From: Acidobacteriaceae bacterium
GTDB taxonomy: Bacteria; Acidobacteriota; Terriglobia; Terriglobales; Acidobacteriaceae
Assembly: GCA_003131585.1 (NCBI GenBank)
Contig: PKVW01000056.1
Span: 177,295-230,778, forward strand
Reading direction: 5' to 3'
DNA: 53,484 nucleotides
Positions 1 to 53,484 of the stretch are shown one piece after another. The notes under the pieces were generated by a model that had not been told where the DNA came from, made no database searches, and worked only from the letters and a program-made list of their open reading frames with translations. How positions within the stretch are numbered: the first letter of the stretch is position 1; each line of letters begins with the position of its first letter. The translations under genes were made by a program, and so were the position numbers.

Positions 1-2
1 CC

Positions 3-2168
3 TCAGAGGCGCTGAACGGAAGACCTCCTGCCGAGCGAACGCGCCACGACTACCAGCGCGTGGTGAATGCCTACCGCTCTGTTTATCTGGGCGCGCCAGC
101 TTCCTCAAAAGCGGATCCCAGCGTGGTTGCGGTGGCTGAGACGCTGGTGGAAATGGGACGGCGTTTCGACGACGACAAGATTCTGAACGAGGCCATCGAG
201 CAATACAAGTTCCTGCGCCGCGAGTATCCCGGCAGCAAGTACCGTTTCGACGGACTGTTCACCATCGGCGAGATCTACAAGGACGATCTCAACGATGCCG
301 AAGCGGCGCGCGCCACCTTCCGGGAGTTTCTCCGCCATTATCCTCACAATCGCCTGGCCGACAGTGCCCGTCAGGCCATCGTCCAGCTAAACCAGGTAGC
401 GGAAGCCGAGAAGGCAGCGGATGCGCGGAAGGGTGCGGAGAAAAAACAGTTAGAGAAGAACGGCAACCACAAGGACGTGGGAGAAGCCGCCGGGAACAGT
501 CATGCTTCCCATCGGGATTCAGGGGAGGGCGAATCCTCGGAAGCGCGCTCCGGGCGTTTGCCGCGTGTGACTGGCCTGCGGCACTGGTCCACTCCCGACT
601 ACACGCGCGTTGCCATCGACGTGGAAAGCGAGGTAAAGTTTTCGTCCCGGCGAATCGCCAGTCCGGCGCGCATCTTTTTCGACCTGCGCGACACCAAGCT
701 GGCCTCCACGCTGGTCGGCAAGAGCTTTGACGTGGAGGACGGCTTCCTGAAGAAGGTTCGGGTGGCCCAGTTTGCGCCGGGCCGCACCCGCGTGGTGCTC
801 GAGGTCGACAACCTCTCCGATTACGACGCCTTCCTATTGCCCAATCCCTACCGTCTAATCATCGACATTCACGGCAAGAATGGGCGGGCGAAGCAGCCCA
901 AGGCCGCGGGCGAAACCACGCCGACGGAAGCGGATGGCGTGGCCGCGCCGAAAACAATCCCTGACGCCGACAGCGGCGCGAATTTATCGGACAAGCCCGC
1001 TGTCTTGGCACGCGCCGCTTTGGCGCAAACCGGGAAGGCGCCGATGGTCAGCTCGGACGTCAGCGATGACGCTACGCCATCTGCATCGGGGCCCACCGCT
1101 GCGAGTAAGAAGCCAACCACATCGGTAGTGAAAAAAGTTGTGGAAGCCGACGATGACGATGAGGACGCCGGCGCCTCGGCTGATGTGGCAAAGCGGAATG
1201 CTCAGGTGAAGAGGGTTTCGGGAGCGCGGAATACGGACGCCGCGAAAAAGGCGGCGAACAGGGATCTCGACAGCGACCCGAATAGCTCAGATTCGAGCGT
1301 CTCTGCCGCGCGAAACAATCCAGGCGACTCCCGGCGCAAGTCTGGGTCGCGCTCGCTCGCTTCCAGTAAGTTGGGAGGCGCCTCCAATCTGAGCATTCGC
1401 GAGGCGAAGCCCACCGCAAGCGGCGACCGTTCCCTGATTCGCGCCTTGGGACTGAAAATCGGCAAGATCGTGATCGATCCCGGGCACGGAGGCTACGATA
1501 CCGGCACCATCGGTCCCAACGGCCTGGAAGAAAAAGATCTCGTGCTCGAGGTAGGCCGGCGTTTGGGCAAGCTGCTGGAGACGCGGCTGGGCGCGGAAGT
1601 GGTTTATACGCGCAAGGACGACACCTTCATCCCGCTCGAGACTCGCACGGCGGTTGCCAACCAGTCTCGCGCCGATCTGTTCGTCTCCATCCACGCCAAC
1701 TCGAGCCACGATGCCGCGGCCCGGGGAGTCGAGACGTACTACCTGAATTTCACCTCGTCGCCGGAAGCCCTGGAGGTGGCGGCGCGCGAGAACGCGGTTT
1801 CGGAGAAGTCCATCTACGAACTGCAGGATCTGGTAAAGAAGATTGCGCTCAAGGAAAAGATCGAGGAGTCGCGGGAATTTGCCGGGGACGTGCAGGAGTC
1901 GCTGCACAGCGGTTTGGCGGTCAAGAGCCCGGCTATTCGCGACCGGGGCGTGAAGAAAGCCCCATTTATCGTGCTGATCGGCGCCAACATGCCCTCGATT
2001 CTGGCCGAGATTTCTTTTGTCAGCAATCCCACCGACGAGCACCGCCTCGCCACCAGCGAATACCGCCAGCGCATTGCCGAGTCGCTCTACCGCGGCATCG
2101 CCAACTATGTGAACGGGTTGAGCGGGGTCAAGGTCGCCAGCAAGATGGATAAGGGTGCTGGGCAGTAG
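3..2168 (+). CDS. N-acetylmuramoyl-L-alanine amidase with TPR and AMIN domains (5' end missing)
   Basis: Periplasmic zinc amidase that cuts the amide bond between MurNAc and L-Ala of peptidoglycan, in daughter-cell separation or wall turnover. The frame is open to the window edge, so the start lies upstream; residues are counted here from the GTG at 60. Residues 20-115 hold TPR-like helices, 115-165 a charged linker, 170-272 an AMIN domain (beta-rich, targets the enzyme to wall or pole), 275-460 a Ser/Ala/Asp-rich linker, and 466-690 an Amidase_3 domain. Visible motifs are VIDPGHGG (zinc His about 476), the following EEKD, SIHANSS (zinc His about 545) and the catalytic Glu in LAEISFVSN. The AMIN plus Amidase_3 order matches AmiC-type enzymes; the N-terminal TPR part and the long linker make it longer than the usual 400-450 residues. 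Domain calls are secure, the exact paralogue is not. Confidence 0.9.
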   Translation, partial: SEALNGRPPAERTRHDYQRVVNAYRSVYLGAPASSKADPSVVAVAETLVEMGRRFDDDKILNEAIEQYKFLRREYPGSKYRFDGLFTIGEIYKDDLNDAEAARATFREFLRHYPHNRLADSARQAIVQLNQVAEAEKAADARKGAEKKQLEKNGNHKDVGEAAGNSHASHRDSGEGESSEARSGRLPRVTGLRHWSTPDYTRVAIDVESEVKFSSRRIASPARIFFDLRDTKLASTLVGKSFDVEDGFLKKVRVAQFAPGRTRVVLEVDNLSDYDAFLLPNPYRLIIDIHGKNGRAKQPKAAGETTPTEADGVAAPKTIPDADSGANLSDKPAVLARAALAQTGKAPMVSSDVSDDATPSASGPTAASKKPTTSVVKKVVEADDDDEDAGASADVAKRNAQVKRVSGARNTDAAKKAANRDLDSDPNSSDSSVSAARNNPGDSRRKSGSRSLASSKLGGASNLSIREAKPTASGDRSLIRALGLKIGKIVIDPGHGGYDTGTIGPNGLEEKDLVLEVGRRLGKLLETRLGAEVVYTRKDDTFIPLETRTAVANQSRADLFVSIHANSSHDAAARGVETYYLNFTSSPEALEVAARENAVSEKSIYELQDLVKKIALKEKIEESREFAGDVQESLHSGLAVKSPAIRDRGVKKAPFIVLIGANMPSILAEISFVSNPTDEHRLATSEYRQRIAESLYRGIANYVNGLSGVKVASKMDKGAGQ

Positions 2169-2280
2169 TGTTTCTTGCCCACAGCCCACTAATTCCCATT
2201 CAGGCAACTTGTGCGCAGATTATCCGGCGCCTGCGTCTCCCACGTTGCCTCATTTCCGGTTTTCGCTTATCTTGAAGGGC

Positions 2281-2505
2281 ATGGAAGTACATCTCACCCC
2301 CGAGCAACAAGCTCAGCTTGCGCAGATCGCCAGCAAAGCCGGGACCGCCCCGGAACGGTTGGTGACAAATGTTGTGGCGCGCTTTCTCAACGAAGAAGCC
2401 CGTTTCCTTGCAGCCGTGGAAAAAGGAATAGCGGCAGCCGATCGGGGCGAGTTTATCAGCGAGGAAGAAATGGACGCCCGCCTTGAAGCGATGTTCAAGG
2501 TCTGA
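2281..2505 (+). CDS. Antitoxin of a ParE-type toxin-antitoxin pair
   Basis: A 74-residue protein beginning MEVHLTPEQQAQLAQIASKA. Its pattern (short strand, then helices, then an acidic tail with EEEMDARLEAMF) is that of small ParD/CopG-like antitoxins that bind their own promoter through the N-terminus and wrap the toxin with the C-terminus. The stop overlaps the ATG of the next gene (TGATG at 2503-2507), so the two are translationally coupled, as is normal for these pairs. An upstream in-frame start at 2155 would add about 40 residues overlapping the amidase end and is not supported. Family membership is inferred from size, tail and partner. Confidence 0.8.
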   Translation: MEVHLTPEQQAQLAQIASKAGTAPERLVTNVVARFLNEEARFLAAVEKGIAAADRGEFISEEEMDARLEAMFKV

Positions 2506-2780
2506 TGCGCATTCGCTGGACTGTCCCCGCCGCCGATGATTTGGAAAGCATCAAAAACTATCTCCAACGGCACTACCCGCATTTCGCAGAACCGACCGTG
2601 CGGACAATCTACGAGCGTATCCGTTCGCTTAAAGCCGCGCCCCACCGGGGCAGACCCGGCCACCGCAGCGGCACAAGAGAATTGCCGCTTACGCCGCTTC
2701 CGTATGTTGTCGTCTATTCAGTGAAACCCGAGGCTGTCGAAATCCTGCACATCCACCACGGGGCCCAAGACTGGCGTTGA
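2505..2780 (+). CDS. ParE/RelE-family toxin
   Basis: A 91-residue protein of the RelE/ParE fold. The opening MRIRWTVPAADDLESIKNYL matches the first strand and the two long helices of ParE toxins, and the C-terminal strands PYVVVYSVKPEAVEILHIHH end in the usual histidine-containing edge strand before DWR. ParE members poison DNA gyrase and RelE members cleave mRNA on the ribosome; the sequence alone does not decide, though the long N-terminal helices favour ParE. It overlaps the antitoxin stop by one base, giving coupled expression. The pair looks intact and probably self-regulating. Confidence 0.85.
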   Translation: MRIRWTVPAADDLESIKNYLQRHYPHFAEPTVRTIYERIRSLKAAPHRGRPGHRSGTRELPLTPLPYVVVYSVKPEAVEILHIHHGAQDWR

Positions 2781-2861
2781 GCAAACGGCTGTTCCGAAGC
2801 TGCTCGGTTTATTCTTTGGGCCACGACCCCGGCCCGCTGTGCGGTCCCAGCGACAAAACTC

Positions 2862-3213
2862 CTACGGTTGCGTTCCCGAAAATGTGCCGCTGAGACCGAA
2901 GCGAACCGGGGAGTTAGGATTGCATGCCCAGGTGCCCGTTATCGTACGGTTGCTAACAGTTCCCGTGCCGCCGAATACAGCGGCATCTCCAAACTGGTCA
3001 GCCTCAGCGAATAACAGGTCTATCGGGGCATTCGCAGTTGCGGGATTGGCGGCAACCCCAATCAAGACAGCCGCTGGCGGATATATGAAGCTTCCTGTGC
3101 CGCTGATGGAGCCTTGCCCTGTATTGTTGTCAGCGATGAAGCAGGCTGGTCCCTCTACTGTGAACGTGCCAGAGGTCAAAGCGGTAATGTTTGGTACTGT
3201 CCTAATTTGCGAA
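2862..3213 (-). pseudogene. Relic of a secreted beta-rich protein gene (3' part only)
   Basis: The minus strand reads about 115 codons rich in Gly, Thr, Ala and Asn, including GTFTVEGPACFIADN and WACNPNSPVRFGLSGTFSG before the stop. This resembles the C-terminal repeat-like part of acidobacterial secreted or lipoproteins that begin with a signal peptide. No signal peptide or proper start exists here: the frame runs back into a perfect palindrome at 3197-3223 and then into unrelated AT-rich DNA. The only in-frame start (3245) would translate the palindrome. I read it as a truncated gene whose 5' part was lost at the palindrome. Function unknown. Confidence 0.55.
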
Positions 3214-3223
3214 ATTAGGACAG
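3197..3223. repeat. Perfect 12-bp inverted repeat with 3-base loop
   Basis: Arms CTGTCCTAATTT and AAATTAGGACAG flank the loop GCG with no mismatch. It lies exactly where the relic gene on the minus strand loses its homologous reading frame, so it may be the end or fused ends of a lost mobile element. It could also act as a terminator-like hairpin, but there is no T-run. Confidence 0.7.
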
Positions 3224-3304
3224 CACCTAATTTTTCCTCCGGCAACTTTTTCCCCTCCTCTGTGGTCTAATTACAGAGGTCATCGGCGATCTCATGAATC
3301 GTCA

Positions 3305-3400
3305 GCGAACACGGGCCAGGACAGGGGCTAAAGCCCGACTTCTGAGGGCCGCTCGGCGGCACCCTTCGGCGCGCTTCGCTTGCTGAGGGCAGGCTAAGAA
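3305..3400. repeat. Intergenic short-palindrome repeat cluster
   Basis: Contains GGGGCTAAAGCCC (about 3325-3337) and a GC-rich stretch with GGCGGCACCCTTCGGCG. The first palindrome recurs at 25342-25354 (as GGGCTTTAGCCC) and in a variant at 39841, so it belongs to a dispersed family in this genome. Confidence 0.5.
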
Positions 3401-3455
3401 CTGGAAGCCGTGCCCTTCCCGAACCGATTTGCGAGATGGATTCTGGAGGGATTCT

Positions 3456-4643
3456 GTGCCCAGCGGTGCATTCATGCGCTCTTCAAAGTCTCTGCTCATA
3501 TTGGCTATCGTTGTTTGTCTGGCCAGCGTGGCCAGCCCAGGCGCGGATTCGCCCGCGCCGCCGATCCTCCCCAGGCAGTTCGCCGGCTGGCAGATCCAAG
3601 GCGCGCCTCACCCCAGCAAAGATGCCGCGGCCGCCGACCCCACCCATGCGGCCCTGCTGAAGGAATACGGGTTCACGGATTTCGAGTCTGCCATCTACAA
3701 GAGTGACGACGGCCGCACGCTGAAAATCCGCGCCGCGCGATTCACCGACGCGAGCGGCGCTTTCGGCGCATACAGTTTCTACTTGCAGCCGGAGATGGCG
3801 CGGGAAGAGATCGGCGACCGGGGCGCATCGCTCGATCGGCGCGTGCTGTTTTATCGCGGGCACATCCTGGTGGAGGCGGTGTTCAGCCAGTTGTCGGTGA
3901 TGTCGGCGGCGGGACTGCGTGAGCTGGCTGGCGTGCTGCCGCGTCCCAGCGGAAATGCGGGCAGCCTGCCCCCGATTCTCGCTTTCCTGCCGCACCACGG
4001 CTATGCCGCGAATACCGAGAAATACGCGGAGGGCCCGCTGGCTCTGGTCGCGGTCGGATCTCCTCTTCCGGCGGACCTGGTCGATTTCAGCGCCAGCCCC
4101 GAAGTGGCGCTCGGGCAGTACTCCACTGCGGGCGGAGAAGCCACGCTGATGCTGATCGAGTATCCGACGCCGGCGTTGGCTGCCGAACACTTGCGCCGCA
4201 TCGACGCCGCCCATCATGCCCCTCAACCCCAGGCCGGGGTTGCGGCCATCGAAACCGTCGGCCCGTTTTTCGATAAGCGCTCCGGGCCGATCGTCGCCAT
4301 CGCGGCCGGCGCGCTTTCCCAGCGCGACGCACAGACGCTCTTGGGTGCGGTGAACTACGACGCCAGCGTCACTTGGAACGAGAACACGTATTTCGACAAG
4401 AAAAACAACATTGCCAACTTGCTGGTGAACGTCATTATTTTGTGCGTTATCGTGGGTGCGCTGGCGCTTGCGGCGGGAATCGCCTTCGGCGGCGCTCGCG
4501 TGCTCTTGCGGCGGGTTTTCCCCGGACCAGTTTTCGGTCGTCCCGACCAAACCGAGTTCATTTCTCTTCATCTGGCCGATACGGCGGCGGAGGGTCCTGC
4601 GGGTCGCCCGTCGGGCACCGGGGAGAGCTCAAACGGTTCTTAA
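3456..4643 (+). CDS. Membrane-anchored exported protein, DUF6599-like
   Basis: About 395 residues. The GTG at 3456 is chosen as start because GGAGGG (3445-3450) sits five bases upstream; ATG 3474 lacks such a site and would only remove six residues. Then come a signal peptide (SSKSLLILAIVVCLASVASPGA), a large extracytoplasmic mixed alpha/beta region, and one membrane helix near the C-terminus (NLLVNVIILCVIVGALALAAG) followed by a basic cytoplasmic tail. The early motif LPRQFAGWQ and overall layout resemble DUF6599, a family I associate with Acidobacteriota. No catalytic motif is visible and the function is unknown. The gene stands alone. Confidence 0.75.
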   Translation: MPSGAFMRSSKSLLILAIVVCLASVASPGADSPAPPILPRQFAGWQIQGAPHPSKDAAAADPTHAALLKEYGFTDFESAIYKSDDGRTLKIRAARFTDASGAFGAYSFYLQPEMAREEIGDRGASLDRRVLFYRGHILVEAVFSQLSVMSAAGLRELAGVLPRPSGNAGSLPPILAFLPHHGYAANTEKYAEGPLALVAVGSPLPADLVDFSASPEVALGQYSTAGGEATLMLIEYPTPALAAEHLRRIDAAHHAPQPQAGVAAIETVGPFFDKRSGPIVAIAAGALSQRDAQTLLGAVNYDASVTWNENTYFDKKNNIANLLVNVIILCVIVGALALAAGIAFGGARVLLRRVFPGPVFGRPDQTEFISLHLADTAAEGPAGRPSGTGESSNGS

Positions 4644-4769
4644 GTGCTTTAGGGGTATTGGCTTAGGACCGTTTTGCCGATTTATCGTCTCAAATTGGAA
4701 CAATTAGGCCGCTTATTGATTGATTCTGTAACTCATTGAAAATAAAGACATTTATTTCCCAAAAACTGC

Positions 4770-4799
4770 TTGACACCCTGCTTTTTCGGCCCATAAGAT
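4770..4799 (+). promoter_or_regulatory. Candidate sigma70 promoter
   Basis: A perfect -35 box TTGACA (4770-4775) is followed after 18 bases by TAAGAT (4794-4799; four of six bases fit TATAAT). Transcription would start near 4806, about 50 bases before a terminator hairpin, which suggests a short RNA or an attenuated leader rather than a plain mRNA. Confidence 0.4.
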
Positions 4800-4856
4800 T
4801 TTGTCCAGAAAGTTTTGACGGCTTTGCCTCCGTTGGAACTATTCTCCCTAGAAGAA

Positions 4857-4892
4857 AAGGCCGCCCTGTTGCCGGGTGGCCTTTTCGTTTTG
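4857..4892 (+). terminator. Intrinsic terminator-like hairpin
   Basis: Stem AAGGCCGCCC / GGGTGGCCTT (4857-4866 and 4874-4883, one G-T pair) with a seven-base loop, followed by the T-rich run TTCGTTTTG. It lies upstream of the zinc-ribbon gene, so it either ends a short transcript from the promoter at 4770 or attenuates that gene. Confidence 0.6.
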
Positions 4893-5042
4893 CTCATGAA
4901 CCGATCCGCATGTGGAGGAAAGCATGTGGAAATATAAGGCGGAGCGGGCGCAACGGAACTCTTACGCGCAACTTGCGTATCATGTGCTGAGCGGTATGTT
5001 GTGGCAACGGGCTCCGTTCGCGAATCGGCGCGGGAGGAAATC

Positions 5043-5546
5043 ATGTTCTGCGATGGATGTGGCACGGCGGTGCAACCCGGGCAGGCGTTTTGCAGCCGGT
5101 GCGGCAAGCAAGTTGTCGGGCCAGTGACGGCGATGCAGTTGCGCCCCGGGCGCGTGCAGGGGCACGTTCATCTGCTGGGCATCCTCTGGCTGGCGATTTC
5201 GGCGTTCAACACGATTGGCGGCGTGATCCTGTATATCCTTGCCAACACTTTGTTAGCTCATTTGCACGAGATGGGCGCACCGCCGGAAGCTCCCACCGGA
5301 TTCTTGCGTCCGTTGCTCAGCGTTGTGGCCATCTTGGTGCTGGCCAAGGCTGCTTGCGGATTCATCGCCGGATGGGGCTTGTTGAAGCGCGAACCTTGGG
5401 CTCGCATCATCGTGCTGGTTCTGGGTTTCATCTCGCTATTCAATATTCCCTTCGGTACGGTCGTCGGTATCTATACTCTTTGGGTCCTGTTGCCCGCCCA
5501 ATCGCAACAGGAATACGACTCCCTAGTCGCCGCTCGCGCGGCATAA
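5043..5546 (+). CDS. Zinc-ribbon membrane protein
   Basis: 167 residues. The ATG at 5043 follows GGGAGGAAAT directly and starts MFCDGCGTAVQPGQAFCSRC, a zinc ribbon with two CxxC pairs at residues 3-6 and 17-20. Three or four hydrophobic segments follow (LLGILWLAISAFNTIGGVI; LLSVVAILVLAKAACGF; IIVLVLGFISLFNIPFGTVV), so the ribbon is a cytoplasmic head on a small integral membrane protein. Such zinc_ribbon_2 membrane proteins are widespread in Acidobacteriota and of unknown role. The gene is preceded by a terminator-like hairpin and followed by tRNA-Thr. Confidence 0.8.
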   Translation: MFCDGCGTAVQPGQAFCSRCGKQVVGPVTAMQLRPGRVQGHVHLLGILWLAISAFNTIGGVILYILANTLLAHLHEMGAPPEAPTGFLRPLLSVVAILVLAKAACGFIAGWGLLKREPWARIIVLVLGFISLFNIPFGTVVGIYTLWVLLPAQSQQEYDSLVAARAA

Positions 5547-5651
5547 ATTGAGCGGATGGGAGTCCGATTCTCTTCCGGAGGCGATAGTCTGCCTCGACCG
5601 TCCGCGGTTCCTCCGCCTGCGATTTGATAAACTGGAGCGGTCAAACCAGAA

Positions 5652-5727
5652 GCCGACGTAGCTCAGTTGGTAGAGCAGCCGATTCGTAATCGGCAGGTCA
5701 GCGGTTCAACTCCGCTCGTCGGCTCCA
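5652..5727 (+). tRNA. tRNA-Thr (anticodon CGT)
   Basis: Acceptor arms GCCGACG and CGTCGGC pair fully. The D arm GCTCAGTTGGTAGAGC, anticodon stem-loop GCCGA-TTCGTAA-TCGGC and T arm AGCGGTTCAACTCCGCT are all canonical. The anticodon CGT reads ACG, hence threonine. The CCA end is encoded (5725-5727). Confidence 0.97.
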
Positions 5728-6020
5728 TCTTTCTCCTCCTCGAAACCTGCGCAAGATTCCCGAACCAGAGTCCGTTGAGTTCTCGACGTTTCGCGCCAGC
5801 TGAAGGAGAATGGCATCAGCGACCTGGCTGCTTGGTCCGGCGCGAGTGGTCAAGCAGTAAGTGAAATCCTCTCAGAGTTCACGTCGGTTCCAACGGTTTT
5901 GTCCTGGGCGCGGTCCTTTTCAGCCTTTCTTCTTTCTGGTACTGTTTTGAGTCCGCCAGACGCCAGTTCAGACGAGGCGCGTTTGGCTTGCACGATTCTT
6001 CCCGGGGAAAGGACCACCGC

Positions 6021-7202
6021 GTGATTGTTGGAGTTCCGAAGGAAAGCTATCCGGGAGAGCGGCGGGTAGCGCTGGTTCCCGCGGTCATCCCCATGCTCGC
6101 CAAGGCTGGACTCGAAGTGGTTGTGGAATCGCGTGCGGGCGAGCAGGCGGGTTATCCCGATTCGGTTTACCTCGAGAAGGGGGGAAAGATTTTTCCCGAT
6201 CGCGCCGCCGTGTTCAGCGCTGCTGACATTATTGTGCAGGTGCTTTGCTACGGCTCGAATGACGTGACCGGCAAAGCCGACCTTCCCCTGCTGCGTCGCG
6301 ATCAGTTGCTGATTGGATTTCTGCGCCCCTTCGGTTCCACCGAAGCAACTCAGCAGATTGCCGCGGCCGGCGTCACCTCATTTTCCGTGGAACTCGTGCC
6401 GCGCACTACGCGGGCGCAGAGCATGGATGCGCTTTCCTCGATGGGGACGATCTGCGGTTACAAAGCGGTGCTGCTGGCGGCGGAAACCTCCATCAGAATC
6501 TTTCCCATGATGACCACGGCCGCCGGTACCATCACGCCGGCGCGGGTATTCGTCATCGGCGCCGGAGTGGCCGGACTCCAGGCCATCTCCACCGCGCGCA
6601 GGCTGGGCGCGGTAGCGTCCGCGTACGACATGCGCGCCGCCTCTAAAGAGCAAGTGCAGAGCCTGGGAGGGCGCTTCGTCGAGCTGCCGATTGAGGCCAA
6701 GGATGCGCAGGATGCCCGCGGCTACGGTACTGTGCAGGATGAGACCTTCTACGCCCGGCAGCGCGAACTCCTGACGCGCGTGGTTGCGGAGAGCGATGTG
6801 GTGATCACGGCCGCGGTGATTCCCGGGAAAAAGTCGCCGGTGCTGATCACGGCGGACATGGTTAAAGGGATGGCCCCCGGCTCCGTGATCGTCGATCTTG
6901 CCTCCGAGCGCGGCGGCAACTGCGAGCTCACCCGCACCGGAGAAACGGTCAAAGAGCACGGCGTCTCGATTATCGGCGCCATTAATCTGGCTAGCAGCGT
7001 CCCGTACCATGCCAGCCAGATGTATGCCCGCAACGTCGCCACGTTTCTCGCGTATATCGTGAAAGAGGGCAAGTTGCAGCTGAACCTGCAGGACGAGATT
7101 ATCCGCGAGACGATGGTCACGCGTGGTGGTGAAATAGTGAACGCACGAGTGCGAGAGTTTTACAAACTACCGGAGCTGGCCCCGGTTGTTGCTGCGAAGT
7201 AA
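6021..7202 (+). CDS. pntA: NAD(P) transhydrogenase subunit alpha, part 1 (soluble NAD(H)-binding)
   Basis: 393 residues. GTG at 6021 is preferred over TTG at 5988: the protein then begins MIVGVPKESYPGERRVALVP, as in the family, and GGGGAAAGGA lies seven bases upstream. This is domain I of proton-translocating transhydrogenase, which moves hydride from NADH to NADP+ using the proton gradient. Visible are the AlaDH/PNT N-terminal domain (residues 1-130), a Rossmann NAD-binding domain with VIGAGVAGLQAISTARRLGA, and RAASKEQVQSLGGRF behind it. It is the first gene of a pntA1-pntA2-pntB operon, the split arrangement known from Rhodospirillum and many other bacteria rather than the fused E. coli PntA. 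Confidence 0.95.
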   Translation: MIVGVPKESYPGERRVALVPAVIPMLAKAGLEVVVESRAGEQAGYPDSVYLEKGGKIFPDRAAVFSAADIIVQVLCYGSNDVTGKADLPLLRRDQLLIGFLRPFGSTEATQQIAAAGVTSFSVELVPRTTRAQSMDALSSMGTICGYKAVLLAAETSIRIFPMMTTAAGTITPARVFVIGAGVAGLQAISTARRLGAVASAYDMRAASKEQVQSLGGRFVELPIEAKDAQDARGYGTVQDETFYARQRELLTRVVAESDVVITAAVIPGKKSPVLITADMVKGMAPGSVIVDLASERGGNCELTRTGETVKEHGVSIIGAINLASSVPYHASQMYARNVATFLAYIVKEGKLQLNLQDEIIRETMVTRGGEIVNARVREFYKLPELAPVVAAK

Positions 7203-7238
7203 GAACTCAATACTGAGAACCGAGAACTGGAGAAGTAC

Positions 7239-7535
7239 ATGGGTTCTAACCTGATCGACGCGCTTTTCATTTTCATGCTGGCCTGCTTCATTGGCTTCGA
7301 GGTCATCCGCCACGTTTCGCCCTTGCTGCACACTCCGCTGATGTCGCTGACCAACGCTCTCGACGCCATTGCCGTTGTAGGCGCGATTGTGCTGGTGGGC
7401 GAGCGCAAGAGCGCGTTTGCGACGGTCTTGGGCGTGATTGCCATTATTGCCGCCACCAGCAACGTGGTGGGTGGATTCCTGATCACCGACCGCATGCTCA
7501 AGATGTTCAAGAGCAGCCGCCCGGTGAAAAAATAA
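7239..7535 (+). CDS. NAD(P) transhydrogenase subunit alpha, part 2 (membrane)
   Basis: 98 residues with three or four membrane helices (IDALFIFMLACFIGFEVI; ALDAIAVVGAIVLVG; ATVLGVIAIIAATSNVVGGF) and a short basic tail. It equals the C-terminal membrane part of E. coli PntA and, with the PntB helices, forms the proton channel. The ATG follows GGAGAAGTAC. It sits 36 bases after pntA1 and one base before pntB, so the three are cotranscribed. The family motif around SNVVGGFLITDRML is present. Confidence 0.93.
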   Translation: MGSNLIDALFIFMLACFIGFEVIRHVSPLLHTPLMSLTNALDAIAVVGAIVLVGERKSAFATVLGVIAIIAATSNVVGGFLITDRMLKMFKSSRPVKK

Positions 7536-7536
7536 A

Positions 7537-8928
7537 ATGAACGAGTTGGCCGGAAGCCAGTACCTCATCGAGTTCATCTACCTGATCGCCAGCGCCCTGT
7601 TTATCCTGTCGCTGAAGTGGATGAGTTCGCCCGCCACCGCCCGCCACGGAATTTGGGCGGGTGAGATCGGCATGGTGCTGGCCATCGCCGGCACTCTGCT
7701 TCATCACGGCATCGTCGATTGGAAGTGGATCGTCATCGCGCTGGTGCTGGGCAGCGGCATCGGCATCCCGCTCGGCATGGTGCAGATGACCGCCGTCCCC
7801 CAGCGGACCGCGCTCAGCCACGCTTTTGGCGCATTGTGCGTCACCCTGGTCGGTACCGCGGAATTTTATTTGCGCACTCCGAACGTTCCGAAGTTCATGA
7901 TGTCGGTGCTTGCGATGGAGGTCATCCTGGGGTCACTGACCTTCACCGGAAGTTTGATGGCGGCGGGAAAACTGCAAGAAGTGCTGCCCCAGCGTCCCAT
8001 CACTTATAAGGGACAGAACCTTGTCAACCTGGGGCTGCTGGGCGTCGCCGTTGTCGCGGCGGTTTACCTGGTGCTGCATCCGGAAGCGAAGCAATTCTTC
8101 CCGATCATGGTGGCGATTCCACTGGTGTTCGGCGTGTTCATGGTGATCCCGATTGGCGGCGCCGACATGCCGACCGTCATCTCGCTGTTAAACGGCTATG
8201 CCGGGTTATCCGCGGCGGCGATGGGATTCGTACTACAGAATAAGCTGCTGATCATTGCGGGCGCGCTCGATGGATCTTCGGGACTGATTCTCTCGGTCAT
8301 CATGTCGAAGGCGATGAACCGGTCGTTCACCAACGTCTTGTTCGGCGCGTTCGGCCAAGTACAGGCCGCAGTCGCCGGCGCGCAGGAAGCCAGGCCCGTG
8401 CACAGCGCCACGGCCGAGGAAGCTGCCGCGATTCTTGCCGCAGCCAATAAAGTTGTGATCGTTCCCGGCTACGGCATGGCGGTGGCGCAGGCGCAGCACA
8501 AGGTGCGCGAACTTTATGACATCCTTACCAAGAAGGGAGTCGAAGTCCGCTTCGCCATCCATCCCGTGGCGGGACGCATGCCAGGACACATGAACGTGCT
8601 GCTAGCAGAAGCCGATATTCCGTACGACCGCCTCATCGAGATGGAAGAGATCAACGGCGACTTCCCGCAAACTGACGTGGCGTTGGTCATCGGCGCCAAC
8701 GACGTGACCAACCCGGCCGCGCGCACTGATGCTTCCAGCCCCATCTACGGCATGCCCATCCTCGATGTCGATAAAGCCCACACTGTTATGGTGATCAAAC
8801 GCAGCATGAGCCCGGGCTTTGCCGGCATCGACAATCCGCTTTATTACCTTGATAACACCCTGATGCTCTTCGGCGACGCCAAGCAGTTCGTGGGAGCGAT
8901 TGTAAGGGAGTTGAGCGGAGGACACTGA
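7537..8928 (+). CDS. pntB: NAD(P) transhydrogenase subunit beta
   Basis: 463 residues. The first 270 are highly hydrophobic (about eight or nine helices, proton channel), and the last 180 form the NADP(H)-binding domain III with the signature VPGYGMAVAQAQHKVREL, the loop HPVAGRMPGHMNVLLAEA and VIGANDVTNPAARTD. It completes the transhydrogenase that supplies NADPH. It begins one base after the pntA2 stop, so translation is probably coupled. Length and domain order match the family. Confidence 0.96.
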   Translation: MNELAGSQYLIEFIYLIASALFILSLKWMSSPATARHGIWAGEIGMVLAIAGTLLHHGIVDWKWIVIALVLGSGIGIPLGMVQMTAVPQRTALSHAFGALCVTLVGTAEFYLRTPNVPKFMMSVLAMEVILGSLTFTGSLMAAGKLQEVLPQRPITYKGQNLVNLGLLGVAVVAAVYLVLHPEAKQFFPIMVAIPLVFGVFMVIPIGGADMPTVISLLNGYAGLSAAAMGFVLQNKLLIIAGALDGSSGLILSVIMSKAMNRSFTNVLFGAFGQVQAAVAGAQEARPVHSATAEEAAAILAAANKVVIVPGYGMAVAQAQHKVRELYDILTKKGVEVRFAIHPVAGRMPGHMNVLLAEADIPYDRLIEMEEINGDFPQTDVALVIGANDVTNPAARTDASSPIYGMPILDVDKAHTVMVIKRSMSPGFAGIDNPLYYLDNTLMLFGDAKQFVGAIVRELSGGH

Positions 8929-8955
8929 CTAGGTCGGTCCTCGATCAATGATAGC

Positions 8956-8988
8956 GTGATATCATATAATGTGATATCATGATATCGA
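8956..8988 (+). promoter_or_regulatory. Promoter with overlapping repeated operator of the FitAB pair
   Basis: Two exact copies of GTGATATCAT (8956-8965 and 8971-8980), 15 bases apart, are followed by a third half-match TGATATCG (8980-8987). Each contains the palindrome TGATATCA. The sequence TATAAT (8965-8970) sits exactly between the first two, so a repressor on these sites would cover the -10 box. This is the expected layout for autoregulation by a FitA/VapB-type antitoxin whose gene starts at 9004. Confidence 0.6.
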
Positions 8989-9003
8989 GGTGAATGGAAA
9001 AAT

Positions 9004-9252
9004 ATGGCTCAGCTTATTGTTCGCAATATCGAGAATGGAGTTAAAGCACGCCTGCAACGCCGCGCGCGGCGCAATGGCCGCAGTATGGAAGAAGAAGTGC
9101 GCGACATTTTGCGGGCCGCGGTGCACGAGGAGGAAACCGCCCCCGCCGGGGGACTGGGGACGGAACTTGCGGCGCTCTTTCCCAAGGGGGGTCCGGACTT
9201 CAAGATTGAAGAATTACACTTCGAGATTAAGCCTCCTATCTTTGAGGAATGA
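9004..9252 (+). CDS. FitA-like ribbon-helix-helix antitoxin
   Basis: 82 residues starting MAQLIVRNIENGVKARLQRR, with GRSMEEEVRDILRAAV as the second helix. This is the Arc/RHH pattern of FitA antitoxins (strand with alternating residues, then two helices). The C-terminal half is acidic and aromatic (FKIEELHFEIKPPIFEE) and would occupy the active site of the partner PIN nuclease. The stop overlaps the toxin's start (ATGA at 9249-9252). Repeats just upstream (8956-8988) are the probable binding sites. Confidence 0.9.
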   Translation: MAQLIVRNIENGVKARLQRRARRNGRSMEEEVRDILRAAVHEEETAPAGGLGTELAALFPKGGPDFKIEELHFEIKPPIFEE

Positions 9253-9665
9253 TCATTCTCGATAGCAACGTGGTCTCCGAACTGATGCGCCCCAGGCCGG
9301 AGGAGAAAGTCATCGCGTGGCTTGACCGCCAGTCCCGATCTTCGATCTGGACAACTTCAGTCACAGTGTTTGAAATACGCTTCGGATTGCAAGTCATGCC
9401 TCCTGGGAAACGCCGCGACGTTTACGCACGAGGATTCGAGAGTCTTTTGGAAGGAATTGACCGCCGCATCGCGCCCTTTGACGTCGAATCCGCAGAGCAT
9501 GCGAGCATTTTAATGGCTTCCCGAAAACTGCAGGGTCGGCCACGCGAAGATCGGGACACCATGATCGCCGGTATCGTTCTGGCCCGTCATGCCACGCTGG
9601 CGACGCGAAATGTGTCGCACTTCGACGACCTCTCAGCGCCCCTGGTCAATCCATGGATTGCCTAA
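9249..9665 (+). CDS. FitB/VapC-like PIN-domain toxin
   Basis: 138 residues of the PIN fold, a metal-dependent RNase. The conserved acidic residues are present: Asp5 in MIILDSNVVSELMR, Glu11 in the same motif, the Glu in FEIRFGL, and the Asp in DRDTMIAGIVLARHATLATRN, followed by the terminal FDDL. The spelling LDSNVVSELMRP is characteristic of FitB, as is the RHH partner. It overlaps the antitoxin by four bases. All catalytic positions are intact, so the toxin is probably active. Confidence 0.92.
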   Translation: MIILDSNVVSELMRPRPEEKVIAWLDRQSRSSIWTTSVTVFEIRFGLQVMPPGKRRDVYARGFESLLEGIDRRIAPFDVESAEHASILMASRKLQGRPREDRDTMIAGIVLARHATLATRNVSHFDDLSAPLVNPWIA

Positions 9666-9749
9666 TAGAAGACCATCAACACTTCGCGTGATATTCTATT
9701 AACTCCAGCTGCGTACCGTTTTGGCGGAAATTCCCCCGCAGTTTCAGAA

Positions 9750-9795
9750 AAAAGCTTCCAGAAGAAAGCTTCCGAAGGAAGTTTCCTGAAGCAGC
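9750..9795. repeat. Degenerate 14-base direct repeats upstream of the ABC-F gene
   Basis: The untranslated leader contains three imperfect units resembling AAAAAGCTTCCAGA, AGAAAGCTTCCGAA and GGAAGTTTCCTGAA. They look like slippage or repeat-derived DNA just ahead of the start at 9820. Confidence 0.5.
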
Positions 9796-9819
9796 CCAGA
9801 AGAAGAGAAGCTAGAAATC

Positions 9820-11451
9820 ATGCTTTCAGTCAGTAATGTTTCCATGCGCTACGGCGCCAAAATTCTGTTCGATGAAGTCTCGACGGCATTTACGCCGGGC
9901 AAGCGCTATGGCCTGACCGGGCCCAACGGCTCGGGCAAATCTACCTTTATGAAGCTGCTCAGCGGGGAATTGGATCCGCAAAAGGGGACGGTGGTGCGTC
10001 CGCGGAAGCTGGGCGTGTTGAGCCAGGACCAGTTTGCCTTCGACGCCTACACCGCGATCGACACAGTCATCATGGGCAACAAGCGGCTGTGGGCGGCCAT
10101 GCAGGAGCGCGACACAATTTACGCCAAGCACGACATGACCGACGAAGACGGCATGAAGCTGGGCGAGTTGGAAGGCATTGTCGGCGAAGAAGACGGTTAC
10201 ACGGCGGAGAGCGATGCGGCCATCTTGCTCCAAGGTCTGGACATACCCGACGAAGTGCATTCCCGCAAGATGAGCGAACTGCAGGGCGGACAGAAAGTCC
10301 GCGTGCTGTTGGCGCAGGCGTTGTTCGGGCATCCGCAGGCGTTGCTGCTGGATGAGCCGACGAACAACCTGGATTTGGATTCGATCCACTGGCTGCAGGG
10401 ATTTCTGAATGTCTACGACGGCGTGGTGATCTCGATCTCGCACGACCGGCATTTTCTGAACAGTATTTGCACGCACATCGCCGACATCGATTACGAGACC
10501 ATCATTACGTACACCGGGTCGTATGACGACATGGTGGTGGCAAAGACGCAAGTGCGATCGCAGATTGAGTCGCAGAACGCGCAGCGCGAAAAGAAGATTT
10601 CGCAGTTGAACGAATTCATCGCGCGGTTCGCCGCCGGTACGCGGTCAAGCCAGGTGCAGTCGCGGCGCAAGGAAGTGGAACGGCTGCAGGTGACGGAACT
10701 GGCCAGGTCGAACATCCAGCGGCCTTACATCAAGTTCGAGCAGAAGCGGCCCTCGGGCAAGCACATTCTCGAAATCGAGCACCTGGGCAAGGCTTACGGC
10801 GACAAGAAGGTGATTCGCGACTTCACGGCCGGCATTACACGCGGGGAAAGAATCGCGCTGATGGGGCGCAACGGAGCGGGGAAGACGACACTGGTGAATG
10901 CGCTGCTGGCGAATTCGCCGACCACGCCGGAAGCCGAGTTGCGGAAGACGAGCGGCTATGACGGCCCGTTCGTGGATTCCGGCAAAGTGATCTGGGGGCA
11001 CGAGGCGTCCATCGGATACTTTGCGCAGGACCATCGCAGCCTGATCGAAGGCGGCATGACCGCGCTGGAATGGCTGCATCAGTGGAATCCGGCGGCGGTC
11101 AGCGAAGAAATTCGCGGCTTGCTGGGGCAGATGCTGTTTGCCCGCGAGGAAGCTACGAAATCCACCAGCGTTCTTTCCGGCGGCGAAGCGGCGCGGCTGC
11201 TCTTCTGCAAGCTGATGCTGCAAAAACCGAACGTGCTGGTGCTCGACGAGCCCACGAACCATCTGGATCTTGAGGCGATCAACGCGCTGAATATCTCCCT
11301 CCAGCGCTACCAGGGGACGGTTTTCCTCGTAACCCACGATCACGACTTGATCGACGAGGTCGCGACGCGTATCTGGCACTTCGAGAGCGACCACAAGATC
11401 ACGGATTTCAAGGGAACGTACGAGGAGTATCAGGCGGCCGTGACCGTCTGA
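9820..11451 (+). CDS. ybiT: ABC-F family ATPase, YbiT-type
   Basis: 543 residues with two ABC domains and no membrane segment, so a soluble ribosome-associated ABC-F protein, not a transporter. Domain 1 has Walker A GPNGSGKST (34-42), signature LQGGQKVRV and Walker B LLLDEPTNNLD; domain 2 has GRNGAGKTT, LSGGEAARL and VLDEPTNHLD. The stretch QDQFAFDAYTAIDTVIMGNK and the inter-domain linker with ARFAAGTRSSQVQSR match YbiT closely. ABC-F proteins bind the ribosomal E site and relieve stalled elongation; YbiT itself is not well defined. The ATG is preceded by AGAAGAGAAG. No neighbour is functionally linked. Confidence 0.93.
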   Translation: MLSVSNVSMRYGAKILFDEVSTAFTPGKRYGLTGPNGSGKSTFMKLLSGELDPQKGTVVRPRKLGVLSQDQFAFDAYTAIDTVIMGNKRLWAAMQERDTIYAKHDMTDEDGMKLGELEGIVGEEDGYTAESDAAILLQGLDIPDEVHSRKMSELQGGQKVRVLLAQALFGHPQALLLDEPTNNLDLDSIHWLQGFLNVYDGVVISISHDRHFLNSICTHIADIDYETIITYTGSYDDMVVAKTQVRSQIESQNAQREKKISQLNEFIARFAAGTRSSQVQSRRKEVERLQVTELARSNIQRPYIKFEQKRPSGKHILEIEHLGKAYGDKKVIRDFTAGITRGERIALMGRNGAGKTTLVNALLANSPTTPEAELRKTSGYDGPFVDSGKVIWGHEASIGYFAQDHRSLIEGGMTALEWLHQWNPAAVSEEIRGLLGQMLFAREEATKSTSVLSGGEAARLLFCKLMLQKPNVLVLDEPTNHLDLEAINALNISLQRYQGTVFLVTHDHDLIDEVATRIWHFESDHKITDFKGTYEEYQAAVTV

Positions 11452-11461
11452 GGACAGCCAC

Positions 11462-11560
11462 CAGCGGTCAGCAGTTGGCAATTAGCATTTGGCAATTAGT
11501 GATTAGCGATCAGTGCAAGCTAGCCCTGCCCGCTAAATGCCAATTGCTAATTGCTTAATT
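11462..11560. repeat. Degenerate GCAATTAGC-type repeat array
   Basis: After the ABC-F stop the sequence runs through variations of GGCAATTAGCATT, first in one orientation (about 11475-11505) and then inverted as TGCCAATTGCTAATTGC (about 11538-11555). The same words recur at 47331-47440 and weakly at 21236-21305. It could fold into a long hairpin and may double as a terminator. Confidence 0.55.
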
Positions 11561-11694
11561 TGCACCATTTCTGTGGCATGTGAATCATTCAGGTTCTCCA
11601 CAGATTTCCACAAGCGTTTGCTGTTGCGTTTGCAGCCGCAAGTTGCGGATAATGGCGGCGGAACGTTCTTGCGGGGTGGGACAGGCGCGAGAGG

Positions 11695-12594
11695 TTGGGC
11701 ACAGTCGTGTACAGTCGAGCCGATTTACTTAGGATTCTTCACCTCACGCCGCGCCAGTTGGCGAACTGGGAGCGCGCGGGGCTGATTGCTGCCTCTGCGG
11801 CCTATTCCTTTTCCGACCTGCTGAAGATCAAGAAAGTCCGCGACTTGTGCGCGATGAGGGTGAGGCCGGCGGTGATCCGCGAATCGCTCGAGGCCATGCA
11901 GAAGCAGGCGTCCGGCATGGGGAATCCTCTGCTCGATGCCGGAGCCTCATCCACCAACAAGCATCGCATCGCTTTCCGTCATGAGGGCAGGCTGCTGGAG
12001 CCCATCGCAGGACAGTTTGTGATGGATTTTTCGGCGCGAGAAAAAGTTGTGATCAGCACGCCGATTCCCGCTCCCGAGTCCAGTCCGCGGGAGGATGAGG
12101 CCGCTGTCTGGTTTGCCCGTGGCATCGCGTTGGAAGAGGATCCCGCCACGCAGACGGAAGCGCTGGCTGCCTACCTGAAAGTGCTCGAGTTTGAGTCCAG
12201 CCATGCCGCGGCCCACATCAATCTGGGCACGCTTTACTACAATCGCCAGGATTTCACACTGGCGGAAAAGCACTACCGCGCCGCCTTGCAGGCCGACCCT
12301 CGCTATGCGCTGGCCTATTTCGACCTGGGCAATGTTCTGGACGAGACAGGGCGCGTGCAAGAGGCCATTCAGACCTACAAGATGGCGATCCAGCTCGCTC
12401 CCACCTACGCCGATGCGCACTACAACCTCGCGCTCGCCTACGAAAAGACGCGCGAGCCGCGCAAGGCGCTGAAACACTGGCAGGCTTATATCCGGCTCGA
12501 CACGATTGGTCCCTGGTCCGTGCATGCCCGCAATCAGATCCAGCGCATTCTGCAGGCGGACACGCTGAAGCTGGTGCATTCCCGCCGCGGCTAG
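11695..12594 (+). CDS. MerR-like HTH protein with TPR repeats
   Basis: 299 residues. The first 75 resemble a MerR-family DNA-binding head (YSRADLLRILHLTPRQLANWERAGLI, then SDLLKIKKVRDL), while residues 140-290 form four TPR units, for example AAHINLGTLYYNRQDFTLAEKHY and AYFDLGNVLDETGRVQEAIQ. The MerR dimer helix and effector domain are absent, so this is probably a scaffold or regulator that reads protein partners. The start is uncertain: TTG 11695 or GTG 11707; both keep the HTH. The combination occurs repeatedly in Acidobacteriota, function unknown. It stands alone. Confidence 0.8.
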   Translation: MGTVVYSRADLLRILHLTPRQLANWERAGLIAASAAYSFSDLLKIKKVRDLCAMRVRPAVIRESLEAMQKQASGMGNPLLDAGASSTNKHRIAFRHEGRLLEPIAGQFVMDFSAREKVVISTPIPAPESSPREDEAAVWFARGIALEEDPATQTEALAAYLKVLEFESSHAAAHINLGTLYYNRQDFTLAEKHYRAALQADPRYALAYFDLGNVLDETGRVQEAIQTYKMAIQLAPTYADAHYNLALAYEKTREPRKALKHWQAYIRLDTIGPWSVHARNQIQRILQADTLKLVHSRRG

Positions 12595-12616
12595 CGTTAC
12601 TCAGCGGCTTCCAATT

Positions 12617-12678
12617 GTCTTCTTCCCGCAGTCTTCTTCCCAAGTCTTCTTCCGGCTGTCCTCTTCCGGCTGTCTTCG
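12617..12678. repeat. Tandem 14-base repeat upstream of the acyl-CoA dehydrogenase
   Basis: Five imperfect units beginning GTCTTCTTCCCGCA, GTCTTCTTCCCAA, GTCTTCTTCCGGCT, GTCCTCTTCCGGCT and GTCTTCGAGG, ending about 50 bases before the start of the next gene. This is a small minisatellite that may vary between strains and lies where promoter elements would be expected. Confidence 0.75.
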
Positions 12679-12727
12679 AGGGTGCTAGAATTCAGGGTCT
12701 GCCATTCCTCCGTTTGAAGGTATTCGC

Positions 12728-13906
12728 ATGCCGGAGACAACTCTGCAATCCGCCGTTCCCACGCCGCTGACCACCCTTAGCGAAGACGAGATCCTCTTCC
12801 GCGACAACATCCGCCAGTTTGCCGACGACAAGATCCGCCCACTGGTGAAGGAGATGGACGAGAAGGGCATCTTCGAGAAAAATCTCATCCATGAATTCTT
12901 TCAGCTTGGGCTGATGGGGATCGAAATCCCAGAGCAATTCGGTGGAGCCGGCGCCAAGTTCTTTGAAGCGATCCTGGCGGTGGAGGAATTGTCGCGCGTC
13001 GACGCATCCGCAGGCGTGGTGGTGGACGTGCAAAATACGCTGGTCAACAATGCCCTATTGCGATGGGGCAACGCTGAACAAAAGAAGCGCTATCTGCCGA
13101 AAATGGCGGCTGACACGGTCGGCGCCTATGCGCTGAGCGAGGCCGGTTCCGGGTCTGACGCCTTTGCGCTGCAGACGCGCGGGGAGCTCAAGGGCGGCGA
13201 GTATGTGCTCACCGGCCGCAAGCTGTGGATCACCAACGCCAAAGAAGCCGGACTCTTCGTGCTCTTCGCCACGCTCGATCCCGCTGCCGGGTATAAAGGC
13301 ATCACCGCGTTCCTGGTGGAGAAGAACTTCCCGGGATTCAGCGTGGGGAAGAAGGAAGACAAGCTGGGCATTCGAGCTTCTTCCACCTGCGAACTGATTC
13401 TGGAAGACTGCCGCGTGCCCAAAGAGAACGTGCTGGGCGAGCCGGGCAAAGGCTACAAGATCGCGATCGAAACTCTAAACGAAGGCCGCATCGGCATTGG
13501 CGCGCAGATGATCGGCCTGGCGCGCGGGGCCTGGGAGTTCGCCGCGAAGTATGCGCTGGAGCGCAAGCAGTTCGGCAAGGCCATTGCCGAGTTTCAGGGG
13601 ATTCAATTCCAGATTGCGCAGATGGCAACCGAGATCGAAGCGGCCCGCCTCATGGTCTACAATGCGGCCCGTATGAAGGATGCGGGCGTGAACTTCGTCA
13701 AGGAAGCGGCGATGACCAAGCTCTTCGCCTCGCAGGTGGCCGAGCGCGTGACTTCGCTTGCCATCGAGATCTACGGTGGTTACGGCTTCACCAAGGACTA
13801 TCCCGTCGAGAAATACTGGCGCGACGCCAAGATCGGCAAGATCTACGAGGGAACGTCCAACATGCAGTTGGCAACCATCGCCAAACTTCTGTTGGGCGGG
13901 AAGTAA
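12728..13906 (+). CDS. Acyl-CoA dehydrogenase
   Basis: 392 residues with the complete three-domain fold: helical N-terminus (20-130), beta barrel with AYALSEAGSGSDAFALQTR and WITNAKEAGLFVLFA, and the C-terminal bundle with RKQFGKAIAEFQGIQFQ and YGGYGFTKDYPVEKYWRD. The catalytic Glu is in KIYEGTSNMQL near the end. It oxidises a short or branched-chain acyl-CoA with FAD and passes electrons to ETF. The sequence resembles the short/branched-chain group, but substrate cannot be fixed from sequence. No ETF or thiolase gene is nearby. ATG 12728 matches family N-termini. Confidence 0.93.
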   Translation: MPETTLQSAVPTPLTTLSEDEILFRDNIRQFADDKIRPLVKEMDEKGIFEKNLIHEFFQLGLMGIEIPEQFGGAGAKFFEAILAVEELSRVDASAGVVVDVQNTLVNNALLRWGNAEQKKRYLPKMAADTVGAYALSEAGSGSDAFALQTRGELKGGEYVLTGRKLWITNAKEAGLFVLFATLDPAAGYKGITAFLVEKNFPGFSVGKKEDKLGIRASSTCELILEDCRVPKENVLGEPGKGYKIAIETLNEGRIGIGAQMIGLARGAWEFAAKYALERKQFGKAIAEFQGIQFQIAQMATEIEAARLMVYNAARMKDAGVNFVKEAAMTKLFASQVAERVTSLAIEIYGGYGFTKDYPVEKYWRDAKIGKIYEGTSNMQLATIAKLLLGGK

Positions 13907-14195
13907 GCGTGGCGGACTGGGTTCGCCGGACGGGAGTACTTGCCCGGAAAGCCGTACCCGGTGGGCGTTCCGGGGCCGCCGCAACATTAGGCAACGGTTC
14001 CCATGCTCAATATGTGCATTGAATTGCACTTGGAACCCGCCAGCCGCGCTCCAGAAATCACACTAAACCACGTCAATTCAATGTCTTCCGGCCACTCGCG
14101 CCATTGGCTCACAAGCTGCAATCTCCCCATGTGCCTGCCCTTGCGAGGCCAGGCTGGGGTGCCACTTGACTACTTTGTTCGGTCACACAGCGGGG

Positions 14196-14657
14196 ATGCC
14201 GATCGAGGCTCCGAAGAAGAAGCGGAGTCTTCTGCCATTGCTTACGGTGCTGTTCCTAATCTCTTACGGACTGATGACCCTGCTTATCGTTGAGCAAGGC
14301 GCGGCCATCCAAGCGCAACGGAATCTGATTCAAGTCCTGATGCGCGACAGCACAGAACTGTGGGCCATGAGAGGAAAGGCCATAGGCGATAAGCAGATGG
14401 CTCAGGCACAAGCACAGCGCCGTGCGCAAGCTCCGTCGACCCAGGCGCAAGTTCCGTCAGCGAAGAATCCGTCGACTCAGGCCCCGTCGACTCAGGCCCC
14501 GTCAACCCAGGCCCCGTCAACCCAGGCCCCGTCGTCCCAGGTACCGCAACATCGTTCCTCAAGCCGCACAGGCAAGATTGCGAACCCCCAGACTCAGGTT
14601 CCTCCCGTGCCGGCTTCGGACTTGTTAGATCGGCGTCGCGCTTTGAGTACGATTTAG
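14196..14657 (+). CDS. Small single-pass membrane protein with Pro/Ser/Thr/Gln repeats
   Basis: About 153 residues from ATG 14196; a TTG at 14166 is an alternative. A basic N-terminus (APKKKRS) is followed by one membrane helix (LLPLLTVLFLISYGLMTLLI), a short coiled segment (EQGAAIQAQRNLIQVLMRD) and a disordered tail built of PSTQA units from a DNA tandem repeat (14469-14543). The first part looks like a genuine coding sequence with normal codon use; the tail has probably grown by repeat expansion. No family recognised. Confidence 0.6.
   Translation: MPIEAPKKKRSLLPLLTVLFLISYGLMTLLIVEQGAAIQAQRNLIQVLMRDSTELWAMRGKAIGDKQMAQAQAQRRAQAPSTQAQVPSAKNPSTQAPSTQAPSTQAPSTQAPSSQVPQHRSSSRTGKIANPQTQVPPVPASDLLDRRRALSTI
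14469..14543 (+). repeat. In-frame 15-base tandem repeat (five units)
   Basis: Units CCGTCGACTCAGGCC (twice), CCGTCAACCCAGGCC (twice) and CCGTCGTCCCAGGTA follow each other without gaps inside the small membrane protein. Each encodes PSTQA or a variant, so copy-number change keeps the frame. Confidence 0.9.
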
Positions 14658-14711
14658 AGCCCAGATAAGCAGTAATCGTCGCGCGGATTTGTTTGGAAAA
14701 CTTGGTTAACC

Positions 14712-14951
14712 ATGAAGGTCCTGACCCTAGCGTTGTTGTTTAGTTTGACGGTGGCGAAGCCGGCGCAGCCAGTGCGTCTATCCGGCCACCTGGAGCAGCA
14801 ATCCAAGGGCGGACGCTGGTACTTTGCCGCCACCGGCCACGCGGTTTACTGCTATGGACCCGTGATGACGTTGCCCCAGGCAAACGGGGATCTGCAGAAA
14901 GTCGCCACCTTCTGCCGCGATGGCAAGACTGTCGTACCACTGAAGGATTAA
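14712..14951 (+). CDS. Small secreted protein
   Basis: 79 residues with a signal peptide (MKVLTLALLFSLTVAKPAQ) and a compact mature part with two cysteines (YCYGPV and TFCRDG) that could form a disulphide. It contains RLSGHLEQQSKGGRWYFAATG, a strand-rich pattern. No family recognised. Start ATG 14712 is the first in frame. It lies 85 bases before mutM and could be cotranscribed with it, although mutM has its own -10-like element. Confidence 0.6.
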   Translation: MKVLTLALLFSLTVAKPAQPVRLSGHLEQQSKGGRWYFAATGHAVYCYGPVMTLPQANGDLQKVATFCRDGKTVVPLKD

Positions 14952-15036
14952 CCCGCCGCGCTACCTTCCACTCCACCCAGCAGAATTGCCGCAAACAGCA
15001 CACGCCTTTCGCACCGTCCTTGTATACTGATGAGTC

Positions 15037-15975
15037 ATGCCGGAACTCCCCGAAGTTGAAACCATCGCCCGCGGACTGGCCCGGCGCGTGTCCGGCGATG
15101 TGATTGAGTCGATCTGGCTGGGCCAAAAGCCGGAGCCGCTGAAATCTCCAGCGAGGGAAATCGCCGCCGCGCTGGCGCACAGCCGCATCGCCACTGTACG
15201 GCGTATGGGCAAGCACATCGTGTTTGACCTCGAGCAGAAAAGTTTGGCGCGGGCGCCCCTTCGGCAAGCTCAGGGAAGGCTCTCGCCCGCGAACGGCAGA
15301 GAGCCGAAACCGGCGCGTCAGGGATCTAAAGTCAATTCGGCGCAAGCGGAGGCGGACGAGGGCGTCCGCCCCACACAAGCGCAGTGGATCGTCCACCTGG
15401 GCATGACCGGCCGCTTGCAAGTCTGCGAACCGAAGTCAGAAGTGCTCAAGCACACTCATGCGATTCTCAAGCTGGCATCGGGCAGGGAACTGCGCTTTGT
15501 CGACCCCCGCCGCTTCGGGCGGTTGAGCGTTGCCTGCGCCGGTGGCTTCGAAGCGGGCGGCCTTGAGCCGCTGGAAGCCGACTCGGATGGCTTCCTCGCT
15601 CTGTTTCGTGGCCGTAAGACTCCCATCAAAAGTGCGTTACTCAACCAGAAACTGTTGCGCGGCGTCGGGAACATCTATGCCGACGAGTCGCTGTTCCGCG
15701 CCGGAATTCGCCCACGCCGCCGCGCCTCCACCATTACGCGCGGCCAACTAGCCAGCCTGCTCGCGTCGGTGAAAGAGGTTCTTCGGGAGGCGATTGCTCT
15801 CGGCGGCTCGTCCATTTCAGATTATGTGGACGCCGACGGCGAGGAAGGCTTCTTCCAATTGCAACATCGCGTCTACGGCCGCGAAGGCGAGCCCTGCCTT
15901 GTCTGCAAGACGCCCGTCAAACGCATCGTAATTGCCGGACGCAGCAGCCACTACTGCCCGCGGTGCCAGAAGTGA
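15037..15975 (+). CDS. mutM: Formamidopyrimidine-DNA glycosylase with an internal insertion
   Basis: 312 residues; the usual length is about 270. It removes oxidised purines such as 8-oxoguanine and cuts the strand. It starts MPELPEVETIARGL, giving the catalytic Pro2 and Glu3; Lys59 (MGKHIVF) is the conserved lysine. The C-terminus has the H2TH region (KSALLNQKLLRGVGNIYADE) and a zinc finger CLVC-x16-CPRC. Residues about 68-114 are a low-complexity insertion between strands that normally lie next to each other (FDLEQ and QWIVHLGMTG). It is encoded by repeat-like DNA (15238-15375) and remains in frame. The enzyme may stay active since the insertion falls in a surface loop. TATACT at 15023-15028 suggests an almost leaderless transcript. 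Confidence 0.93.
   Translation: MPELPEVETIARGLARRVSGDVIESIWLGQKPEPLKSPAREIAAALAHSRIATVRRMGKHIVFDLEQKSLARAPLRQAQGRLSPANGREPKPARQGSKVNSAQAEADEGVRPTQAQWIVHLGMTGRLQVCEPKSEVLKHTHAILKLASGRELRFVDPRRFGRLSVACAGGFEAGGLEPLEADSDGFLALFRGRKTPIKSALLNQKLLRGVGNIYADESLFRAGIRPRRRASTITRGQLASLLASVKEVLREAIALGGSSISDYVDADGEEGFFQLQHRVYGREGEPCLVCKTPVKRIVIAGRSSHYCPRCQK
15238..15375 (+). repeat. Repeat-derived in-frame insertion within mutM
   Basis: The inserted DNA contains CCCTTCGGCAAGCTCAGGGA and encodes the peptide LRQAQGRLS, a sequence typical of intergenic repeats of the form CTTCGRCAAGCTCAGG known from many bacterial genomes. It adds about 46 codons without breaking the frame. Confidence 0.65.
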
Positions 15976-15989
15976 CGCTTTGTCATCCT

Positions 15990-16060
15990 GAACAAGCGTT
16001 CTTTGCGCAGTGAAGGATCTGGGCGAGCCGCGCGAAGCGTCGCGTTCTTTGCGACGCAAC
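15990..16060. repeat. Intergenic repeat with hairpin between mutM and glk
   Basis: Begins with TTTGTCATCCTGAACAAGCG and GCGCAGTGAAGGATCT, words of a repeat common between genes in many GC-rich genomes. It ends with the perfect hairpin GCGTCGC-GTTCTTT-GCGACGC (16037-16057). GCGTTCTTTGCG occurs twice. No T-run, so not a typical terminator. Confidence 0.5.
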
Positions 16061-16124
16061 AATCGCGCGTTTGGCTCGCTTCCCTTGAGCACTCTCCTCC
16101 CCGGTTCTGATAATCTTCTCCTCA

Positions 16125-17177
16125 ATGCCTGATTTCTCCATCGGAGTCGACCTCGGCGGCACCAACCTGCGCATTGCCGCCGTGAGCGGCGAGGGGCAGC
16201 TTCTCGAAAAAGTTACGCTGGGGACCAAAGTCGCTCTCGGCCGCGACCACGTCATCGACGAAATGTGCGACGCGATTCAACGTCTGTCCGAGAAGTACAG
16301 GGCGACAGGAAAGTTTCTTGGCGCCGGCATCGGCGTTCCCGGCATCATCGACATGCAAACCGGAATGCTGCGGAAGTCGGCCAACCTTCCGGGCTGGGCG
16401 GACTATCCGGTGCGCGCGGAAATCGAGCGCCGCCTGGGACTCTTGAAAAACGTCGCGCGCGTCGTCCTCGAAAACGATGCTAATGTTGCGGCGCTTGGCG
16501 AGCAGTGGCTGGGCGCTGCTCGCGGCGTCCTGAACATGGCGGTGGTCACGCTGGGCACCGGAATCGGCGGCGGAATCGTGCTCGGAGGAAAAATCTGGCA
16601 CGGCATGAATGGCATGGCGGGCGAGTTCGGGCATGTCACCCTCGAACCGGAAGGCCATCCCTGTGGCTGCGGCAACCGCGGATGCGCCGAGCAGTATGCT
16701 TCCGCCAGCGCGATTGTTCGCATGGCCCGGGAGTCGATCGCCAGCGGTCAAGCGCCATCGCTGGCCAAGGCCGCGTCCTCGGACGCTGAGTTCGGCGCGG
16801 AGTCGATCTACAACCTGGCGATCCAGGGGGACGAGCACGCGCGGCGCATTTTCCGGAGTTTTGGACGCTACTTGGGCATATTGCTTTCCGACCTGATCAA
16901 CGTTCTGAATCTCGATATGTTCGTGATCGGCGGAGGCGTTTCCAGCGCATGGGATGCTTATGCTCCCAACATGTTCGAAGAACTACGGGAGCGGTCGCTG
17001 GTCTATGCGGCCACCGCTCCCACCGACCCTCTGAGAAGCGATTTGCTAGGAAAAGAAGAAGGCGCGTCGGCACAGACCGAAAGCCTCACCGAAAGAAAAA
17101 CCATTATCACGTGCGCCTTGCTGGGAAGCGACGCCGGGCTGTTTGGGGCTGCGCGGGTCGCGGTGCCGGCTAGTTAG
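16125..17177 (+). CDS. glk: ROK-family glucokinase
   Basis: 350 residues. ROK sugar kinase that phosphorylates glucose (or a related hexose) with ATP. Visible are the phosphate loop GVDLGGTNLRIAAV (7-20), the sugar-binding LENDANVAALGEQWLGAARG with its catalytic Asp, TLGTGIGGGIVLGG, the Glu-His pair in MAGEFGHVTLEP, and the zinc motif CGCGNRGCAEQYAS. The zinc motif and lack of an HTH mark it as a kinase rather than a ROK repressor. Length is slightly above average because of a charged loop (about 300-325). GATAAT lies some 15 bases before the ATG, so the leader is short. Confidence 0.93.
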   Translation: MPDFSIGVDLGGTNLRIAAVSGEGQLLEKVTLGTKVALGRDHVIDEMCDAIQRLSEKYRATGKFLGAGIGVPGIIDMQTGMLRKSANLPGWADYPVRAEIERRLGLLKNVARVVLENDANVAALGEQWLGAARGVLNMAVVTLGTGIGGGIVLGGKIWHGMNGMAGEFGHVTLEPEGHPCGCGNRGCAEQYASASAIVRMARESIASGQAPSLAKAASSDAEFGAESIYNLAIQGDEHARRIFRSFGRYLGILLSDLINVLNLDMFVIGGGVSSAWDAYAPNMFEELRERSLVYAATAPTDPLRSDLLGKEEGASAQTESLTERKTIITCALLGSDAGLFGAARVAVPAS

Positions 17178-17264
17178 AACTCATGTCTTGAACAGGCGGG
17201 CGAAGGTGCTGATTGACAAGACTTCGGCGCGCCCCTACGATTTCCGGCATACGGGAGACTCGCA

Positions 17265-17759
17265 ATGGCAAAACGCGTTGTTGTCGCAATCTTGCTGATA
17301 TCGTCTTTACTGTGGGGCGCAAATACCGCCGGGGTTGAAGATGGCTCCGATTGGAAGCAGTTTTCCCAAAGCTACAAAATCGGCTGGATCGATGGTTTTG
17401 TGACTGCAATGAGTGATGCCCAGATAGACACCGCAGTCTTGTGTGCATTCCAGTTGAAGCTTCGTTTGGAATCCGCAGAGGCCAAAGCTTGTGCGGCGGA
17501 GGCCCAAGGCTTCAATTATGAAATGATTAAATATGGCCGGTTCCTTGATGGCATGGACACGTTCTACAAAGATTTTCGCAACACGGAATATCCGATCAAT
17601 TGGGCGATGAAAATTGTGCGCGATCAGATCAACGGGCGCCCCGCGGAGGACATTGAAAGAGAGTTGGTTGCATGGCGTCAATGTCGCGCCGATAGCAGTA
17701 AATGCATCACTCCGGCGAGTGCGACGAAGCCGCCCGCACCAGCGGCAAAGCAACAGTGA
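17265..17759 (+). CDS. Exported protein of unknown function
   Basis: 164 residues with a signal peptide (MAKRVVVAILLISSLLWGAN) and a GGGAGA site nine bases upstream of the ATG. The mature part is helical with conserved-looking aromatic and Gly positions (YKIGWIDGFVTAMSDA; GRFLDGMDTFYKDFRN; NWAMKIVRDQINGRP) and two or more cysteines, ending in a Pro/Ala tail. The shape recalls small periplasmic Rap1a/Tai-like proteins (YxxGYxxG, then WxxxxLV), but I do not claim it. It is 18 bases from the next gene and may form a two-gene unit with it. Confidence 0.7.
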   Translation: MAKRVVVAILLISSLLWGANTAGVEDGSDWKQFSQSYKIGWIDGFVTAMSDAQIDTAVLCAFQLKLRLESAEAKACAAEAQGFNYEMIKYGRFLDGMDTFYKDFRNTEYPINWAMKIVRDQINGRPAEDIERELVAWRQCRADSSKCITPASATKPPAPAAKQQ

Positions 17760-17777
17760 CCTTCTTAGGAGATAGGT

Positions 17778-18557
17778 GTGAAGGAACTACCAGCTTTGCT
17801 CGACGAAATCCGCCAAAGGCTTGAACTGTTTGAATCGAATCTGCCCAAACGTCTTGACGGGATGGCCGTTTCACGAATTTCAAAGTTGCCGTACAAAGTA
17901 TTGTTTTACCGCGAGGCCCTTATCTGGAGAATGGCAGAGATAGGCCGCGCTGCGTTCGAGGATTTCGAGCGTGACAAACTCGTATCCGCCATCGTTCTCA
18001 CACGTGCCGCGGTAGAGACAAGCGCCGCCTTGTGGTACCTGTGCACCAAAGTGGCCGCCGCCATAAAATCGGCTTCAGTCGGGAATATAGACCAGTACTT
18101 GACAAGGCTGGCCGTAGGCATTGCGACTGACCCGCCCTCTTTGAAGAACGGCGCGGCTTTTCCCCGTCCTATTAAGGTTCGTCACTTTCTCAAACAAGTG
18201 GATAAGGACATTGACGGGTTTAGCGCGCAATACGGAATCCTCAGCGAATATGCACATCCCAACTGGGCCGGAACCGTTCTGTCGTACGCCAAACACGATC
18301 CGGAAAACCGAGTAACCGACTTTGGTCAAAATATCCGTAAGGGTGAAAACACAAGGCGCATAGGGGTTGTTAATCTCAGCGTTGCGTTGGCGATGTTCGA
18401 AAGAAGCTACAATCGCGTTAGCGAACTCATTCCCGCATTCACTGCGCTGGCCGAGAAAAATCTGAAGGAACGGGCCAGTTTAGAAACATCCGCAGAAGTT
18501 TCAAATCTAACGGTCGTAATCGGGCCATTTCGCCGACAATACCCCAAACGACGGTAG
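17778..18557 (+). CDS. Helical cytoplasmic protein of unknown function, DUF5677-like
   Basis: 259 residues from GTG 17778, which follows TTAGGAGATA. It has no signal peptide or membrane helix and is mostly helical. Two blocks stand out: LVSAIVLTRAAVETSAALWYL and QYGILSEYAHPNWAG; an R/E-rich helix followed by SExxHP resembles DUF5677/HEPN-like proteins of unknown role. Codon use differs from its neighbours (more AT-rich third positions, like the gene before it), so both may have been acquired together. It converges on hisC with only 12 bases between stops. Confidence 0.65.
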   Translation: MKELPALLDEIRQRLELFESNLPKRLDGMAVSRISKLPYKVLFYREALIWRMAEIGRAAFEDFERDKLVSAIVLTRAAVETSAALWYLCTKVAAAIKSASVGNIDQYLTRLAVGIATDPPSLKNGAAFPRPIKVRHFLKQVDKDIDGFSAQYGILSEYAHPNWAGTVLSYAKHDPENRVTDFGQNIRKGENTRRIGVVNLSVALAMFERSYNRVSELIPAFTALAEKNLKERASLETSAEVSNLTVVIGPFRRQYPKRR

Positions 18558-18569
18558 ATGAGAGGGTCG

Positions 18570-19733
18570 CTAGCTTCCTCGTGCCAGAGTTGACACTCGA
18601 GGCCTGTCCACAGAACCGCGCGATCCCAGCCGCCGCGCCGCTTGCAAAAACGCCTGGTTCTGCTCCGGCGTGCCAATGGTCACACGAATGCAATTGGGCG
18701 CTCCCCAATGTCCAAGCGGACGCACGGCCACGCCTTCATCCTGCAAACGGTTGGCGACCACCGCCGCATCTTCTCCAAGATCGCAGAAAACAAAATTCGC
18801 CGATGTTGGAACGACGCGATATCCCAACCCCGACAACTCCTGCGCGAGGACTCGCGACTGCATCATATTGTTCTCCACCACGCGCTGAATATGGTGGTGG
18901 TCGTCGATAGCCGCCATTGCCCCCGCTTGCGCCACCGCCGAGACGGAAAACGTGTTGCGCATGCGCGCGCAATAGCCCAGCAATTCCGCGGGGCCTAAGC
19001 CATATCCCACGCGCAGGCCGGCGAGTCCATGCGCTTTTGAAAATGTCCGCAGCACGACCACGCTCGCGCCCTGGCGCACATAATCCAGCGAGTTCGAGTA
19101 TGCAATTCCCCGCAGCGCCGCGAAATGCAGCGCGAATTCGTAGTAAGCCTCATCCAGAACCACGACCACGTGGCCCGGAAGCTGCCCCAGAAAGCGCTCC
19201 ACCATGGCCGCTTCCAGCATCGTGCCCGTAGGATTGTTGGGGTTCGCCAGAAAGACGAGGCGCGTGTTCGAGTCGATGGCGGCGACCATCGCTTCCAGAT
19301 CGAAGCTGTCTTCGCCAGAGCGCATAGGCGCTTCGATCAGATGCCCGCCCGCCGCCTGCACGGCCAGCGAGTACACGATGAATGAGCGCTCGCTGGTCAC
19401 CGCATTGAGCCCCGGCGCGAGCAGTGTCTGGCAGAGCAGAGTCAACAGCGCCGTTGAGCCGGCGGTGACCAGCACCTGCTCCGGCGGCAGGCTGTGGTGC
19501 GCGGCGAGTTCGCGGCGCAGCTGGCTGCAATCGTCGTCGGGATAGAAATTCGCCGCGTTCAGCGCGCTCCGCATGGCATCGATGGCACGCGCCGAAGGCC
19601 CAAAAGGACTCTCGTTAGAATCGAGTTTGATAAGGAGCGACCGGCGTTCCAGCGCCGCCGGCGTTGTGCTGGGAGGATTCGTCGTGCCCAGGTCGCGGGC
19701 CGGCTTGGATACAATGTCGAAAAAGCGGCTCAT
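18570..19733 (-). CDS. hisC: Histidinol-phosphate aminotransferase family protein
   Basis: 387 residues, class I/II PLP aminotransferase. It has KLDSNESPFGPS near the N-terminus (the HisC hallmark LxxNExPxGP), VFLANPNNPTG, LDEAYYEFA, and the PLP lysine in RTFSKAHGLAGLRVGYG. HisC converts imidazole-acetol phosphate to histidinol phosphate; related enzymes also act on aromatic amino acids. No other his gene is nearby, so a role in Phe/Tyr synthesis is possible. It is the last gene of the trpS-scpA-scpB-rluB-hisC run, starting 12 bases after the rluB stop. Confidence 0.88.
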   Translation of the reverse strand: MSRFFDIVSKPARDLGTTNPPSTTPAALERRSLLIKLDSNESPFGPSARAIDAMRSALNAANFYPDDDCSQLRRELAAHHSLPPEQVLVTAGSTALLTLLCQTLLAPGLNAVTSERSFIVYSLAVQAAGGHLIEAPMRSGEDSFDLEAMVAAIDSNTRLVFLANPNNPTGTMLEAAMVERFLGQLPGHVVVVLDEAYYEFALHFAALRGIAYSNSLDYVRQGASVVVLRTFSKAHGLAGLRVGYGLGPAELLGYCARMRNTFSVSAVAQAGAMAAIDDHHHIQRVVENNMMQSRVLAQELSGLGYRVVPTSANFVFCDLGEDAAVVANRLQDEGVAVRPLGHWGAPNCIRVTIGTPEQNQAFLQAARRLGSRGSVDRPRVSTLARGS

Positions 19734-19745
19734 GCTTGCCGCTCA

Positions 19746-20510
19746 TCATGCCATGAAACGCTTCGTTCCCGCTATCTGTTTGTTGCAGGCGGTTCGCAGG
19801 CGATCGACTTCCTGCACGGTTAGGGAACGGAATTGCCCGGGGGGAACATCGAGGGTGAGCGGGCCGTAGCGGACACGCTTGATTTTCTCCACGTGGTGCC
19901 CGACCTTCTCAAACATACGCCGGATCTCCCGGTTGCGGCCTTCGATCAGGGTAACCTCATACCACGGATTGGCGGCTTCCTTAATCAGACGGATGCCCGC
20001 AGGCGCGGTCCGCACTCGCCAGCCGTTTTCGGTGGCAATGGAAACTCCGCTGCGCAGTTTTTCCAGCGCTTCGCCGCTCGGAGTTCCGGCAATCTTCACC
20101 ACGTAAGTCTTGGGCACGTGCGATGCCGCTTTCATCAACTTGTTCGCCAGTGCGCCGTCATTGGTTAACAGCAGCAGGCCCTCGCTGGCGTAGTCGAGCC
20201 GCCCCACCGGATAGACGCGCTTCTTCACGCCCCGGATCAATTGCATCACCGTCGGCCGCTTCTCCGGATCGCTCACCGTAGTCACGTAGCCCTTAGGTTT
20301 ATTCAGCAGCAGGTAGACATGCAGTTGCGCGCCCTGCAGCAGCTTTCCATCCACTCGGATGTGATCGGTATCCGGGTCTGCCTTGCTTCCCAATTCCGTC
20401 ACCACGGTCCCGTTCACCTTCACGTGGCCGGCGCTGATCAGTTCCTCGGCTTTGCGCCGGGAAGCAATCCCAGCGGCGGCAATAATTTTTTGCAGGCGTT
20501 CAATAGGCAT
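19746..20510 (-). CDS. rluB: Ribosomal large-subunit pseudouridine synthase, RluB/RsuA family
   Basis: 254 residues from the ATG at 20510 (an upstream ATG at 20540 would add ten residues unlike the family). It has an N-terminal S4 RNA-binding domain (IERLQKIIAAAGIASRRKAE) and an RsuA-type catalytic domain with the active Asp in VGRLDYASEGLLLLTNDG. The KPKGYVTTVSDP and EGRNREIRRMFEKVGH motifs point to RluB-like enzymes, which modify U2605 of 23S rRNA. The scpA-scpB-rluB order is conserved across many phyla. Confidence 0.93.
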   Translation of the reverse strand: MPIERLQKIIAAAGIASRRKAEELISAGHVKVNGTVVTELGSKADPDTDHIRVDGKLLQGAQLHVYLLLNKPKGYVTTVSDPEKRPTVMQLIRGVKKRVYPVGRLDYASEGLLLLTNDGALANKLMKAASHVPKTYVVKIAGTPSGEALEKLRSGVSIATENGWRVRTAPAGIRLIKEAANPWYEVTLIEGRNREIRRMFEKVGHHVEKIKRVRYGPLTLDVPPGQFRSLTVQEVDRLRTACNKQIAGTKRFMA

Positions 20511-20565
20511 GTTTGTGAAGCTTCCAATCCCAGCTTCCAATCCGATCTTCGAATGATGACGGCGG

Positions 20566-21228
20566 CTATTCTTTTTGGGCGGCGGACTCTGCGATCTCTT
20601 CCGCCTCGGCAGGATCGGTCTCTCGCGCTTGCGCCGCGTCTTCCGCAGGGATCAACTCCCCCTGGAACGATTCCGCCACCAGCTTCTCGAATTCCTCCAT
20701 GCTGGGCAGCTCGTTGACGTCCTTCAAGCCAAAGCGCATCAGGAATTCTTTGGTCGTCTTGTAGAGAATCGGCCGCCCGATCACCTGCTTGCGGCCCGCG
20801 GTGGTGATCAGCTTTCGATCCAGCAGGGTCGCAATCACGCCGCCAGAATCCACGCCTCGAATCTCGTTGATTTCCGGCACCGTGGCGGGCTGCTTATAGG
20901 CGATGACAGCGAGCGTTTCCAGAGCCGGCAGCGATAGCCTGATCGGCGGCTTCAGGCTCTTGGCGAAGCTGCGCACCATTTCGTGCTGCTCGGGCTTGGT
21001 GGACATGCGATAGCCGCCCGCCACCTGGCGAATCTCGATGCCGTGATCCGGGCCGCCGTATTCGCCGGCCAGGTCCTCCAAGCTGGAGCGCACTCGCGAT
21101 TTCACGTCGGCCTCATCGACAGCGCCCGCCGCAACGACGCTCTCCTTCACAAGTTGGGTCATCTGCTCCAGCGTGATCGGCGTCTCCGCCGCATAAATGA
21201 TGGCTTCGAGTTGAGCTTTTAAACTCAT
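20566..21228 (-). CDS. scpB: Segregation and condensation protein B
   Basis: 220 residues. ScpB is the kite subunit of the SMC-ScpAB condensin and dimerises through winged-helix domains. It begins MSLKAQLEAIIYAAETPITL and contains the family core LSLPALETLAVIAYKQPATV, EINEIRGVDSGGVIATLLDR and GRPILYKTTKEFLMRFGL. The acidic C-terminal tail is typical. It lies 83 bases after scpA, a gap filled with degenerate GCAATT/GGCAACTG repeats. Confidence 0.95.
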   Translation of the reverse strand: MSLKAQLEAIIYAAETPITLEQMTQLVKESVVAAGAVDEADVKSRVRSSLEDLAGEYGGPDHGIEIRQVAGGYRMSTKPEQHEMVRSFAKSLKPPIRLSLPALETLAVIAYKQPATVPEINEIRGVDSGGVIATLLDRKLITTAGRKQVIGRPILYKTTKEFLMRFGLKDVNELPSMEEFEKLVAESFQGELIPAEDAAQARETDPAEAEEIAESAAQKE

Positions 21229-21235
21229 AGGTCAG

Positions 21236-21305
21236 GTGTCAGTCGTCGGTTAGCAATAAAAGTCGGCAGTCGCGACTGGCAACTGATGACTGGTCACTGG
21301 CAACT
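21236..21305. repeat. Degenerate repeat array between scpA and scpB
   Basis: Multiple near-copies of GACTGGCAACTG and GGTTAGCAAT, for example CGCGACTGGCAACTGATGAC and TGGTCACTGGCAACTG. It resembles the arrays at 11462-11560 and 47331-47440 and separates two genes usually adjacent or overlapping. Confidence 0.5.
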
Positions 21306-21311
21306 GTTCTT

Positions 21312-22226
21312 TCATCTCCAATCGTCGCGCACAGCGGCCTGCTCTGCCATGATAGCGTCGAACCCGGTGTGTTTGCGCACCGCAATCTCGCCGAACATCT
21401 GGTCCTGCCGAACCTGGATCGCCTGCAGCCGCACCATCTCCAGCAGCGCCAAGAACATGCACACCAGCGTCTGCCGCGAGGGCACGCGCATCAGAAGCTG
21501 CTTCAGCCGGATGGGCCGGTCTTCGAGAGCCAGCCGTCGTCGCAGATAGTCAATCATCTGGCCCACCGTGACCGTTTCCTCGTCCACGTTGATCACTGGC
21601 CGGGTGCGTACCCGCTCCAGGATTTGCTGGAACGTCTTCACCAGATCGATCACGTCCGCGGCCATCTCCGGCTCGGCGCCTTCGGCATCGACGAATTCCT
21701 TCAACGCCGGATTCGTCAGCACCGCATCTTCGATCTGCTGCTTCTGCAGGAGCATCTGCGCCGCCGACTTGAACTTTTCGTGCTCGAGCAGCCGGTTCAC
21801 CAACTCCGTGCGCGGATCTTCCAGCTCCTCCGCTTTCGCCGACGGATCGCGCGGCAGCAGCATCTTCGATTTGATGTGAATCAGCACCGCAGCCATATAG
21901 ATGAAGTCGGCCGCTACATTCACGTCCAGCTCGCGAATCTTTTCCACGTAGGCGAGATACTGCGCCGTAATGCGGGCGATCGGAATGTCGTAGATGTCGA
22001 TATCCTGCTTGCGAATCAGATCGAGCAGCAAGTCCAGTGGGCCTTCGTATACATCGCTGACCGAAACCGCAAACGGAGAATCGCTCTCTTCTTTCTTCGC
22101 CGACTGGCGATCTGATTCTTTCACCGGCGCCGCGGCAGAGCGAGGATTCGCAACGAGCACCGGCAAGGCCGGCCCCGGCGCGTTGTCCTCGGAGGTAATG
22201 ATTCTGTCTTCCATCCTACTTCCCAT
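21312..22226 (-). CDS. scpA: Segregation and condensation protein A
   Basis: 304 residues. ScpA is the kleisin that bridges the SMC heads. The diagnostic N-terminal block YEGPLDLLLDLIRKQDIDIY occurs at about 60-80 and is followed by IPIARITAQYLAYV and AADFIYMAAVLIHIKSKMLL; the C-terminal winged helix contains FLALLEMVRLQAIQVRQ. An extra 55-residue polar N-terminus precedes the kleisin head; an alternative start at MEDR (22214) would shorten it slightly. It starts only five bases after the trpS stop. Confidence 0.95.
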   Translation of the reverse strand: MGSRMEDRIITSEDNAPGPALPVLVANPRSAAAPVKESDRQSAKKEESDSPFAVSVSDVYEGPLDLLLDLIRKQDIDIYDIPIARITAQYLAYVEKIRELDVNVAADFIYMAAVLIHIKSKMLLPRDPSAKAEELEDPRTELVNRLLEHEKFKSAAQMLLQKQQIEDAVLTNPALKEFVDAEGAEPEMAADVIDLVKTFQQILERVRTRPVINVDEETVTVGQMIDYLRRRLALEDRPIRLKQLLMRVPSRQTLVCMFLALLEMVRLQAIQVRQDQMFGEIAVRKHTGFDAIMAEQAAVRDDWR

Positions 22227-22231
22227 CTTTC

Positions 22232-23278
22232 CTACTTCGCACCCTTGGCCGCCGGTGACTCATACGCAAGCGACATTCCCATGGCCTCGCGCACATCGTC
22301 CATGGTCTCGGCCGCCGCCTGACGAGCCCGCGCCGTGCCCGCCTCCAGAATATCCCAAGCCAGCCGCGGATTCTCCTCGAATTTCTTGCGCCGCTCCTGC
22401 ATCGGATGCAGCAGTTGCACCAGAGCATCGGCCGCCCAGCTCTTGCACTCGATGCAGCCAATGCCAGCGGACCGGCAGCCGACGTTCACTTTATCCATCG
22501 TAGCGCGGTCGCTAAAAATCTTGTGCAGATCCCCCACCGGGCACACATCCGGATTTCCGGGGTCGGAGCGCCGCACGCGCGCCGGGTCGGTCACCATCGT
22601 CTTCAGCTTCTGCCGGACCACCGCCTCCGGATCGGTCAGCAGGATGGTGTTGCCATACGATTTTGACATCTTGCGCCCATCGGTGCCCGGCAGCTTGGGC
22701 GCAAGCGTGAGCAACGATTGCGGCTCGGGGAAGACATCTCCGCGCTGTCCGTAAAAACTGTTGAACCTTCGCGCAATCTCCCGCGTGAGTTCGATGTGCG
22801 CCACCTGATCCTCGCCCACCGGAACTACCTCCGCTTTGTAGATCAGTATGTCCGCCGACTGCAGCACGGGATAGCCCAGAAACCCATACGTGCCCAGATC
22901 TTTATCCTTGATGTTCTCGCGCTGCTCCTTGTAGGTGGGAACCCGCTCCAGCCAGCCCAGCGGCGTGATCATGGAAAACAGCAGGTGCAGCTCGGCGTGC
23001 GCCGGGACGTGCGACTGGATGAAGATCACGGATTTCTCCGGATCGAGCCCCGCCGCGAACCAGTCGAGCGCCACTTCCAGCGAATTCTCTTTCACCCGCG
23101 AAGTATCGGCGTAGTCCGTCGTGAGCGCGTGCCAGTCGGCCACTTCGAAGAAGCATTGATACTCATCCTGCATGCGCACCCAATTGTCGAGCGCGCCCAC
23201 GTAGTTTCCCAGGTGCAGTTTGCCGGTCGAGCGCATGCCGCTGAGCACGCGTTTACGCAATTTGGTCGAAGCTGTCAT
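22232..23278 (-). CDS. trpS: Tryptophanyl-tRNA synthetase
   Basis: 348 residues, class Ic synthetase that charges tRNA-Trp. The HIGH-equivalent is TGKLHLGNYVGA (18-29) and the KMSKS loop is GRKMSKSYGNT. The family blocks FIQSHVPAHAELHLLFSMI and PVGEDQVAHIELTREIARRF are present. The insert with CRSAGIGCIEC contains three Cys and may bind metal, seen in some bacterial TrpRS. First gene of the minus-strand cluster; no T-box or trp leader was seen upstream. Confidence 0.95.
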   Translation of the reverse strand: MTASTKLRKRVLSGMRSTGKLHLGNYVGALDNWVRMQDEYQCFFEVADWHALTTDYADTSRVKENSLEVALDWFAAGLDPEKSVIFIQSHVPAHAELHLLFSMITPLGWLERVPTYKEQRENIKDKDLGTYGFLGYPVLQSADILIYKAEVVPVGEDQVAHIELTREIARRFNSFYGQRGDVFPEPQSLLTLAPKLPGTDGRKMSKSYGNTILLTDPEAVVRQKLKTMVTDPARVRRSDPGNPDVCPVGDLHKIFSDRATMDKVNVGCRSAGIGCIECKSWAADALVQLLHPMQERRKKFEENPRLAWDILEAGTARARQAAAETMDDVREAMGMSLAYESPAAKGAK

Positions 23279-23562
23279 CGGTTTTCAACGAGTCGTAAAA
23301 AAAAGAGAGGCACAACGGAACCACAGCGCCCAAATTCACAGGTTGCGGCGTCATGCGAAAGTATCGTCGATACTACCACGCAGCGCGCGGATTTCGGGGG
23401 TGAAGTGGCAAGACAGGTCTGAGCCGAAGCATTCCAGGGAACCTCTCCGCCCCCGATTGCTTTATAATTCGCGTCACTTCTTTGTCGCAAGGCGTCGAAG
23501 GCCGATTGCGAACTGTGTGCCCGCTCCAGGCGTTTTCAGCAGTCGTCGAAAAAAGGAAACCG

Positions 23563-25257
23563 ATGAAGTTTCACAGACTGAATTTCTTACTTCTGATCAC
23601 GCTACTGTTCGCGGCAGCCCGCCTGTTGCCGGCGCAATCGACAACCGCCGCTTTCGATCTCGTCATCACCAACGGCCACATCATAGATGGCACCGGTTCC
23701 CCCTGGTGTTCCGGCGACGTCGGCATCCGCGACGGAAAAGTCGCCGCCATCGGAAATCTCGCCCCGTCACCCCGCAAGCGGACAATCGACGCCGCCGGCA
23801 AGGTCGTCGCACCCGGCTTCATCGACATGCTGGGCCAGTCCGAACTTTCGATCCTCGTCGAACCGCGCCTGCCCTCGAAAATCTATCAGGGCATCACGAC
23901 GGAGATTACGGGCGAAGGCGGCTCCGCGGCCCCGCTCAACGATGCCATCATCCGGATCGATCGCCCCGGCTACGAGCACTACCACATCACTCCCGACTGG
24001 CGCACCTTCCGCCAGTATTTCGCCCGTCTGGAAAAGCAGGGCATGGGCATCAACCTGGCCAGCTACGTGGGCGCCACGCAGGTCCGCCGCATCGTGCTCG
24101 GCGACGACAACAAGCAACCCACACCCGAACAACTTGAACAAATGAAAGCGCTCGTCCGCGAAGCTATGAAAGACGGCGCGGTCGGCGTCTCCACCGCGCT
24201 CGAATACGCTCCCGCACCGTATGCCAGGACGGAGGAACTGATCGCTCTCGCCGCCGAAGGCGGAAAGTTCGGCGGCATCTATTCCACCCACATGCGCGAC
24301 GAAAGCGATTCCGTGCTCGAAGCCATTGACGAAGCCCTGCGCATCGGCCGCGAGGCCCACGTCCCCGTGGAAATCTGGCACATCAAAGTTGCCGGCAAGA
24401 ATAACTGGGGACGCATGCCCGAAGTCGTCGCCAAGATCAACGCCGCGCGCCTCGCCGGCACCGACGTCACCGCCGATACTTACGCTTACACCGCCTGGTT
24501 CAACGATTTCTCGGCTTTCGTTCCGGCGTGGGCCCACAGTGGCGGCGCCGCGAAACTGGTCGAGCGCCTCAAAGACCCGGCCATGCGCGAGCGCATCCGC
24601 AAAGATATGCTGACGCCCTCCAAAGATTGGGACAACGAATGGCAGGAGATTCCCGGACCCGACGCCATCATGATCGGCGTCGTGCAGAATCCAAAAATGC
24701 TTTCCTTCCAGGGCAAGCGCCTTTCCGAAATCGCCAAGCTGTGGAACAAAGAACCCATCGACTCTCTCCTCGATTTCCTCATCGAAGATCCATATGCGGG
24801 CGTTGCCGTCTTCGGCATGTCACAACCCGATGTCACGCTCGCGCTGCAACAGCCCTGGGTCGCCATCGACAACGACTCCTCCGGAACTTCGCCGGAGGGC
24901 ATTCTGGGCCAGGAGCATCCGCATCCGCGCGCCTATGGAACCTTCCCGCGCGTCCTGCGCAAGTATGTTCGCGAAGAAAAAGTTTTGACGCTGGAAGACG
25001 CCATCCGCAAATTTTCCGCCTTGCCGGCCCAGCGCCTGCGTTTTACGGATCGCGGTGTTCTCAAGGCCGGCATGTGGGCCGATGTCGTCATCTTCGATCC
25101 CGCGACCGTGCGCGATCTCGCCACGTTCGACAATCCGAATCAGCTTTCCGAGGGGATGGACTACGTGCTGGTGAATGGCGTGCCGGTGATCGAGCAACGC
25201 AAGATGACGGGAGCGCTGCCGGGAAAAGTTCTGCGCGGCGCGGGCTACACGCCATAG
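23563..25257 (+). CDS. Exported D-aminoacylase-like amidohydrolase lacking the HxH motif
   Basis: 564 residues from ATG 23563 (after AAAAGGAAACCG) with a signal peptide (FLLLITLLFAAARLLPAQS). It belongs to the amidohydrolase superfamily near N-acyl-D-amino-acid deacylases: FDLVITNGHIIDGTGSPW, VVAPGFIDM, later IYSTHMRDES, WHIKVAGKNNWG, the Asp in AIDNDSSGTSPEG, and AGMWADVVIFDPATV. Where the family has FIDxHTHxD, this protein reads FIDMLGQSE, so the first two metal histidines are missing, and the usual Cys metal bridge is replaced by GEGGS. The two later His and the Asp remain. It may use one metal or another chemistry, or have lost activity. Periplasmic location is predicted. TATAAT occurs at 23463-23468. 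Confidence 0.85.
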   Translation: MKFHRLNFLLLITLLFAAARLLPAQSTTAAFDLVITNGHIIDGTGSPWCSGDVGIRDGKVAAIGNLAPSPRKRTIDAAGKVVAPGFIDMLGQSELSILVEPRLPSKIYQGITTEITGEGGSAAPLNDAIIRIDRPGYEHYHITPDWRTFRQYFARLEKQGMGINLASYVGATQVRRIVLGDDNKQPTPEQLEQMKALVREAMKDGAVGVSTALEYAPAPYARTEELIALAAEGGKFGGIYSTHMRDESDSVLEAIDEALRIGREAHVPVEIWHIKVAGKNNWGRMPEVVAKINAARLAGTDVTADTYAYTAWFNDFSAFVPAWAHSGGAAKLVERLKDPAMRERIRKDMLTPSKDWDNEWQEIPGPDAIMIGVVQNPKMLSFQGKRLSEIAKLWNKEPIDSLLDFLIEDPYAGVAVFGMSQPDVTLALQQPWVAIDNDSSGTSPEGILGQEHPHPRAYGTFPRVLRKYVREEKVLTLEDAIRKFSALPAQRLRFTDRGVLKAGMWADVVIFDPATVRDLATFDNPNQLSEGMDYVLVNGVPVIEQRKMTGALPGKVLRGAGYTP

Positions 25258-25301
25258 CGTGGGAAATGTGCAGGATGTAGTGCAGGGAAAGCGCTTGGGA
25301 A

Positions 25302-25354
25302 GGGCACCATTTCTAGTCGTGCCATAAAGCGGAGAAAATGAGTGGGCTTTAGCC
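25302..25354. repeat. Two short palindromic repeats beyond the 3' end of lhr
   Basis: GGGCACCATTTCTAGTCGTGCC (25302-25323 region) is a degenerate copy of the perfect hairpin found inside lhr at 29244-29263. GTGGGCTTTAGCCCCG (25340-25355) repeats the palindrome seen near 3325. Confidence 0.55.
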
Positions 25355-25464
25355 CCGCGAAAGGATTTGCCGATGGTCTCCCAGAGGCACATGTGAGCAT
25401 CCGATCGTCAATTTAGCTAGGGAAGGGGACTGGAACATATTGCAATATGTTCCGGTGGGAACAT

Positions 25465-28400
25465 TCAAGCCGTTTCTGCTCGGTACTCGCTACTGGCTAC
25501 TGCAACAGGCAGAGCGATCGCCGCCCCATCTCGGAAAGTAACGCTGTTGCCGGAGATTGCGGGCACGCGTTCACCCGGAACCAGAATCCCCACCAGGTTC
25601 AGCGGATCGGCCGCCGACAGCGCGATCGTTCCCTGCACGGAGTCGAGCTTGCGCAACGCCCGCACCGACTCCACCGCAACCGGCAGGGCGAACTGCTCGC
25701 CAATAAATCCATCCACGAAGCGGCCGCCACGAATCTCGCCACGGTCCTCAAGCCGGCGGAAGCCTGTCAGCAGTTCGCGCCACGGCGGCAAGTTTGCCTC
25801 CCGCGCCAAAACATCCCTTACAACAATGCCGTAACGCCGCAGCAGCATCCAACACGCCGCTTCCACGGCGCGAGGCCGTTCCACAACTTCATCGGTGTGC
25901 AGCAGCGCCCACCGTCCAGCGTTGTGCCGCGGACGCGTCGTGCGCCCGCTGCCCTGCCCAGCCCGCCTCTTGGGGTCGATCAGCGAGCGCAAATTGTCGA
26001 AGCCATCGGCGGTGACCAGTCCGGCGGCCACCAGTTCCCAAAGCGCCGTCTCGATTTCCGCTTTCAGCTTTTCCGTGCCGCGTACGATATCGGCAAAGAA
26101 CGACGCGCCGCGCTGCCGCAGAAAATCGAGCACCATCTGCGCTCCGTGGCTCAGTCCATTGTTTCCGGCATGTTCCGCGCCTGGATGCCGCGGCGTCATC
26201 CAGTCGGCATCTTCCCGGACAAAGAACGTGATGGGCGCGACGCTGGTGGGAATCACCCGGCGCTGGCGCGGCGCCGCACCTGCTTGAACCTCGGTTCCAC
26301 GGTTCGGATTGAAAGACTCCAACGTCGCAGGGTGCGGCGACAACCTTCCCCAACCCACCGCCCCCGTAAGGCAAAGCTGGTCGAGCCATTTGGGATCGTA
26401 GTCCACAACGCGGCGGGCCAGCACCTGCCGCTCCCATGCATTGGCCGGAATCTCAAAGCCTTGCAGTTGCCGCAGCACTTCGAGCGTACCCCTCTCGCCC
26501 GTAACCTGTGTACCCGCAGCCACATGTTGCCAGCGCAGCAGCCATTGCATGAATTGCGCCGCCGTGACTGGCTCGATCTGCTTGCGCAGGGTGGCGACCG
26601 TCAGCCGGTGGATGCGCGCCAGCAGCCGCCGCTCGCACCATTCGGTCTCGGTCGCTTGTGTGGGGACAGCCGCTCCCGGCTGTCCAGTCGAGCGCAGCTC
26701 GACAGTCTCGCGCTGCGCGGGCATCTCGTGTGGGTGCAGGCGACTCGCCCGCGCAACGTCGCCGCTAAAGTTTCCCCGCAGGATCGTCCCGCTCGCTTCC
26801 ATGCGAAGAAGAACGTTTGAGATCTCGGAAGCGGGAATCCCCAAAGTCTCCCCGAGCTGTGTCGCGGTAGTCGGCCCCAGATGCGACATCCATCCCGTAA
26901 CCAGCGTAAACAAAGCATCATCGCGAGCAGGGACTGCCGTTTCCACGTCAGCCAATTCCTGCGCAAATCTTGCCTCGGGGAACAACGCTGAAAAAGTCTT
27001 GGCACGCTCCGCCGCTACCCAATAGACCCGGTCGCCGCATATGGCAGTTGCGGCGCGCCCTTCGCCGGACAATCGCTCGAAGTAAAACTTCCACTCGCCG
27101 GCGACGTTGCGGTCACTCAGCGGCAGCGCCACCAGCGTGTGCAACACGTCATGCAACTCATCCGCATCGCGCACGTCCGGCCAGGCCTCTTCCCGCACCT
27201 GCGCAATCGCCGCCGGATCGAGCCCTCCCACTTCTTCGAGCACCGATTCCGGCAGCATCCGCCGCATTTGTACCGCGCGTGCCCGCCGCTCCTCCAGCGG
27301 CGCGTCGTCGAGATAGGCGTACGGATTCGCATTCAGAATCTCGTGCGAAAACTGCGACGGGACCGGCGTGTCGACCGCGAGACAACGAATCCGCCCGTCC
27401 GCCAATCCGCTCAGCACAAACTTCAGCCCGTCAATATCCATCGCCTCGGTGAGCACGTCTTTCATCACTTCGCCCACCAGCGGATGGTCGGGAATCTGAA
27501 TGTCGCCAGCGATGTTCTCCTGGCAGGCGGCCGCCTCGGGAAAAACGGAAGCCAGCAAATCGTCGGAGCGCATCCGCTGAATCTGCGCCGGAACCTTCTT
27601 TCCGTTTTGAAAGCGCAGTAGCGCCAGCGCCCGGTTCGCATCCCAGCGCCAGCGCGTGGCGAAGATCGGAGAATCCAGCGCCGCCTGTTCCAGAATCGGC
27701 TGCACGGTCTCCGCCTGCAGAAAATGAAACACGTCTGCCAGCGGGAAGCTGTGCTGCTCGGCTAGAGCGATGTTCAGACCGTTGTCGGTGGCCGCAGCCT
27801 GCAACTCGAAGTTAAAGCCCCGGCAGAAGCGCTTGCGCAGAGCCAGTCCCCAAGCCTTGTTGATGCGTCCGCCGAAGGGCGCGTGGATCACAAGCTGCAT
27901 GCCGCCGCCCTCATCGAAGAAGCGCTCTGCAATCACGGTCGTCTGCGTCGGAACCGCGCCCAGGACGGCCCGGCCTTGCAAAATGTACTCAATCGCCTGC
28001 TCCGCGCCGGAATCGTCCAGCCCGCACTCATCCTTCAGCCAGCCCACCGCCGTGGCCACGTCGGGTTGCGTCGCGGAGAAACCCACCGGCGAAGTATGCG
28101 GCAGCATCCCGCTGATTTTCTCCCGCAGTGTTCCAATGTGCGCCGAGAGCTCTTCGGTGCGCGCCGGAGCCTCACCTCGCCAGAACGGCACGCTCGGGGG
28201 CGCGCCGTGCGCATCTTGCACCAGCATGCGGCCAGCGTTGGTTTCGATCCGGCGGATCATCCACGACGTGTTTCCCAGCAGCATAATGTCGCCGCGATTG
28301 CTCTCCACCGCAAAGTCTTCGTCCACCGTGCCCACCACAAGGCCAGCGGGCTCCGCAACCACGGCGTAGAGCGAGTTGTCCGGAATCGCTCCACCGCTGG

Positions 28401-30012
28401 TGATCGCCGCCAGCCGGGCCCCGCGCCGCGGCCGCAGCTTGCCGTTCACTCGATCCCGGTGCAGATACGCGCCGTAACGCCCGCGCCGCGAGGCGATGCC
28501 CTCGGCCAGCATCTCCAGAATCGAATCGAAGGTCGCACGCGCTAAATTGCGATACGGATACGCGCGCCGCACCAACGCAAACATGTCATCCTCGCTCCAC
28601 TCTTCGGCGGAACACGCCGCCACCATCTGCTGTGCCAGCACATCCAGTGGAGACTCCGGAATCATCAGCCGGTCCAGATCGCCCTGCCGGATCGCGCGCA
28701 CCAGAGCGGCGCACTCGATCAAATCATCGCGAGTCGTGGCAAACAAGCGTCCTTTCGGGACCGCCCCGCGCCAGTGTCCGGACCGGCCCACGCGCTGCAA
28801 CGTCACCGCAATCGCTCGCGGCGAATTGATCTGCACAACCAGATCCACCGTTCCGATGTCAATTCCAAGTTCGAGCGACGCAGTCGCCACCAGCACTCGC
28901 ACCTGGCCATCTTTCAGTTTCTTTTCCGCCGCCAGGCGCAGCTTGCGCGAGAGACTGCCGTGGTGCGCCGCCACATTCTCTTCCCCAATGCGCTCGCCCA
29001 GGTGATGCGCCACGCGCTCCGCCATGCGCCGCGTGTTCACAAATACGAGTGTCGAGCGATGTTGCTCGACCAGCGCCACCAGCCGGTTATAGACCTCGTC
29101 CCACATTTCGTTCGAAGCCACCGGCCCCAGCGGCATGGGCGGAACTTCGACCGCCAGATCAAGCGTCCGCTTGTGCCCGATGTTCACGATCACCGCATCG
29201 GAAGCCTGCGAAACGGAATCGGACGCGGGATCGAATCGGGAAGGGCACGACTTCAGTCGTGCCGCAGACTGTGCGCCAGGAAGCTCGGCTTCAGCCGCTG
29301 AGGTCTCCGGAGCCCCGCGCCGGGATCCCAACTTGCGTTGTCCTTGGCCGGTCAGAAAGCGCGCGACTTCTTCAATCGGCTTTTGCGTAGCGGAAAGCCC
29401 GATCCGCACCGGCGCTTTGTAAGTCAGCGCTTCCAGCCGCTCCAACGACAGCGTCAAGTGTGCCCCGCGCTTGTCGTCGGCCACCGCATGGATTTCATCG
29501 ACGATCACCGTCTCGACGTCGCGCAGAATCGCCCGGCTCTTGTCGGCGGTGAGCAAAATGTAGAGCGACTCCAGCGTGGTGACCAGAATATGCGGCGGAC
29601 GTTTCAGCATGGCGCGCCGCTCGTGCATCAGTGTGTCGCCGGTGCGGACGGCGGTGCGAATTTCCGGCATGAGCAGCCCGCGCTCCCCGGCCATCGCCAG
29701 GATTTCTCCCAGCGGCACTTCCAGGTTTTTCTGGATATCGTTACCCAGCGCCTTCAGCGGCGAGATGTATAGGACTTCCGTACGATCGGCAAGATCACCC
29801 GCCAGCGCCTTGCGCACCAGCCGGTCAATGCACGCCAGAAACGCAGCTAGAGTCTTGCCCGATCCGGTGGGCGCGGAAATCAGCGTGTTCCGCCCGGCCA
29901 GAATGTGCGGCCATCCCTGCTCCTGCGGTTCGGTGGGCGTGGCAAACCGCTGCATAAACCACTCCGCCACCAGAGGATGTGCCCAGGTCAGCGACGCAGG
30001 AAGGGACTGCAT
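25465..30012 (-). CDS. lhr: Lhr-type ATP-dependent DNA helicase, full length
   Basis: 1515 residues, close to the 1538 of E. coli Lhr. Superfamily 2 3'-5' helicase: Walker A APTGSGKT (47-54), YISPLKALGNDIQKNL, DEIH (172-175) in VDEIHAVADDKRGAHLTLSL, SAT in GLSATQKP, and the C-terminal RecA block with VATASLELGIDIG and QRVGRSGHW. The winged-helix and beta-barrel core is followed by the long Lhr C-terminal domain, which has uracil-DNA glycosylase activity in E. coli. Residues 225-272 and a stretch near 26640-26760 are repeat-derived insertions. Transcribed alone. A diverged copy of its last 47 codons lies at 42532-42672. Confidence 0.95.
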   Translation of the reverse strand: MQSLPASLTWAHPLVAEWFMQRFATPTEPQEQGWPHILAGRNTLISAPTGSGKTLAAFLACIDRLVRKALAGDLADRTEVLYISPLKALGNDIQKNLEVPLGEILAMAGERGLLMPEIRTAVRTGDTLMHERRAMLKRPPHILVTTLESLYILLTADKSRAILRDVETVIVDEIHAVADDKRGAHLTLSLERLEALTYKAPVRIGLSATQKPIEEVARFLTGQGQRKLGSRRGAPETSAAEAELPGAQSAARLKSCPSRFDPASDSVSQASDAVIVNIGHKRTLDLAVEVPPMPLGPVASNEMWDEVYNRLVALVEQHRSTLVFVNTRRMAERVAHHLGERIGEENVAAHHGSLSRKLRLAAEKKLKDGQVRVLVATASLELGIDIGTVDLVVQINSPRAIAVTLQRVGRSGHWRGAVPKGRLFATTRDDLIECAALVRAIRQGDLDRLMIPESPLDVLAQQMVAACSAEEWSEDDMFALVRRAYPYRNLARATFDSILEMLAEGIASRRGRYGAYLHRDRVNGKLRPRRGARLAAITSGGAIPDNSLYAVVAEPAGLVVGTVDEDFAVESNRGDIMLLGNTSWMIRRIETNAGRMLVQDAHGAPPSVPFWRGEAPARTEELSAHIGTLREKISGMLPHTSPVGFSATQPDVATAVGWLKDECGLDDSGAEQAIEYILQGRAVLGAVPTQTTVIAERFFDEGGGMQLVIHAPFGGRINKAWGLALRKRFCRGFNFELQAAATDNGLNIALAEQHSFPLADVFHFLQAETVQPILEQAALDSPIFATRWRWDANRALALLRFQNGKKVPAQIQRMRSDDLLASVFPEAAACQENIAGDIQIPDHPLVGEVMKDVLTEAMDIDGLKFVLSGLADGRIRCLAVDTPVPSQFSHEILNANPYAYLDDAPLEERRARAVQMRRMLPESVLEEVGGLDPAAIAQVREEAWPDVRDADELHDVLHTLVALPLSDRNVAGEWKFYFERLSGEGRAATAICGDRVYWVAAERAKTFSALFPEARFAQELADVETAVPARDDALFTLVTGWMSHLGPTTATQLGETLGIPASEISNVLLRMEASGTILRGNFSGDVARASRLHPHEMPAQRETVELRSTGQPGAAVPTQATETEWCERRLLARIHRLTVATLRKQIEPVTAAQFMQWLLRWQHVAAGTQVTGERGTLEVLRQLQGFEIPANAWERQVLARRVVDYDPKWLDQLCLTGAVGWGRLSPHPATLESFNPNRGTEVQAGAAPRQRRVIPTSVAPITFFVREDADWMTPRHPGAEHAGNNGLSHGAQMVLDFLRQRGASFFADIVRGTEKLKAEIETALWELVAAGLVTADGFDNLRSLIDPKRRAGQGSGRTTRPRHNAGRWALLHTDEVVERPRAVEAACWMLLRRYGIVVRDVLAREANLPPWRELLTGFRRLEDRGEIRGGRFVDGFIGEQFALPVAVESVRALRKLDSVQGTIALSAADPLNLVGILVPGERVPAISGNSVTFRDGAAIALPVAVASSEYRAETA
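26661..26705. repeat. In-frame palindromic repeat inside lhr (GGACAGCCG family)
   Basis: GGACAGCCG-CTC-CCGGCTGTCC (26664-26685), a perfect nine-pair stem, followed by AGTCGAGCGCAGCTCGAC. Nearly the same unit, GGGACAGCCGCCCCTGGG then CTGTCCGAGCGCAGCT, occurs upstream of proS at 42463-42496. The lhr protein simply reads through it. Confidence 0.75.
29197..29340. repeat. Repeat-derived insertion in the helicase core of lhr
   Basis: Encodes lhr residues about 225-272 (rich in Ser, Ala, Gly, Arg), between GQRKLG and VIVNIGHKRTLDLAVEVP. It contains the perfect hairpin GGCACGAC-TTCA-GTCGTGCC (29244-29263), whose degenerate relative sits just past lhr at 25302-25323. It lies in a linker after the SAT motif, so the helicase may tolerate it. 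Confidence 0.65.
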
Positions 30013-30046
30013 TGGGACATTGTAGCCGGAAGATGGAGTTTCGTAA

Positions 30047-30265
30047 AATGTTCGCCGCGAAGCCAGTGTCCAGCTACATTGGACGAGGGATAATCTAACT
30101 CAGGCACTTAAGGCTGGGGAGCTCAAGGCGCTTCATAAAATCCCCTATGTGGATTGCGTAGCCGCGGCCCTCGCGGCCGTGCAAAAGGCCACGCTCGTTA
30201 CCGCAGACCGCGACTTCGAGAAACTCGGGCGGTGCTTTCCGATCTTATGGATTGCCCGCTCATGA
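30047..30265 (+). pseudogene. 3' relic of a VapC-like PIN toxin gene
   Basis: An open stretch of 72 codons without a proper start ends in [33 protein letters not shown] and PILWIARS before TGA at 30263-30265. This is the second half of a VapC-type PIN domain: the Asp in YVDC and the Asp pair in TADRDF correspond to the last metal ligands. The first half, with the leading Asp and Glu, is absent; upstream is a stop (30044) and then the lhr start on the other strand. No antitoxin is present. Most likely a decayed toxin-antitoxin locus. Confidence 0.7.
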
Positions 30266-30299
30266 ACCACAGCCCGGCCGCAATGCTAAAATTCCCGCG

Positions 30300-30875
30300 A
30301 TGCCAAAACTCTCCGTCCAAGCCCGCGCCCGCAAAATCAAGCTCCTTCTCTTCGACGTAGATGGCGTCCTCACCGACGGCAAACTATTCTTCTTGCCATC
30401 TCCTGCCGGATCGCAGCCGAGCATGATTGAGTTCAAAGGCTTCCATTCCCACGACGGCGCATCGATCTCACTGGCCCGGCTCGGCGGCATCGAGACCGGA
30501 CTCATCACCAAGCGCGTTTCTGAAACGGTCGCGCTCCGTGCCCGCGACCTGAAACTCGAATACGTCTATCAAGGCGTGCACGACAAACGCACCTGTTTCG
30601 ACGAGGTCGTGAAAAAGGCAGGACTGAAGCCGGACGAAGCGGCTTTCGTCGGCGACGACGTGATCGATCTTCCCGCCATGCGCGCCGGAGGACTCGCCAT
30701 CGCCGTGAAGAACGCACGCGCCGAAGTGAAGAAGGAAGCCCACTACATTACGCCGCACGCCGGCGGCGACGGCGCGCTGCGCGATGCCGTCGAGTTCATT
30801 CTCAAAGCCCAGGGCAAATGGAAGCGTGTGGTCGAAGCCTACATCGGCGAGAGAAGTCCGACCGGAAGATCTTAG
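30300..30875 (+). CDS. kdsC: KdsC-type HAD phosphatase (KDO 8-phosphate phosphatase)
   Basis: 191 residues (E. coli KdsC has 188). Start ATG 30300; an upstream in-frame start at 30252 overlaps the VapC relic and gives an unlikely polar leader. HAD subclass C0/[21 protein letters not shown] (motif I with both Asp), [18 protein letters not shown] (motif II Thr and R), a Lys in [11 protein letters not shown], and [12 protein letters not shown] (motif IV). It makes free KDO for lipopolysaccharide, which supports a Gram-negative envelope. Insertion [12 protein letters not shown] after motif I is slightly unusual. Other kds genes are not in the window. Confidence 0.9.
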
Positions 30876-31192
30876 CTGTCAGCCTTTAGCTCTTGACTCC
30901 AACCCCCCGCGGCAACGGCTAAAGCAAAAAGCCCACCGGATGCTTGCTTGGGGCGTGCTCGGGTCAGCATCCGATGGGCTACCGTTTCTCCTTACTCACC
31001 CTGTTGTTTTCAGGAGTATTTACAATGATTAAACCCCAGAACTCAACGAAGTTCCGTCTAATTTTGTAAAACTTTGTAATTCCGGTGCAACGCGGCCAGC
31101 GCCCACGTGATCGACGCGCTCGTGCTCAAATGCGGCGACGTTGGGGAGGGTCATCCCTACGCTAGATCCGGCCTACGCTAGTACGGCCTACG
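30876..31192. other. Intergenic region between converging kdsC and TPR gene
   Basis: About 317 bases. It contains the minus-strand terminator (30922-30980) and, near 31155-31200, three copies of CCTACGCTA (with GGCCTACGCTAG twice) reaching into the stop of the TPR gene. No gene was found. Confidence 0.5.
30922..30980 (-). terminator. Intrinsic terminator for the TPR gene
   Basis: Read on the minus strand: AGCCCATCGGATGCT (from 30980) pairs with AGCATCCGGTGGGCT (to 30930) apart from one wobble pair, 21-base loop, followed by TTTTTGCTTT. A strong stem with a T-run; it may also block readthrough from kdsC on the other strand. Confidence 0.75.
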
Positions 31193-32002
31193 CTAATCCG
31201 GGATCACCGGCGTCTTCGAGGCCATGAGCTCCGTGAAGCGCGGATTTTTTCGCAGCTCGGCAAACTCCACGTCCTTGTACACGTTCTTGAGGTCCTTGTA
31301 GCCAGCTTCCATCGCCCTCTTCAAATACTCGAGCGATTGGTCCGAAAAGCCCATCTTGGCGTACAACCTGGCGACGGTGTAGTCATAGTGGGCGCGATCC
31401 TCGGGACTGGGCAGTTGCGCCTGCACGCCACTCCTCGAGGAGCGCTCAAATACCTCGGGATCTAATTCCAGCGCACGCTGGTAAGCCGCCACTGCGGGAT
31501 CAAATTCCCGCTTGGAGAAATAAGCGGCGCCCAGATTGCTGAAGAACGACGCCGAACTGTTGTCCCTCGCAATCGCCTTGTCGTACTGCTTGATCGCCGG
31601 TCCGTATTTCTTGCCCTCGTAGAGAACCGCGCCCAGATTGTTGTAGGCATCGGCGAATTCGCGATCGGAGCGGATGGCGCGCTCGAAGGATTTCCGCGCC
31701 TCCTTATAGCGCTGCATCATGAGCTCCGTGATGCCAATCTTATTCAGCAAGCGCGCGTCATTCGCCTTCTTACTCAGCGCCGCGCGGTAATAGTCGAGGG
31801 CGTCGAGATAGAGCTTGTCCACGCGCAACCGGTCGGCTTGCCGCTCCAGATCCGCCGCGGTTGCGTCCGGGGCCGGTGGATCGATGGCGCGAATCAAAGG
31901 GGGCGCAATCTGCACCTGCTCCGAATGAGAAACTTGCGCCAGTGCGGCGGTTGAGGAAATTACAAAGAGGAGGAGAATCAGACAGGTCTTTCGGCAGGAC
32001 AT
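31193..32002 (-). CDS. Exported TPR-repeat protein
   Basis: 269 residues from the ATG at 32002, chosen because it starts a signal peptide (KTCLILLLFVISSTAALAQ) and follows GGGGGT; an open frame continues upstream without support. The mature part has a short linker (IDPPAPDATAADLERQADRL) and four or five TPR units, e.g. DALDYYRAALSKKANDARLL, AYNNLGAVLYEGKKYGPAI and FFSNLGAAYFSKREFDPAV, then a C-terminal LYAKMGFSDQSLEYLKRAME unit. Such periplasmic TPR proteins serve as docking scaffolds. The partner is unknown and the gene stands alone, ended by a strong terminator. Confidence 0.82.
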   Translation of the reverse strand: MSCRKTCLILLLFVISSTAALAQVSHSEQVQIAPPLIRAIDPPAPDATAADLERQADRLRVDKLYLDALDYYRAALSKKANDARLLNKIGITELMMQRYKEARKSFERAIRSDREFADAYNNLGAVLYEGKKYGPAIKQYDKAIARDNSSASFFSNLGAAYFSKREFDPAVAAYQRALELDPEVFERSSRSGVQAQLPSPEDRAHYDYTVARLYAKMGFSDQSLEYLKRAMEAGYKDLKNVYKDVEFAELRKNPRFTELMASKTPVIPD

Positions 32003-32493
32003 ACACACCCCCAAGGCGACCAGTTCCAACGAGGCCATTCTGCCACAGTTTTCGCCGGGCGGCGAAGATTTTTGAGTCTGCGTGCCACGGCGAGTCAGGC
32101 TGCGGATTTCTAACTGAAATAAAGTTTGGGCGATCTTCCTGGAGCGGGATACTTTGCCTTGCGCGAGCCCGATAGTGTCGATCCCCCCTCCCCCCCTGGG
32201 GTCTATTGGAATCATGGAGTTAGCAGGAAATTCCCCGTAAAATCCGGATGTCAAAGAACTTAGATACTAAAATCCGTGAAACAAAGGACTTAGCGGCGCG
32301 ACGATGCGGGTTCACCCGACCGTCACGGCCTCGACCATGATCGCGCAATTTTGTGGTCGGCACAAGGTCAGATGTCACATAGGGGTTGTGGAAAATATTT
32401 GGGAGCGAGTCAGTAGAATCCAACGGAGTGTTAGCGCAGCGGAGCTACAACCATGCTGTCGGCAGCATCGCGCCCACCCTCGCAAAGAACGCG
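32003..32493. other. Intergenic region upstream of the TPR gene
   Basis: Roughly 490 bases without a convincing gene. It shows a homopyrimidine run CCCCCCTCCCCCCCTGGGG (32181-32199) and two diverged direct copies of AAAATCCG..CAAAG.ACTTAG (32237-32262 and about 32270-32293). The remainder is featureless to my reading. Confidence 0.4.
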
Positions 32494-32572
32494 ATGATGG
32501 GGCACCCAGAGTTTTGCGGAGGACAAGAAACCAAGAATCATAGGCTGGGCCACCCGCCACGACTCGTTGCCT
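32494..32572. repeat. Palindromic repeat at the 3' border of the glycosyltransferase relic
   Basis: Contains GATGGGGCACCCAGAG and ATAGGCTGGGCCACCCGCC. The word TGGCCCAGCCT (minus strand, about 32546-32556) recurs in inverse orientation at the other border, 33541-33551. Confidence 0.5.
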
Positions 32573-33584
32573 GCGATGGGTAGTTGGACGATCGGCGTGC
32601 CCGTGTGCGCCGCGCATCAGGCCTATGAATTTCGCGCATATAAATCCTAACTGTAGCCGTCGCTGCCATCAGCAATATCATGGGCTCAATGGGATGTCTG
32701 TAGGCTGTCGGCCAAGCGGTCTGCGTAACGTAAAAGACGAGCGGATAGACCATGAATAACATTAGCGCAAACACTGCAAGAGGACTCGGAACGAATAGAG
32801 TCCCCCAGGCGGCCAAGAACAGCAGCGGGATGTACAAAATCGGCCACGGACTCAACCAGAATTGAGCAAAACGCTTCAGGCTGCGCACTGCGAAGCCTTT
32901 CGGCGCTGATTGTATGAACTCAATGGCGTCGCTTCGTCGCAGTTCGAAGAAGCGAGCCTCGCCGATTTTGGGCAGTTCGCCGCCGTAGGGTGATTTCCCG
33001 GTCCAGTAATCGCAAGTTCCCGACATTCCCGCGTGATTGCCGAGATAGAGTTCCATCCCAAGGTTATCGCGCAGCGCGGGGTAGAAATGATGCATTACGC
33101 GGTAATTCCGAACATACCAAGGAGTTAACACTAATAATGCAATGGCCGCCACGACGACGGCTTGCTTTTTACGCAACGATAAGACGGTTGCAGGAACGAG
33201 TAACGCGAGCATGGGATTCAGCAACAGCATTAGTCCAGTCGCGATGCCGAGCCAAGCCCAGTTGTAAGCTTTCGGCGCGAGATCGGGAACAAAATTCAAC
33301 CAGAGAACCACCGCGAGCGTCGCGAAAGCATAATTCGACAAAGTGGTGTCCGTTAGTGCGATGATGGGCAGGACTGCCCAGGCCCAAGCGGCAAGCAATC
33401 CAACCAAGGGCGAAACATGTTTGCATCCTGCGAGGTAGATGAAGAATGCCGTCAGCCCACCGGCAATGGAGTTAGTCACTAGCAGGATGTATAGCGAGAG
33501 TCTAGAGAAGACACCGAACAGCTTGAAGATCGCCGGGGGCTGGCCCAGCCTTTCTGGATCGGTTCGCGGTCGCGGATGGTGTAA
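32538..33584 (-). pseudogene. 5'-truncated membrane glycosyltransferase (GT39/PMT-like)
   Basis: The minus strand encodes about 345 residues of a polytopic membrane protein: IFKLFGVFSRLSLYILLVTN, then eight or more hydrophobic helices, TPWYVRNYRVMHHFYPALRD, LGNHAGMSGTCDYW, and YRHPIEPMILLMAA. This is the middle and end of a dolichyl-phosphate-mannose/ArnT-like glycosyltransferase. The first 80-100 residues with the catalytic acidic motif in the first periplasmic loop are missing. The frame instead runs into a REP element (33585-33640) and could be translated from 33677, but that leader (GAPSLSLRSLERQGG) is REP-encoded. The 3' end also sits in a repeat. Probably non-functional. Confidence 0.7.
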
Positions 33585-33640
33585 GTCAAAATTCCCGCCC
33601 TGTCTCTCCAGAGAACGGAGAGACAAGGACGGGGCACCCT
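33585..33640 (+). repeat. REP hairpin 1
   Basis: TCAAAATTCCCGCCC then TGTCTCTCC-AGAGAAC-GGAGAGACA and AGGACGGGGCACCCTCG. The long stem pairs CCCGCCxTGTCTCTCC with its complement. Same orientation as REP 3 (34396-34452), opposite to REP 2. It forms the new 5' end of the truncated glycosyltransferase frame. Confidence 0.85.
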
Positions 33641-33721
33641 CGTGGTTCGGGCGTCTGGATTGGGCGGTGACGGTCAAGATCGGGAAACGAGGTCAAAATC
33701 GAAATCACAATCTAAAGATGC

Positions 33722-33776
33722 GGGTGCCCCGTCCTTGTCTCCGCGCCTTTTGCGGAGACAGGGCGGGGACTTTGAC
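33722..33776 (-). repeat. REP hairpin 2
   Basis: GGGTGCCCCGTCCTTGTC, TCCGC-GCCTTTT-GCGGA, GACAGGGCGGGGACTTTGA: the reverse complement type of REP 1 and REP 3. With REP 1 it makes an inverted pair of about 190 bases (a REPIN-like doublet) directly upstream of the RAYT gene. Confidence 0.85.
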
Positions 33777-33869
33777 TTCCTCTCCATTTTCCTATTCTCG
33801 GAAGAGGGCGAGAAATTATTTTCCGATCAAGACTGTGCGTCCCCCACCCCGGCATACGATTGAGTCGGC

Positions 33870-34466
33870 ATGCCATGGGGTCTCAAACGATTTCAGGAGG
33901 CGCGCTGTCTGCACTTTGTCACGTTTAGCTGCTACCAGCGGGCGCCTCGTCTGGGCGCGCCGCGAGCCCGCGACATCTTCGAGCAAACTCTGGAGCGGAC
34001 GCGGCAATGGTATGGGTTCTACGTCGCGGGATATGTAGTCATGCCCGAGCACGTTCACTTGCTCATCACCGAACCGGAACGGGGAAAACTCTCGCTCGCG
34101 CTGCAAATGTTGAAGCAGAATGTTGCCCGGCAGATCCGCGAGCCGGAGGGCGGTTCTTTCTGGCAGCCTCGGTATTACGATTTCAATGTGTGGAGCGAGG
34201 CCAAGCGGATCGAGAAGTTACGCTACATTCATCGCAATCCGGTACGAAGAGGGCTGGTGTCGAGCCCGGAGCAGTGGGTGTGTAGCAGCTTCCGTCACTA
34301 TGTTTCCGGAGTCGAGGGCGTGGTGCAGATTGAGTCGCAGTGGACGGCGCGGAAGAGAGAGTCGCTCGGCGTGACGCCGCAGCTCGGGCGTCAAGATCAA
34401 AACCCCCGCCCTGTCGCTCCAAAAAGCGGAGCGACAAGGACGGGGCACCCTCGGGAGTTGGAATGA
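33870..34466 (+). CDS. REP-associated tyrosine transposase (RAYT, Y1 HuH family)
   Basis: 198 residues. RAYTs are single-copy relatives of IS200/IS605 TnpA that cut single-stranded REP hairpins. Visible are HFVTFSCYQR at the first strand, the metal-binding HuH in YVVMPEHVHLLITEP, WQPRYYDFNVWS, and the catalytic tyrosine region LRYIHRNPVRRGLVSSPEQW followed by CSSFRHY. The gene lies between REP 2 and REP 3. Its last 27 or so codons read straight into REP 3, so the C-terminal tail is REP-encoded. The core is intact and probably active. Start ATG 33870; no strong Shine-Dalgarno site. Confidence 0.93.
   Translation: MPWGLKRFQEARCLHFVTFSCYQRAPRLGAPRARDIFEQTLERTRQWYGFYVAGYVVMPEHVHLLITEPERGKLSLALQMLKQNVARQIREPEGGSFWQPRYYDFNVWSEAKRIEKLRYIHRNPVRRGLVSSPEQWVCSSFRHYVSGVEGVVQIESQWTARKRESLGVTPQLGRQDQNPRPVAPKSGATRTGHPRELE
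34396..34452 (+). repeat. REP hairpin 3
   Basis: ATCAAAACCCCCGCCCTG, TCGCTCC-AAAAA-GGAGCGA (with one bulge, GCGGAGCGA), CAAGGACGGGGCACCCTC. It overlaps the 3' end of the RAYT gene and is inverted relative to REP 2, so the transposase is bracketed by facing REPs. Confidence 0.85.
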
Positions 34467-34476
34467 GCGGAAAGCC

Positions 34477-37041
34477 TCAGTGGGGTGCGTTCTGGCTGGC
34501 GTCTGGGGGCTTGGGCGGCGGGGTGGACGATTTGTCGTCCTTGAAGATTCCGGCGATTTTGCCGAAGAATCCCTTCTTCTTTGGCGGATCGGAGTTTTGC
34601 GGGTCTTGTCCGTTCGCCGAGTTCGGAGGTGGCAAGGCCTTCTCTCCGCCGCCGAAGAAGCGGGAGAAAAATCCCGCGGCGCCGCTCTGCTGATCGCAGG
34701 TCTCGCGCGGCTCCGTGCCCGCTACGAAGGCTGCCACGTAATCGTCTGGACACATCGGCGTCGCCAGGCGGTTCGTGGCCTTGTCCAGTTGCACGTCCAC
34801 CACGCCGGTGGGCTGCGCGAAACCCTTCATGTCGGAATACTGCGGCAGCGCGGCGGCCTTCTTCATGAACTCGGTCCAGATGGGCGCGGCGGTCTGCGCG
34901 CCGCTCAGCCGCAGATCGCTATAGTCGTCGTATCCCACCCAAACGACGCACAACAAGTTGGAGGTGTAGCCGGCGAACCAGCCATCGTGCGAGCTGCCAG
35001 TCTTGCCCGCGGCCGGCAAGGTAAAGCCGCGCAAGCGAACGGCCGTGTAGCCCAGCCCATTGTTGATCACGCCTTCCATCATCGTGGTCATGATGTAGGC
35101 GATGCGTGGGTCAAGCACTTGCCGCTGGTCCGTCTGGAAGTTCGCAACCACGTCGCCTGTGGCATTGCGCACCGAGTTCACCAGGATTGGGGAAAGACGC
35201 ATGCCATTGTTGGCGAATGGCGTGTAGGCTCCGGCCATTTCCAGCGGAGGGGCGTCGTAGGAGCCCAGCGCCATGGCCGGCGTCGCTTTCACCGAAGCGA
35301 TTCCCGCCGACTTCGCCAGCTCCGCAACTTTGTCGTAGCCCACTTCCTCCGCCACCTTCACGGTCGCGTTGTTCAGCGACATGGCCAGCGCATAGCGCAG
35401 CGTGACATCGCCGTGGTACTCCTCTTTATAGTTGCGCGGCTCGTAGATCTGATCTCCATACGCGAAGCTGGAAGGGGCATCGGTCACCGTGGAGGCTGGC
35501 GTGATCACGGTGGGTGAGCCGTCGAGCGCCGTATTCATCGCGGCGGCATAGACGAACGGCTTAAAGATGGAACCCGTCGGCCGCTTCGACAGAGCATGAT
35601 TCAACTGGCTGAAACCGTAATCCCTTCCTCCGACCAAAGCGAGCACCGCGCCGGTGTGGGGGTCGAGCGCAACCAGCGCCACCTGCGCCTGCGGACCCTG
35701 GGCCACGCGTGTCTCCACTTTCTTGCCCGTCTTCACGCGCCGGGTGCGCATCTTGGTGACCTGATCGTCCACCAGCTTCATGCCCATCTCTACCGCCTGC
35801 GCCGCCGCCTTCTGCAGATCCGGATCGAGCGTGGTGTAAATGCGGTAGGACTGGTCGTTCAGTTCATGTTCGCTGAATTTGTTGATCAGCGTGTCCCGCA
35901 CCATATCGACGAAATAGGGGGCGTCGCTGGCCTCCACGTTCGGCGGCGCCAGCTTCAGCGGAGAGGCCTTGGCCTTATCCGCCTGTTCCCGGGTAATGGC
36001 GTGGGTTTCCACCATCGAATCCAGCACCAGGTTGCGCCGCTCCAGGGCGCGCTCGGGATGGCGATAGGGCGACAACCGGCTCGGCCCCTGGATGATGCCG
36101 GCCAGCAACGCCGCCTCCGGCAGCGTGATGTCCTTCAAGTCCCTGTTGAAATACGCTCGCGATGCCTCGCCAAATCCGCCAATGGCGAACGATCCGCGCT
36201 GCCCCAGGTTTACCCAGTTGCCGTAGAACTCGAAAATCTGCCGCTTGCTGAACTTTTGTTCCAGTTCCTCGGCGATCAGCATCTCCGTCAGCTTGCGCCG
36301 AACGGTCTTTTCCGGCGTCAGGAAGAAGCCGCGCGAAAGCTGCATGGTGATGGTCGAACCGCCCTGCTCGTGCCGTTGCCGCGTCAAATCGATCCATCCC
36401 GCTTCAAACATGCGGATGAAGTTCACCCCGCTGTGCTCGAAGAAACGCCGGTCTTCGATGGCCAGCACCGCGTCGACCATCACTTTAGGAATGTCGGTGT
36501 ACTTCACCACCTGGCGCTTGGAGCGCTGTTCGGAGTCGAACAACGCGGTCACCAGTTGAGGTTCCAACTCGTAGGCGGAAAGATCGTTGCCCTGGCTAAC
36601 GATGCGGCCAACCCGGCCATCGTGAATCGTGATGCGGGCCGCTTCCGGACTGTGGTAGGAATCCGGCCCCGGCGTGATCTCGATCCCGTCGCTTACGAAG
36701 CGAAAGCTGCCAAGCTGCGACTGGCCGTCCTTATCGGAGTAGCCGGCCCGGCGCAGCAACGCCGCGATTTCCCTGGCGTCCGCCTTGTCGCCGTCATGCA
36801 CTGTTCGGGGCAGGGCATAGATTTTGGCCGAATTGCTGAAGACCGGCGACCGGAAGCGTTGCGCAATGATGCGGTCGTACTTGATGTAGAAGTAGCAAAC
36901 GAACCCGCCCACGCCGATCGCCGCCACCAGAAAAACGACCAGCGCGGCTCGAATTACCGGATCGCGCGGCAGGCCGCGCCATCTCTTGCCGCCTTTGCCT
37001 CCGCCGCTTCCACCCTTAGGAATCTTGATCTTAACGGCCAT
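34477..37041 (-). CDS. Class A penicillin-binding protein (PBP1b-like)
   Basis: 854 residues from the ATG at 37041, which gives the usual basic leader and one membrane anchor (AALVVFLVAAIGVGGFVCYF). Then come a UB2H-like domain (ALPRTVHDGDKADAREIAAL), a GT51 glycosyltransferase domain (EDRRFFEHSGV with catalytic Glu; QGGSTITMQLSRGFFL), and a transpeptidase domain with SxxK (TGSIFKPF), SxN (SLNNATVK) and KTG (AAGKTGSSHDGWFAGY). A Pro/Lys-rich C-terminal tail follows. It polymerises and cross-links peptidoglycan on the outer face of the inner membrane. The UB2H element suggests control by an outer-membrane lipoprotein as in E. coli PBP1b. An upstream frame start would add 60 residues and is unlikely. 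Confidence 0.94.
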   Translation of the reverse strand: MAVKIKIPKGGSGGGKGGKRWRGLPRDPVIRAALVVFLVAAIGVGGFVCYFYIKYDRIIAQRFRSPVFSNSAKIYALPRTVHDGDKADAREIAALLRRAGYSDKDGQSQLGSFRFVSDGIEITPGPDSYHSPEAARITIHDGRVGRIVSQGNDLSAYELEPQLVTALFDSEQRSKRQVVKYTDIPKVMVDAVLAIEDRRFFEHSGVNFIRMFEAGWIDLTRQRHEQGGSTITMQLSRGFFLTPEKTVRRKLTEMLIAEELEQKFSKRQIFEFYGNWVNLGQRGSFAIGGFGEASRAYFNRDLKDITLPEAALLAGIIQGPSRLSPYRHPERALERRNLVLDSMVETHAITREQADKAKASPLKLAPPNVEASDAPYFVDMVRDTLINKFSEHELNDQSYRIYTTLDPDLQKAAAQAVEMGMKLVDDQVTKMRTRRVKTGKKVETRVAQGPQAQVALVALDPHTGAVLALVGGRDYGFSQLNHALSKRPTGSIFKPFVYAAAMNTALDGSPTVITPASTVTDAPSSFAYGDQIYEPRNYKEEYHGDVTLRYALAMSLNNATVKVAEEVGYDKVAELAKSAGIASVKATPAMALGSYDAPPLEMAGAYTPFANNGMRLSPILVNSVRNATGDVVANFQTDQRQVLDPRIAYIMTTMMEGVINNGLGYTAVRLRGFTLPAAGKTGSSHDGWFAGYTSNLLCVVWVGYDDYSDLRLSGAQTAAPIWTEFMKKAAALPQYSDMKGFAQPTGVVDVQLDKATNRLATPMCPDDYVAAFVAGTEPRETCDQQSGAAGFFSRFFGGGEKALPPPNSANGQDPQNSDPPKKKGFFGKIAGIFKDDKSSTPPPKPPDASQNAPH

Positions 37042-37217
37042 GTTTGGATTCGTACACCCGCCCCAAAAAACTGCCTGCCGATCAGACGATGGGGCGCGCC
37101 AAAGGTTTGAACCGCCTGCTCGTTCCTTCGCCGGCCTCCGTGCCCCGGTTTTCACGACTGCGAAATGCCAGGATGCGTTTTCCCATTGTACCGCTGTGCC
37201 CGCAAACCACGCCCGCA

Positions 37218-37249
37218 ACAAAAAGAGACCCGCAGTTTATGCGGGTCTC
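37218..37249 (-). terminator. Intrinsic terminator of the lactonase-like gene
   Basis: On the minus strand the perfect stem GAGACCCGCA-TAAAC-TGCGGGTCTC is followed by TTTTTGTT. It lies about 50 bases beyond the stop at 37301. Confidence 0.85.
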
Positions 37250-37300
37250 TCAGCTATCAACAACCAGGGATTCAGCAACGCACGCGGGCACGAAGAGTCT

Positions 37301-38605
37301 TCACTGCGGATCCGTCACCGCCCAATATCCCGGCGTCGTCAGAGTTGCCGGAGAGATCGGCTGCGTCAGAACGCCGGTGGAACTCACGTCTAAAACTCCC
37401 AACTGCGTCCCGGTGACGCCGCTGACCACGCTGCTGCTGCTGTAAACGAACAAGAACGCTCCGCTTTGATCAAACTGGCCCCAATGACCCGTGGCGATGT
37501 TGCTAAAGGGAGACCCGGTAATCGCACTGAGCGCTGCGCTCGCCGTATCTAATTGGAAGCCTTCGACCGGGTTGTACCCGGTTCTAGCATCGTTGAAGCT
37601 GAACGAGTAGACGAATTCCCCGCCACTGGAAGCCGGCTGGACTGCAATGTTGAAGGGCGAGTTGAAGGTAGCAAACGGTGCCCCGACCTGCGTAATGGCT
37701 CCTGCATTCGCTCCGCTCTGCTGAATGCTGAAGACATACAGGTGCTTGTCGTCCAATCCGCTGAAGGAGACCGTATTCCCGGTCGTGCCGATGAGATACT
37801 TTCCACTGGCATCCCCTTGCAACTGCCACATAGGAAAGGGGAAGGGATTCCCTGCCGTCGATGGCAGTGCCGTAAGCACGCCGGCGTTTACGCCAGTGCC
37901 GATCGAATATGCCAGGACCTCCACTCCTGTATGACTACCACTTACATCTTCCGACACATAAAGAAAGTTACCCAGTCCATCGGTCGTCAGATTCCCGGGT
38001 TCTACCGGCGCAGTCGAGACCGGAACTCCGACTGCCGTTAGCGCACCCGAACTGCTGATCTGGTAGACAAGGATTTCCTCGCTGGCCGTGTCCGACACAA
38101 ACAGTAGCGTCCCATCCGGGTTGGTCGCGAGGTTGTACTGGTTGAAGCCCACAATGGGGAGATTCAACACCGGGGAAATCGGAAAGCCACTCAATGGCGT
38201 CAGGCTGCCGCTGGAGTTCACGGACCATCCGAAGATCTCGTCACCCGACTGCTCGAAGGCAGCATACACGAATTGCTTTTGCGCAATGACCATGCCTGCG
38301 CCAGGATCGTTGGGCGGAATCGTCGGTGCGATGTAGCCGGGAGTGAGCTGAAACGTCCCGGCGCTTGAATTCAGGGTGTAGCCGTCCATGGTGCCGTTCT
38401 GGTCCACGGCAAAGGCGAATGCCGAAGCCGCGCCACCGCCGCCTCCGCCGCCGCCACCGCCGCCGCTGCCAATTCCCGACCCCGAGGGCGTGCAGGTCGA
38501 AGCACCGAACGTGACCCGGCATGAGTAGGGACTGCAATTGACCAGGAACATGGTTGCCAGCACCACCAGCAACAAACTGAGTAGCGCTCGAGCTTTTGTC
38601 GTCAT
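37301..38605 (-). CDS. Beta-propeller lipoprotein, lactonase-like
   Basis: 434 residues. The ATG at 38605 follows GGTGGAGGCAG. Signal peptide with lipobox (LLVVLATMFLVNC), so the mature protein is probably lipid-anchored; then a run of about eleven Gly (GGC/GGT codons at 38440-38465) as linker. The rest is a repeated YVTN/lactonase pattern: NLATNPDGTLLFVSDTASEE, NLTTDGLGNFLYVSEDVSGS, HLYVFSIQQSG. This suggests a seven-blade propeller of the 6-phosphogluconolactonase family, although exported acidobacterial members probably bind polymers or surfaces rather than act on sugar lactones. Ended by its own terminator. Confidence 0.8.
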   Translation of the reverse strand: MTTKARALLSLLLVVLATMFLVNCSPYSCRVTFGASTCTPSGSGIGSGGGGGGGGGGGAASAFAFAVDQNGTMDGYTLNSSAGTFQLTPGYIAPTIPPNDPGAGMVIAQKQFVYAAFEQSGDEIFGWSVNSSGSLTPLSGFPISPVLNLPIVGFNQYNLATNPDGTLLFVSDTASEEILVYQISSSGALTAVGVPVSTAPVEPGNLTTDGLGNFLYVSEDVSGSHTGVEVLAYSIGTGVNAGVLTALPSTAGNPFPFPMWQLQGDASGKYLIGTTGNTVSFSGLDDKHLYVFSIQQSGANAGAITQVGAPFATFNSPFNIAVQPASSGGEFVYSFSFNDARTGYNPVEGFQLDTASAALSAITGSPFSNIATGHWGQFDQSGAFLFVYSSSSVVSGVTGTQLGVLDVSSTGVLTQPISPATLTTPGYWAVTDPQ

Positions 38606-39144
38606 TGAACTGCCTCCACCTGAGCTTCACCGGTTGCGAACGGCGCGGGCGTGAAAAAATTCTTATCCAATCGCGATAGTAAGTGGAAGGTAACGTAGTG
38701 GCAACGTTACGAATGTCACTGGCTCCGGAGTGAGAGAAGACTCATCTACTGCGAGGTACCCGTGAGCGGGCCAGTATCTCTGACTGCCGTTCTGGGACCA
38801 CTTATAATCTGGCCGACAGACTGCCAGCGATGCGCGTCGTTTTCAGTCAACCATTGCCCCCGTTATCGAGGCCGGAGAGCAGTTCCACAATGTTGCTCGA
38901 AGGCGCTAGGGACGCGGTAATTTCACAGCAGCTCGACATCTGCCATCTGCCTGCGGCGAGAGTATCCGAGCCGCGACGGCTCACACATATCCGAAGACGA
39001 AGTCTGGCTGTACAGCATGCGGCGAAACCACCGTGTGACTATTGGACGTGACCAATCGATTGCATGGTAACCACACATTTCTCTTGCCTCCATTATTAGA
39101 AGCTGACAACATTCGAATTGAAATCTGTGTGGAGGATTTTTCAA
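38606..39144. other. Intergenic region between divergent lipoprotein genes
   Basis: About 540 bases. A short inverted repeat GTAACG-TAGTGGCAA-CGTTAC lies at about 38692-38712, and a sigma70-like pair CTGACT (38780-38785), 17 bases, TATAAT (38803-38808) points to the plus strand, about 340 bases before the next gene. No gene is convincing. Confidence 0.4.
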
Positions 39145-39636
39145 GTGAAACGTATAAACATTCTGGCCGCATTGCTTATCGCCCTGTCCCTCATCTCAAC
39201 CGGATGTGGCACCTCGGACAAGTTGGCGTCGGTAACAGTCTCGTCTAAAGCGGCCTCCAGCGGCGGCTTTTTCAACCTCGCGGGCGAAGGCGGAACGCTT
39301 CAGCTGGCTGCCACGGCGAACTACACCAGCGGCAAAACCGTCGACATCACAAACTTTGTCACGTACACGGTTACACCGCAAGGCGACGGTAACAACGGGG
39401 CTCTGCTGGCTCCTCCGAATACGGTCACCATCAACGCGACCGGTTTAATGACGGCCGTAACGCCTTTCGACTGTTCTTGGACCGACGATCCCGCTGGGGC
39501 CACGCCGCCCAGTTGGCTTCTCACCGGCTCTTACCAGGTCGTAGCGAATTACCGTGGCATGGCGTCGCAGCCGGTCTTTGTGGGAGTAGGATCGGCCTCG
39601 GGCAATGGTCCCGGAGGCGCCTGCGGTCCGGCGTAG
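39145..39636 (+). CDS. Small lipoprotein with an Ig-like (BIG2-type) domain
   Basis: 163 residues from GTG 39145, which has GGAGG nine bases upstream; a TTG at 39118 is less likely. Signal peptide with lipobox (NILAALLIALSLISTGC). The mature part reads as one bacterial Ig-like domain: LASVTVSSKAASSGG, LQLAATANYTSGKTVDITNF and VTINATGLMTAV match the BIG2 pattern 'changing attribute, value, text'. Two Cys remain near the C-terminus. Likely a surface or periplasmic adhesion/assembly module; no enzyme motif. Transcribed away from the beta-propeller lipoprotein. Confidence 0.75.
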   Translation: MKRINILAALLIALSLISTGCGTSDKLASVTVSSKAASSGGFFNLAGEGGTLQLAATANYTSGKTVDITNFVTYTVTPQGDGNNGALLAPPNTVTINATGLMTAVTPFDCSWTDDPAGATPPSWLLTGSYQVVANYRGMASQPVFVGVGSASGNGPGGACGPA

Positions 39637-40181
39637 TTCTCATGGCTGGCGTCTGCTCCCCCGTCACGCCCATCCCGAACGAAGTTGTCATACCCTGACT
39701 CGGCCCGCGCCCATCAATATCCATTGAGACGGTCGTGGCGGCTGCGCCGCGCTTTCAGAACCTACCGCCCAAGTCTGTCCTTTTCACCCTTCGCCTAACA
39801 GGCTGCGGAAACACTCGGCGTGGACGCAAAATGCGACCACTGGGGCTAAAAGCCCACGCTGATTTTAGAAGGCTTTACGCGGCCCATTCGACTTCGCTCA
39901 GCGCAGGCCGCTGAAGCGCCGCTTTTCCACGGTACTTCACCGATTGCGAGTTTTTCCGCAGCCTGCTAAACAACTTCGCCTGGACTAAGGAGCAGACCTC
40001 CGAGCTATCCGGTGAATAGGTTGGGAGGGGCACCGGCTAAGCCGAAGGGTGCCTGCCGGAGCGATCTAAAAACACCAACTTCAGCCTGAGGAAGCGACCT
40101 AGTTGACTACGAGGGTATGTGGCTTACTGGCCCCGAGCACTAGTCCCGAGCACTGACCGCCGGCGACCACCGAAGACTTTT
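39637..40181. other. Intergenic region dominated by repeats
   Basis: Holds the MITE-like element (39795-39970) and a second palindrome GGCACCGGCTAAGCC with GAAGGGTGCC (40028-40052). No gene was found. Confidence 0.5.
39795..39970. mobile_element. MITE-like element with 20-base terminal inverted repeats
   Basis: Left end ACAGGCTGCGGAAACACTCG (39798-39817); right end CGAGTTTTTCCGCAGCCTGC (39948-39967), whose complement matches the left end at 18 of 20 bases. The interior of about 130 bases is non-coding and contains GGGGCTAAAAGCCC and CGGCCCATTCGACTTCGCTC. No transposase. Such elements move, if at all, through a transposase encoded elsewhere. No clear target duplication is visible. Confidence 0.7.
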
Positions 40182-40532
40182 CTATTTATTTCCGCTGGTC
40201 GGAGTGAAGTGCATGTCGAAGGAATAGCCCGGGAGGTTGATGGGCACGGAATAGTCCGCCGCGACGTAAAGAGCCGACATGCCGGGCGTATTGATCCGCT
40301 GCACGGTTACCTGCTTGGGCTCAATCGGCAGGTTCTGCTCCTTGACCTTGCGCATCACATCGTTGCGGACGTCTTCGTCCGTCTTTTGGAAGTTCGCCCC
40401 GTCCATCAGCGAGACATTCCTGAGGTCGTCCTGAAAACTGTAATTGGCCATTATGGGCGGACCCACTTGAAAGCAGGCTACCACCACCAGAATGATCGCG
40501 AGAAATCCGCCAAGCGCCTTAAGGGTTCCCAT
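40182..40532 (-). CDS. Small membrane-anchored protein (DUF4845-like layout)
   Basis: 116 residues from the ATG at 40532. One N-terminal membrane helix (LGGFLAIILVVVACFQV) is followed by PPIMANYSFQDDLRNVSLM and a periplasmic domain with conserved-looking DVRNDVMRKVKEQNLPIEP and NLPGYSFDMHFTP. The layout (anchor, PPY-like turn, small alpha/beta domain) recalls DUF4845, but the match is not certain. It lies 33 bases after proS and is probably cotranscribed with it. Function unknown. Confidence 0.65.
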   Translation of the reverse strand: MGTLKALGGFLAIILVVVACFQVGPPIMANYSFQDDLRNVSLMDGANFQKTDEDVRNDVMRKVKEQNLPIEPKQVTVQRINTPGMSALYVAADYSVPINLPGYSFDMHFTPTSGNK

Positions 40533-40565
40533 AGTCTGAAAACTGCGCCGCAAAGCCGGCGCAAA

Positions 40566-42356
40566 TCAGGCCGGAGCTCGCAGCACTCCTTGAAAATATT
40601 CCACTACCGCTGCGATCCTAACATCGCGCACTTCGCGAGTCGAGCGCAGAACCACTTCCACACTATCTTCGGTAACCTTCTTTCCCACCGTGATTCTAAA
40701 GGGGATACCGACCAAATCGGCATCCTTGAACTTCACCCCAGGCCGTTCGTCCCGGTCATCGAGGATCACGTCAAATCCGGCGGAGTCCAGTCGGCCCGCG
40801 ATGTCGAGCGCGGCATTCAGCAGAGTCTCGTCCTTCACGTTCGTAGGAGTCACCACAATCTCAAACGGAGCGATCGAGGGCGGCAGCCAGAATCCGTTGT
40901 CGTCGTTGCTCTGCTCTACTGCTGCCGTAAGAATCCGTTCGATGCCGATGCCGTAACTGCCCATGATCGGCGTGACTTCTTTGCCGTTCTTGTCCAGCAC
41001 CCGCGCCCCCATCGACTCCGAATAGCGGTGACCGAGCTTGAAGATGTGCCCAATCTCGACCGCCGTGTCGATCCGCAACGCGTTCCCACAATTCGGACAC
41101 CCTTCGCCCGCGGTAACCGCGCGCAGGTCCGCGTACGCCGTGGGATGAAAGTCTTTCCCCGGCGTGAGATTCTTCAGGTGGAAGTCCTCTTTGTTGGCGC
41201 CCGCGATCAGGTTGGCGCGGCCTTCGAGCGCGCTATCGACGAGAAGGACTGGAAGCCCCGCATCTTTCACTGGAAGCCCCGCATCTTTCTTTAGATCCTT
41301 CGCCCACTCAATTCCCACCGGCCCCAAGTATCCCGCCGGAGACTTGAACAGCGCCTTAATCTCACCCTCTTCCATGGGCCGCGTCGCCTGCGCCACGGTG
41401 GCGTTGAGCTTCGCTTCGTTTAGCTGGTGGTCGCCGCGCATCAGCACCACAATCGCCCGCGACTTCACCTTGCCGGTTTTCTCATCTTTCTCGTCCGCCA
41501 TCAGCGCCAGCGTCTTGATCTTGTTCTTCGGCGAGACCCCGAGAAACCGGGCCACATCCTCAATCGTCTTCTGCCCCGGAGTGTGCACCTCAAGCGGCTT
41601 GCCGTCGCCCTCGGGCTTCAAATCTTCCACCGCCTCCAGCTTCGCCGTGGCTTTCTCCAGGTTCGCCGCGTAATTGCAGCCGTCGCAGCTTACAATCCGG
41701 TCTTCTCCCGCCGGCGTGCGCACCATGAACTCGTGCGATTCCTTCCCGCCCATCGCTCCCGAATCCGCCTCCACCACCATGTACTTCAACCCGCAGCGGT
41801 CAAAGATGCGGCAGTACGTGTCGTAATGCTTCTTGTAGGAAGCGTCCAGCCCGGCCGCGTCGATGTCGAACGAGTACGCGTCCTTCATCATGAACTGCCG
41901 CACCCGCAGCAACCCGGACTTCGGCCGCGGCTCGTCGCGAAACTTCGGCGCGATCTGGTACCAGATCTGCGGCAACTGCTTGTAGCTGCGCAGTTCCTTG
42001 CGCGCGATCTCGGTCATCACTTCTTCTTCCGTCATGCCCAGGCACATGTCGGCGCCCTTGCGGTCTTTCAGGCGAAACAGGTTGTCGCCCATCAGCGTCC
42101 AGCGCCCGCTGGCCTCCCAAATCTCGCGCGGATGCAGCACCGGCAAATAAAATTCCTGCCCGATCCGGTCCATCTCCTGGCGCACGATGGCCATAATCTT
42201 GTTGAACGACCGGTTGCCCAGAAAAAGATACGAGTAAATTCCCGCCGCCAGTTGCCGAATGTAGCCAGCCCGCACCAGAAACTTGTGGCTGGCAACTTCC
42301 GCGTCCGCCGGCGCCTCGCGCAGGGTAGGAATGAAGAGTTGTGACCAACGATGCAT
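40566..42356 (-). CDS. proS: Prolyl-tRNA synthetase (bacterial type)
   Basis: 596 residues. Class II synthetase with motif 1 ([16 protein letters not shown] and the following helix), motif 2 ([26 protein letters not shown]), the INS editing domain (about 230-390, with [14 protein letters not shown]) and motif 3 ([17 protein letters not shown]), then an anticodon-binding domain. A seven-residue unit KDAGLPV is present twice in a row at the end of the editing domain, encoded by an exact 21-base tandem duplication (41248-41289). Otherwise the length is close to the usual 570. Confidence 0.95.
41248..41289. repeat. Exact 21-base tandem duplication within proS
   Basis: ACTGGAAGCCCCGCATCTTTC occurs twice, back to back and without mismatch (41248-41268 and 41269-41289). 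It adds seven residues to the editing domain and must be recent. Confidence 0.95.
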
Positions 42357-42462
42357 AGTGAATGATTCCGGGAGAAGTGGAATTGGTCATTATAAATGAT
42401 TGTGTGATAAGGACCGCGGAGCGGCGGAAGCGGCAATAATTCCAGCGGCAATAATTCACGTT

Positions 42463-42496
42463 GGGACAGCCGCCCCTGGGCTGTCCGAGCGCAGCT
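42463..42496. repeat. Second copy of the GGACAGCCG repeat
   Basis: GGGACAGCC-GCCCCTG-GGCTGTCC (42463-42486) followed by GAGCGCAGCT. The matching unit is within lhr at 26664-26700. It lies upstream of proS on the other strand. Confidence 0.75.
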
Positions 42497-42531
42497 GGGC
42501 ATTTAGGTGTTAGCCGTGTTCTGCCCTCCGT

Positions 42532-42672
42532 CCGCTGAACCTGGTGGGGATTCTGGTTCCGGGTGAGCGCGTGCCGGCAATTTCCGGCAACAGTGTTACT
42601 TTTCGAGATGGGATCGTGATCGCTCCGCCTGCGGTCGGTGCGACCGCCGGCCGTGAAGCCGTTGCGAGTTAA
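42532..42672 (+). pseudogene. Diverged copy of the 3' end of lhr
   Basis: Reading from 42532 the plus strand encodes [20 protein letters not shown] and continues to TAA at 42670-42672. The first 27 residues are identical to lhr residues near its C-terminus (minus strand, about 25535-25622). Over these 81 bases I count five differences, all in third codon positions and all silent. The last 20 residues differ. No start or upstream lhr sequence is present, so it is a relic of another lhr allele or paralogue. Confidence 0.85.
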
Positions 42673-42799
42673 CTGGACTGGTTGCTTCGTCTAGCAAGAT
42701 CAAGACAATGAGCTTTCTGGGCCAAACTTTCTGGGCCAAGGCAGGACGGAGCTGCTTTCGTCCCATGGCGGATGTTCGGTTACGTTATGATGTCGGGCA

Positions 42800-43636
42800 A
42801 TGACCGGTGTGGAAAAAGGAATATTTCGTTTCGGCGTGTTCGAGGCCGACGCCAGCAGCGGTGAACTGCGCAAAGCCGGCATGCGGCTGCGATTGCAGGA
42901 CCAGCCGTTTCAAGTCTTGATGCTGCTCCTGGAGCGTCATGGAGAGGTTGTCACCAGGGAAGAGCTGCGGCAGAAAATCTGGCCCTCGGATACCTTCGTA
43001 GATTTCGACCACAGCCTGAATACGATCATCAATAAAATCCGCGAAGTACTGGGCGACTCGGCGACGCATCCGCGATTCGTTGAGACATTGGCTAAACGTG
43101 GCTATCGTTTCCTGGTACCGGTTCAATCGGCGGCAAACCATCGCCTCGAAGAAGACGTCAAGAAACCCATCGTGACGCCGTCGACTTTCGGACTTACCCA
43201 TCTGGAAGAGTTGCCGGCCGTGTCTAGTGGCTACGTGCGCCTTCTGTTTCTTCTGATCCAGATCATGTATCTGAGTTTCTACATCACGGCGTTGGGCCGG
43301 ATGTCGGCGGCGCAAGATCTGCTTGACCGTGTGCTTGGCCATCCAGCGGCAACTATCGTACTGATCGTATCGGCGGCCGTCGGCATCCCTGTACGTCTGT
43401 ATTTGTTTTCGGCGGCGGCGTTCGACCTGAAAGATCTGAGTCGCAAGTTTCTCAAACTCTTCCCGGGCATACTCATGATCGATGTACTGTGGGCGCTCTC
43501 GCCGTTTTTGCTGGCGCCGCAGATCGGGCCGGGTCTAGCGCTGGGCATTACCGCGGCCCTGATTTATCTTCCATTCGCACAGCGCTCATTAGTGCTGATG
43601 CGGCAGCGCACCCTGGCGCCGAAATTGGAGGAATAG
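42800..43636 (+). CDS. Membrane-bound winged-helix transcription regulator (CadC-like)
   Basis: 278 residues. Residues 8-112 form an OmpR-type winged helix (FRFGVFEADASSGELRKAG, QPFQVLMLLLERHGEVVTRE, DFDHSLNTIINKIREVLGD, FVETLAKRGYRFLVPV). A linker leads to four hydrophobic helices (RLLFLLIQIMYLSFYITALG; TIVLIVSAAVGIPVRLYLF; LFPGILMIDVLWALSPFLL; LALGITAALIYLPFAQ). There is no receiver domain, so it would sense a signal through the membrane part, like CadC/ToxR but with several helices. Acidobacteriota have many such proteins. The target is unknown; it converges on the GtrA gene. Confidence 0.85.
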   Translation: MTGVEKGIFRFGVFEADASSGELRKAGMRLRLQDQPFQVLMLLLERHGEVVTREELRQKIWPSDTFVDFDHSLNTIINKIREVLGDSATHPRFVETLAKRGYRFLVPVQSAANHRLEEDVKKPIVTPSTFGLTHLEELPAVSSGYVRLLFLLIQIMYLSFYITALGRMSAAQDLLDRVLGHPAATIVLIVSAAVGIPVRLYLFSAAAFDLKDLSRKFLKLFPGILMIDVLWALSPFLLAPQIGPGLALGITAALIYLPFAQRSLVLMRQRTLAPKLEE

Positions 43637-43688
43637 CTTCGCTGGAGACCTCATCACTCCCATTCGCCAGCCAATTCAAATGCTCCGC

Positions 43689-44090
43689 TCAAGATGACAA
43701 AAATACCCAGCGATCACTGGCGAGAAAGTTCGCGAAGAAGCATATGGCAATGCTTGCAATGTTGGCGCGCAACACCGGGAACCCGAATCCCGGTACGAGA
43801 AGCCGCATCAGCAAGAGGTTGCCGACAACCGAGATCAGACCATTGCACAGGTGGAAGCGAAACAGAGCCGCAAGAGAATCGTGCATTCCTGTTCTTGCCC
43901 GGTCGGCCCAGGTAAAGCGCTGGTGCCACAGAAAATTGTGGATGACGGCGGCTTCAACCGCCAGCGCCGTCGCCAGCAGGTAATTGATCTTCATCGCGGT
44001 GAGAGCGGCCAACATACCGAGCTGAACCGCGATGCCCAGTCCGCCGACGAGCGAGAACTTCAAGACCCGCAGATATGCCGCGGTCCTCAC
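43689..44090 (-). CDS. GtrA-like membrane protein
   Basis: 133 residues with four membrane helices: LKFSLVGGLGIAVQLGMLAAL, NYLLATALAVEAAVIHNFLW, FRFHLCNGLISVVGNLLLMR and NIASIAICFFANFLASDRW. The patterns FxxVGGxG, HNFLWHQRFTW and ANFLASDRWVF are those of GtrA/DPMS-like proteins, which move or hold polyprenyl-linked sugars in the inner membrane. Its start overlaps the stop of the upstream CDP-alcohol phosphatidyltransferase by four bases, so both are coexpressed and may act on the same envelope lipid or glycan. Confidence 0.9.
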   Translation of the reverse strand: MRTAAYLRVLKFSLVGGLGIAVQLGMLAALTAMKINYLLATALAVEAAVIHNFLWHQRFTWADRARTGMHDSLAALFRFHLCNGLISVVGNLLLMRLLVPGFGFPVLRANIASIAICFFANFLASDRWVFLSS

Positions 44091-44788
44091 ACGATTCGCT
44101 CCTCTTTATAGAGCTGTGCCGTATGTTGGATCGCGGAAACGATTAGCATGCAGCTCATGCCAGCGATGGCCACCAAGCCTCCAAGATCGAACAGCAGGAC
44201 CTGGCGGCTGAAGATCTTGATGATTGGGTTCCTCAGCAGCGCAACGTTGCCGATGGCGAGGAGGATGCGGATTTCCGTTGGACCAAATTTCCAATAGGAG
44301 AGTTGAAACTTGCCGAGAGTGTAGGTGGCGAGGTACGCCTCGATGGAAAGCATCAGAAAGGCGACCAGCATGCCGAGTGCGATCGCCGGATGCACGTATC
44401 CTGAGACAACCAGGCCACCCATAAGGAAGAGCGCAGCGATGGTGTCGGTGATGTGGTCCACGTAAAATCCGTACCGGGGGCGCTGCCGGTTCCGGACTCT
44501 GGCGAGGGTGCCATCCAGACTGTCGCCCAGCCAGTTCAGGGCCAGACAGACGATGCCCACGACGAGCATGTGGGGATTTAGCCGGGATAGGGCATAACAC
44601 ATTCCCGCTGAGCACTGAGAAACGAAGCCTATCGCGGTCAGGTGGTCAGAGTTGATCCACGCAGGGGTCCGCACGGCCAGCCAAATCAGCGTTCGTTCTT
44701 CTGCTGCGGCGATCAGGCTTTGCTGAATCCGCGTGGCCGCGGCAAATGCCTTGGTGGGGTTTCCAGAAACCGCGAGTGCGTTCGACAT
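44087..44788 (-). CDS. CDP-alcohol phosphatidyltransferase family protein
   Basis: 233 residues from the ATG at 44788, which follows AAGGAGG with six bases between. The catalytic motif DG-x2-AR-x8-G-x3-D-x3-D is complete in DGTLARVRNRQRPRYGFYVD followed by HITD. Several membrane helices surround it (MLVVGIVCLALNWLGDSL; IAALFLMGGLVVSG; ALGMLVAFLMLSIEA). It transfers a phosphoalcohol from a CDP-linked donor to another alcohol, as in phospholipid synthesis; the substrate is not predictable. It is coupled to the GtrA gene, suggesting a special envelope lipid or glycolipid rather than the housekeeping PgsA. Confidence 0.9.
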   Translation of the reverse strand: MSNALAVSGNPTKAFAAATRIQQSLIAAAEERTLIWLAVRTPAWINSDHLTAIGFVSQCSAGMCYALSRLNPHMLVVGIVCLALNWLGDSLDGTLARVRNRQRPRYGFYVDHITDTIAALFLMGGLVVSGYVHPAIALGMLVAFLMLSIEAYLATYTLGKFQLSYWKFGPTEIRILLAIGNVALLRNPIIKIFSRQVLLFDLGGLVAIAGMSCMLIVSAIQHTAQLYKEERIV

Positions 44789-44990
44789 ACAGTGCCTCCT
44801 TGCGGAAGCAAATCTGGCTGAAACTGAACGCAAAGACAATGCACAGGAAGTCAAATCCTCATCAAGAAGGAGTCACCAGCTAAGTCTGTGAGGACGCATC
44901 ACATAGCCGATGAGATTGCCGGAAGTGTCGGGAGAGAAACTAGGTCAGAGCCTTTGCTCAAGGCCCTCGGGCTAAAGAATGTAGCCCAAA

Positions 44991-45031
44991 AATCAAGGGA
45001 TCCGTTGAGGGGGCCCCTCGGATCCCTGATT
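44991..45031. other. Strong hairpin upstream of the FHA activator
   Basis: Arms AATCAAGGGATCC and GGATCCCTGATT (one bulged A) enclose a second palindrome GAGGGGGCCCCTC. It follows the small GGGCT-AGCCC hairpin. Without a T-run it is not a standard terminator. Confidence 0.6.
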
Positions 45032-45075
45032 GCGCGAGCTCAGCAAGACCTATTCCAAAAAAGCGCTTCCCCCAT

Positions 45076-45185
45076 CGCTTTTTGCCGAGCGGCGGCGCAC
45101 GCTCTCAAGTGCACGCGAGGTACCAGTTGGGGGCGGCTCTTGCTAGAAACTCGTTTATCCGCCCCAACTGGCTCTCGGCAAAGCG
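45076..45185. other. Nested inverted-repeat structure, possible leader RNA
   Basis: Outer arms CGCTTTTTGCCGAG (45076-45089) and CTCGGCAAAGCG (45174-45185); inner arms CCAGTTGGGGGCGG (45123-45136) and CCGCCCCAACTGG (45159-45171). The 3' arms are two bases apart, so they would stack into one long coaxial structure. It ends about 170 bases before the activator start. Candidate structured RNA or repeat element; no known family recognised. Confidence 0.55.
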
Positions 45186-45354
45186 TTTGTCGCCCAGTGG
45201 GGTGTCAGGCCTCGGCGGCGACAGACCGGGCAAATTGCCTCCGATCGCTATCTGATCGGATAGCAACCCTATCCGTTCGGATATTGGAACAACTTGAGTT
45301 CGGGAATGAATTTAGGGCCGAACTGTGATAAGAAGGGGCGCGAGGTGAGCAAGC

Positions 45355-47316
45355 TTGCATCCCAGACTCCTGGTGCTTTCCGGGCCCTTGAAAGACTCGA
45401 CGATTCCTTTGTCCGAGGGCGAAATTACCATCGGGCGAGAAGCGTCGAATGGAATCTCGGTCACGGATCCGTCGGTTTCGCGAAAACATTGCCTGGTGAG
45501 CTGGCAAGACGGAAGATTTCGGGTGCGGGACCTCGACAGCCGCAATGGAACCCTGGTGAATGGCGCCGGGGTCGAGGAGCAGTGGCTGCAACACGGAGAC
45601 GAGATCGCCACTGGCGACTCTTCTTTTCTGTTCCTGCTGGAGGAGGAAGACGTAACGCCGGCGGCGGGCCGGGTGGAATTCGAAGACGCACAGTTCACGG
45701 CGGAGACCATCATCATCCATCCCAGGGACGTGGTCTATCTGCAACCGGACCGGCTGTTGCGCGAGTTGCCCGCGACCTCCCGCGTGGCCCGCAATCTGAA
45801 CGCACTGCTCAAGATCAGCCGGATCGTGCATGCGATTCGCGATCTCGACGAACTGCAAGGTCAATTGCTGGACCTGATTTTTGAGGTTGTTCCCGCGAGC
45901 CGAGGCGCAATCCTGTTAGCGGACAAGGAGGGCCAGCAATTCAATTCCCAGTTCGCCCGCATGCGGCAGGCTGGGCCGGCTCCGTTGGTCAAGGTGAGCC
46001 GCACGGTCGCCCGCCAGGTTCTGGAGCAGGGGGTCGCGATTCTGGGCAGTGATGTGCCCGGCAGCGAGGAGTTGCGGGAGGTCGAGAGCCTGGCGGCATC
46101 CCACGTGCGTTCGTTGTTGTGCGTGCCGCTAACCGTGTTTCAGCGCGTGATTGGGTGCATTTATCTCGACAGCGACAGTCTCAGCACCCGTCTTCACGAA
46201 GAGCACCTGCAACTGGTGGCAGCGATCGCAGGCATCTCCGCGGTGGCGCTGGAGAATGCCCGCCGCCTGCAGTGGCTGGAACAGGAGAACGAGCGTCTGA
46301 CGGTGGAGATCAGCCAGGAGCGGAGCCTGGTGGGCGAGGGCGCCCGCATGAAGGAGGTCTACCGGTTCCTCAAGCGCGCGGCGCCCACCGACTCGACCGT
46401 ATTGATCGAGGGCGAGAGCGGAACCGGCAAAGAGTTGGCGGCGCGGGCCTTACACCGTAACAGTCCGCGAGCCAGCAAGCCGTTTGTGGCCATCAATTGC
46501 GCTGCGATTCCGGAGACGCTTCTGGAAAGCGACCTGTTCGGCCACGAGCGGGGAGCGTTTACCGGAGCCGCTGCCCTGAAGAAGGGCCGGCTCGAAGTCG
46601 CCGACGGAGGCGTGGTTTTTCTCGACGAAATCGGCGAACTGGCCCCGGCGCTGCAAGTCAAACTGCTGCGCGTACTGCAGGAACGTGAGTTCGAACGAGT
46701 GGGCGGACTCCATCCCATCAAGGTGGATATCCGCCTCATTGCCGCTACCAACAGCAACCTGGAGCAGGCCGTGCGCGACGGCAAGTTTCGCCAGGATTTG
46801 TATTACCGTTTGGCCGTGTTGAAGATCACGATGCCCACGCTGCGCGACCGCCAGGAAGATATTCCCATGCTGGTGCGCCATTGCGTGCAGAAACATGCCA
46901 AACGCTGCAAAGTGAAGCCCCGGCCAATTTCCCGCGAGGCCCTGGCTTGCCTGGTGAACTACGACTGGCCGGGTAACGTGCGGGAACTGGAAAACGCAAT
47001 CGAGCGCGCGCTGGTACTGGGGGCATCGGATATGATTCTGCCCGAAGATCTGCCGGAATCGCTGCTGGAGCGCACTCCGCCGCCTGAGATGACCGAGGCG
47101 AAATATCACGCCGCGGTCAAGGAATTGAAGAAGCAACTGATTCTCGATGCCGTGGAGCAGACTCACAGCTATGCCGACGCGGCCCGCATTCTGGGCGTGC
47201 ATCCCAATTATCTGCACCGCTTGATCCGCAACCTCGAGTTGAAAGAAAGTCTGAAGGACGCGTTGCGTGACATTCCGGCGCGCGGATTGAGCGGACTTTC
47301 GGGCGGGAACGCGTGA
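45355..47316 (+). CDS. Sigma54-dependent activator with FHA and GAF domains
   Basis: 653 residues. TTG at 45355 is the start: a stop lies in frame at 45346 and GAGGTGAG sits five bases upstream. Residues 1-100 form an FHA phosphothreonine-binding domain ([30 protein letters not shown]); about 150-310 is a GAF domain; 330-570 is an AAA+ core with Walker A GESGTGKE, the sigma54-contacting GAFTGA in [13 protein letters not shown], and Walker [11 protein letters not shown]; the C-terminus has a Fis-type HTH ([19 protein letters not shown]). FHA in place of a receiver implies control by a Ser/Thr kinase, a theme common in Acidobacteriota and Myxococcota. The gene stands alone. Confidence 0.95.
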
Positions 47317-47330
47317 GGCCGTCGGCCATT

Positions 47331-47440
47331 TGGCAGTTAGCAATTAGCAGTTAGCAATTGGCAGTTGGCGCTTAGCCATTACAGGTTGGCAGGGCAGAGT
47401 GGGAAGTGCGAACTGCTAACTGTGAGAAATGCTAATTACG
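47331..47440. repeat. Degenerate GCAATTAGC repeat array
   Basis: TGGCAGTTAGCAATTAGCAG is followed by TTAGCAATTGGCAGTTGGCG and, after 30 bases, by the inverted AACTGCTAACTGTGAG and ATGCTAATTA. It lies between converging genes and could fold into an imperfect hairpin. Related arrays: 11462-11560 and 21236-21305. Confidence 0.6.
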
Positions 47441-48407
47441 GCAGGCGCAGGCGCATCAGGCCGGCGGGATCCAGATACGTGCCCTGCCATCGCACCGCTA
47501 CGTGGAGATGCGGGCCCGTGGCCCGGCCCGTGCCGCCGCTCAGGCCGACTTCCTGTCCGCGCTTCACTCGCTCACCTTCCTTTACTTTGAACTCGGAAAG
47601 ATGCAGGTAAAGGGTCAGCAAACCCTGGCCGTGATCCAGCACGACGAAATTGCCCTCGAAATAGAGCGGCCGTGCCAGCAGCACCGTGCCGTCATTCATG
47701 GCGGCGACGGGCGTTCCCGCGGGCACGCGAAAATCCAAGCCCAGGTGAGGACTCGACGTCTTGCCATTGAAGACCCGCTGCGAACCGAATACGTCAGAAA
47801 TCGCGGCATCCGCCGGCGCGGCGAATTGTCCCGACCACTCGCGCTCGGCCGTGACCCGGTTCAGAAAGTCTTTCTTGACGTGCTGGCCTTCTTCAATCTG
47901 TTTCTGCTGTTCGGGATTGGGCTCGGTGAACTTGCTTTCAACATTGAGCTTGATTTCGATTTTGGGATACTTGCCGCGGGCGACGGTAAACTTGCGTGTG
48001 AAGGATAGCTCCTTGCCTGCTTCTTTCCCGGCGGGCATTTTTCCCGCCACCTCTTCTCCCGCCACCTCTTCTCTCGTCAACTCTTTCCCCGTCAACTCTT
48101 CACCCGTCAACTCCAGGGGATACGATCCCGGCGCGGTTTCGATGCTTACCCCCGCCAGGGCATACCACACTTTGCTCGTCGCATCGAAGCTGAAGGAAAC
48201 TTCATGTCCGAGCCAGGTTCCGCTCAGCGATTCCAGCCGCGCCGGTGGCTTCACCCGAAACAACACGGGAGCGCCGTTGACCAGTCGCGTCGGCTGCGCG
48301 AGCACGGTCCAGTTCGCGGCGGAGGCCGCAAGGACTGAGCCGATAAATGACCAGACCAGAAGACGCAGTGCGAAGCGGGCGAAGACAGGATTAGTTAGCC
48401 GGTTCAC
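47436..48407 (-). CDS. LytM-type (M23) peptidase with repeat-expanded linker
   Basis: 323 residues with a signal peptide or anchor (LRLLVWSFIGSVLAASAAN). The C-terminal M23 domain has HLGLDFRVPAGTPV (zinc His and Asp) and GRATGPHLHVAVRW (HxH), so the catalytic site is complete and it should cut peptidoglycan cross-bridges or act as an envelope hydrolase. An N-terminal beta domain precedes it. Residues about 100-133 (GEELTGKELTREEVAGEEVA and following GKMPAGKEAGKE) are a repetitive Glu/Lys/Gly stretch from a degenerate DNA tandem repeat (48020-48115), which probably lengthened a loop. Confidence 0.9.
   Translation of the reverse strand: MNRLTNPVFARFALRLLVWSFIGSVLAASAANWTVLAQPTRLVNGAPVLFRVKPPARLESLSGTWLGHEVSFSFDATSKVWYALAGVSIETAPGSYPLELTGEELTGKELTREEVAGEEVAGKMPAGKEAGKELSFTRKFTVARGKYPKIEIKLNVESKFTEPNPEQQKQIEEGQHVKKDFLNRVTAEREWSGQFAAPADAAISDVFGSQRVFNGKTSSPHLGLDFRVPAGTPVAAMNDGTVLLARPLYFEGNFVVLDHGQGLLTLYLHLSEFKVKEGERVKRGQEVGLSGGTGRATGPHLHVAVRWQGTYLDPAGLMRLRLP
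48020..48115. repeat. Degenerate 15-base tandem repeat in the LytM gene
   Basis: Plus-strand units such as GTCAACTCTTTCCCC, GTCAACTCTTCACCC and GCCACCTCTTCTCCC recur about six times with a period of 15 bases, keeping the reading frame. Confidence 0.8.
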
Positions 48408-48920
48408 TGTACCAGCCTAGCATTCCTCCGCTCGAGGCCCGGCAATAATCCGCGCATTGGGTACCGAGCGTCTACCGCGCTTGGCCGCCAGGACTGCTCC
48501 GTGTGATCGGTTGCGGCGCAATGAGCTAAGTTCGCTGCTCTGGTTGAGACACTCGCGTCGGAACTCGAACGCCTGCTCGCTCGCGATCCCGCTGTGGCGG
48601 CTTGTTTGCGGGACGCGCCGCACGAGTCAATCGCTCAAAGTGGTCTGATGTGACCAGACATGCGTCTCAGCCACTTCTATCATGTATGAGTAGGGAAGAA
48701 GCGAGACGGCCGTTGCAAGGCCGGCCCGGCTTCCGCTTATAGGGCAACAACAATGGAAATCCGCATTGGTTGTTCCTAACCTGCGCGTGGTATGGATTAG
48801 CCCGGATGTGGAGATATACCCCCGGACCCTCTTTCCGGTTCCACGAACGGCGGTTCATCTGAAGCAGTTTCTCTCCTTAGGACACCTCCCAGGACAAGTG
48901 GATGCAATAAGGAGACCTTA
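48408..48920. other. Intergenic region without a convincing gene
   Basis: About 510 bases. A stopless stretch of about 42 codons on the plus strand (48530-48655) reads ALVETLASELERLLARDP, which looks protein-like but has no start or Shine-Dalgarno site; it may be a gene relic. Palindromic GGCCGGCCCGG... words occur near 48720. Confidence 0.4.
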
Positions 48921-49682
48921 ATGAAGTTCTTTTGGTTGATGACAGCTATCGCTGCCTTGATTGTTGTTGGCGTGATTTATGAGGGTAACAAAACGGATAG
49001 CACAGGTAGCGTTGCTCTAACCGCTCAGACGGATAGCGGTGCTCCAAACCCTCTTCCGGCTATATCCAGGGTCAAGACGACGTATAGTTTTATAAGCGGC
49101 GGAGTACATTCGGTCGATCAATTTCGACGTTCCTTGCAAACAGATGCGGCATTGGCGGCACAATTCCCAGATTTTGACTTTGGTAAGGCCCATTTCGAGG
49201 TGCTAGGGAAGGACGCGTGTGCCTTTGTCGCGTATCGTGTGGGTAATAAATTCGCCTGGACAAGGCACTGCGTAAAGCTGACAGCAAATGAGATGGTGCT
49301 AACAGACGGGCATTACAACCTTCGGGCCAAATGTGGGAATCTAATCTCTGTAACAGCAGAAGTCCCGCTCTTACCCCAAGACGTGCAAGACGAGTTGGAT
49401 GCGGATGAGTCTTTGCCTAACCCGGTGAGTGACAATGTGCCGACAGTTTCAGTCTTTCCGATTGTTCCGGGTGCGGGCATTTCGCCAAATCCTACCCCTG
49501 GTCCAGCGCCGCTTCCCATTTTCCCAAGTCCTGTACCTGGTCCTGCGCCCTTCCCCATTCCCCCGAGCCCTATAACCGGTCCTGGGCCTTCTCCCATCGT
49601 CCCTCTCCCTTGCGTGGGCTGTGTTCCGATAGAACCAACACCCGTAAGCGTGCCGGACGGGGACAAGTATGTGGAATTGTGA
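48921..49682 (+). CDS. Exported or anchored protein with Pro-rich tail, unknown function
   Basis: 253 residues. ATG 48921 follows ATAAGGAGACCTTA. An N-terminal hydrophobic helix (FWLMTAIAALIVVGVIYEG) acts as signal or anchor. Residues 50-145 look like a conserved domain: GGVHSVDQFRRSL, FAWTRHCVKL, NEMVLTDGHYNLRAKCGN. I associate this pattern (RGGVHSVxEFR ... YWTxxKLxLxxGExLLTDG) with a family in Acidobacteriota, function unknown. From 165 on the protein is a Pro-rich, repetitive tail (PGPAPLPIFPSPVPGPAPF) and ends with CVGC. Codon use is less GC-rich than average. Confidence 0.75.
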   Translation: MKFFWLMTAIAALIVVGVIYEGNKTDSTGSVALTAQTDSGAPNPLPAISRVKTTYSFISGGVHSVDQFRRSLQTDAALAAQFPDFDFGKAHFEVLGKDACAFVAYRVGNKFAWTRHCVKLTANEMVLTDGHYNLRAKCGNLISVTAEVPLLPQDVQDELDADESLPNPVSDNVPTVSVFPIVPGAGISPNPTPGPAPLPIFPSPVPGPAPFPIPPSPITGPGPSPIVPLPCVGCVPIEPTPVSVPDGDKYVEL

Positions 49683-49836
49683 GCGGATTAGTGTTGATCC
49701 TGGCGGGAGTTTACTATGTATCCGCTATCAGGCGGAAATAAATGCCGAGGCCAAGACTCGACCCAGGCGCCGCTCTTCGCCGGCTGACAAATCGAATTCA
49801 CCCATAACAGCATCCAACCCGGGATAGGAGAACATC

Positions 49837-50037
49837 ATGCCACAGAGCACGCACGATCGAGCCGCCGAACTTCACAATCTTGCGGCCCATGTCCACGCCG
49901 CAGCCGCCACCGCCCACGGCAAAGGAGATCATCTAACCGCTCACGAACTCAGCAAACAGGCGCAAGAGCACTCCATGAACGCCCATAAACACTCTGAACA
50001 GCTCGCCACGGAGGCCGCAAAATCCGGCAAAGCCTAA
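49837..50037 (+). CDS. Small His/Ala-rich helical protein
   Basis: 66 residues from ATG 49837 with GGATAGGAG upstream. The sequence is one amphipathic helical hairpin rich in His, Ala and Lys (AAELHNLAAHVHAAAATAHG; HSMNAHKHSEQLATEAAK). Similar tiny proteins occur next to CsbD-like and stress genes in soil bacteria; binding of metal or membrane is conceivable, but I do not recognise a family. No signal peptide. Confidence 0.65.
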   Translation: MPQSTHDRAAELHNLAAHVHAAAATAHGKGDHLTAHELSKQAQEHSMNAHKHSEQLATEAAKSGKA

Positions 50038-50473
50038 CGCGCAGAAGCCTCAGCAGGCAGCCTGCAGCGTGCCGAAATCATCTGCCGCCCGAAGCGACCG
50101 TAGAGAGGTCTGTTTCAGGAAGTTTGTATCTGGAGATGTCTCAGCTACGCCGCAACTGCCCGCTTCCAGGAGGCGCCTTCCGAGTCTGCGATTTCCACAG
50201 TAATCTTTCCTGCGTTGTGACATCCGCCCTTTCCTTCCACAGCCACACCGCCCTAATCTGGGAAAGTAGGTGCCGGATGTAACGCCGTGCCTAGTCCTAG
50301 GAAACTCACGGCCCCCGCAACCTCCCCACGCGAGTGAGGGACAGAGGGACATCTGATCAGGGCGCTTCGATAGGCTACCCTGGATAGCCCAGGGCTTGGC
50401 GCCCGTTGTTGGGAGTGATCACTTCCATTGAAAATAAATGAAGGAGCAATTCAAACACGAAGAATTCGACAAA

Positions 50474-50530
50474 GAGTGACCCAGCAAAGAGTAACCCAGC
50501 AAAGAGTAACCCAGCAAAGAGGAAACCCAG
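50474..50530 (+). repeat. Minisatellite with 15-base unit
   Basis: AGAGTGACCCAGCAA, AGAGTAACCCAGCAA (twice) and a degenerate AGAGGAAACCCAGC: three to four units of 15 bases. Confidence 0.85.
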
Positions 50531-50744
50531 CCCAGCAGGAAGTGGGTGAACCTAGTCGAGAAGACATAGTCGAAGAGGATGAAGAGGATCAGGTAAAGTT
50601 TGTATCGGGTATGCTTTCAGGCACACCACAGGGGTGCGCTATCGGCGTTCTTCGGGCGCTGCATTGCTGTCCCCCATAGGAGTGAGTTCAATGGGGCAAC
50701 TGCGGCTGTCCGCGAACTCCTTTGGAACGGCGGCCGATCCCGCA

Positions 50745-50825
50745 CCATCCGCTCCACCACTCCATCCGCTCCACCACTCCATCCGCTCCACCGCTCCAGC
50801 CGCTCCAGCCGCTCCATCCGCTGTT
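50745..50825 (+). repeat. Minisatellite CCATCCGCTCCACCACT
   Basis: The nine-base words CCATCCGCT, CCACCACTC, CCACCGCTC and CCAGCCGCT alternate eight or nine times; the block CCATCCGCTCCACCACT is repeated nearly exactly. Period nine, with an 18-base super-unit. Confidence 0.85.
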
Positions 50826-50842
50826 TGTGCGCCGTATGTCCG

Positions 50843-51022
50843 TTATGCTCCGACGGCCTTTTCCGCGCGGCCGATCCATTTTTGAACCTGGCCGGCGTTC
50901 TTTTCCGCATTCCCTGAGTCTGCCAGGTTGGGGTCGTTCGTCGCCTTTCCGACCTCTTCCTTAACTTTCCCCTTCACTTCGTGGAACTTGCCCTTGGCCT
51001 TGTCTTCCGTGCTTGGTTTCAT
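50843..51022 (-). CDS. CsbD-like small stress protein
   Basis: 59 residues from the ATG at 51022, preceded by GAGAGGAAAATATT. It has KGKFHEVKGKVKEEVGKATN, the hallmark of the CsbD family, followed by AEKNAGQVQKWIGRAEKAVG. CsbD proteins are small, charged, helical and induced by general stress; their action is unknown. Other in-frame starts upstream would add a leader with no similarity. Together with the YXWGXW-like and two-helix membrane genes it forms a minus-strand set of small envelope or stress genes. Confidence 0.88.
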   Translation of the reverse strand: MKPSTEDKAKGKFHEVKGKVKEEVGKATNDPNLADSGNAEKNAGQVQKWIGRAEKAVGA

Positions 51023-51225
51023 AATATTTTCCTCTCTTAGGTGTTCATACATACGCTGATAAGCTGTTTCTTCCGACATGCTTCGCCCGACCCCGACCAT
51101 TACGCTTTCCGCTGTACGCGGACGTATCTCGTTTCTTCTCCTCGCGCGCCGAAAGGCAAGAGCCCCACTTTCCGGGCTCGCCCTCGGCAACAGCGTAAGA
51201 CAGCAGCCGCGTGATCGCGGTCACG

Positions 51226-51546
51226 TCAGTGGTCCCGGCCGTGATCCTCCCGATCCCAGTGGCCTTCATGCAACTGCCAGCCTTGCCGGTAATGATCATA
51301 GTGGGGATGGTTCCAATATGCCCCTTCATAGGGCGGACGGTCCCAGCGCCCCGCCACCCACGCATAGCGACGCCCATGCGGGGCCCAGTATCCATCGACC
51401 CAGGCATAGCCCGGACCGGGAACCGGCCCACGCTCCTCGTAACGCAACGGCGGCGGTGCGCCACCGATGTATATTCCAACCTGTGCCGAAGCGGGAATGG
51501 TGAGAGCGGTGGCGACCAGTACCCCGTATATCCAGTTCAATTTCAT
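51226..51546 (-). CDS. Secreted YXWGXW-repeat-like protein
   Basis: 106 residues with a clear signal peptide (WIYGVLVATALTIPASAQV). The mature part repeats a Tyr/Trp/Gly/Pro pattern: GPGYAWVDGYWAPHGRRYAW, VAGRWDRPPYEGAYW and HEGHWDRED, in the style of YXWGXW proteins found in envelopes of many Proteobacteria and Acidobacteriota. Function unknown; probably binds surfaces or polymers. Rich in His near the C-terminus. Confidence 0.82.
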   Translation of the reverse strand: MKLNWIYGVLVATALTIPASAQVGIYIGGAPPPLRYEERGPVPGPGYAWVDGYWAPHGRRYAWVAGRWDRPPYEGAYWNHPHYDHYRQGWQLHEGHWDREDHGRDH

Positions 51547-51607
51547 TGGTGTATCTCCTGCCGAGTACTTCGGCTGGAATACGTCAAAGCTTCAGCGGCA
51601 TCTGGTC

Positions 51608-51781
51608 TTATGTTCCGGAGTCCTTCTGGCGAGTAGCTTTAACACCCGTCAGGATCCCGAGGCCCACCAGAACGAGCGTGCCCACCACGATCCAGTGTGT
51701 CGGTACATGCATCAACGTCGCACCGTAGATAAGCCCGGCAATCACAACGACAAAACCGGCCAGGTAAATTCCGAATGACAT
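51608..51781 (-). CDS. Small two-helix membrane protein
   Basis: 57 residues from the ATG at 51781, preceded by GGGAAAGGATTGTT. Two membrane helices (GIYLAGFVVVIAGLIYGATL and WIVVGTLVLVGLGILTGV) with a short loop and a basic tail (KATRQKDSGT). No family recognised, but such proteins are frequent beside CsbD-like genes. The longer open frame upstream (to 51880) is not credible. Confidence 0.75.
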   Translation of the reverse strand: MSFGIYLAGFVVVIAGLIYGATLMHVPTHWIVVGTLVLVGLGILTGVKATRQKDSGT

Positions 51782-51951
51782 AACAATCCTTTCCCGGCAG
51801 AACCCGGCTCTTACAGCCCGGATCTTCACGTTGTCTGTAACAGCAGCGCGTAGCCCATGGTCCCACAATTGGAGACACAACCCGCGATTTGAAGCCTATC
51901 TGCCCGTCCAAGGACATGTCTGTCCCATATTGCTCAGGCGGCCCGCGACCG

Positions 51952-53142
51952 CTACTGTGGTTTCGGTGTCGGGGCCGTAGATGCCTGACCCGGTTGGTCC
52001 GCGGCGGCTTTGGATGCGACACCTGCCTGCGTTTGCTTGTTAGGCGGACTTTCGGTCCCGGCCGGATAGATAAGAATCTGCACCGTGCCCCAGCCGGCAT
52101 CCGAAGCGCCTGTCTGCTTGCCCATTCCCAGGGTCTTAAGCTGGCTGTCGTCGAACCCGAAGTTCTCGACCAGATACTCCCGCACCACCATCGCCCGGGC
52201 TTCGGTTAGCACAAGGTCCTTCTGGGTGTCGCCTTCCATGCCAGCGGACGCCACGACCACCGCAAACCCGAACTGATTGTTGGCCAGAAACTCGCCGCCG
52301 TCGTTTAGAGATTTCTGATTCTTCATCTTGGCCGAATCCTGTTTATCGAAAAGCTGCTTCGCCGGGTATGTAAATTCTTTTACCGGTGTGCCTTGCGGCA
52401 GCCGTTCGATCTCATTTTTGGCCAGCTCCGAGGAATCTTCATAGCCACGCTTTTTGAAGAAACCGCGTACGAAGAAGTTATGTTTCATGGCTTCCATGTT
52501 CTCCTGGAAGTCGGTTACTCCGGCTTCCGCATGGACCATCGTGTCGCGCATGGCGTTGGTCGTCTGCTCGAGGTTGCTGTAGAGCTGCTTGTCGTTCACC
52601 AGCGCTCCCGCGGTTCCCTCACCCTTATCGATCTTGGCGCTGATCGAGTCCAGATTCGCCGTCGCCCGGGTGGCGTTGTGGATGGCCTGCTGGCTGCTAT
52701 CCAGAATGCCGCTCATCTTATTCAGCAAGTCTGACATTTCCAGTGGCGGCTGGCTGGCGATGGTGTCGCCATCCCCCACGTTGGCCGCGGCGGCGGAACC
52801 GAACGAGATGGCCAGATACTGGTTGCCCAACAAGCCCTCGGTTTCGATGGACGCCACGGAGTCTCGCTTGATGATCTCGTGCGTCGACTTGCCGAGATCC
52901 ATGACGACCGTGACCTTTTCGCCCGGTTTGTGAGGCAACACGATGTTGTGCACAGTTCCACTATGAACCCCGCCCACGCGCACATCGCCCCCAGCATCCA
53001 AGCCCACCACATTATCGAATTGCGCCTTCAATTGGTAGGTGGAGCTGAAAAGATACTGCTTGCTCCCGATGATGAAGACCCCGGCCGCCAGAATTCCCAG
53101 TGACACAAGAATGAAGGCTCCTAACCGCGCCGCTCTCGACAT
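51952..53142 (-). CDS. MCE/MlaD-family protein with OmpA-like C-terminal domain
   Basis: 396 residues. An N-terminal membrane anchor (AFILVSLGILAAGVFIIG) is followed by an MCE domain (about 35-120: LKAQFDNVVGLDAGGDVRVG and VASIETEGLLGNQYLAIS), a long helical region (130-240), and a C-terminal domain (about 255-365) resembling OmpA-C: NDGGEFLANNQFGFAVVVAS, VLTEARAMVVREYLVENFG, LKTLGMGKQ. MlaD rings carry phospholipids between inner and outer membrane; an OmpA-like end would bind peptidoglycan and could anchor the ring. The tail is Pro/Ala/Gln-rich. It starts eight bases after the stop of the ABC ATPase gene. Confidence 0.9.
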   Translation of the reverse strand: MSRAARLGAFILVSLGILAAGVFIIGSKQYLFSSTYQLKAQFDNVVGLDAGGDVRVGGVHSGTVHNIVLPHKPGEKVTVVMDLGKSTHEIIKRDSVASIETEGLLGNQYLAISFGSAAAANVGDGDTIASQPPLEMSDLLNKMSGILDSSQQAIHNATRATANLDSISAKIDKGEGTAGALVNDKQLYSNLEQTTNAMRDTMVHAEAGVTDFQENMEAMKHNFFVRGFFKKRGYEDSSELAKNEIERLPQGTPVKEFTYPAKQLFDKQDSAKMKNQKSLNDGGEFLANNQFGFAVVVASAGMEGDTQKDLVLTEARAMVVREYLVENFGFDDSQLKTLGMGKQTGASDAGWGTVQILIYPAGTESPPNKQTQAGVASKAAADQPGQASTAPTPKPQ

Positions 53143-53150
53143 ATGTCCTC

Positions 53151-53484
53151 CTACGAGTGCTTGAGAAATTCCCTGACAAACTCAATGTCACTTTTCTGCA
53201 GTTCTTCGAAGTTGCCGGCGATCACCACATTTCCCTCATTGATCAGGGCCAGACGGTTCGCAATCGTCTTGGCGCTGTGCAGATCGTGAGTCACCACGAT
53301 GGATGCCATGTGATGCTCCTGCTGGAGCTTGAGAATCAAGTCATCGATCTCCGCCGAACTGATGGGGTCGAGGCCGGCGGTAGGCTCGTCGAGCAGCAGA
53401 ATATCCGGCTCCAAAGCCAGTGCGCGCGCCAGCCCGACTCTTTTCTGCATCCCGCCGGAGATATCCGAAGGCATCTTCTCCAGG
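53151..53484 (-). CDS. ABC transporter ATPase, MlaF-like (5' end outside the window)
   Basis: The last 110 or so codons of an ABC ATPase: signature SGGMQKRVGLARALA, Walker B ILLLDEPTAGLDPISS and the H-loop in VVTHDLHSAKTI. SGGMQKRVGLAR with this spelling is typical of MlaF/Ttg2A ATPases of MCE transporters. The frame runs past the window edge (an in-frame ATG at about 53474 is internal), so Walker A is not visible. Next to the MCE protein it forms part of an mla-type operon whose permease gene should lie further upstream on this strand. Confidence 0.9.
   Translation of the reverse strand, partial: LEKMPSDISGGMQKRVGLARALALEPDILLLDEPTAGLDPISSAEIDDLILKLQQEHHMASIVVTHDLHSAKTIANRLALINEGNVVIAGNFEELQKSDIEFVREFLKHS

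Follow-up and report, generated by a model that had tools for sequence, protein, structure and literature searches.

The window (the whole stretch of 53,484 nucleotides analysed here; G000:C28:177295-230778 of a 3.93-Mb assembly in 75 contigs) contains a RAYT/TnpAREP transposase gene flanked by REP hairpins and, beside it, an additional REP copy, a truncated glycosyltransferase frame, two accessory motifs and a degraded REP. These features lie between the genes for a TPR-repeat protein and a PBP1A-type penicillin-binding protein (Table 1). PBP1A was named by its Pfam match; TPR, and the KdsC and Lhr mentioned below, were named by recognition and are presumably these proteins.

Table 1. Features of the RAYT locus and its flanks (positions in the window)
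Feature	Position	Strand	Remarks
TPR-repeat protein	31193..32030	-	Left flank; ORF runs to 32254, start codon not fixed
Dispersed repeat, about 215 bp	32178..32415	.	Beside the inserted island, upstream of TPR; common to close relatives
REP4	32473..32507	- (foot strand)	Degraded REP, CGCAAGG-type subfamily
Accessory motif GGCTGGGCCACCCGCC	32543..32558	+	3' end of the glycosyltransferase fragment
Glycosyltransferase fragment	32559..33534	-	Inside ORF 32538-33677; without about 100 N-terminal residues of homologues
Accessory motif GGCTGGGCCAGCCCCC	33535..33550	-	Abuts the fragment; own REP foot absent in the usual place
REP1	33583..33639	- (foot strand)	Extra copy, facing REP2 inward
REP2	33722..33778	+ (strand with 5' GGGTGC foot)	Left end of the REP-RAYT-REP unit
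RAYT/TnpAREP transposase, 198 aa	33870..34466	+	PF01797, NF047646 and 4er8 matches
REP3	34397..34453	- (foot strand)	Right end of the unit; overlaps the RAYT gene
PBP1A-type penicillin-binding protein	34477..37221	-	Right flank; Pfam; ancestral neighbour of TPR

The transposase reading frame was intact and carried H61-V-H63, W98-Q99 and Y119, in agreement with an earlier note on this DNA, which had described an intact HuH transposase. The protein matched Pfam PF01797 with 40.9 bits and scored 103.1 bits against NCBIfam NF047646 (REP_Tyr_transpos), above the cut-off of 80. E. coli TnpAREP (4er8) was matched with an E value of 1.8e-7 by the protein alone and of 2.8e-16 with a 26-row profile, in which H61, H63 and Y119 were invariant. 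These matches, together with the hairpins on both sides, supported the proposed association of a RAYT with cognate REPs. The class 2 TnpAY1 signature, Y---NP, was found as YIHRNP at residues 119-124, and the motifs of the protein are thus EHVH, WQ and YIHRNP. This combination did not fit subclass 2.2, the E. coli type (DHLH, WE, YIHYNP), or subclass 2.6 (Bertels group 5; NH[LIV]H, WQ, YIH[QN]NP, atypical hairpins). Assignment to IS200/IS605 (subclass 1.1, Y---Q) was also rejected: NF033573 gave 28.1 bits against a cut-off of 55, the window protein has Y---NP, and instead of near-identical copies the nearest relative within the same genome was 60% identical. The canonical GT[AG]G foot published for REPs (PMC6006769, available excerpts) was absent from the hairpin base of the window unit, where the foot is GTGC. 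Since the same source accepts a TnpAY1 subclass without GT[AG]G (2.6), membership in class 2 stands, whereas the canonical REP type does not.

REP1, REP2 and REP3 are 57-nt copies of one hairpin in the alternating orientation previously described; REP1 and REP3 were 88% identical in direct alignment, and REP2 is the inverse of both at 82-83% identity. The transposase 3' end is REP-coded as had been claimed, but over 23 codons (residues 176-195, encoded by REP3, plus a three-residue tail) and not about 27. REP1 and REP2 do form an inverted doublet, which faces inward, with its GGGGCACCC ends pointing at each other. The term REPIN-like holds only to that extent and not for a REPIN as a mobile doublet present at several places, since the window hairpin was found nowhere else in the genome. 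In all three REPs the foot strand was predicted to fold more stably than its complement, a difference that is only suggestive of strand-specific ssDNA cleavage. A search of Rfam with positions 31900-34600, which include the REPs and the 215-bp repeat, gave no match at E values up to 1.

Within the 3.93-Mb genome the full window-type hairpin was found three times, always in the window, and the backward pattern was not found. The 18-nt arm-plus-foot sequence, with up to three mismatches, had 33 matches as opposed to 5 for the reversed sequence; they are dispersed and represent subfamilies with differing stems, a few of the three-mismatch ones being without a REP-like hairpin. Three intact and about three damaged copies, the latter elsewhere, make up the genomic population of the window stem, and because this cognate population is tiny, recent spread of the window REP in this genome is not evident. 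For the earlier note, a REP sequence present only here would have refuted the link between RAYT, REP and gene loss; the exact stem is indeed almost confined to the locus, but the class is not. REPs with the same foot flank three other RAYT genes (C35:62646, C28:73083 and the decayed C50:57081), and a family search of the genome gave 14 Y1 matches. Among the REPs listed, five other inverted doublets less than 300 bp apart were all outward-facing, and one further pair lay on the same strand. Within 10 kb, the region G000:C50:47672-57492 contains the decayed RAYT and a total of nine REPs, four of which are paired in two outward doublets.

PBP1A, TPR, KdsC and Lhr form a block in relatives. Of 14 relatives whose PBP1A locus was read, 12 have TPR next after PBP1A, and in three of these 12 PBP1A is 85-90% identical to that of the window. 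Neither a glycosyltransferase nor a RAYT occurred in the stretches read at any of the 14. Among the first 11 relatives, TPR lay beside PBP1A in nine, one had KdsC and Lhr without a TPR match, and one (G006) had none of the three; in the latter (L191; PBP1A 88% identical) the region downstream of PBP1A is rearranged, and TPR, KdsC and Lhr were not within 14 kb. The distance from the PBP1A stop codon to the TPR match was 147-379 bp in eight relatives versus about 2.4 kb in the window. Measured by match ends, the PBP1A-TPR gaps of the three close relatives were about 0.55, 0.58 and 1.3 kb; the 215-bp repeat was present in all three, and the glycosyltransferase, the RAYT and this REP foot were absent. 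Copies of the repeat 91-94% identical to that of the window were located at G000:C74:21875 and C15:20886, and many copies of about 71-88% were found in genomes of the same genus. Ten aligned copies showed a mean column identity of 72%, with strongly conserved blocks.

Given the adjacency of PBP1A and TPR in relatives that have neither glycosyltransferase nor RAYT, about 2.1 kb (roughly 32400-34460) was inserted between the two genes. The order of the insert from the TPR side is REP4, glycosyltransferase fragment, REP1, REP2, RAYT and REP3; its exact junction is not fixed, as the spacer sequence varies in the relatives read. In the relative with the 1.3-kb spacer (L206, 560-1500), a different repeat and a frame that we take to be GIY-YIG-like lie between PBP1A and TPR, and this spacer may thus be especially prone to insertions. 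Neither PBP1A nor TPR was found in the flanks (1.5-3 kb, some reaching contig ends) of the other RAYT or glycosyltransferase loci compared.

The glycosyltransferase fragment, which is presumably of GT-C type, had no match in Pfam or NCBIfam. Its frame (32538-33677, minus strand) begins with a TTG that is a start only as given by the ORF listing. The family homologues listed aligned from frame residue 40 at the earliest and nearly all from residues 47-50, and twelve aligned homologues had about 100 additional N-terminal residues. REP1 encodes residues 13-32 of the frame, whereas residues 43-48 and 374-379 are encoded by the repeat motif GGNTGGGCCASCCSCC. The N-terminal loss noted earlier was therefore real, but the homologous part is adjoined by the accessory motif at 33535-33550 and not by REP1, which had been regarded as the new 5' end. 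The GGNTGGGCCASCCSCC-type motif had two matches in the window versus 0.13 expected, and 24 copies genome-wide versus 4 reversed. For 18 of these copies the foot of a listed REP was located 18-50 nt away, with the motif on its far side. REP and motif look as if they were one unit of about 100 bp. The fragment is bounded by repeats on both sides.

The best homologue of the fragment among the 150 family genomes was 52% identical (L079) and lay at another location, and the matches listed for its own genome were only 30-34% identical, so that no resident donor was seen. A DNA search with positions 32030-33600 in 120 relatives and the own genome listed only repeat parts, the upstream part of TPR and, from the glycosyltransferase part, a single piece of 32 bases; as three candidates per genome were scored, this search does not demonstrate absence, and the protein search is relied upon instead. 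In another genus (L059/L082, G105:C98), a RAYT has a full-length glycosyltransferase frame at a distance of about 0.9 kb, probably by chance; the frame shares 35% identity with the window fragment.

RAYT relatives were present in 129 of the 150 family genomes. The 83 loci compared gave 57 unique near-full RAYTs. Of these, 39 had an outward-facing foot upstream, 43 downstream and 32 on both sides, and an inward-facing foot was found upstream of 9 and downstream of 12. The reversed motif was never found outward on either side, and inward it occurred once, downstream. Left and right stem arms of the same locus had an identity of 0.816 versus 0.468 after shuffling (maximum of 2000 shuffles, 0.566; n=32), and RAYT identity was correlated with stem identity (r=0.564; reached in 0 of 5000 permutations; n=52). 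Stems differ between RAYTs yet agree to the left and right of each. Within flanks of 1.5 kb or less, the foot motif was detected at 27 of 30 family RAYT loci, at 5 of 59 other family loci and at none of 30 RAYT loci outside the family.

The class pattern GGGTGCCCC-RYCC...GGGYGGGG was found in 79 of the 150 family genomes, with no reversed match. Among 297 genomes sampled from the phylum, 14 of the 31 that belong to the family had the pattern, as did 1 of the other 266, with one reversed match among the 297; by eye, the sequence in the sole outside genome was not clearly a hairpin. RAYT matches outside the family were weak (48 of 80 genomes; best E value, 2.5e-15), and the restriction of the foot class to the family may for this reason mark a lineage boundary and not a jump in foot type. 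A species-wide scan (one genome per species, close relatives only) gave 53 loci, all in records titled as Acidobacteria or one of its genera. Edaphobacter lichenicola and a Candidatus Sulfotelmatobacter MAG are among the named organisms in which this foot lies next to the RAYT. The hairpin class is a trait of this acidobacterial family, and the exact window hairpin is rare. The suggestion of an acidobacterial version was accordingly borne out and extended to the family. The accompanying premise that RAYT/REP systems are known mainly from gamma-proteobacteria needs qualification: published RAYT-like genes extend beyond this group, PMC6006769 reporting them from over 25% of species and counting Solibacter in its class 3, and PMC3733652 listing TIRYTs of Acidobacteria. 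Among the best matches listed from the open-licence literature no acidobacterial GTGC-foot system was found, and a text search for the foot letters gave no paper related by title among the 15 listed of 161.

Several further features of the family units were recorded. The reading frame runs through the downstream REP in 25 of 45 RAYTs, and 20 of the 25 share a frame; PRP...TGHP is an example of the resulting tails. Over all 45 RAYTs with a downstream REP, 28 shared one frame; the cases are not independent, and selection is not claimed. At L072 (probably the same place as L129), a REP array with a period of about 93 bp lies upstream of a RAYT with a GGTTG foot. In 103 hairpins, G.T pairs outnumbered A.C ones overall (85 versus 48) and at positions 5-6 (57 versus 1, including 53 T.G at position 6), whereas outside these positions the counts were 28 and 47, with 26 of the 47 at the outermost pair; this asymmetry was set aside as proof owing to its mixed signal across hairpin positions.

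Foot type was compared with protein sequence in 155 unique RAYTs, 143 of which had an assigned foot. Read from the stem base, the feet were GTGC (115), GTGG (16), TTGC (10) and CTGC (2), with none assigned in 12. In labelling, the direct motif was given priority over the accessory motif, which at a few loci is otherwise mistaken for the foot (CTGG and some GTGG); residues 106 and 20 had already been the top columns before this cleaning (0.315 and 0.322). A foot GGTG beside CCCC was considered and rejected: many hairpins lack the outermost C-G pair, and GGGCCACC is what sister RAYTs have, and therefore a stem CCC... with foot GTGC was adopted.

Residue 106 accounted for 0.393 of 0.416 bits of foot base 1, the best of 160 columns (next, 0.207), and residue 20 for 0.379 of 0.506 bits of foot base 4, again the best of 160 (next, 0.21). 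N106 was present in 126 of 131 RAYTs with G at base 1, the remaining five having another residue, and in none of the 12 others (P in eight, V in three, L in one); S20 was present in 126 of 127 RAYTs with C at base 4 versus 2 of 16 with G. The residue 106 association was first found in 59 RAYTs. In the 92 RAYTs with assigned foot fetched afterwards, N106 occurred in 82 of 87 with a G foot versus 0 of 5 with a T foot, and S20 in 78 of 79 with a C foot versus 1 of 13 with a G foot. Null models made of random unions of disjoint clades, matching in number and size, reached the observed association in 0 of 2000 cases for either residue. On the best tree there were 4 changes for base 1 and 9 for base 4. 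With a tree built without columns 106 and 20, a mean of 2.0 of 2 supported pairs for base 1 and 2.9 of 4 for base 4 changed in the expected direction, with 0.0 in the opposite one, and the crosswise residue-base pairings changed in the same direction in 0.0 cases on average; these independent contrasts are too few for significance alone. In the profile alignment, S20 of the window corresponds to N19 of E. coli TnpAREP and N106 to A102. The available text of PMC8266576 places the E. coli contacts to GTAG in beta1, around beta4 and at the C-terminus, and both columns thus fall into two of these regions.

These associations would fit a specificity code, to which we give an even chance, in which residue 106 (near beta4) selects foot base 1 and residue 20 (beta1) selects base 4. 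In this code N at residue 106 would go with G, P or V with T, and L or V with C, while S at residue 20 would go with C, and mostly C, T or G with G. If the code is true, the guide has shifted to GTGC from GT[AG]G, and under the published guide rule the cut site would be expected to shift from CT/CC to GC or GA. Shared ancestry of RAYT clades, operating without any contact, could alternatively have produced the association, and the small number of independent switches (the 4 and 9 tree changes, with 2 and 4 supported pairs) is in its favour. However, the clade-structured nulls, the lack of opposite contrasts and of same-way changes in the crosswise controls, and the position of both columns in published GTAG-contact regions count against ancestry alone, which we consider somewhat unlikely.

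GC-rich hairpins are common near gene ends, and the window hairpins could on that account be transcription terminators or mRNA stabilisers to which the nearby transposase is incidental. Their properties go with the RAYT instead: the outward orientation, the left-right stem identity and the foot-residue association do so, the foot class is far rarer at other family loci than at RAYT loci, and the flanking genes of the window are not seen at the other RAYT loci compared. We therefore regard this explanation as extremely improbable. The earlier note had further proposed that insertion of the RAYT/REP may have broken a glycosyltransferase gene already resident there, with loss of its N-terminal part, and REP1 and a second repeat do stand in frame in place of the N-terminal residues. 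Nevertheless, the uninterrupted glycosyltransferase that relatives were expected to carry was present at none of their 14 PBP1A loci, which mostly pass directly to TPR; the missing N-terminus is not beyond the RAYT, where the PBP1A stop codon begins 24 bases past REP3; and the best family relative of the fragment lies elsewhere. Gene breakage thus appears largely refuted, and is very improbable, by the comparison of these sequences; the fragment more probably came with the insert or was trapped inside it than was a native gene broken in place. It is also conceivable that RAYT/REP activity captures host gene fragments and mobilises them, the glycosyltransferase piece being a composite passenger between inward-facing REP units. 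The fragment ends exactly at accessory motifs on both sides, motifs of this kind mostly follow a REP foot in the genome, no resident donor was seen, and its neighbours are not shared by the other loci compared. However, this is a single case, the right-hand motif has no REP foot in the usual place, and the same picture would arise if two repeats had inserted independently into a gene that was acquired horizontally and was decaying; capture is in our view fairly unlikely.

The explanation that we consider highly probable overall is that of a REPtron in an intergenic insert of about 2.1 kb, with the glycosyltransferase fragment as a carried or caught piece and with two probable foot-reading residues. 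It builds on the observed architecture, synteny, class distribution, stem matching and residue-base association; binding, cutting, the direction of recognition and trapping of the fragment are the steps that it would add. REP2, RAYT and REP3 make up the REPtron, in which the gene of an ssDNA HuH/Y1 nuclease is enclosed by a pair of inverted cognate hairpins. If it acts like E. coli TnpAREP, the enzyme would bind the folded foot strand (5'-GGGTGC-hairpin) and cut beside the hairpin through Tyr119, and the REPs would then be re-joined or copied by it. Its lineage, observed in this acidobacterial family only, has a GTGC foot in most cases, and its stems change fast and are specific to each RAYT. 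Foot base 1 is probably read by residue 106 and base 4 by residue 20. The truncated glycosyltransferase is a piece of a gene that the REP-rich insert brought along or trapped. According to the available parts of PMC8266576, guide tests in Marinomonas led to cutting at CC with GTGG and at GA and GT with GTAC, but a foot-directed change of cut site failed in two other systems. By this guide rule the GTGC foot would select GC or GA. In the same source, the final two bases of the foot are reported to be contacted by the C-terminal tail of E. coli TnpAREP, and activity rose when 13 residues were removed. The REP-coded tails of the acidobacterial RAYTs are at this same end of the protein.

The gene-breakage picture is corrected by these results, since the unit is located between genes, in a spacer that is variable among relatives. 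The biochemistry of RAYT-REP recognition and of the diversification of REP classes comes from three systems in the available text of PMC8266576. In this family, more than a hundred enzymes can be paired with their natural repeats, which differ in stem and have four types of foot; together with the two candidate residues, these pairs make RAYT specificity and the guide model directly testable.

As far as the published excerpts allow comparison, the E. coli REPtron Ec (TnpAREP, 4er8; PMC8266576, PMC6006769) resembles the window unit in its HuH/Y1 nuclease, its flanking inverted REP hairpins, its tetranucleotide foot and its long stem with a bulge. The two differ in the foot, which is GTAG in E. 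coli and GTGC (or GTGG, TTGC or CTGC) in acidobacterial RAYTs, in the Y motif, and in the GTAG-contact residues E100, H101 and R104, which align with D, F and W in the window RAYT. The Stenotrophomonas/Pseudomonas systems (PMC2817692) share the REP-rayt-REP unit, RAYT-REP co-evolution, and doublets and clusters elsewhere in the genome; in the accessible sections of that paper, RAYTs with abundant REPs are confined to gammaproteobacteria and have a GT(A/G)G head, unlike the present system with its acidobacterial family and the low copy number of the window stem. The acidobacterial TIRYTs and TIRtrons (PMC3733652) likewise comprise Y1 transposase genes flanked by inverted repeats, which are sometimes a repeated DNA family. 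Compared by the published motif only, however, the TIR motif GGGGWSAS misfits the window GGGGCACC at W, and 20 of 26 TIRYTs fall into subclass 2.1 with an HTH tail in the excerpts of PMC6006769, whereas the window protein has no further Pfam domain; some overlap with the TIRYTs is conceivable. The Solibacter class 3 TnpAY1 (PMC6006769, same excerpts) is acidobacterial as well and has hairpins in high copy, but these have a CnGA foot, and its Y----Q motif contrasts with Y---NP of the window protein. The window unit is thus a genuine REPtron, and its RAYT belongs to an acidobacterial lineage whose foot is non-canonical.
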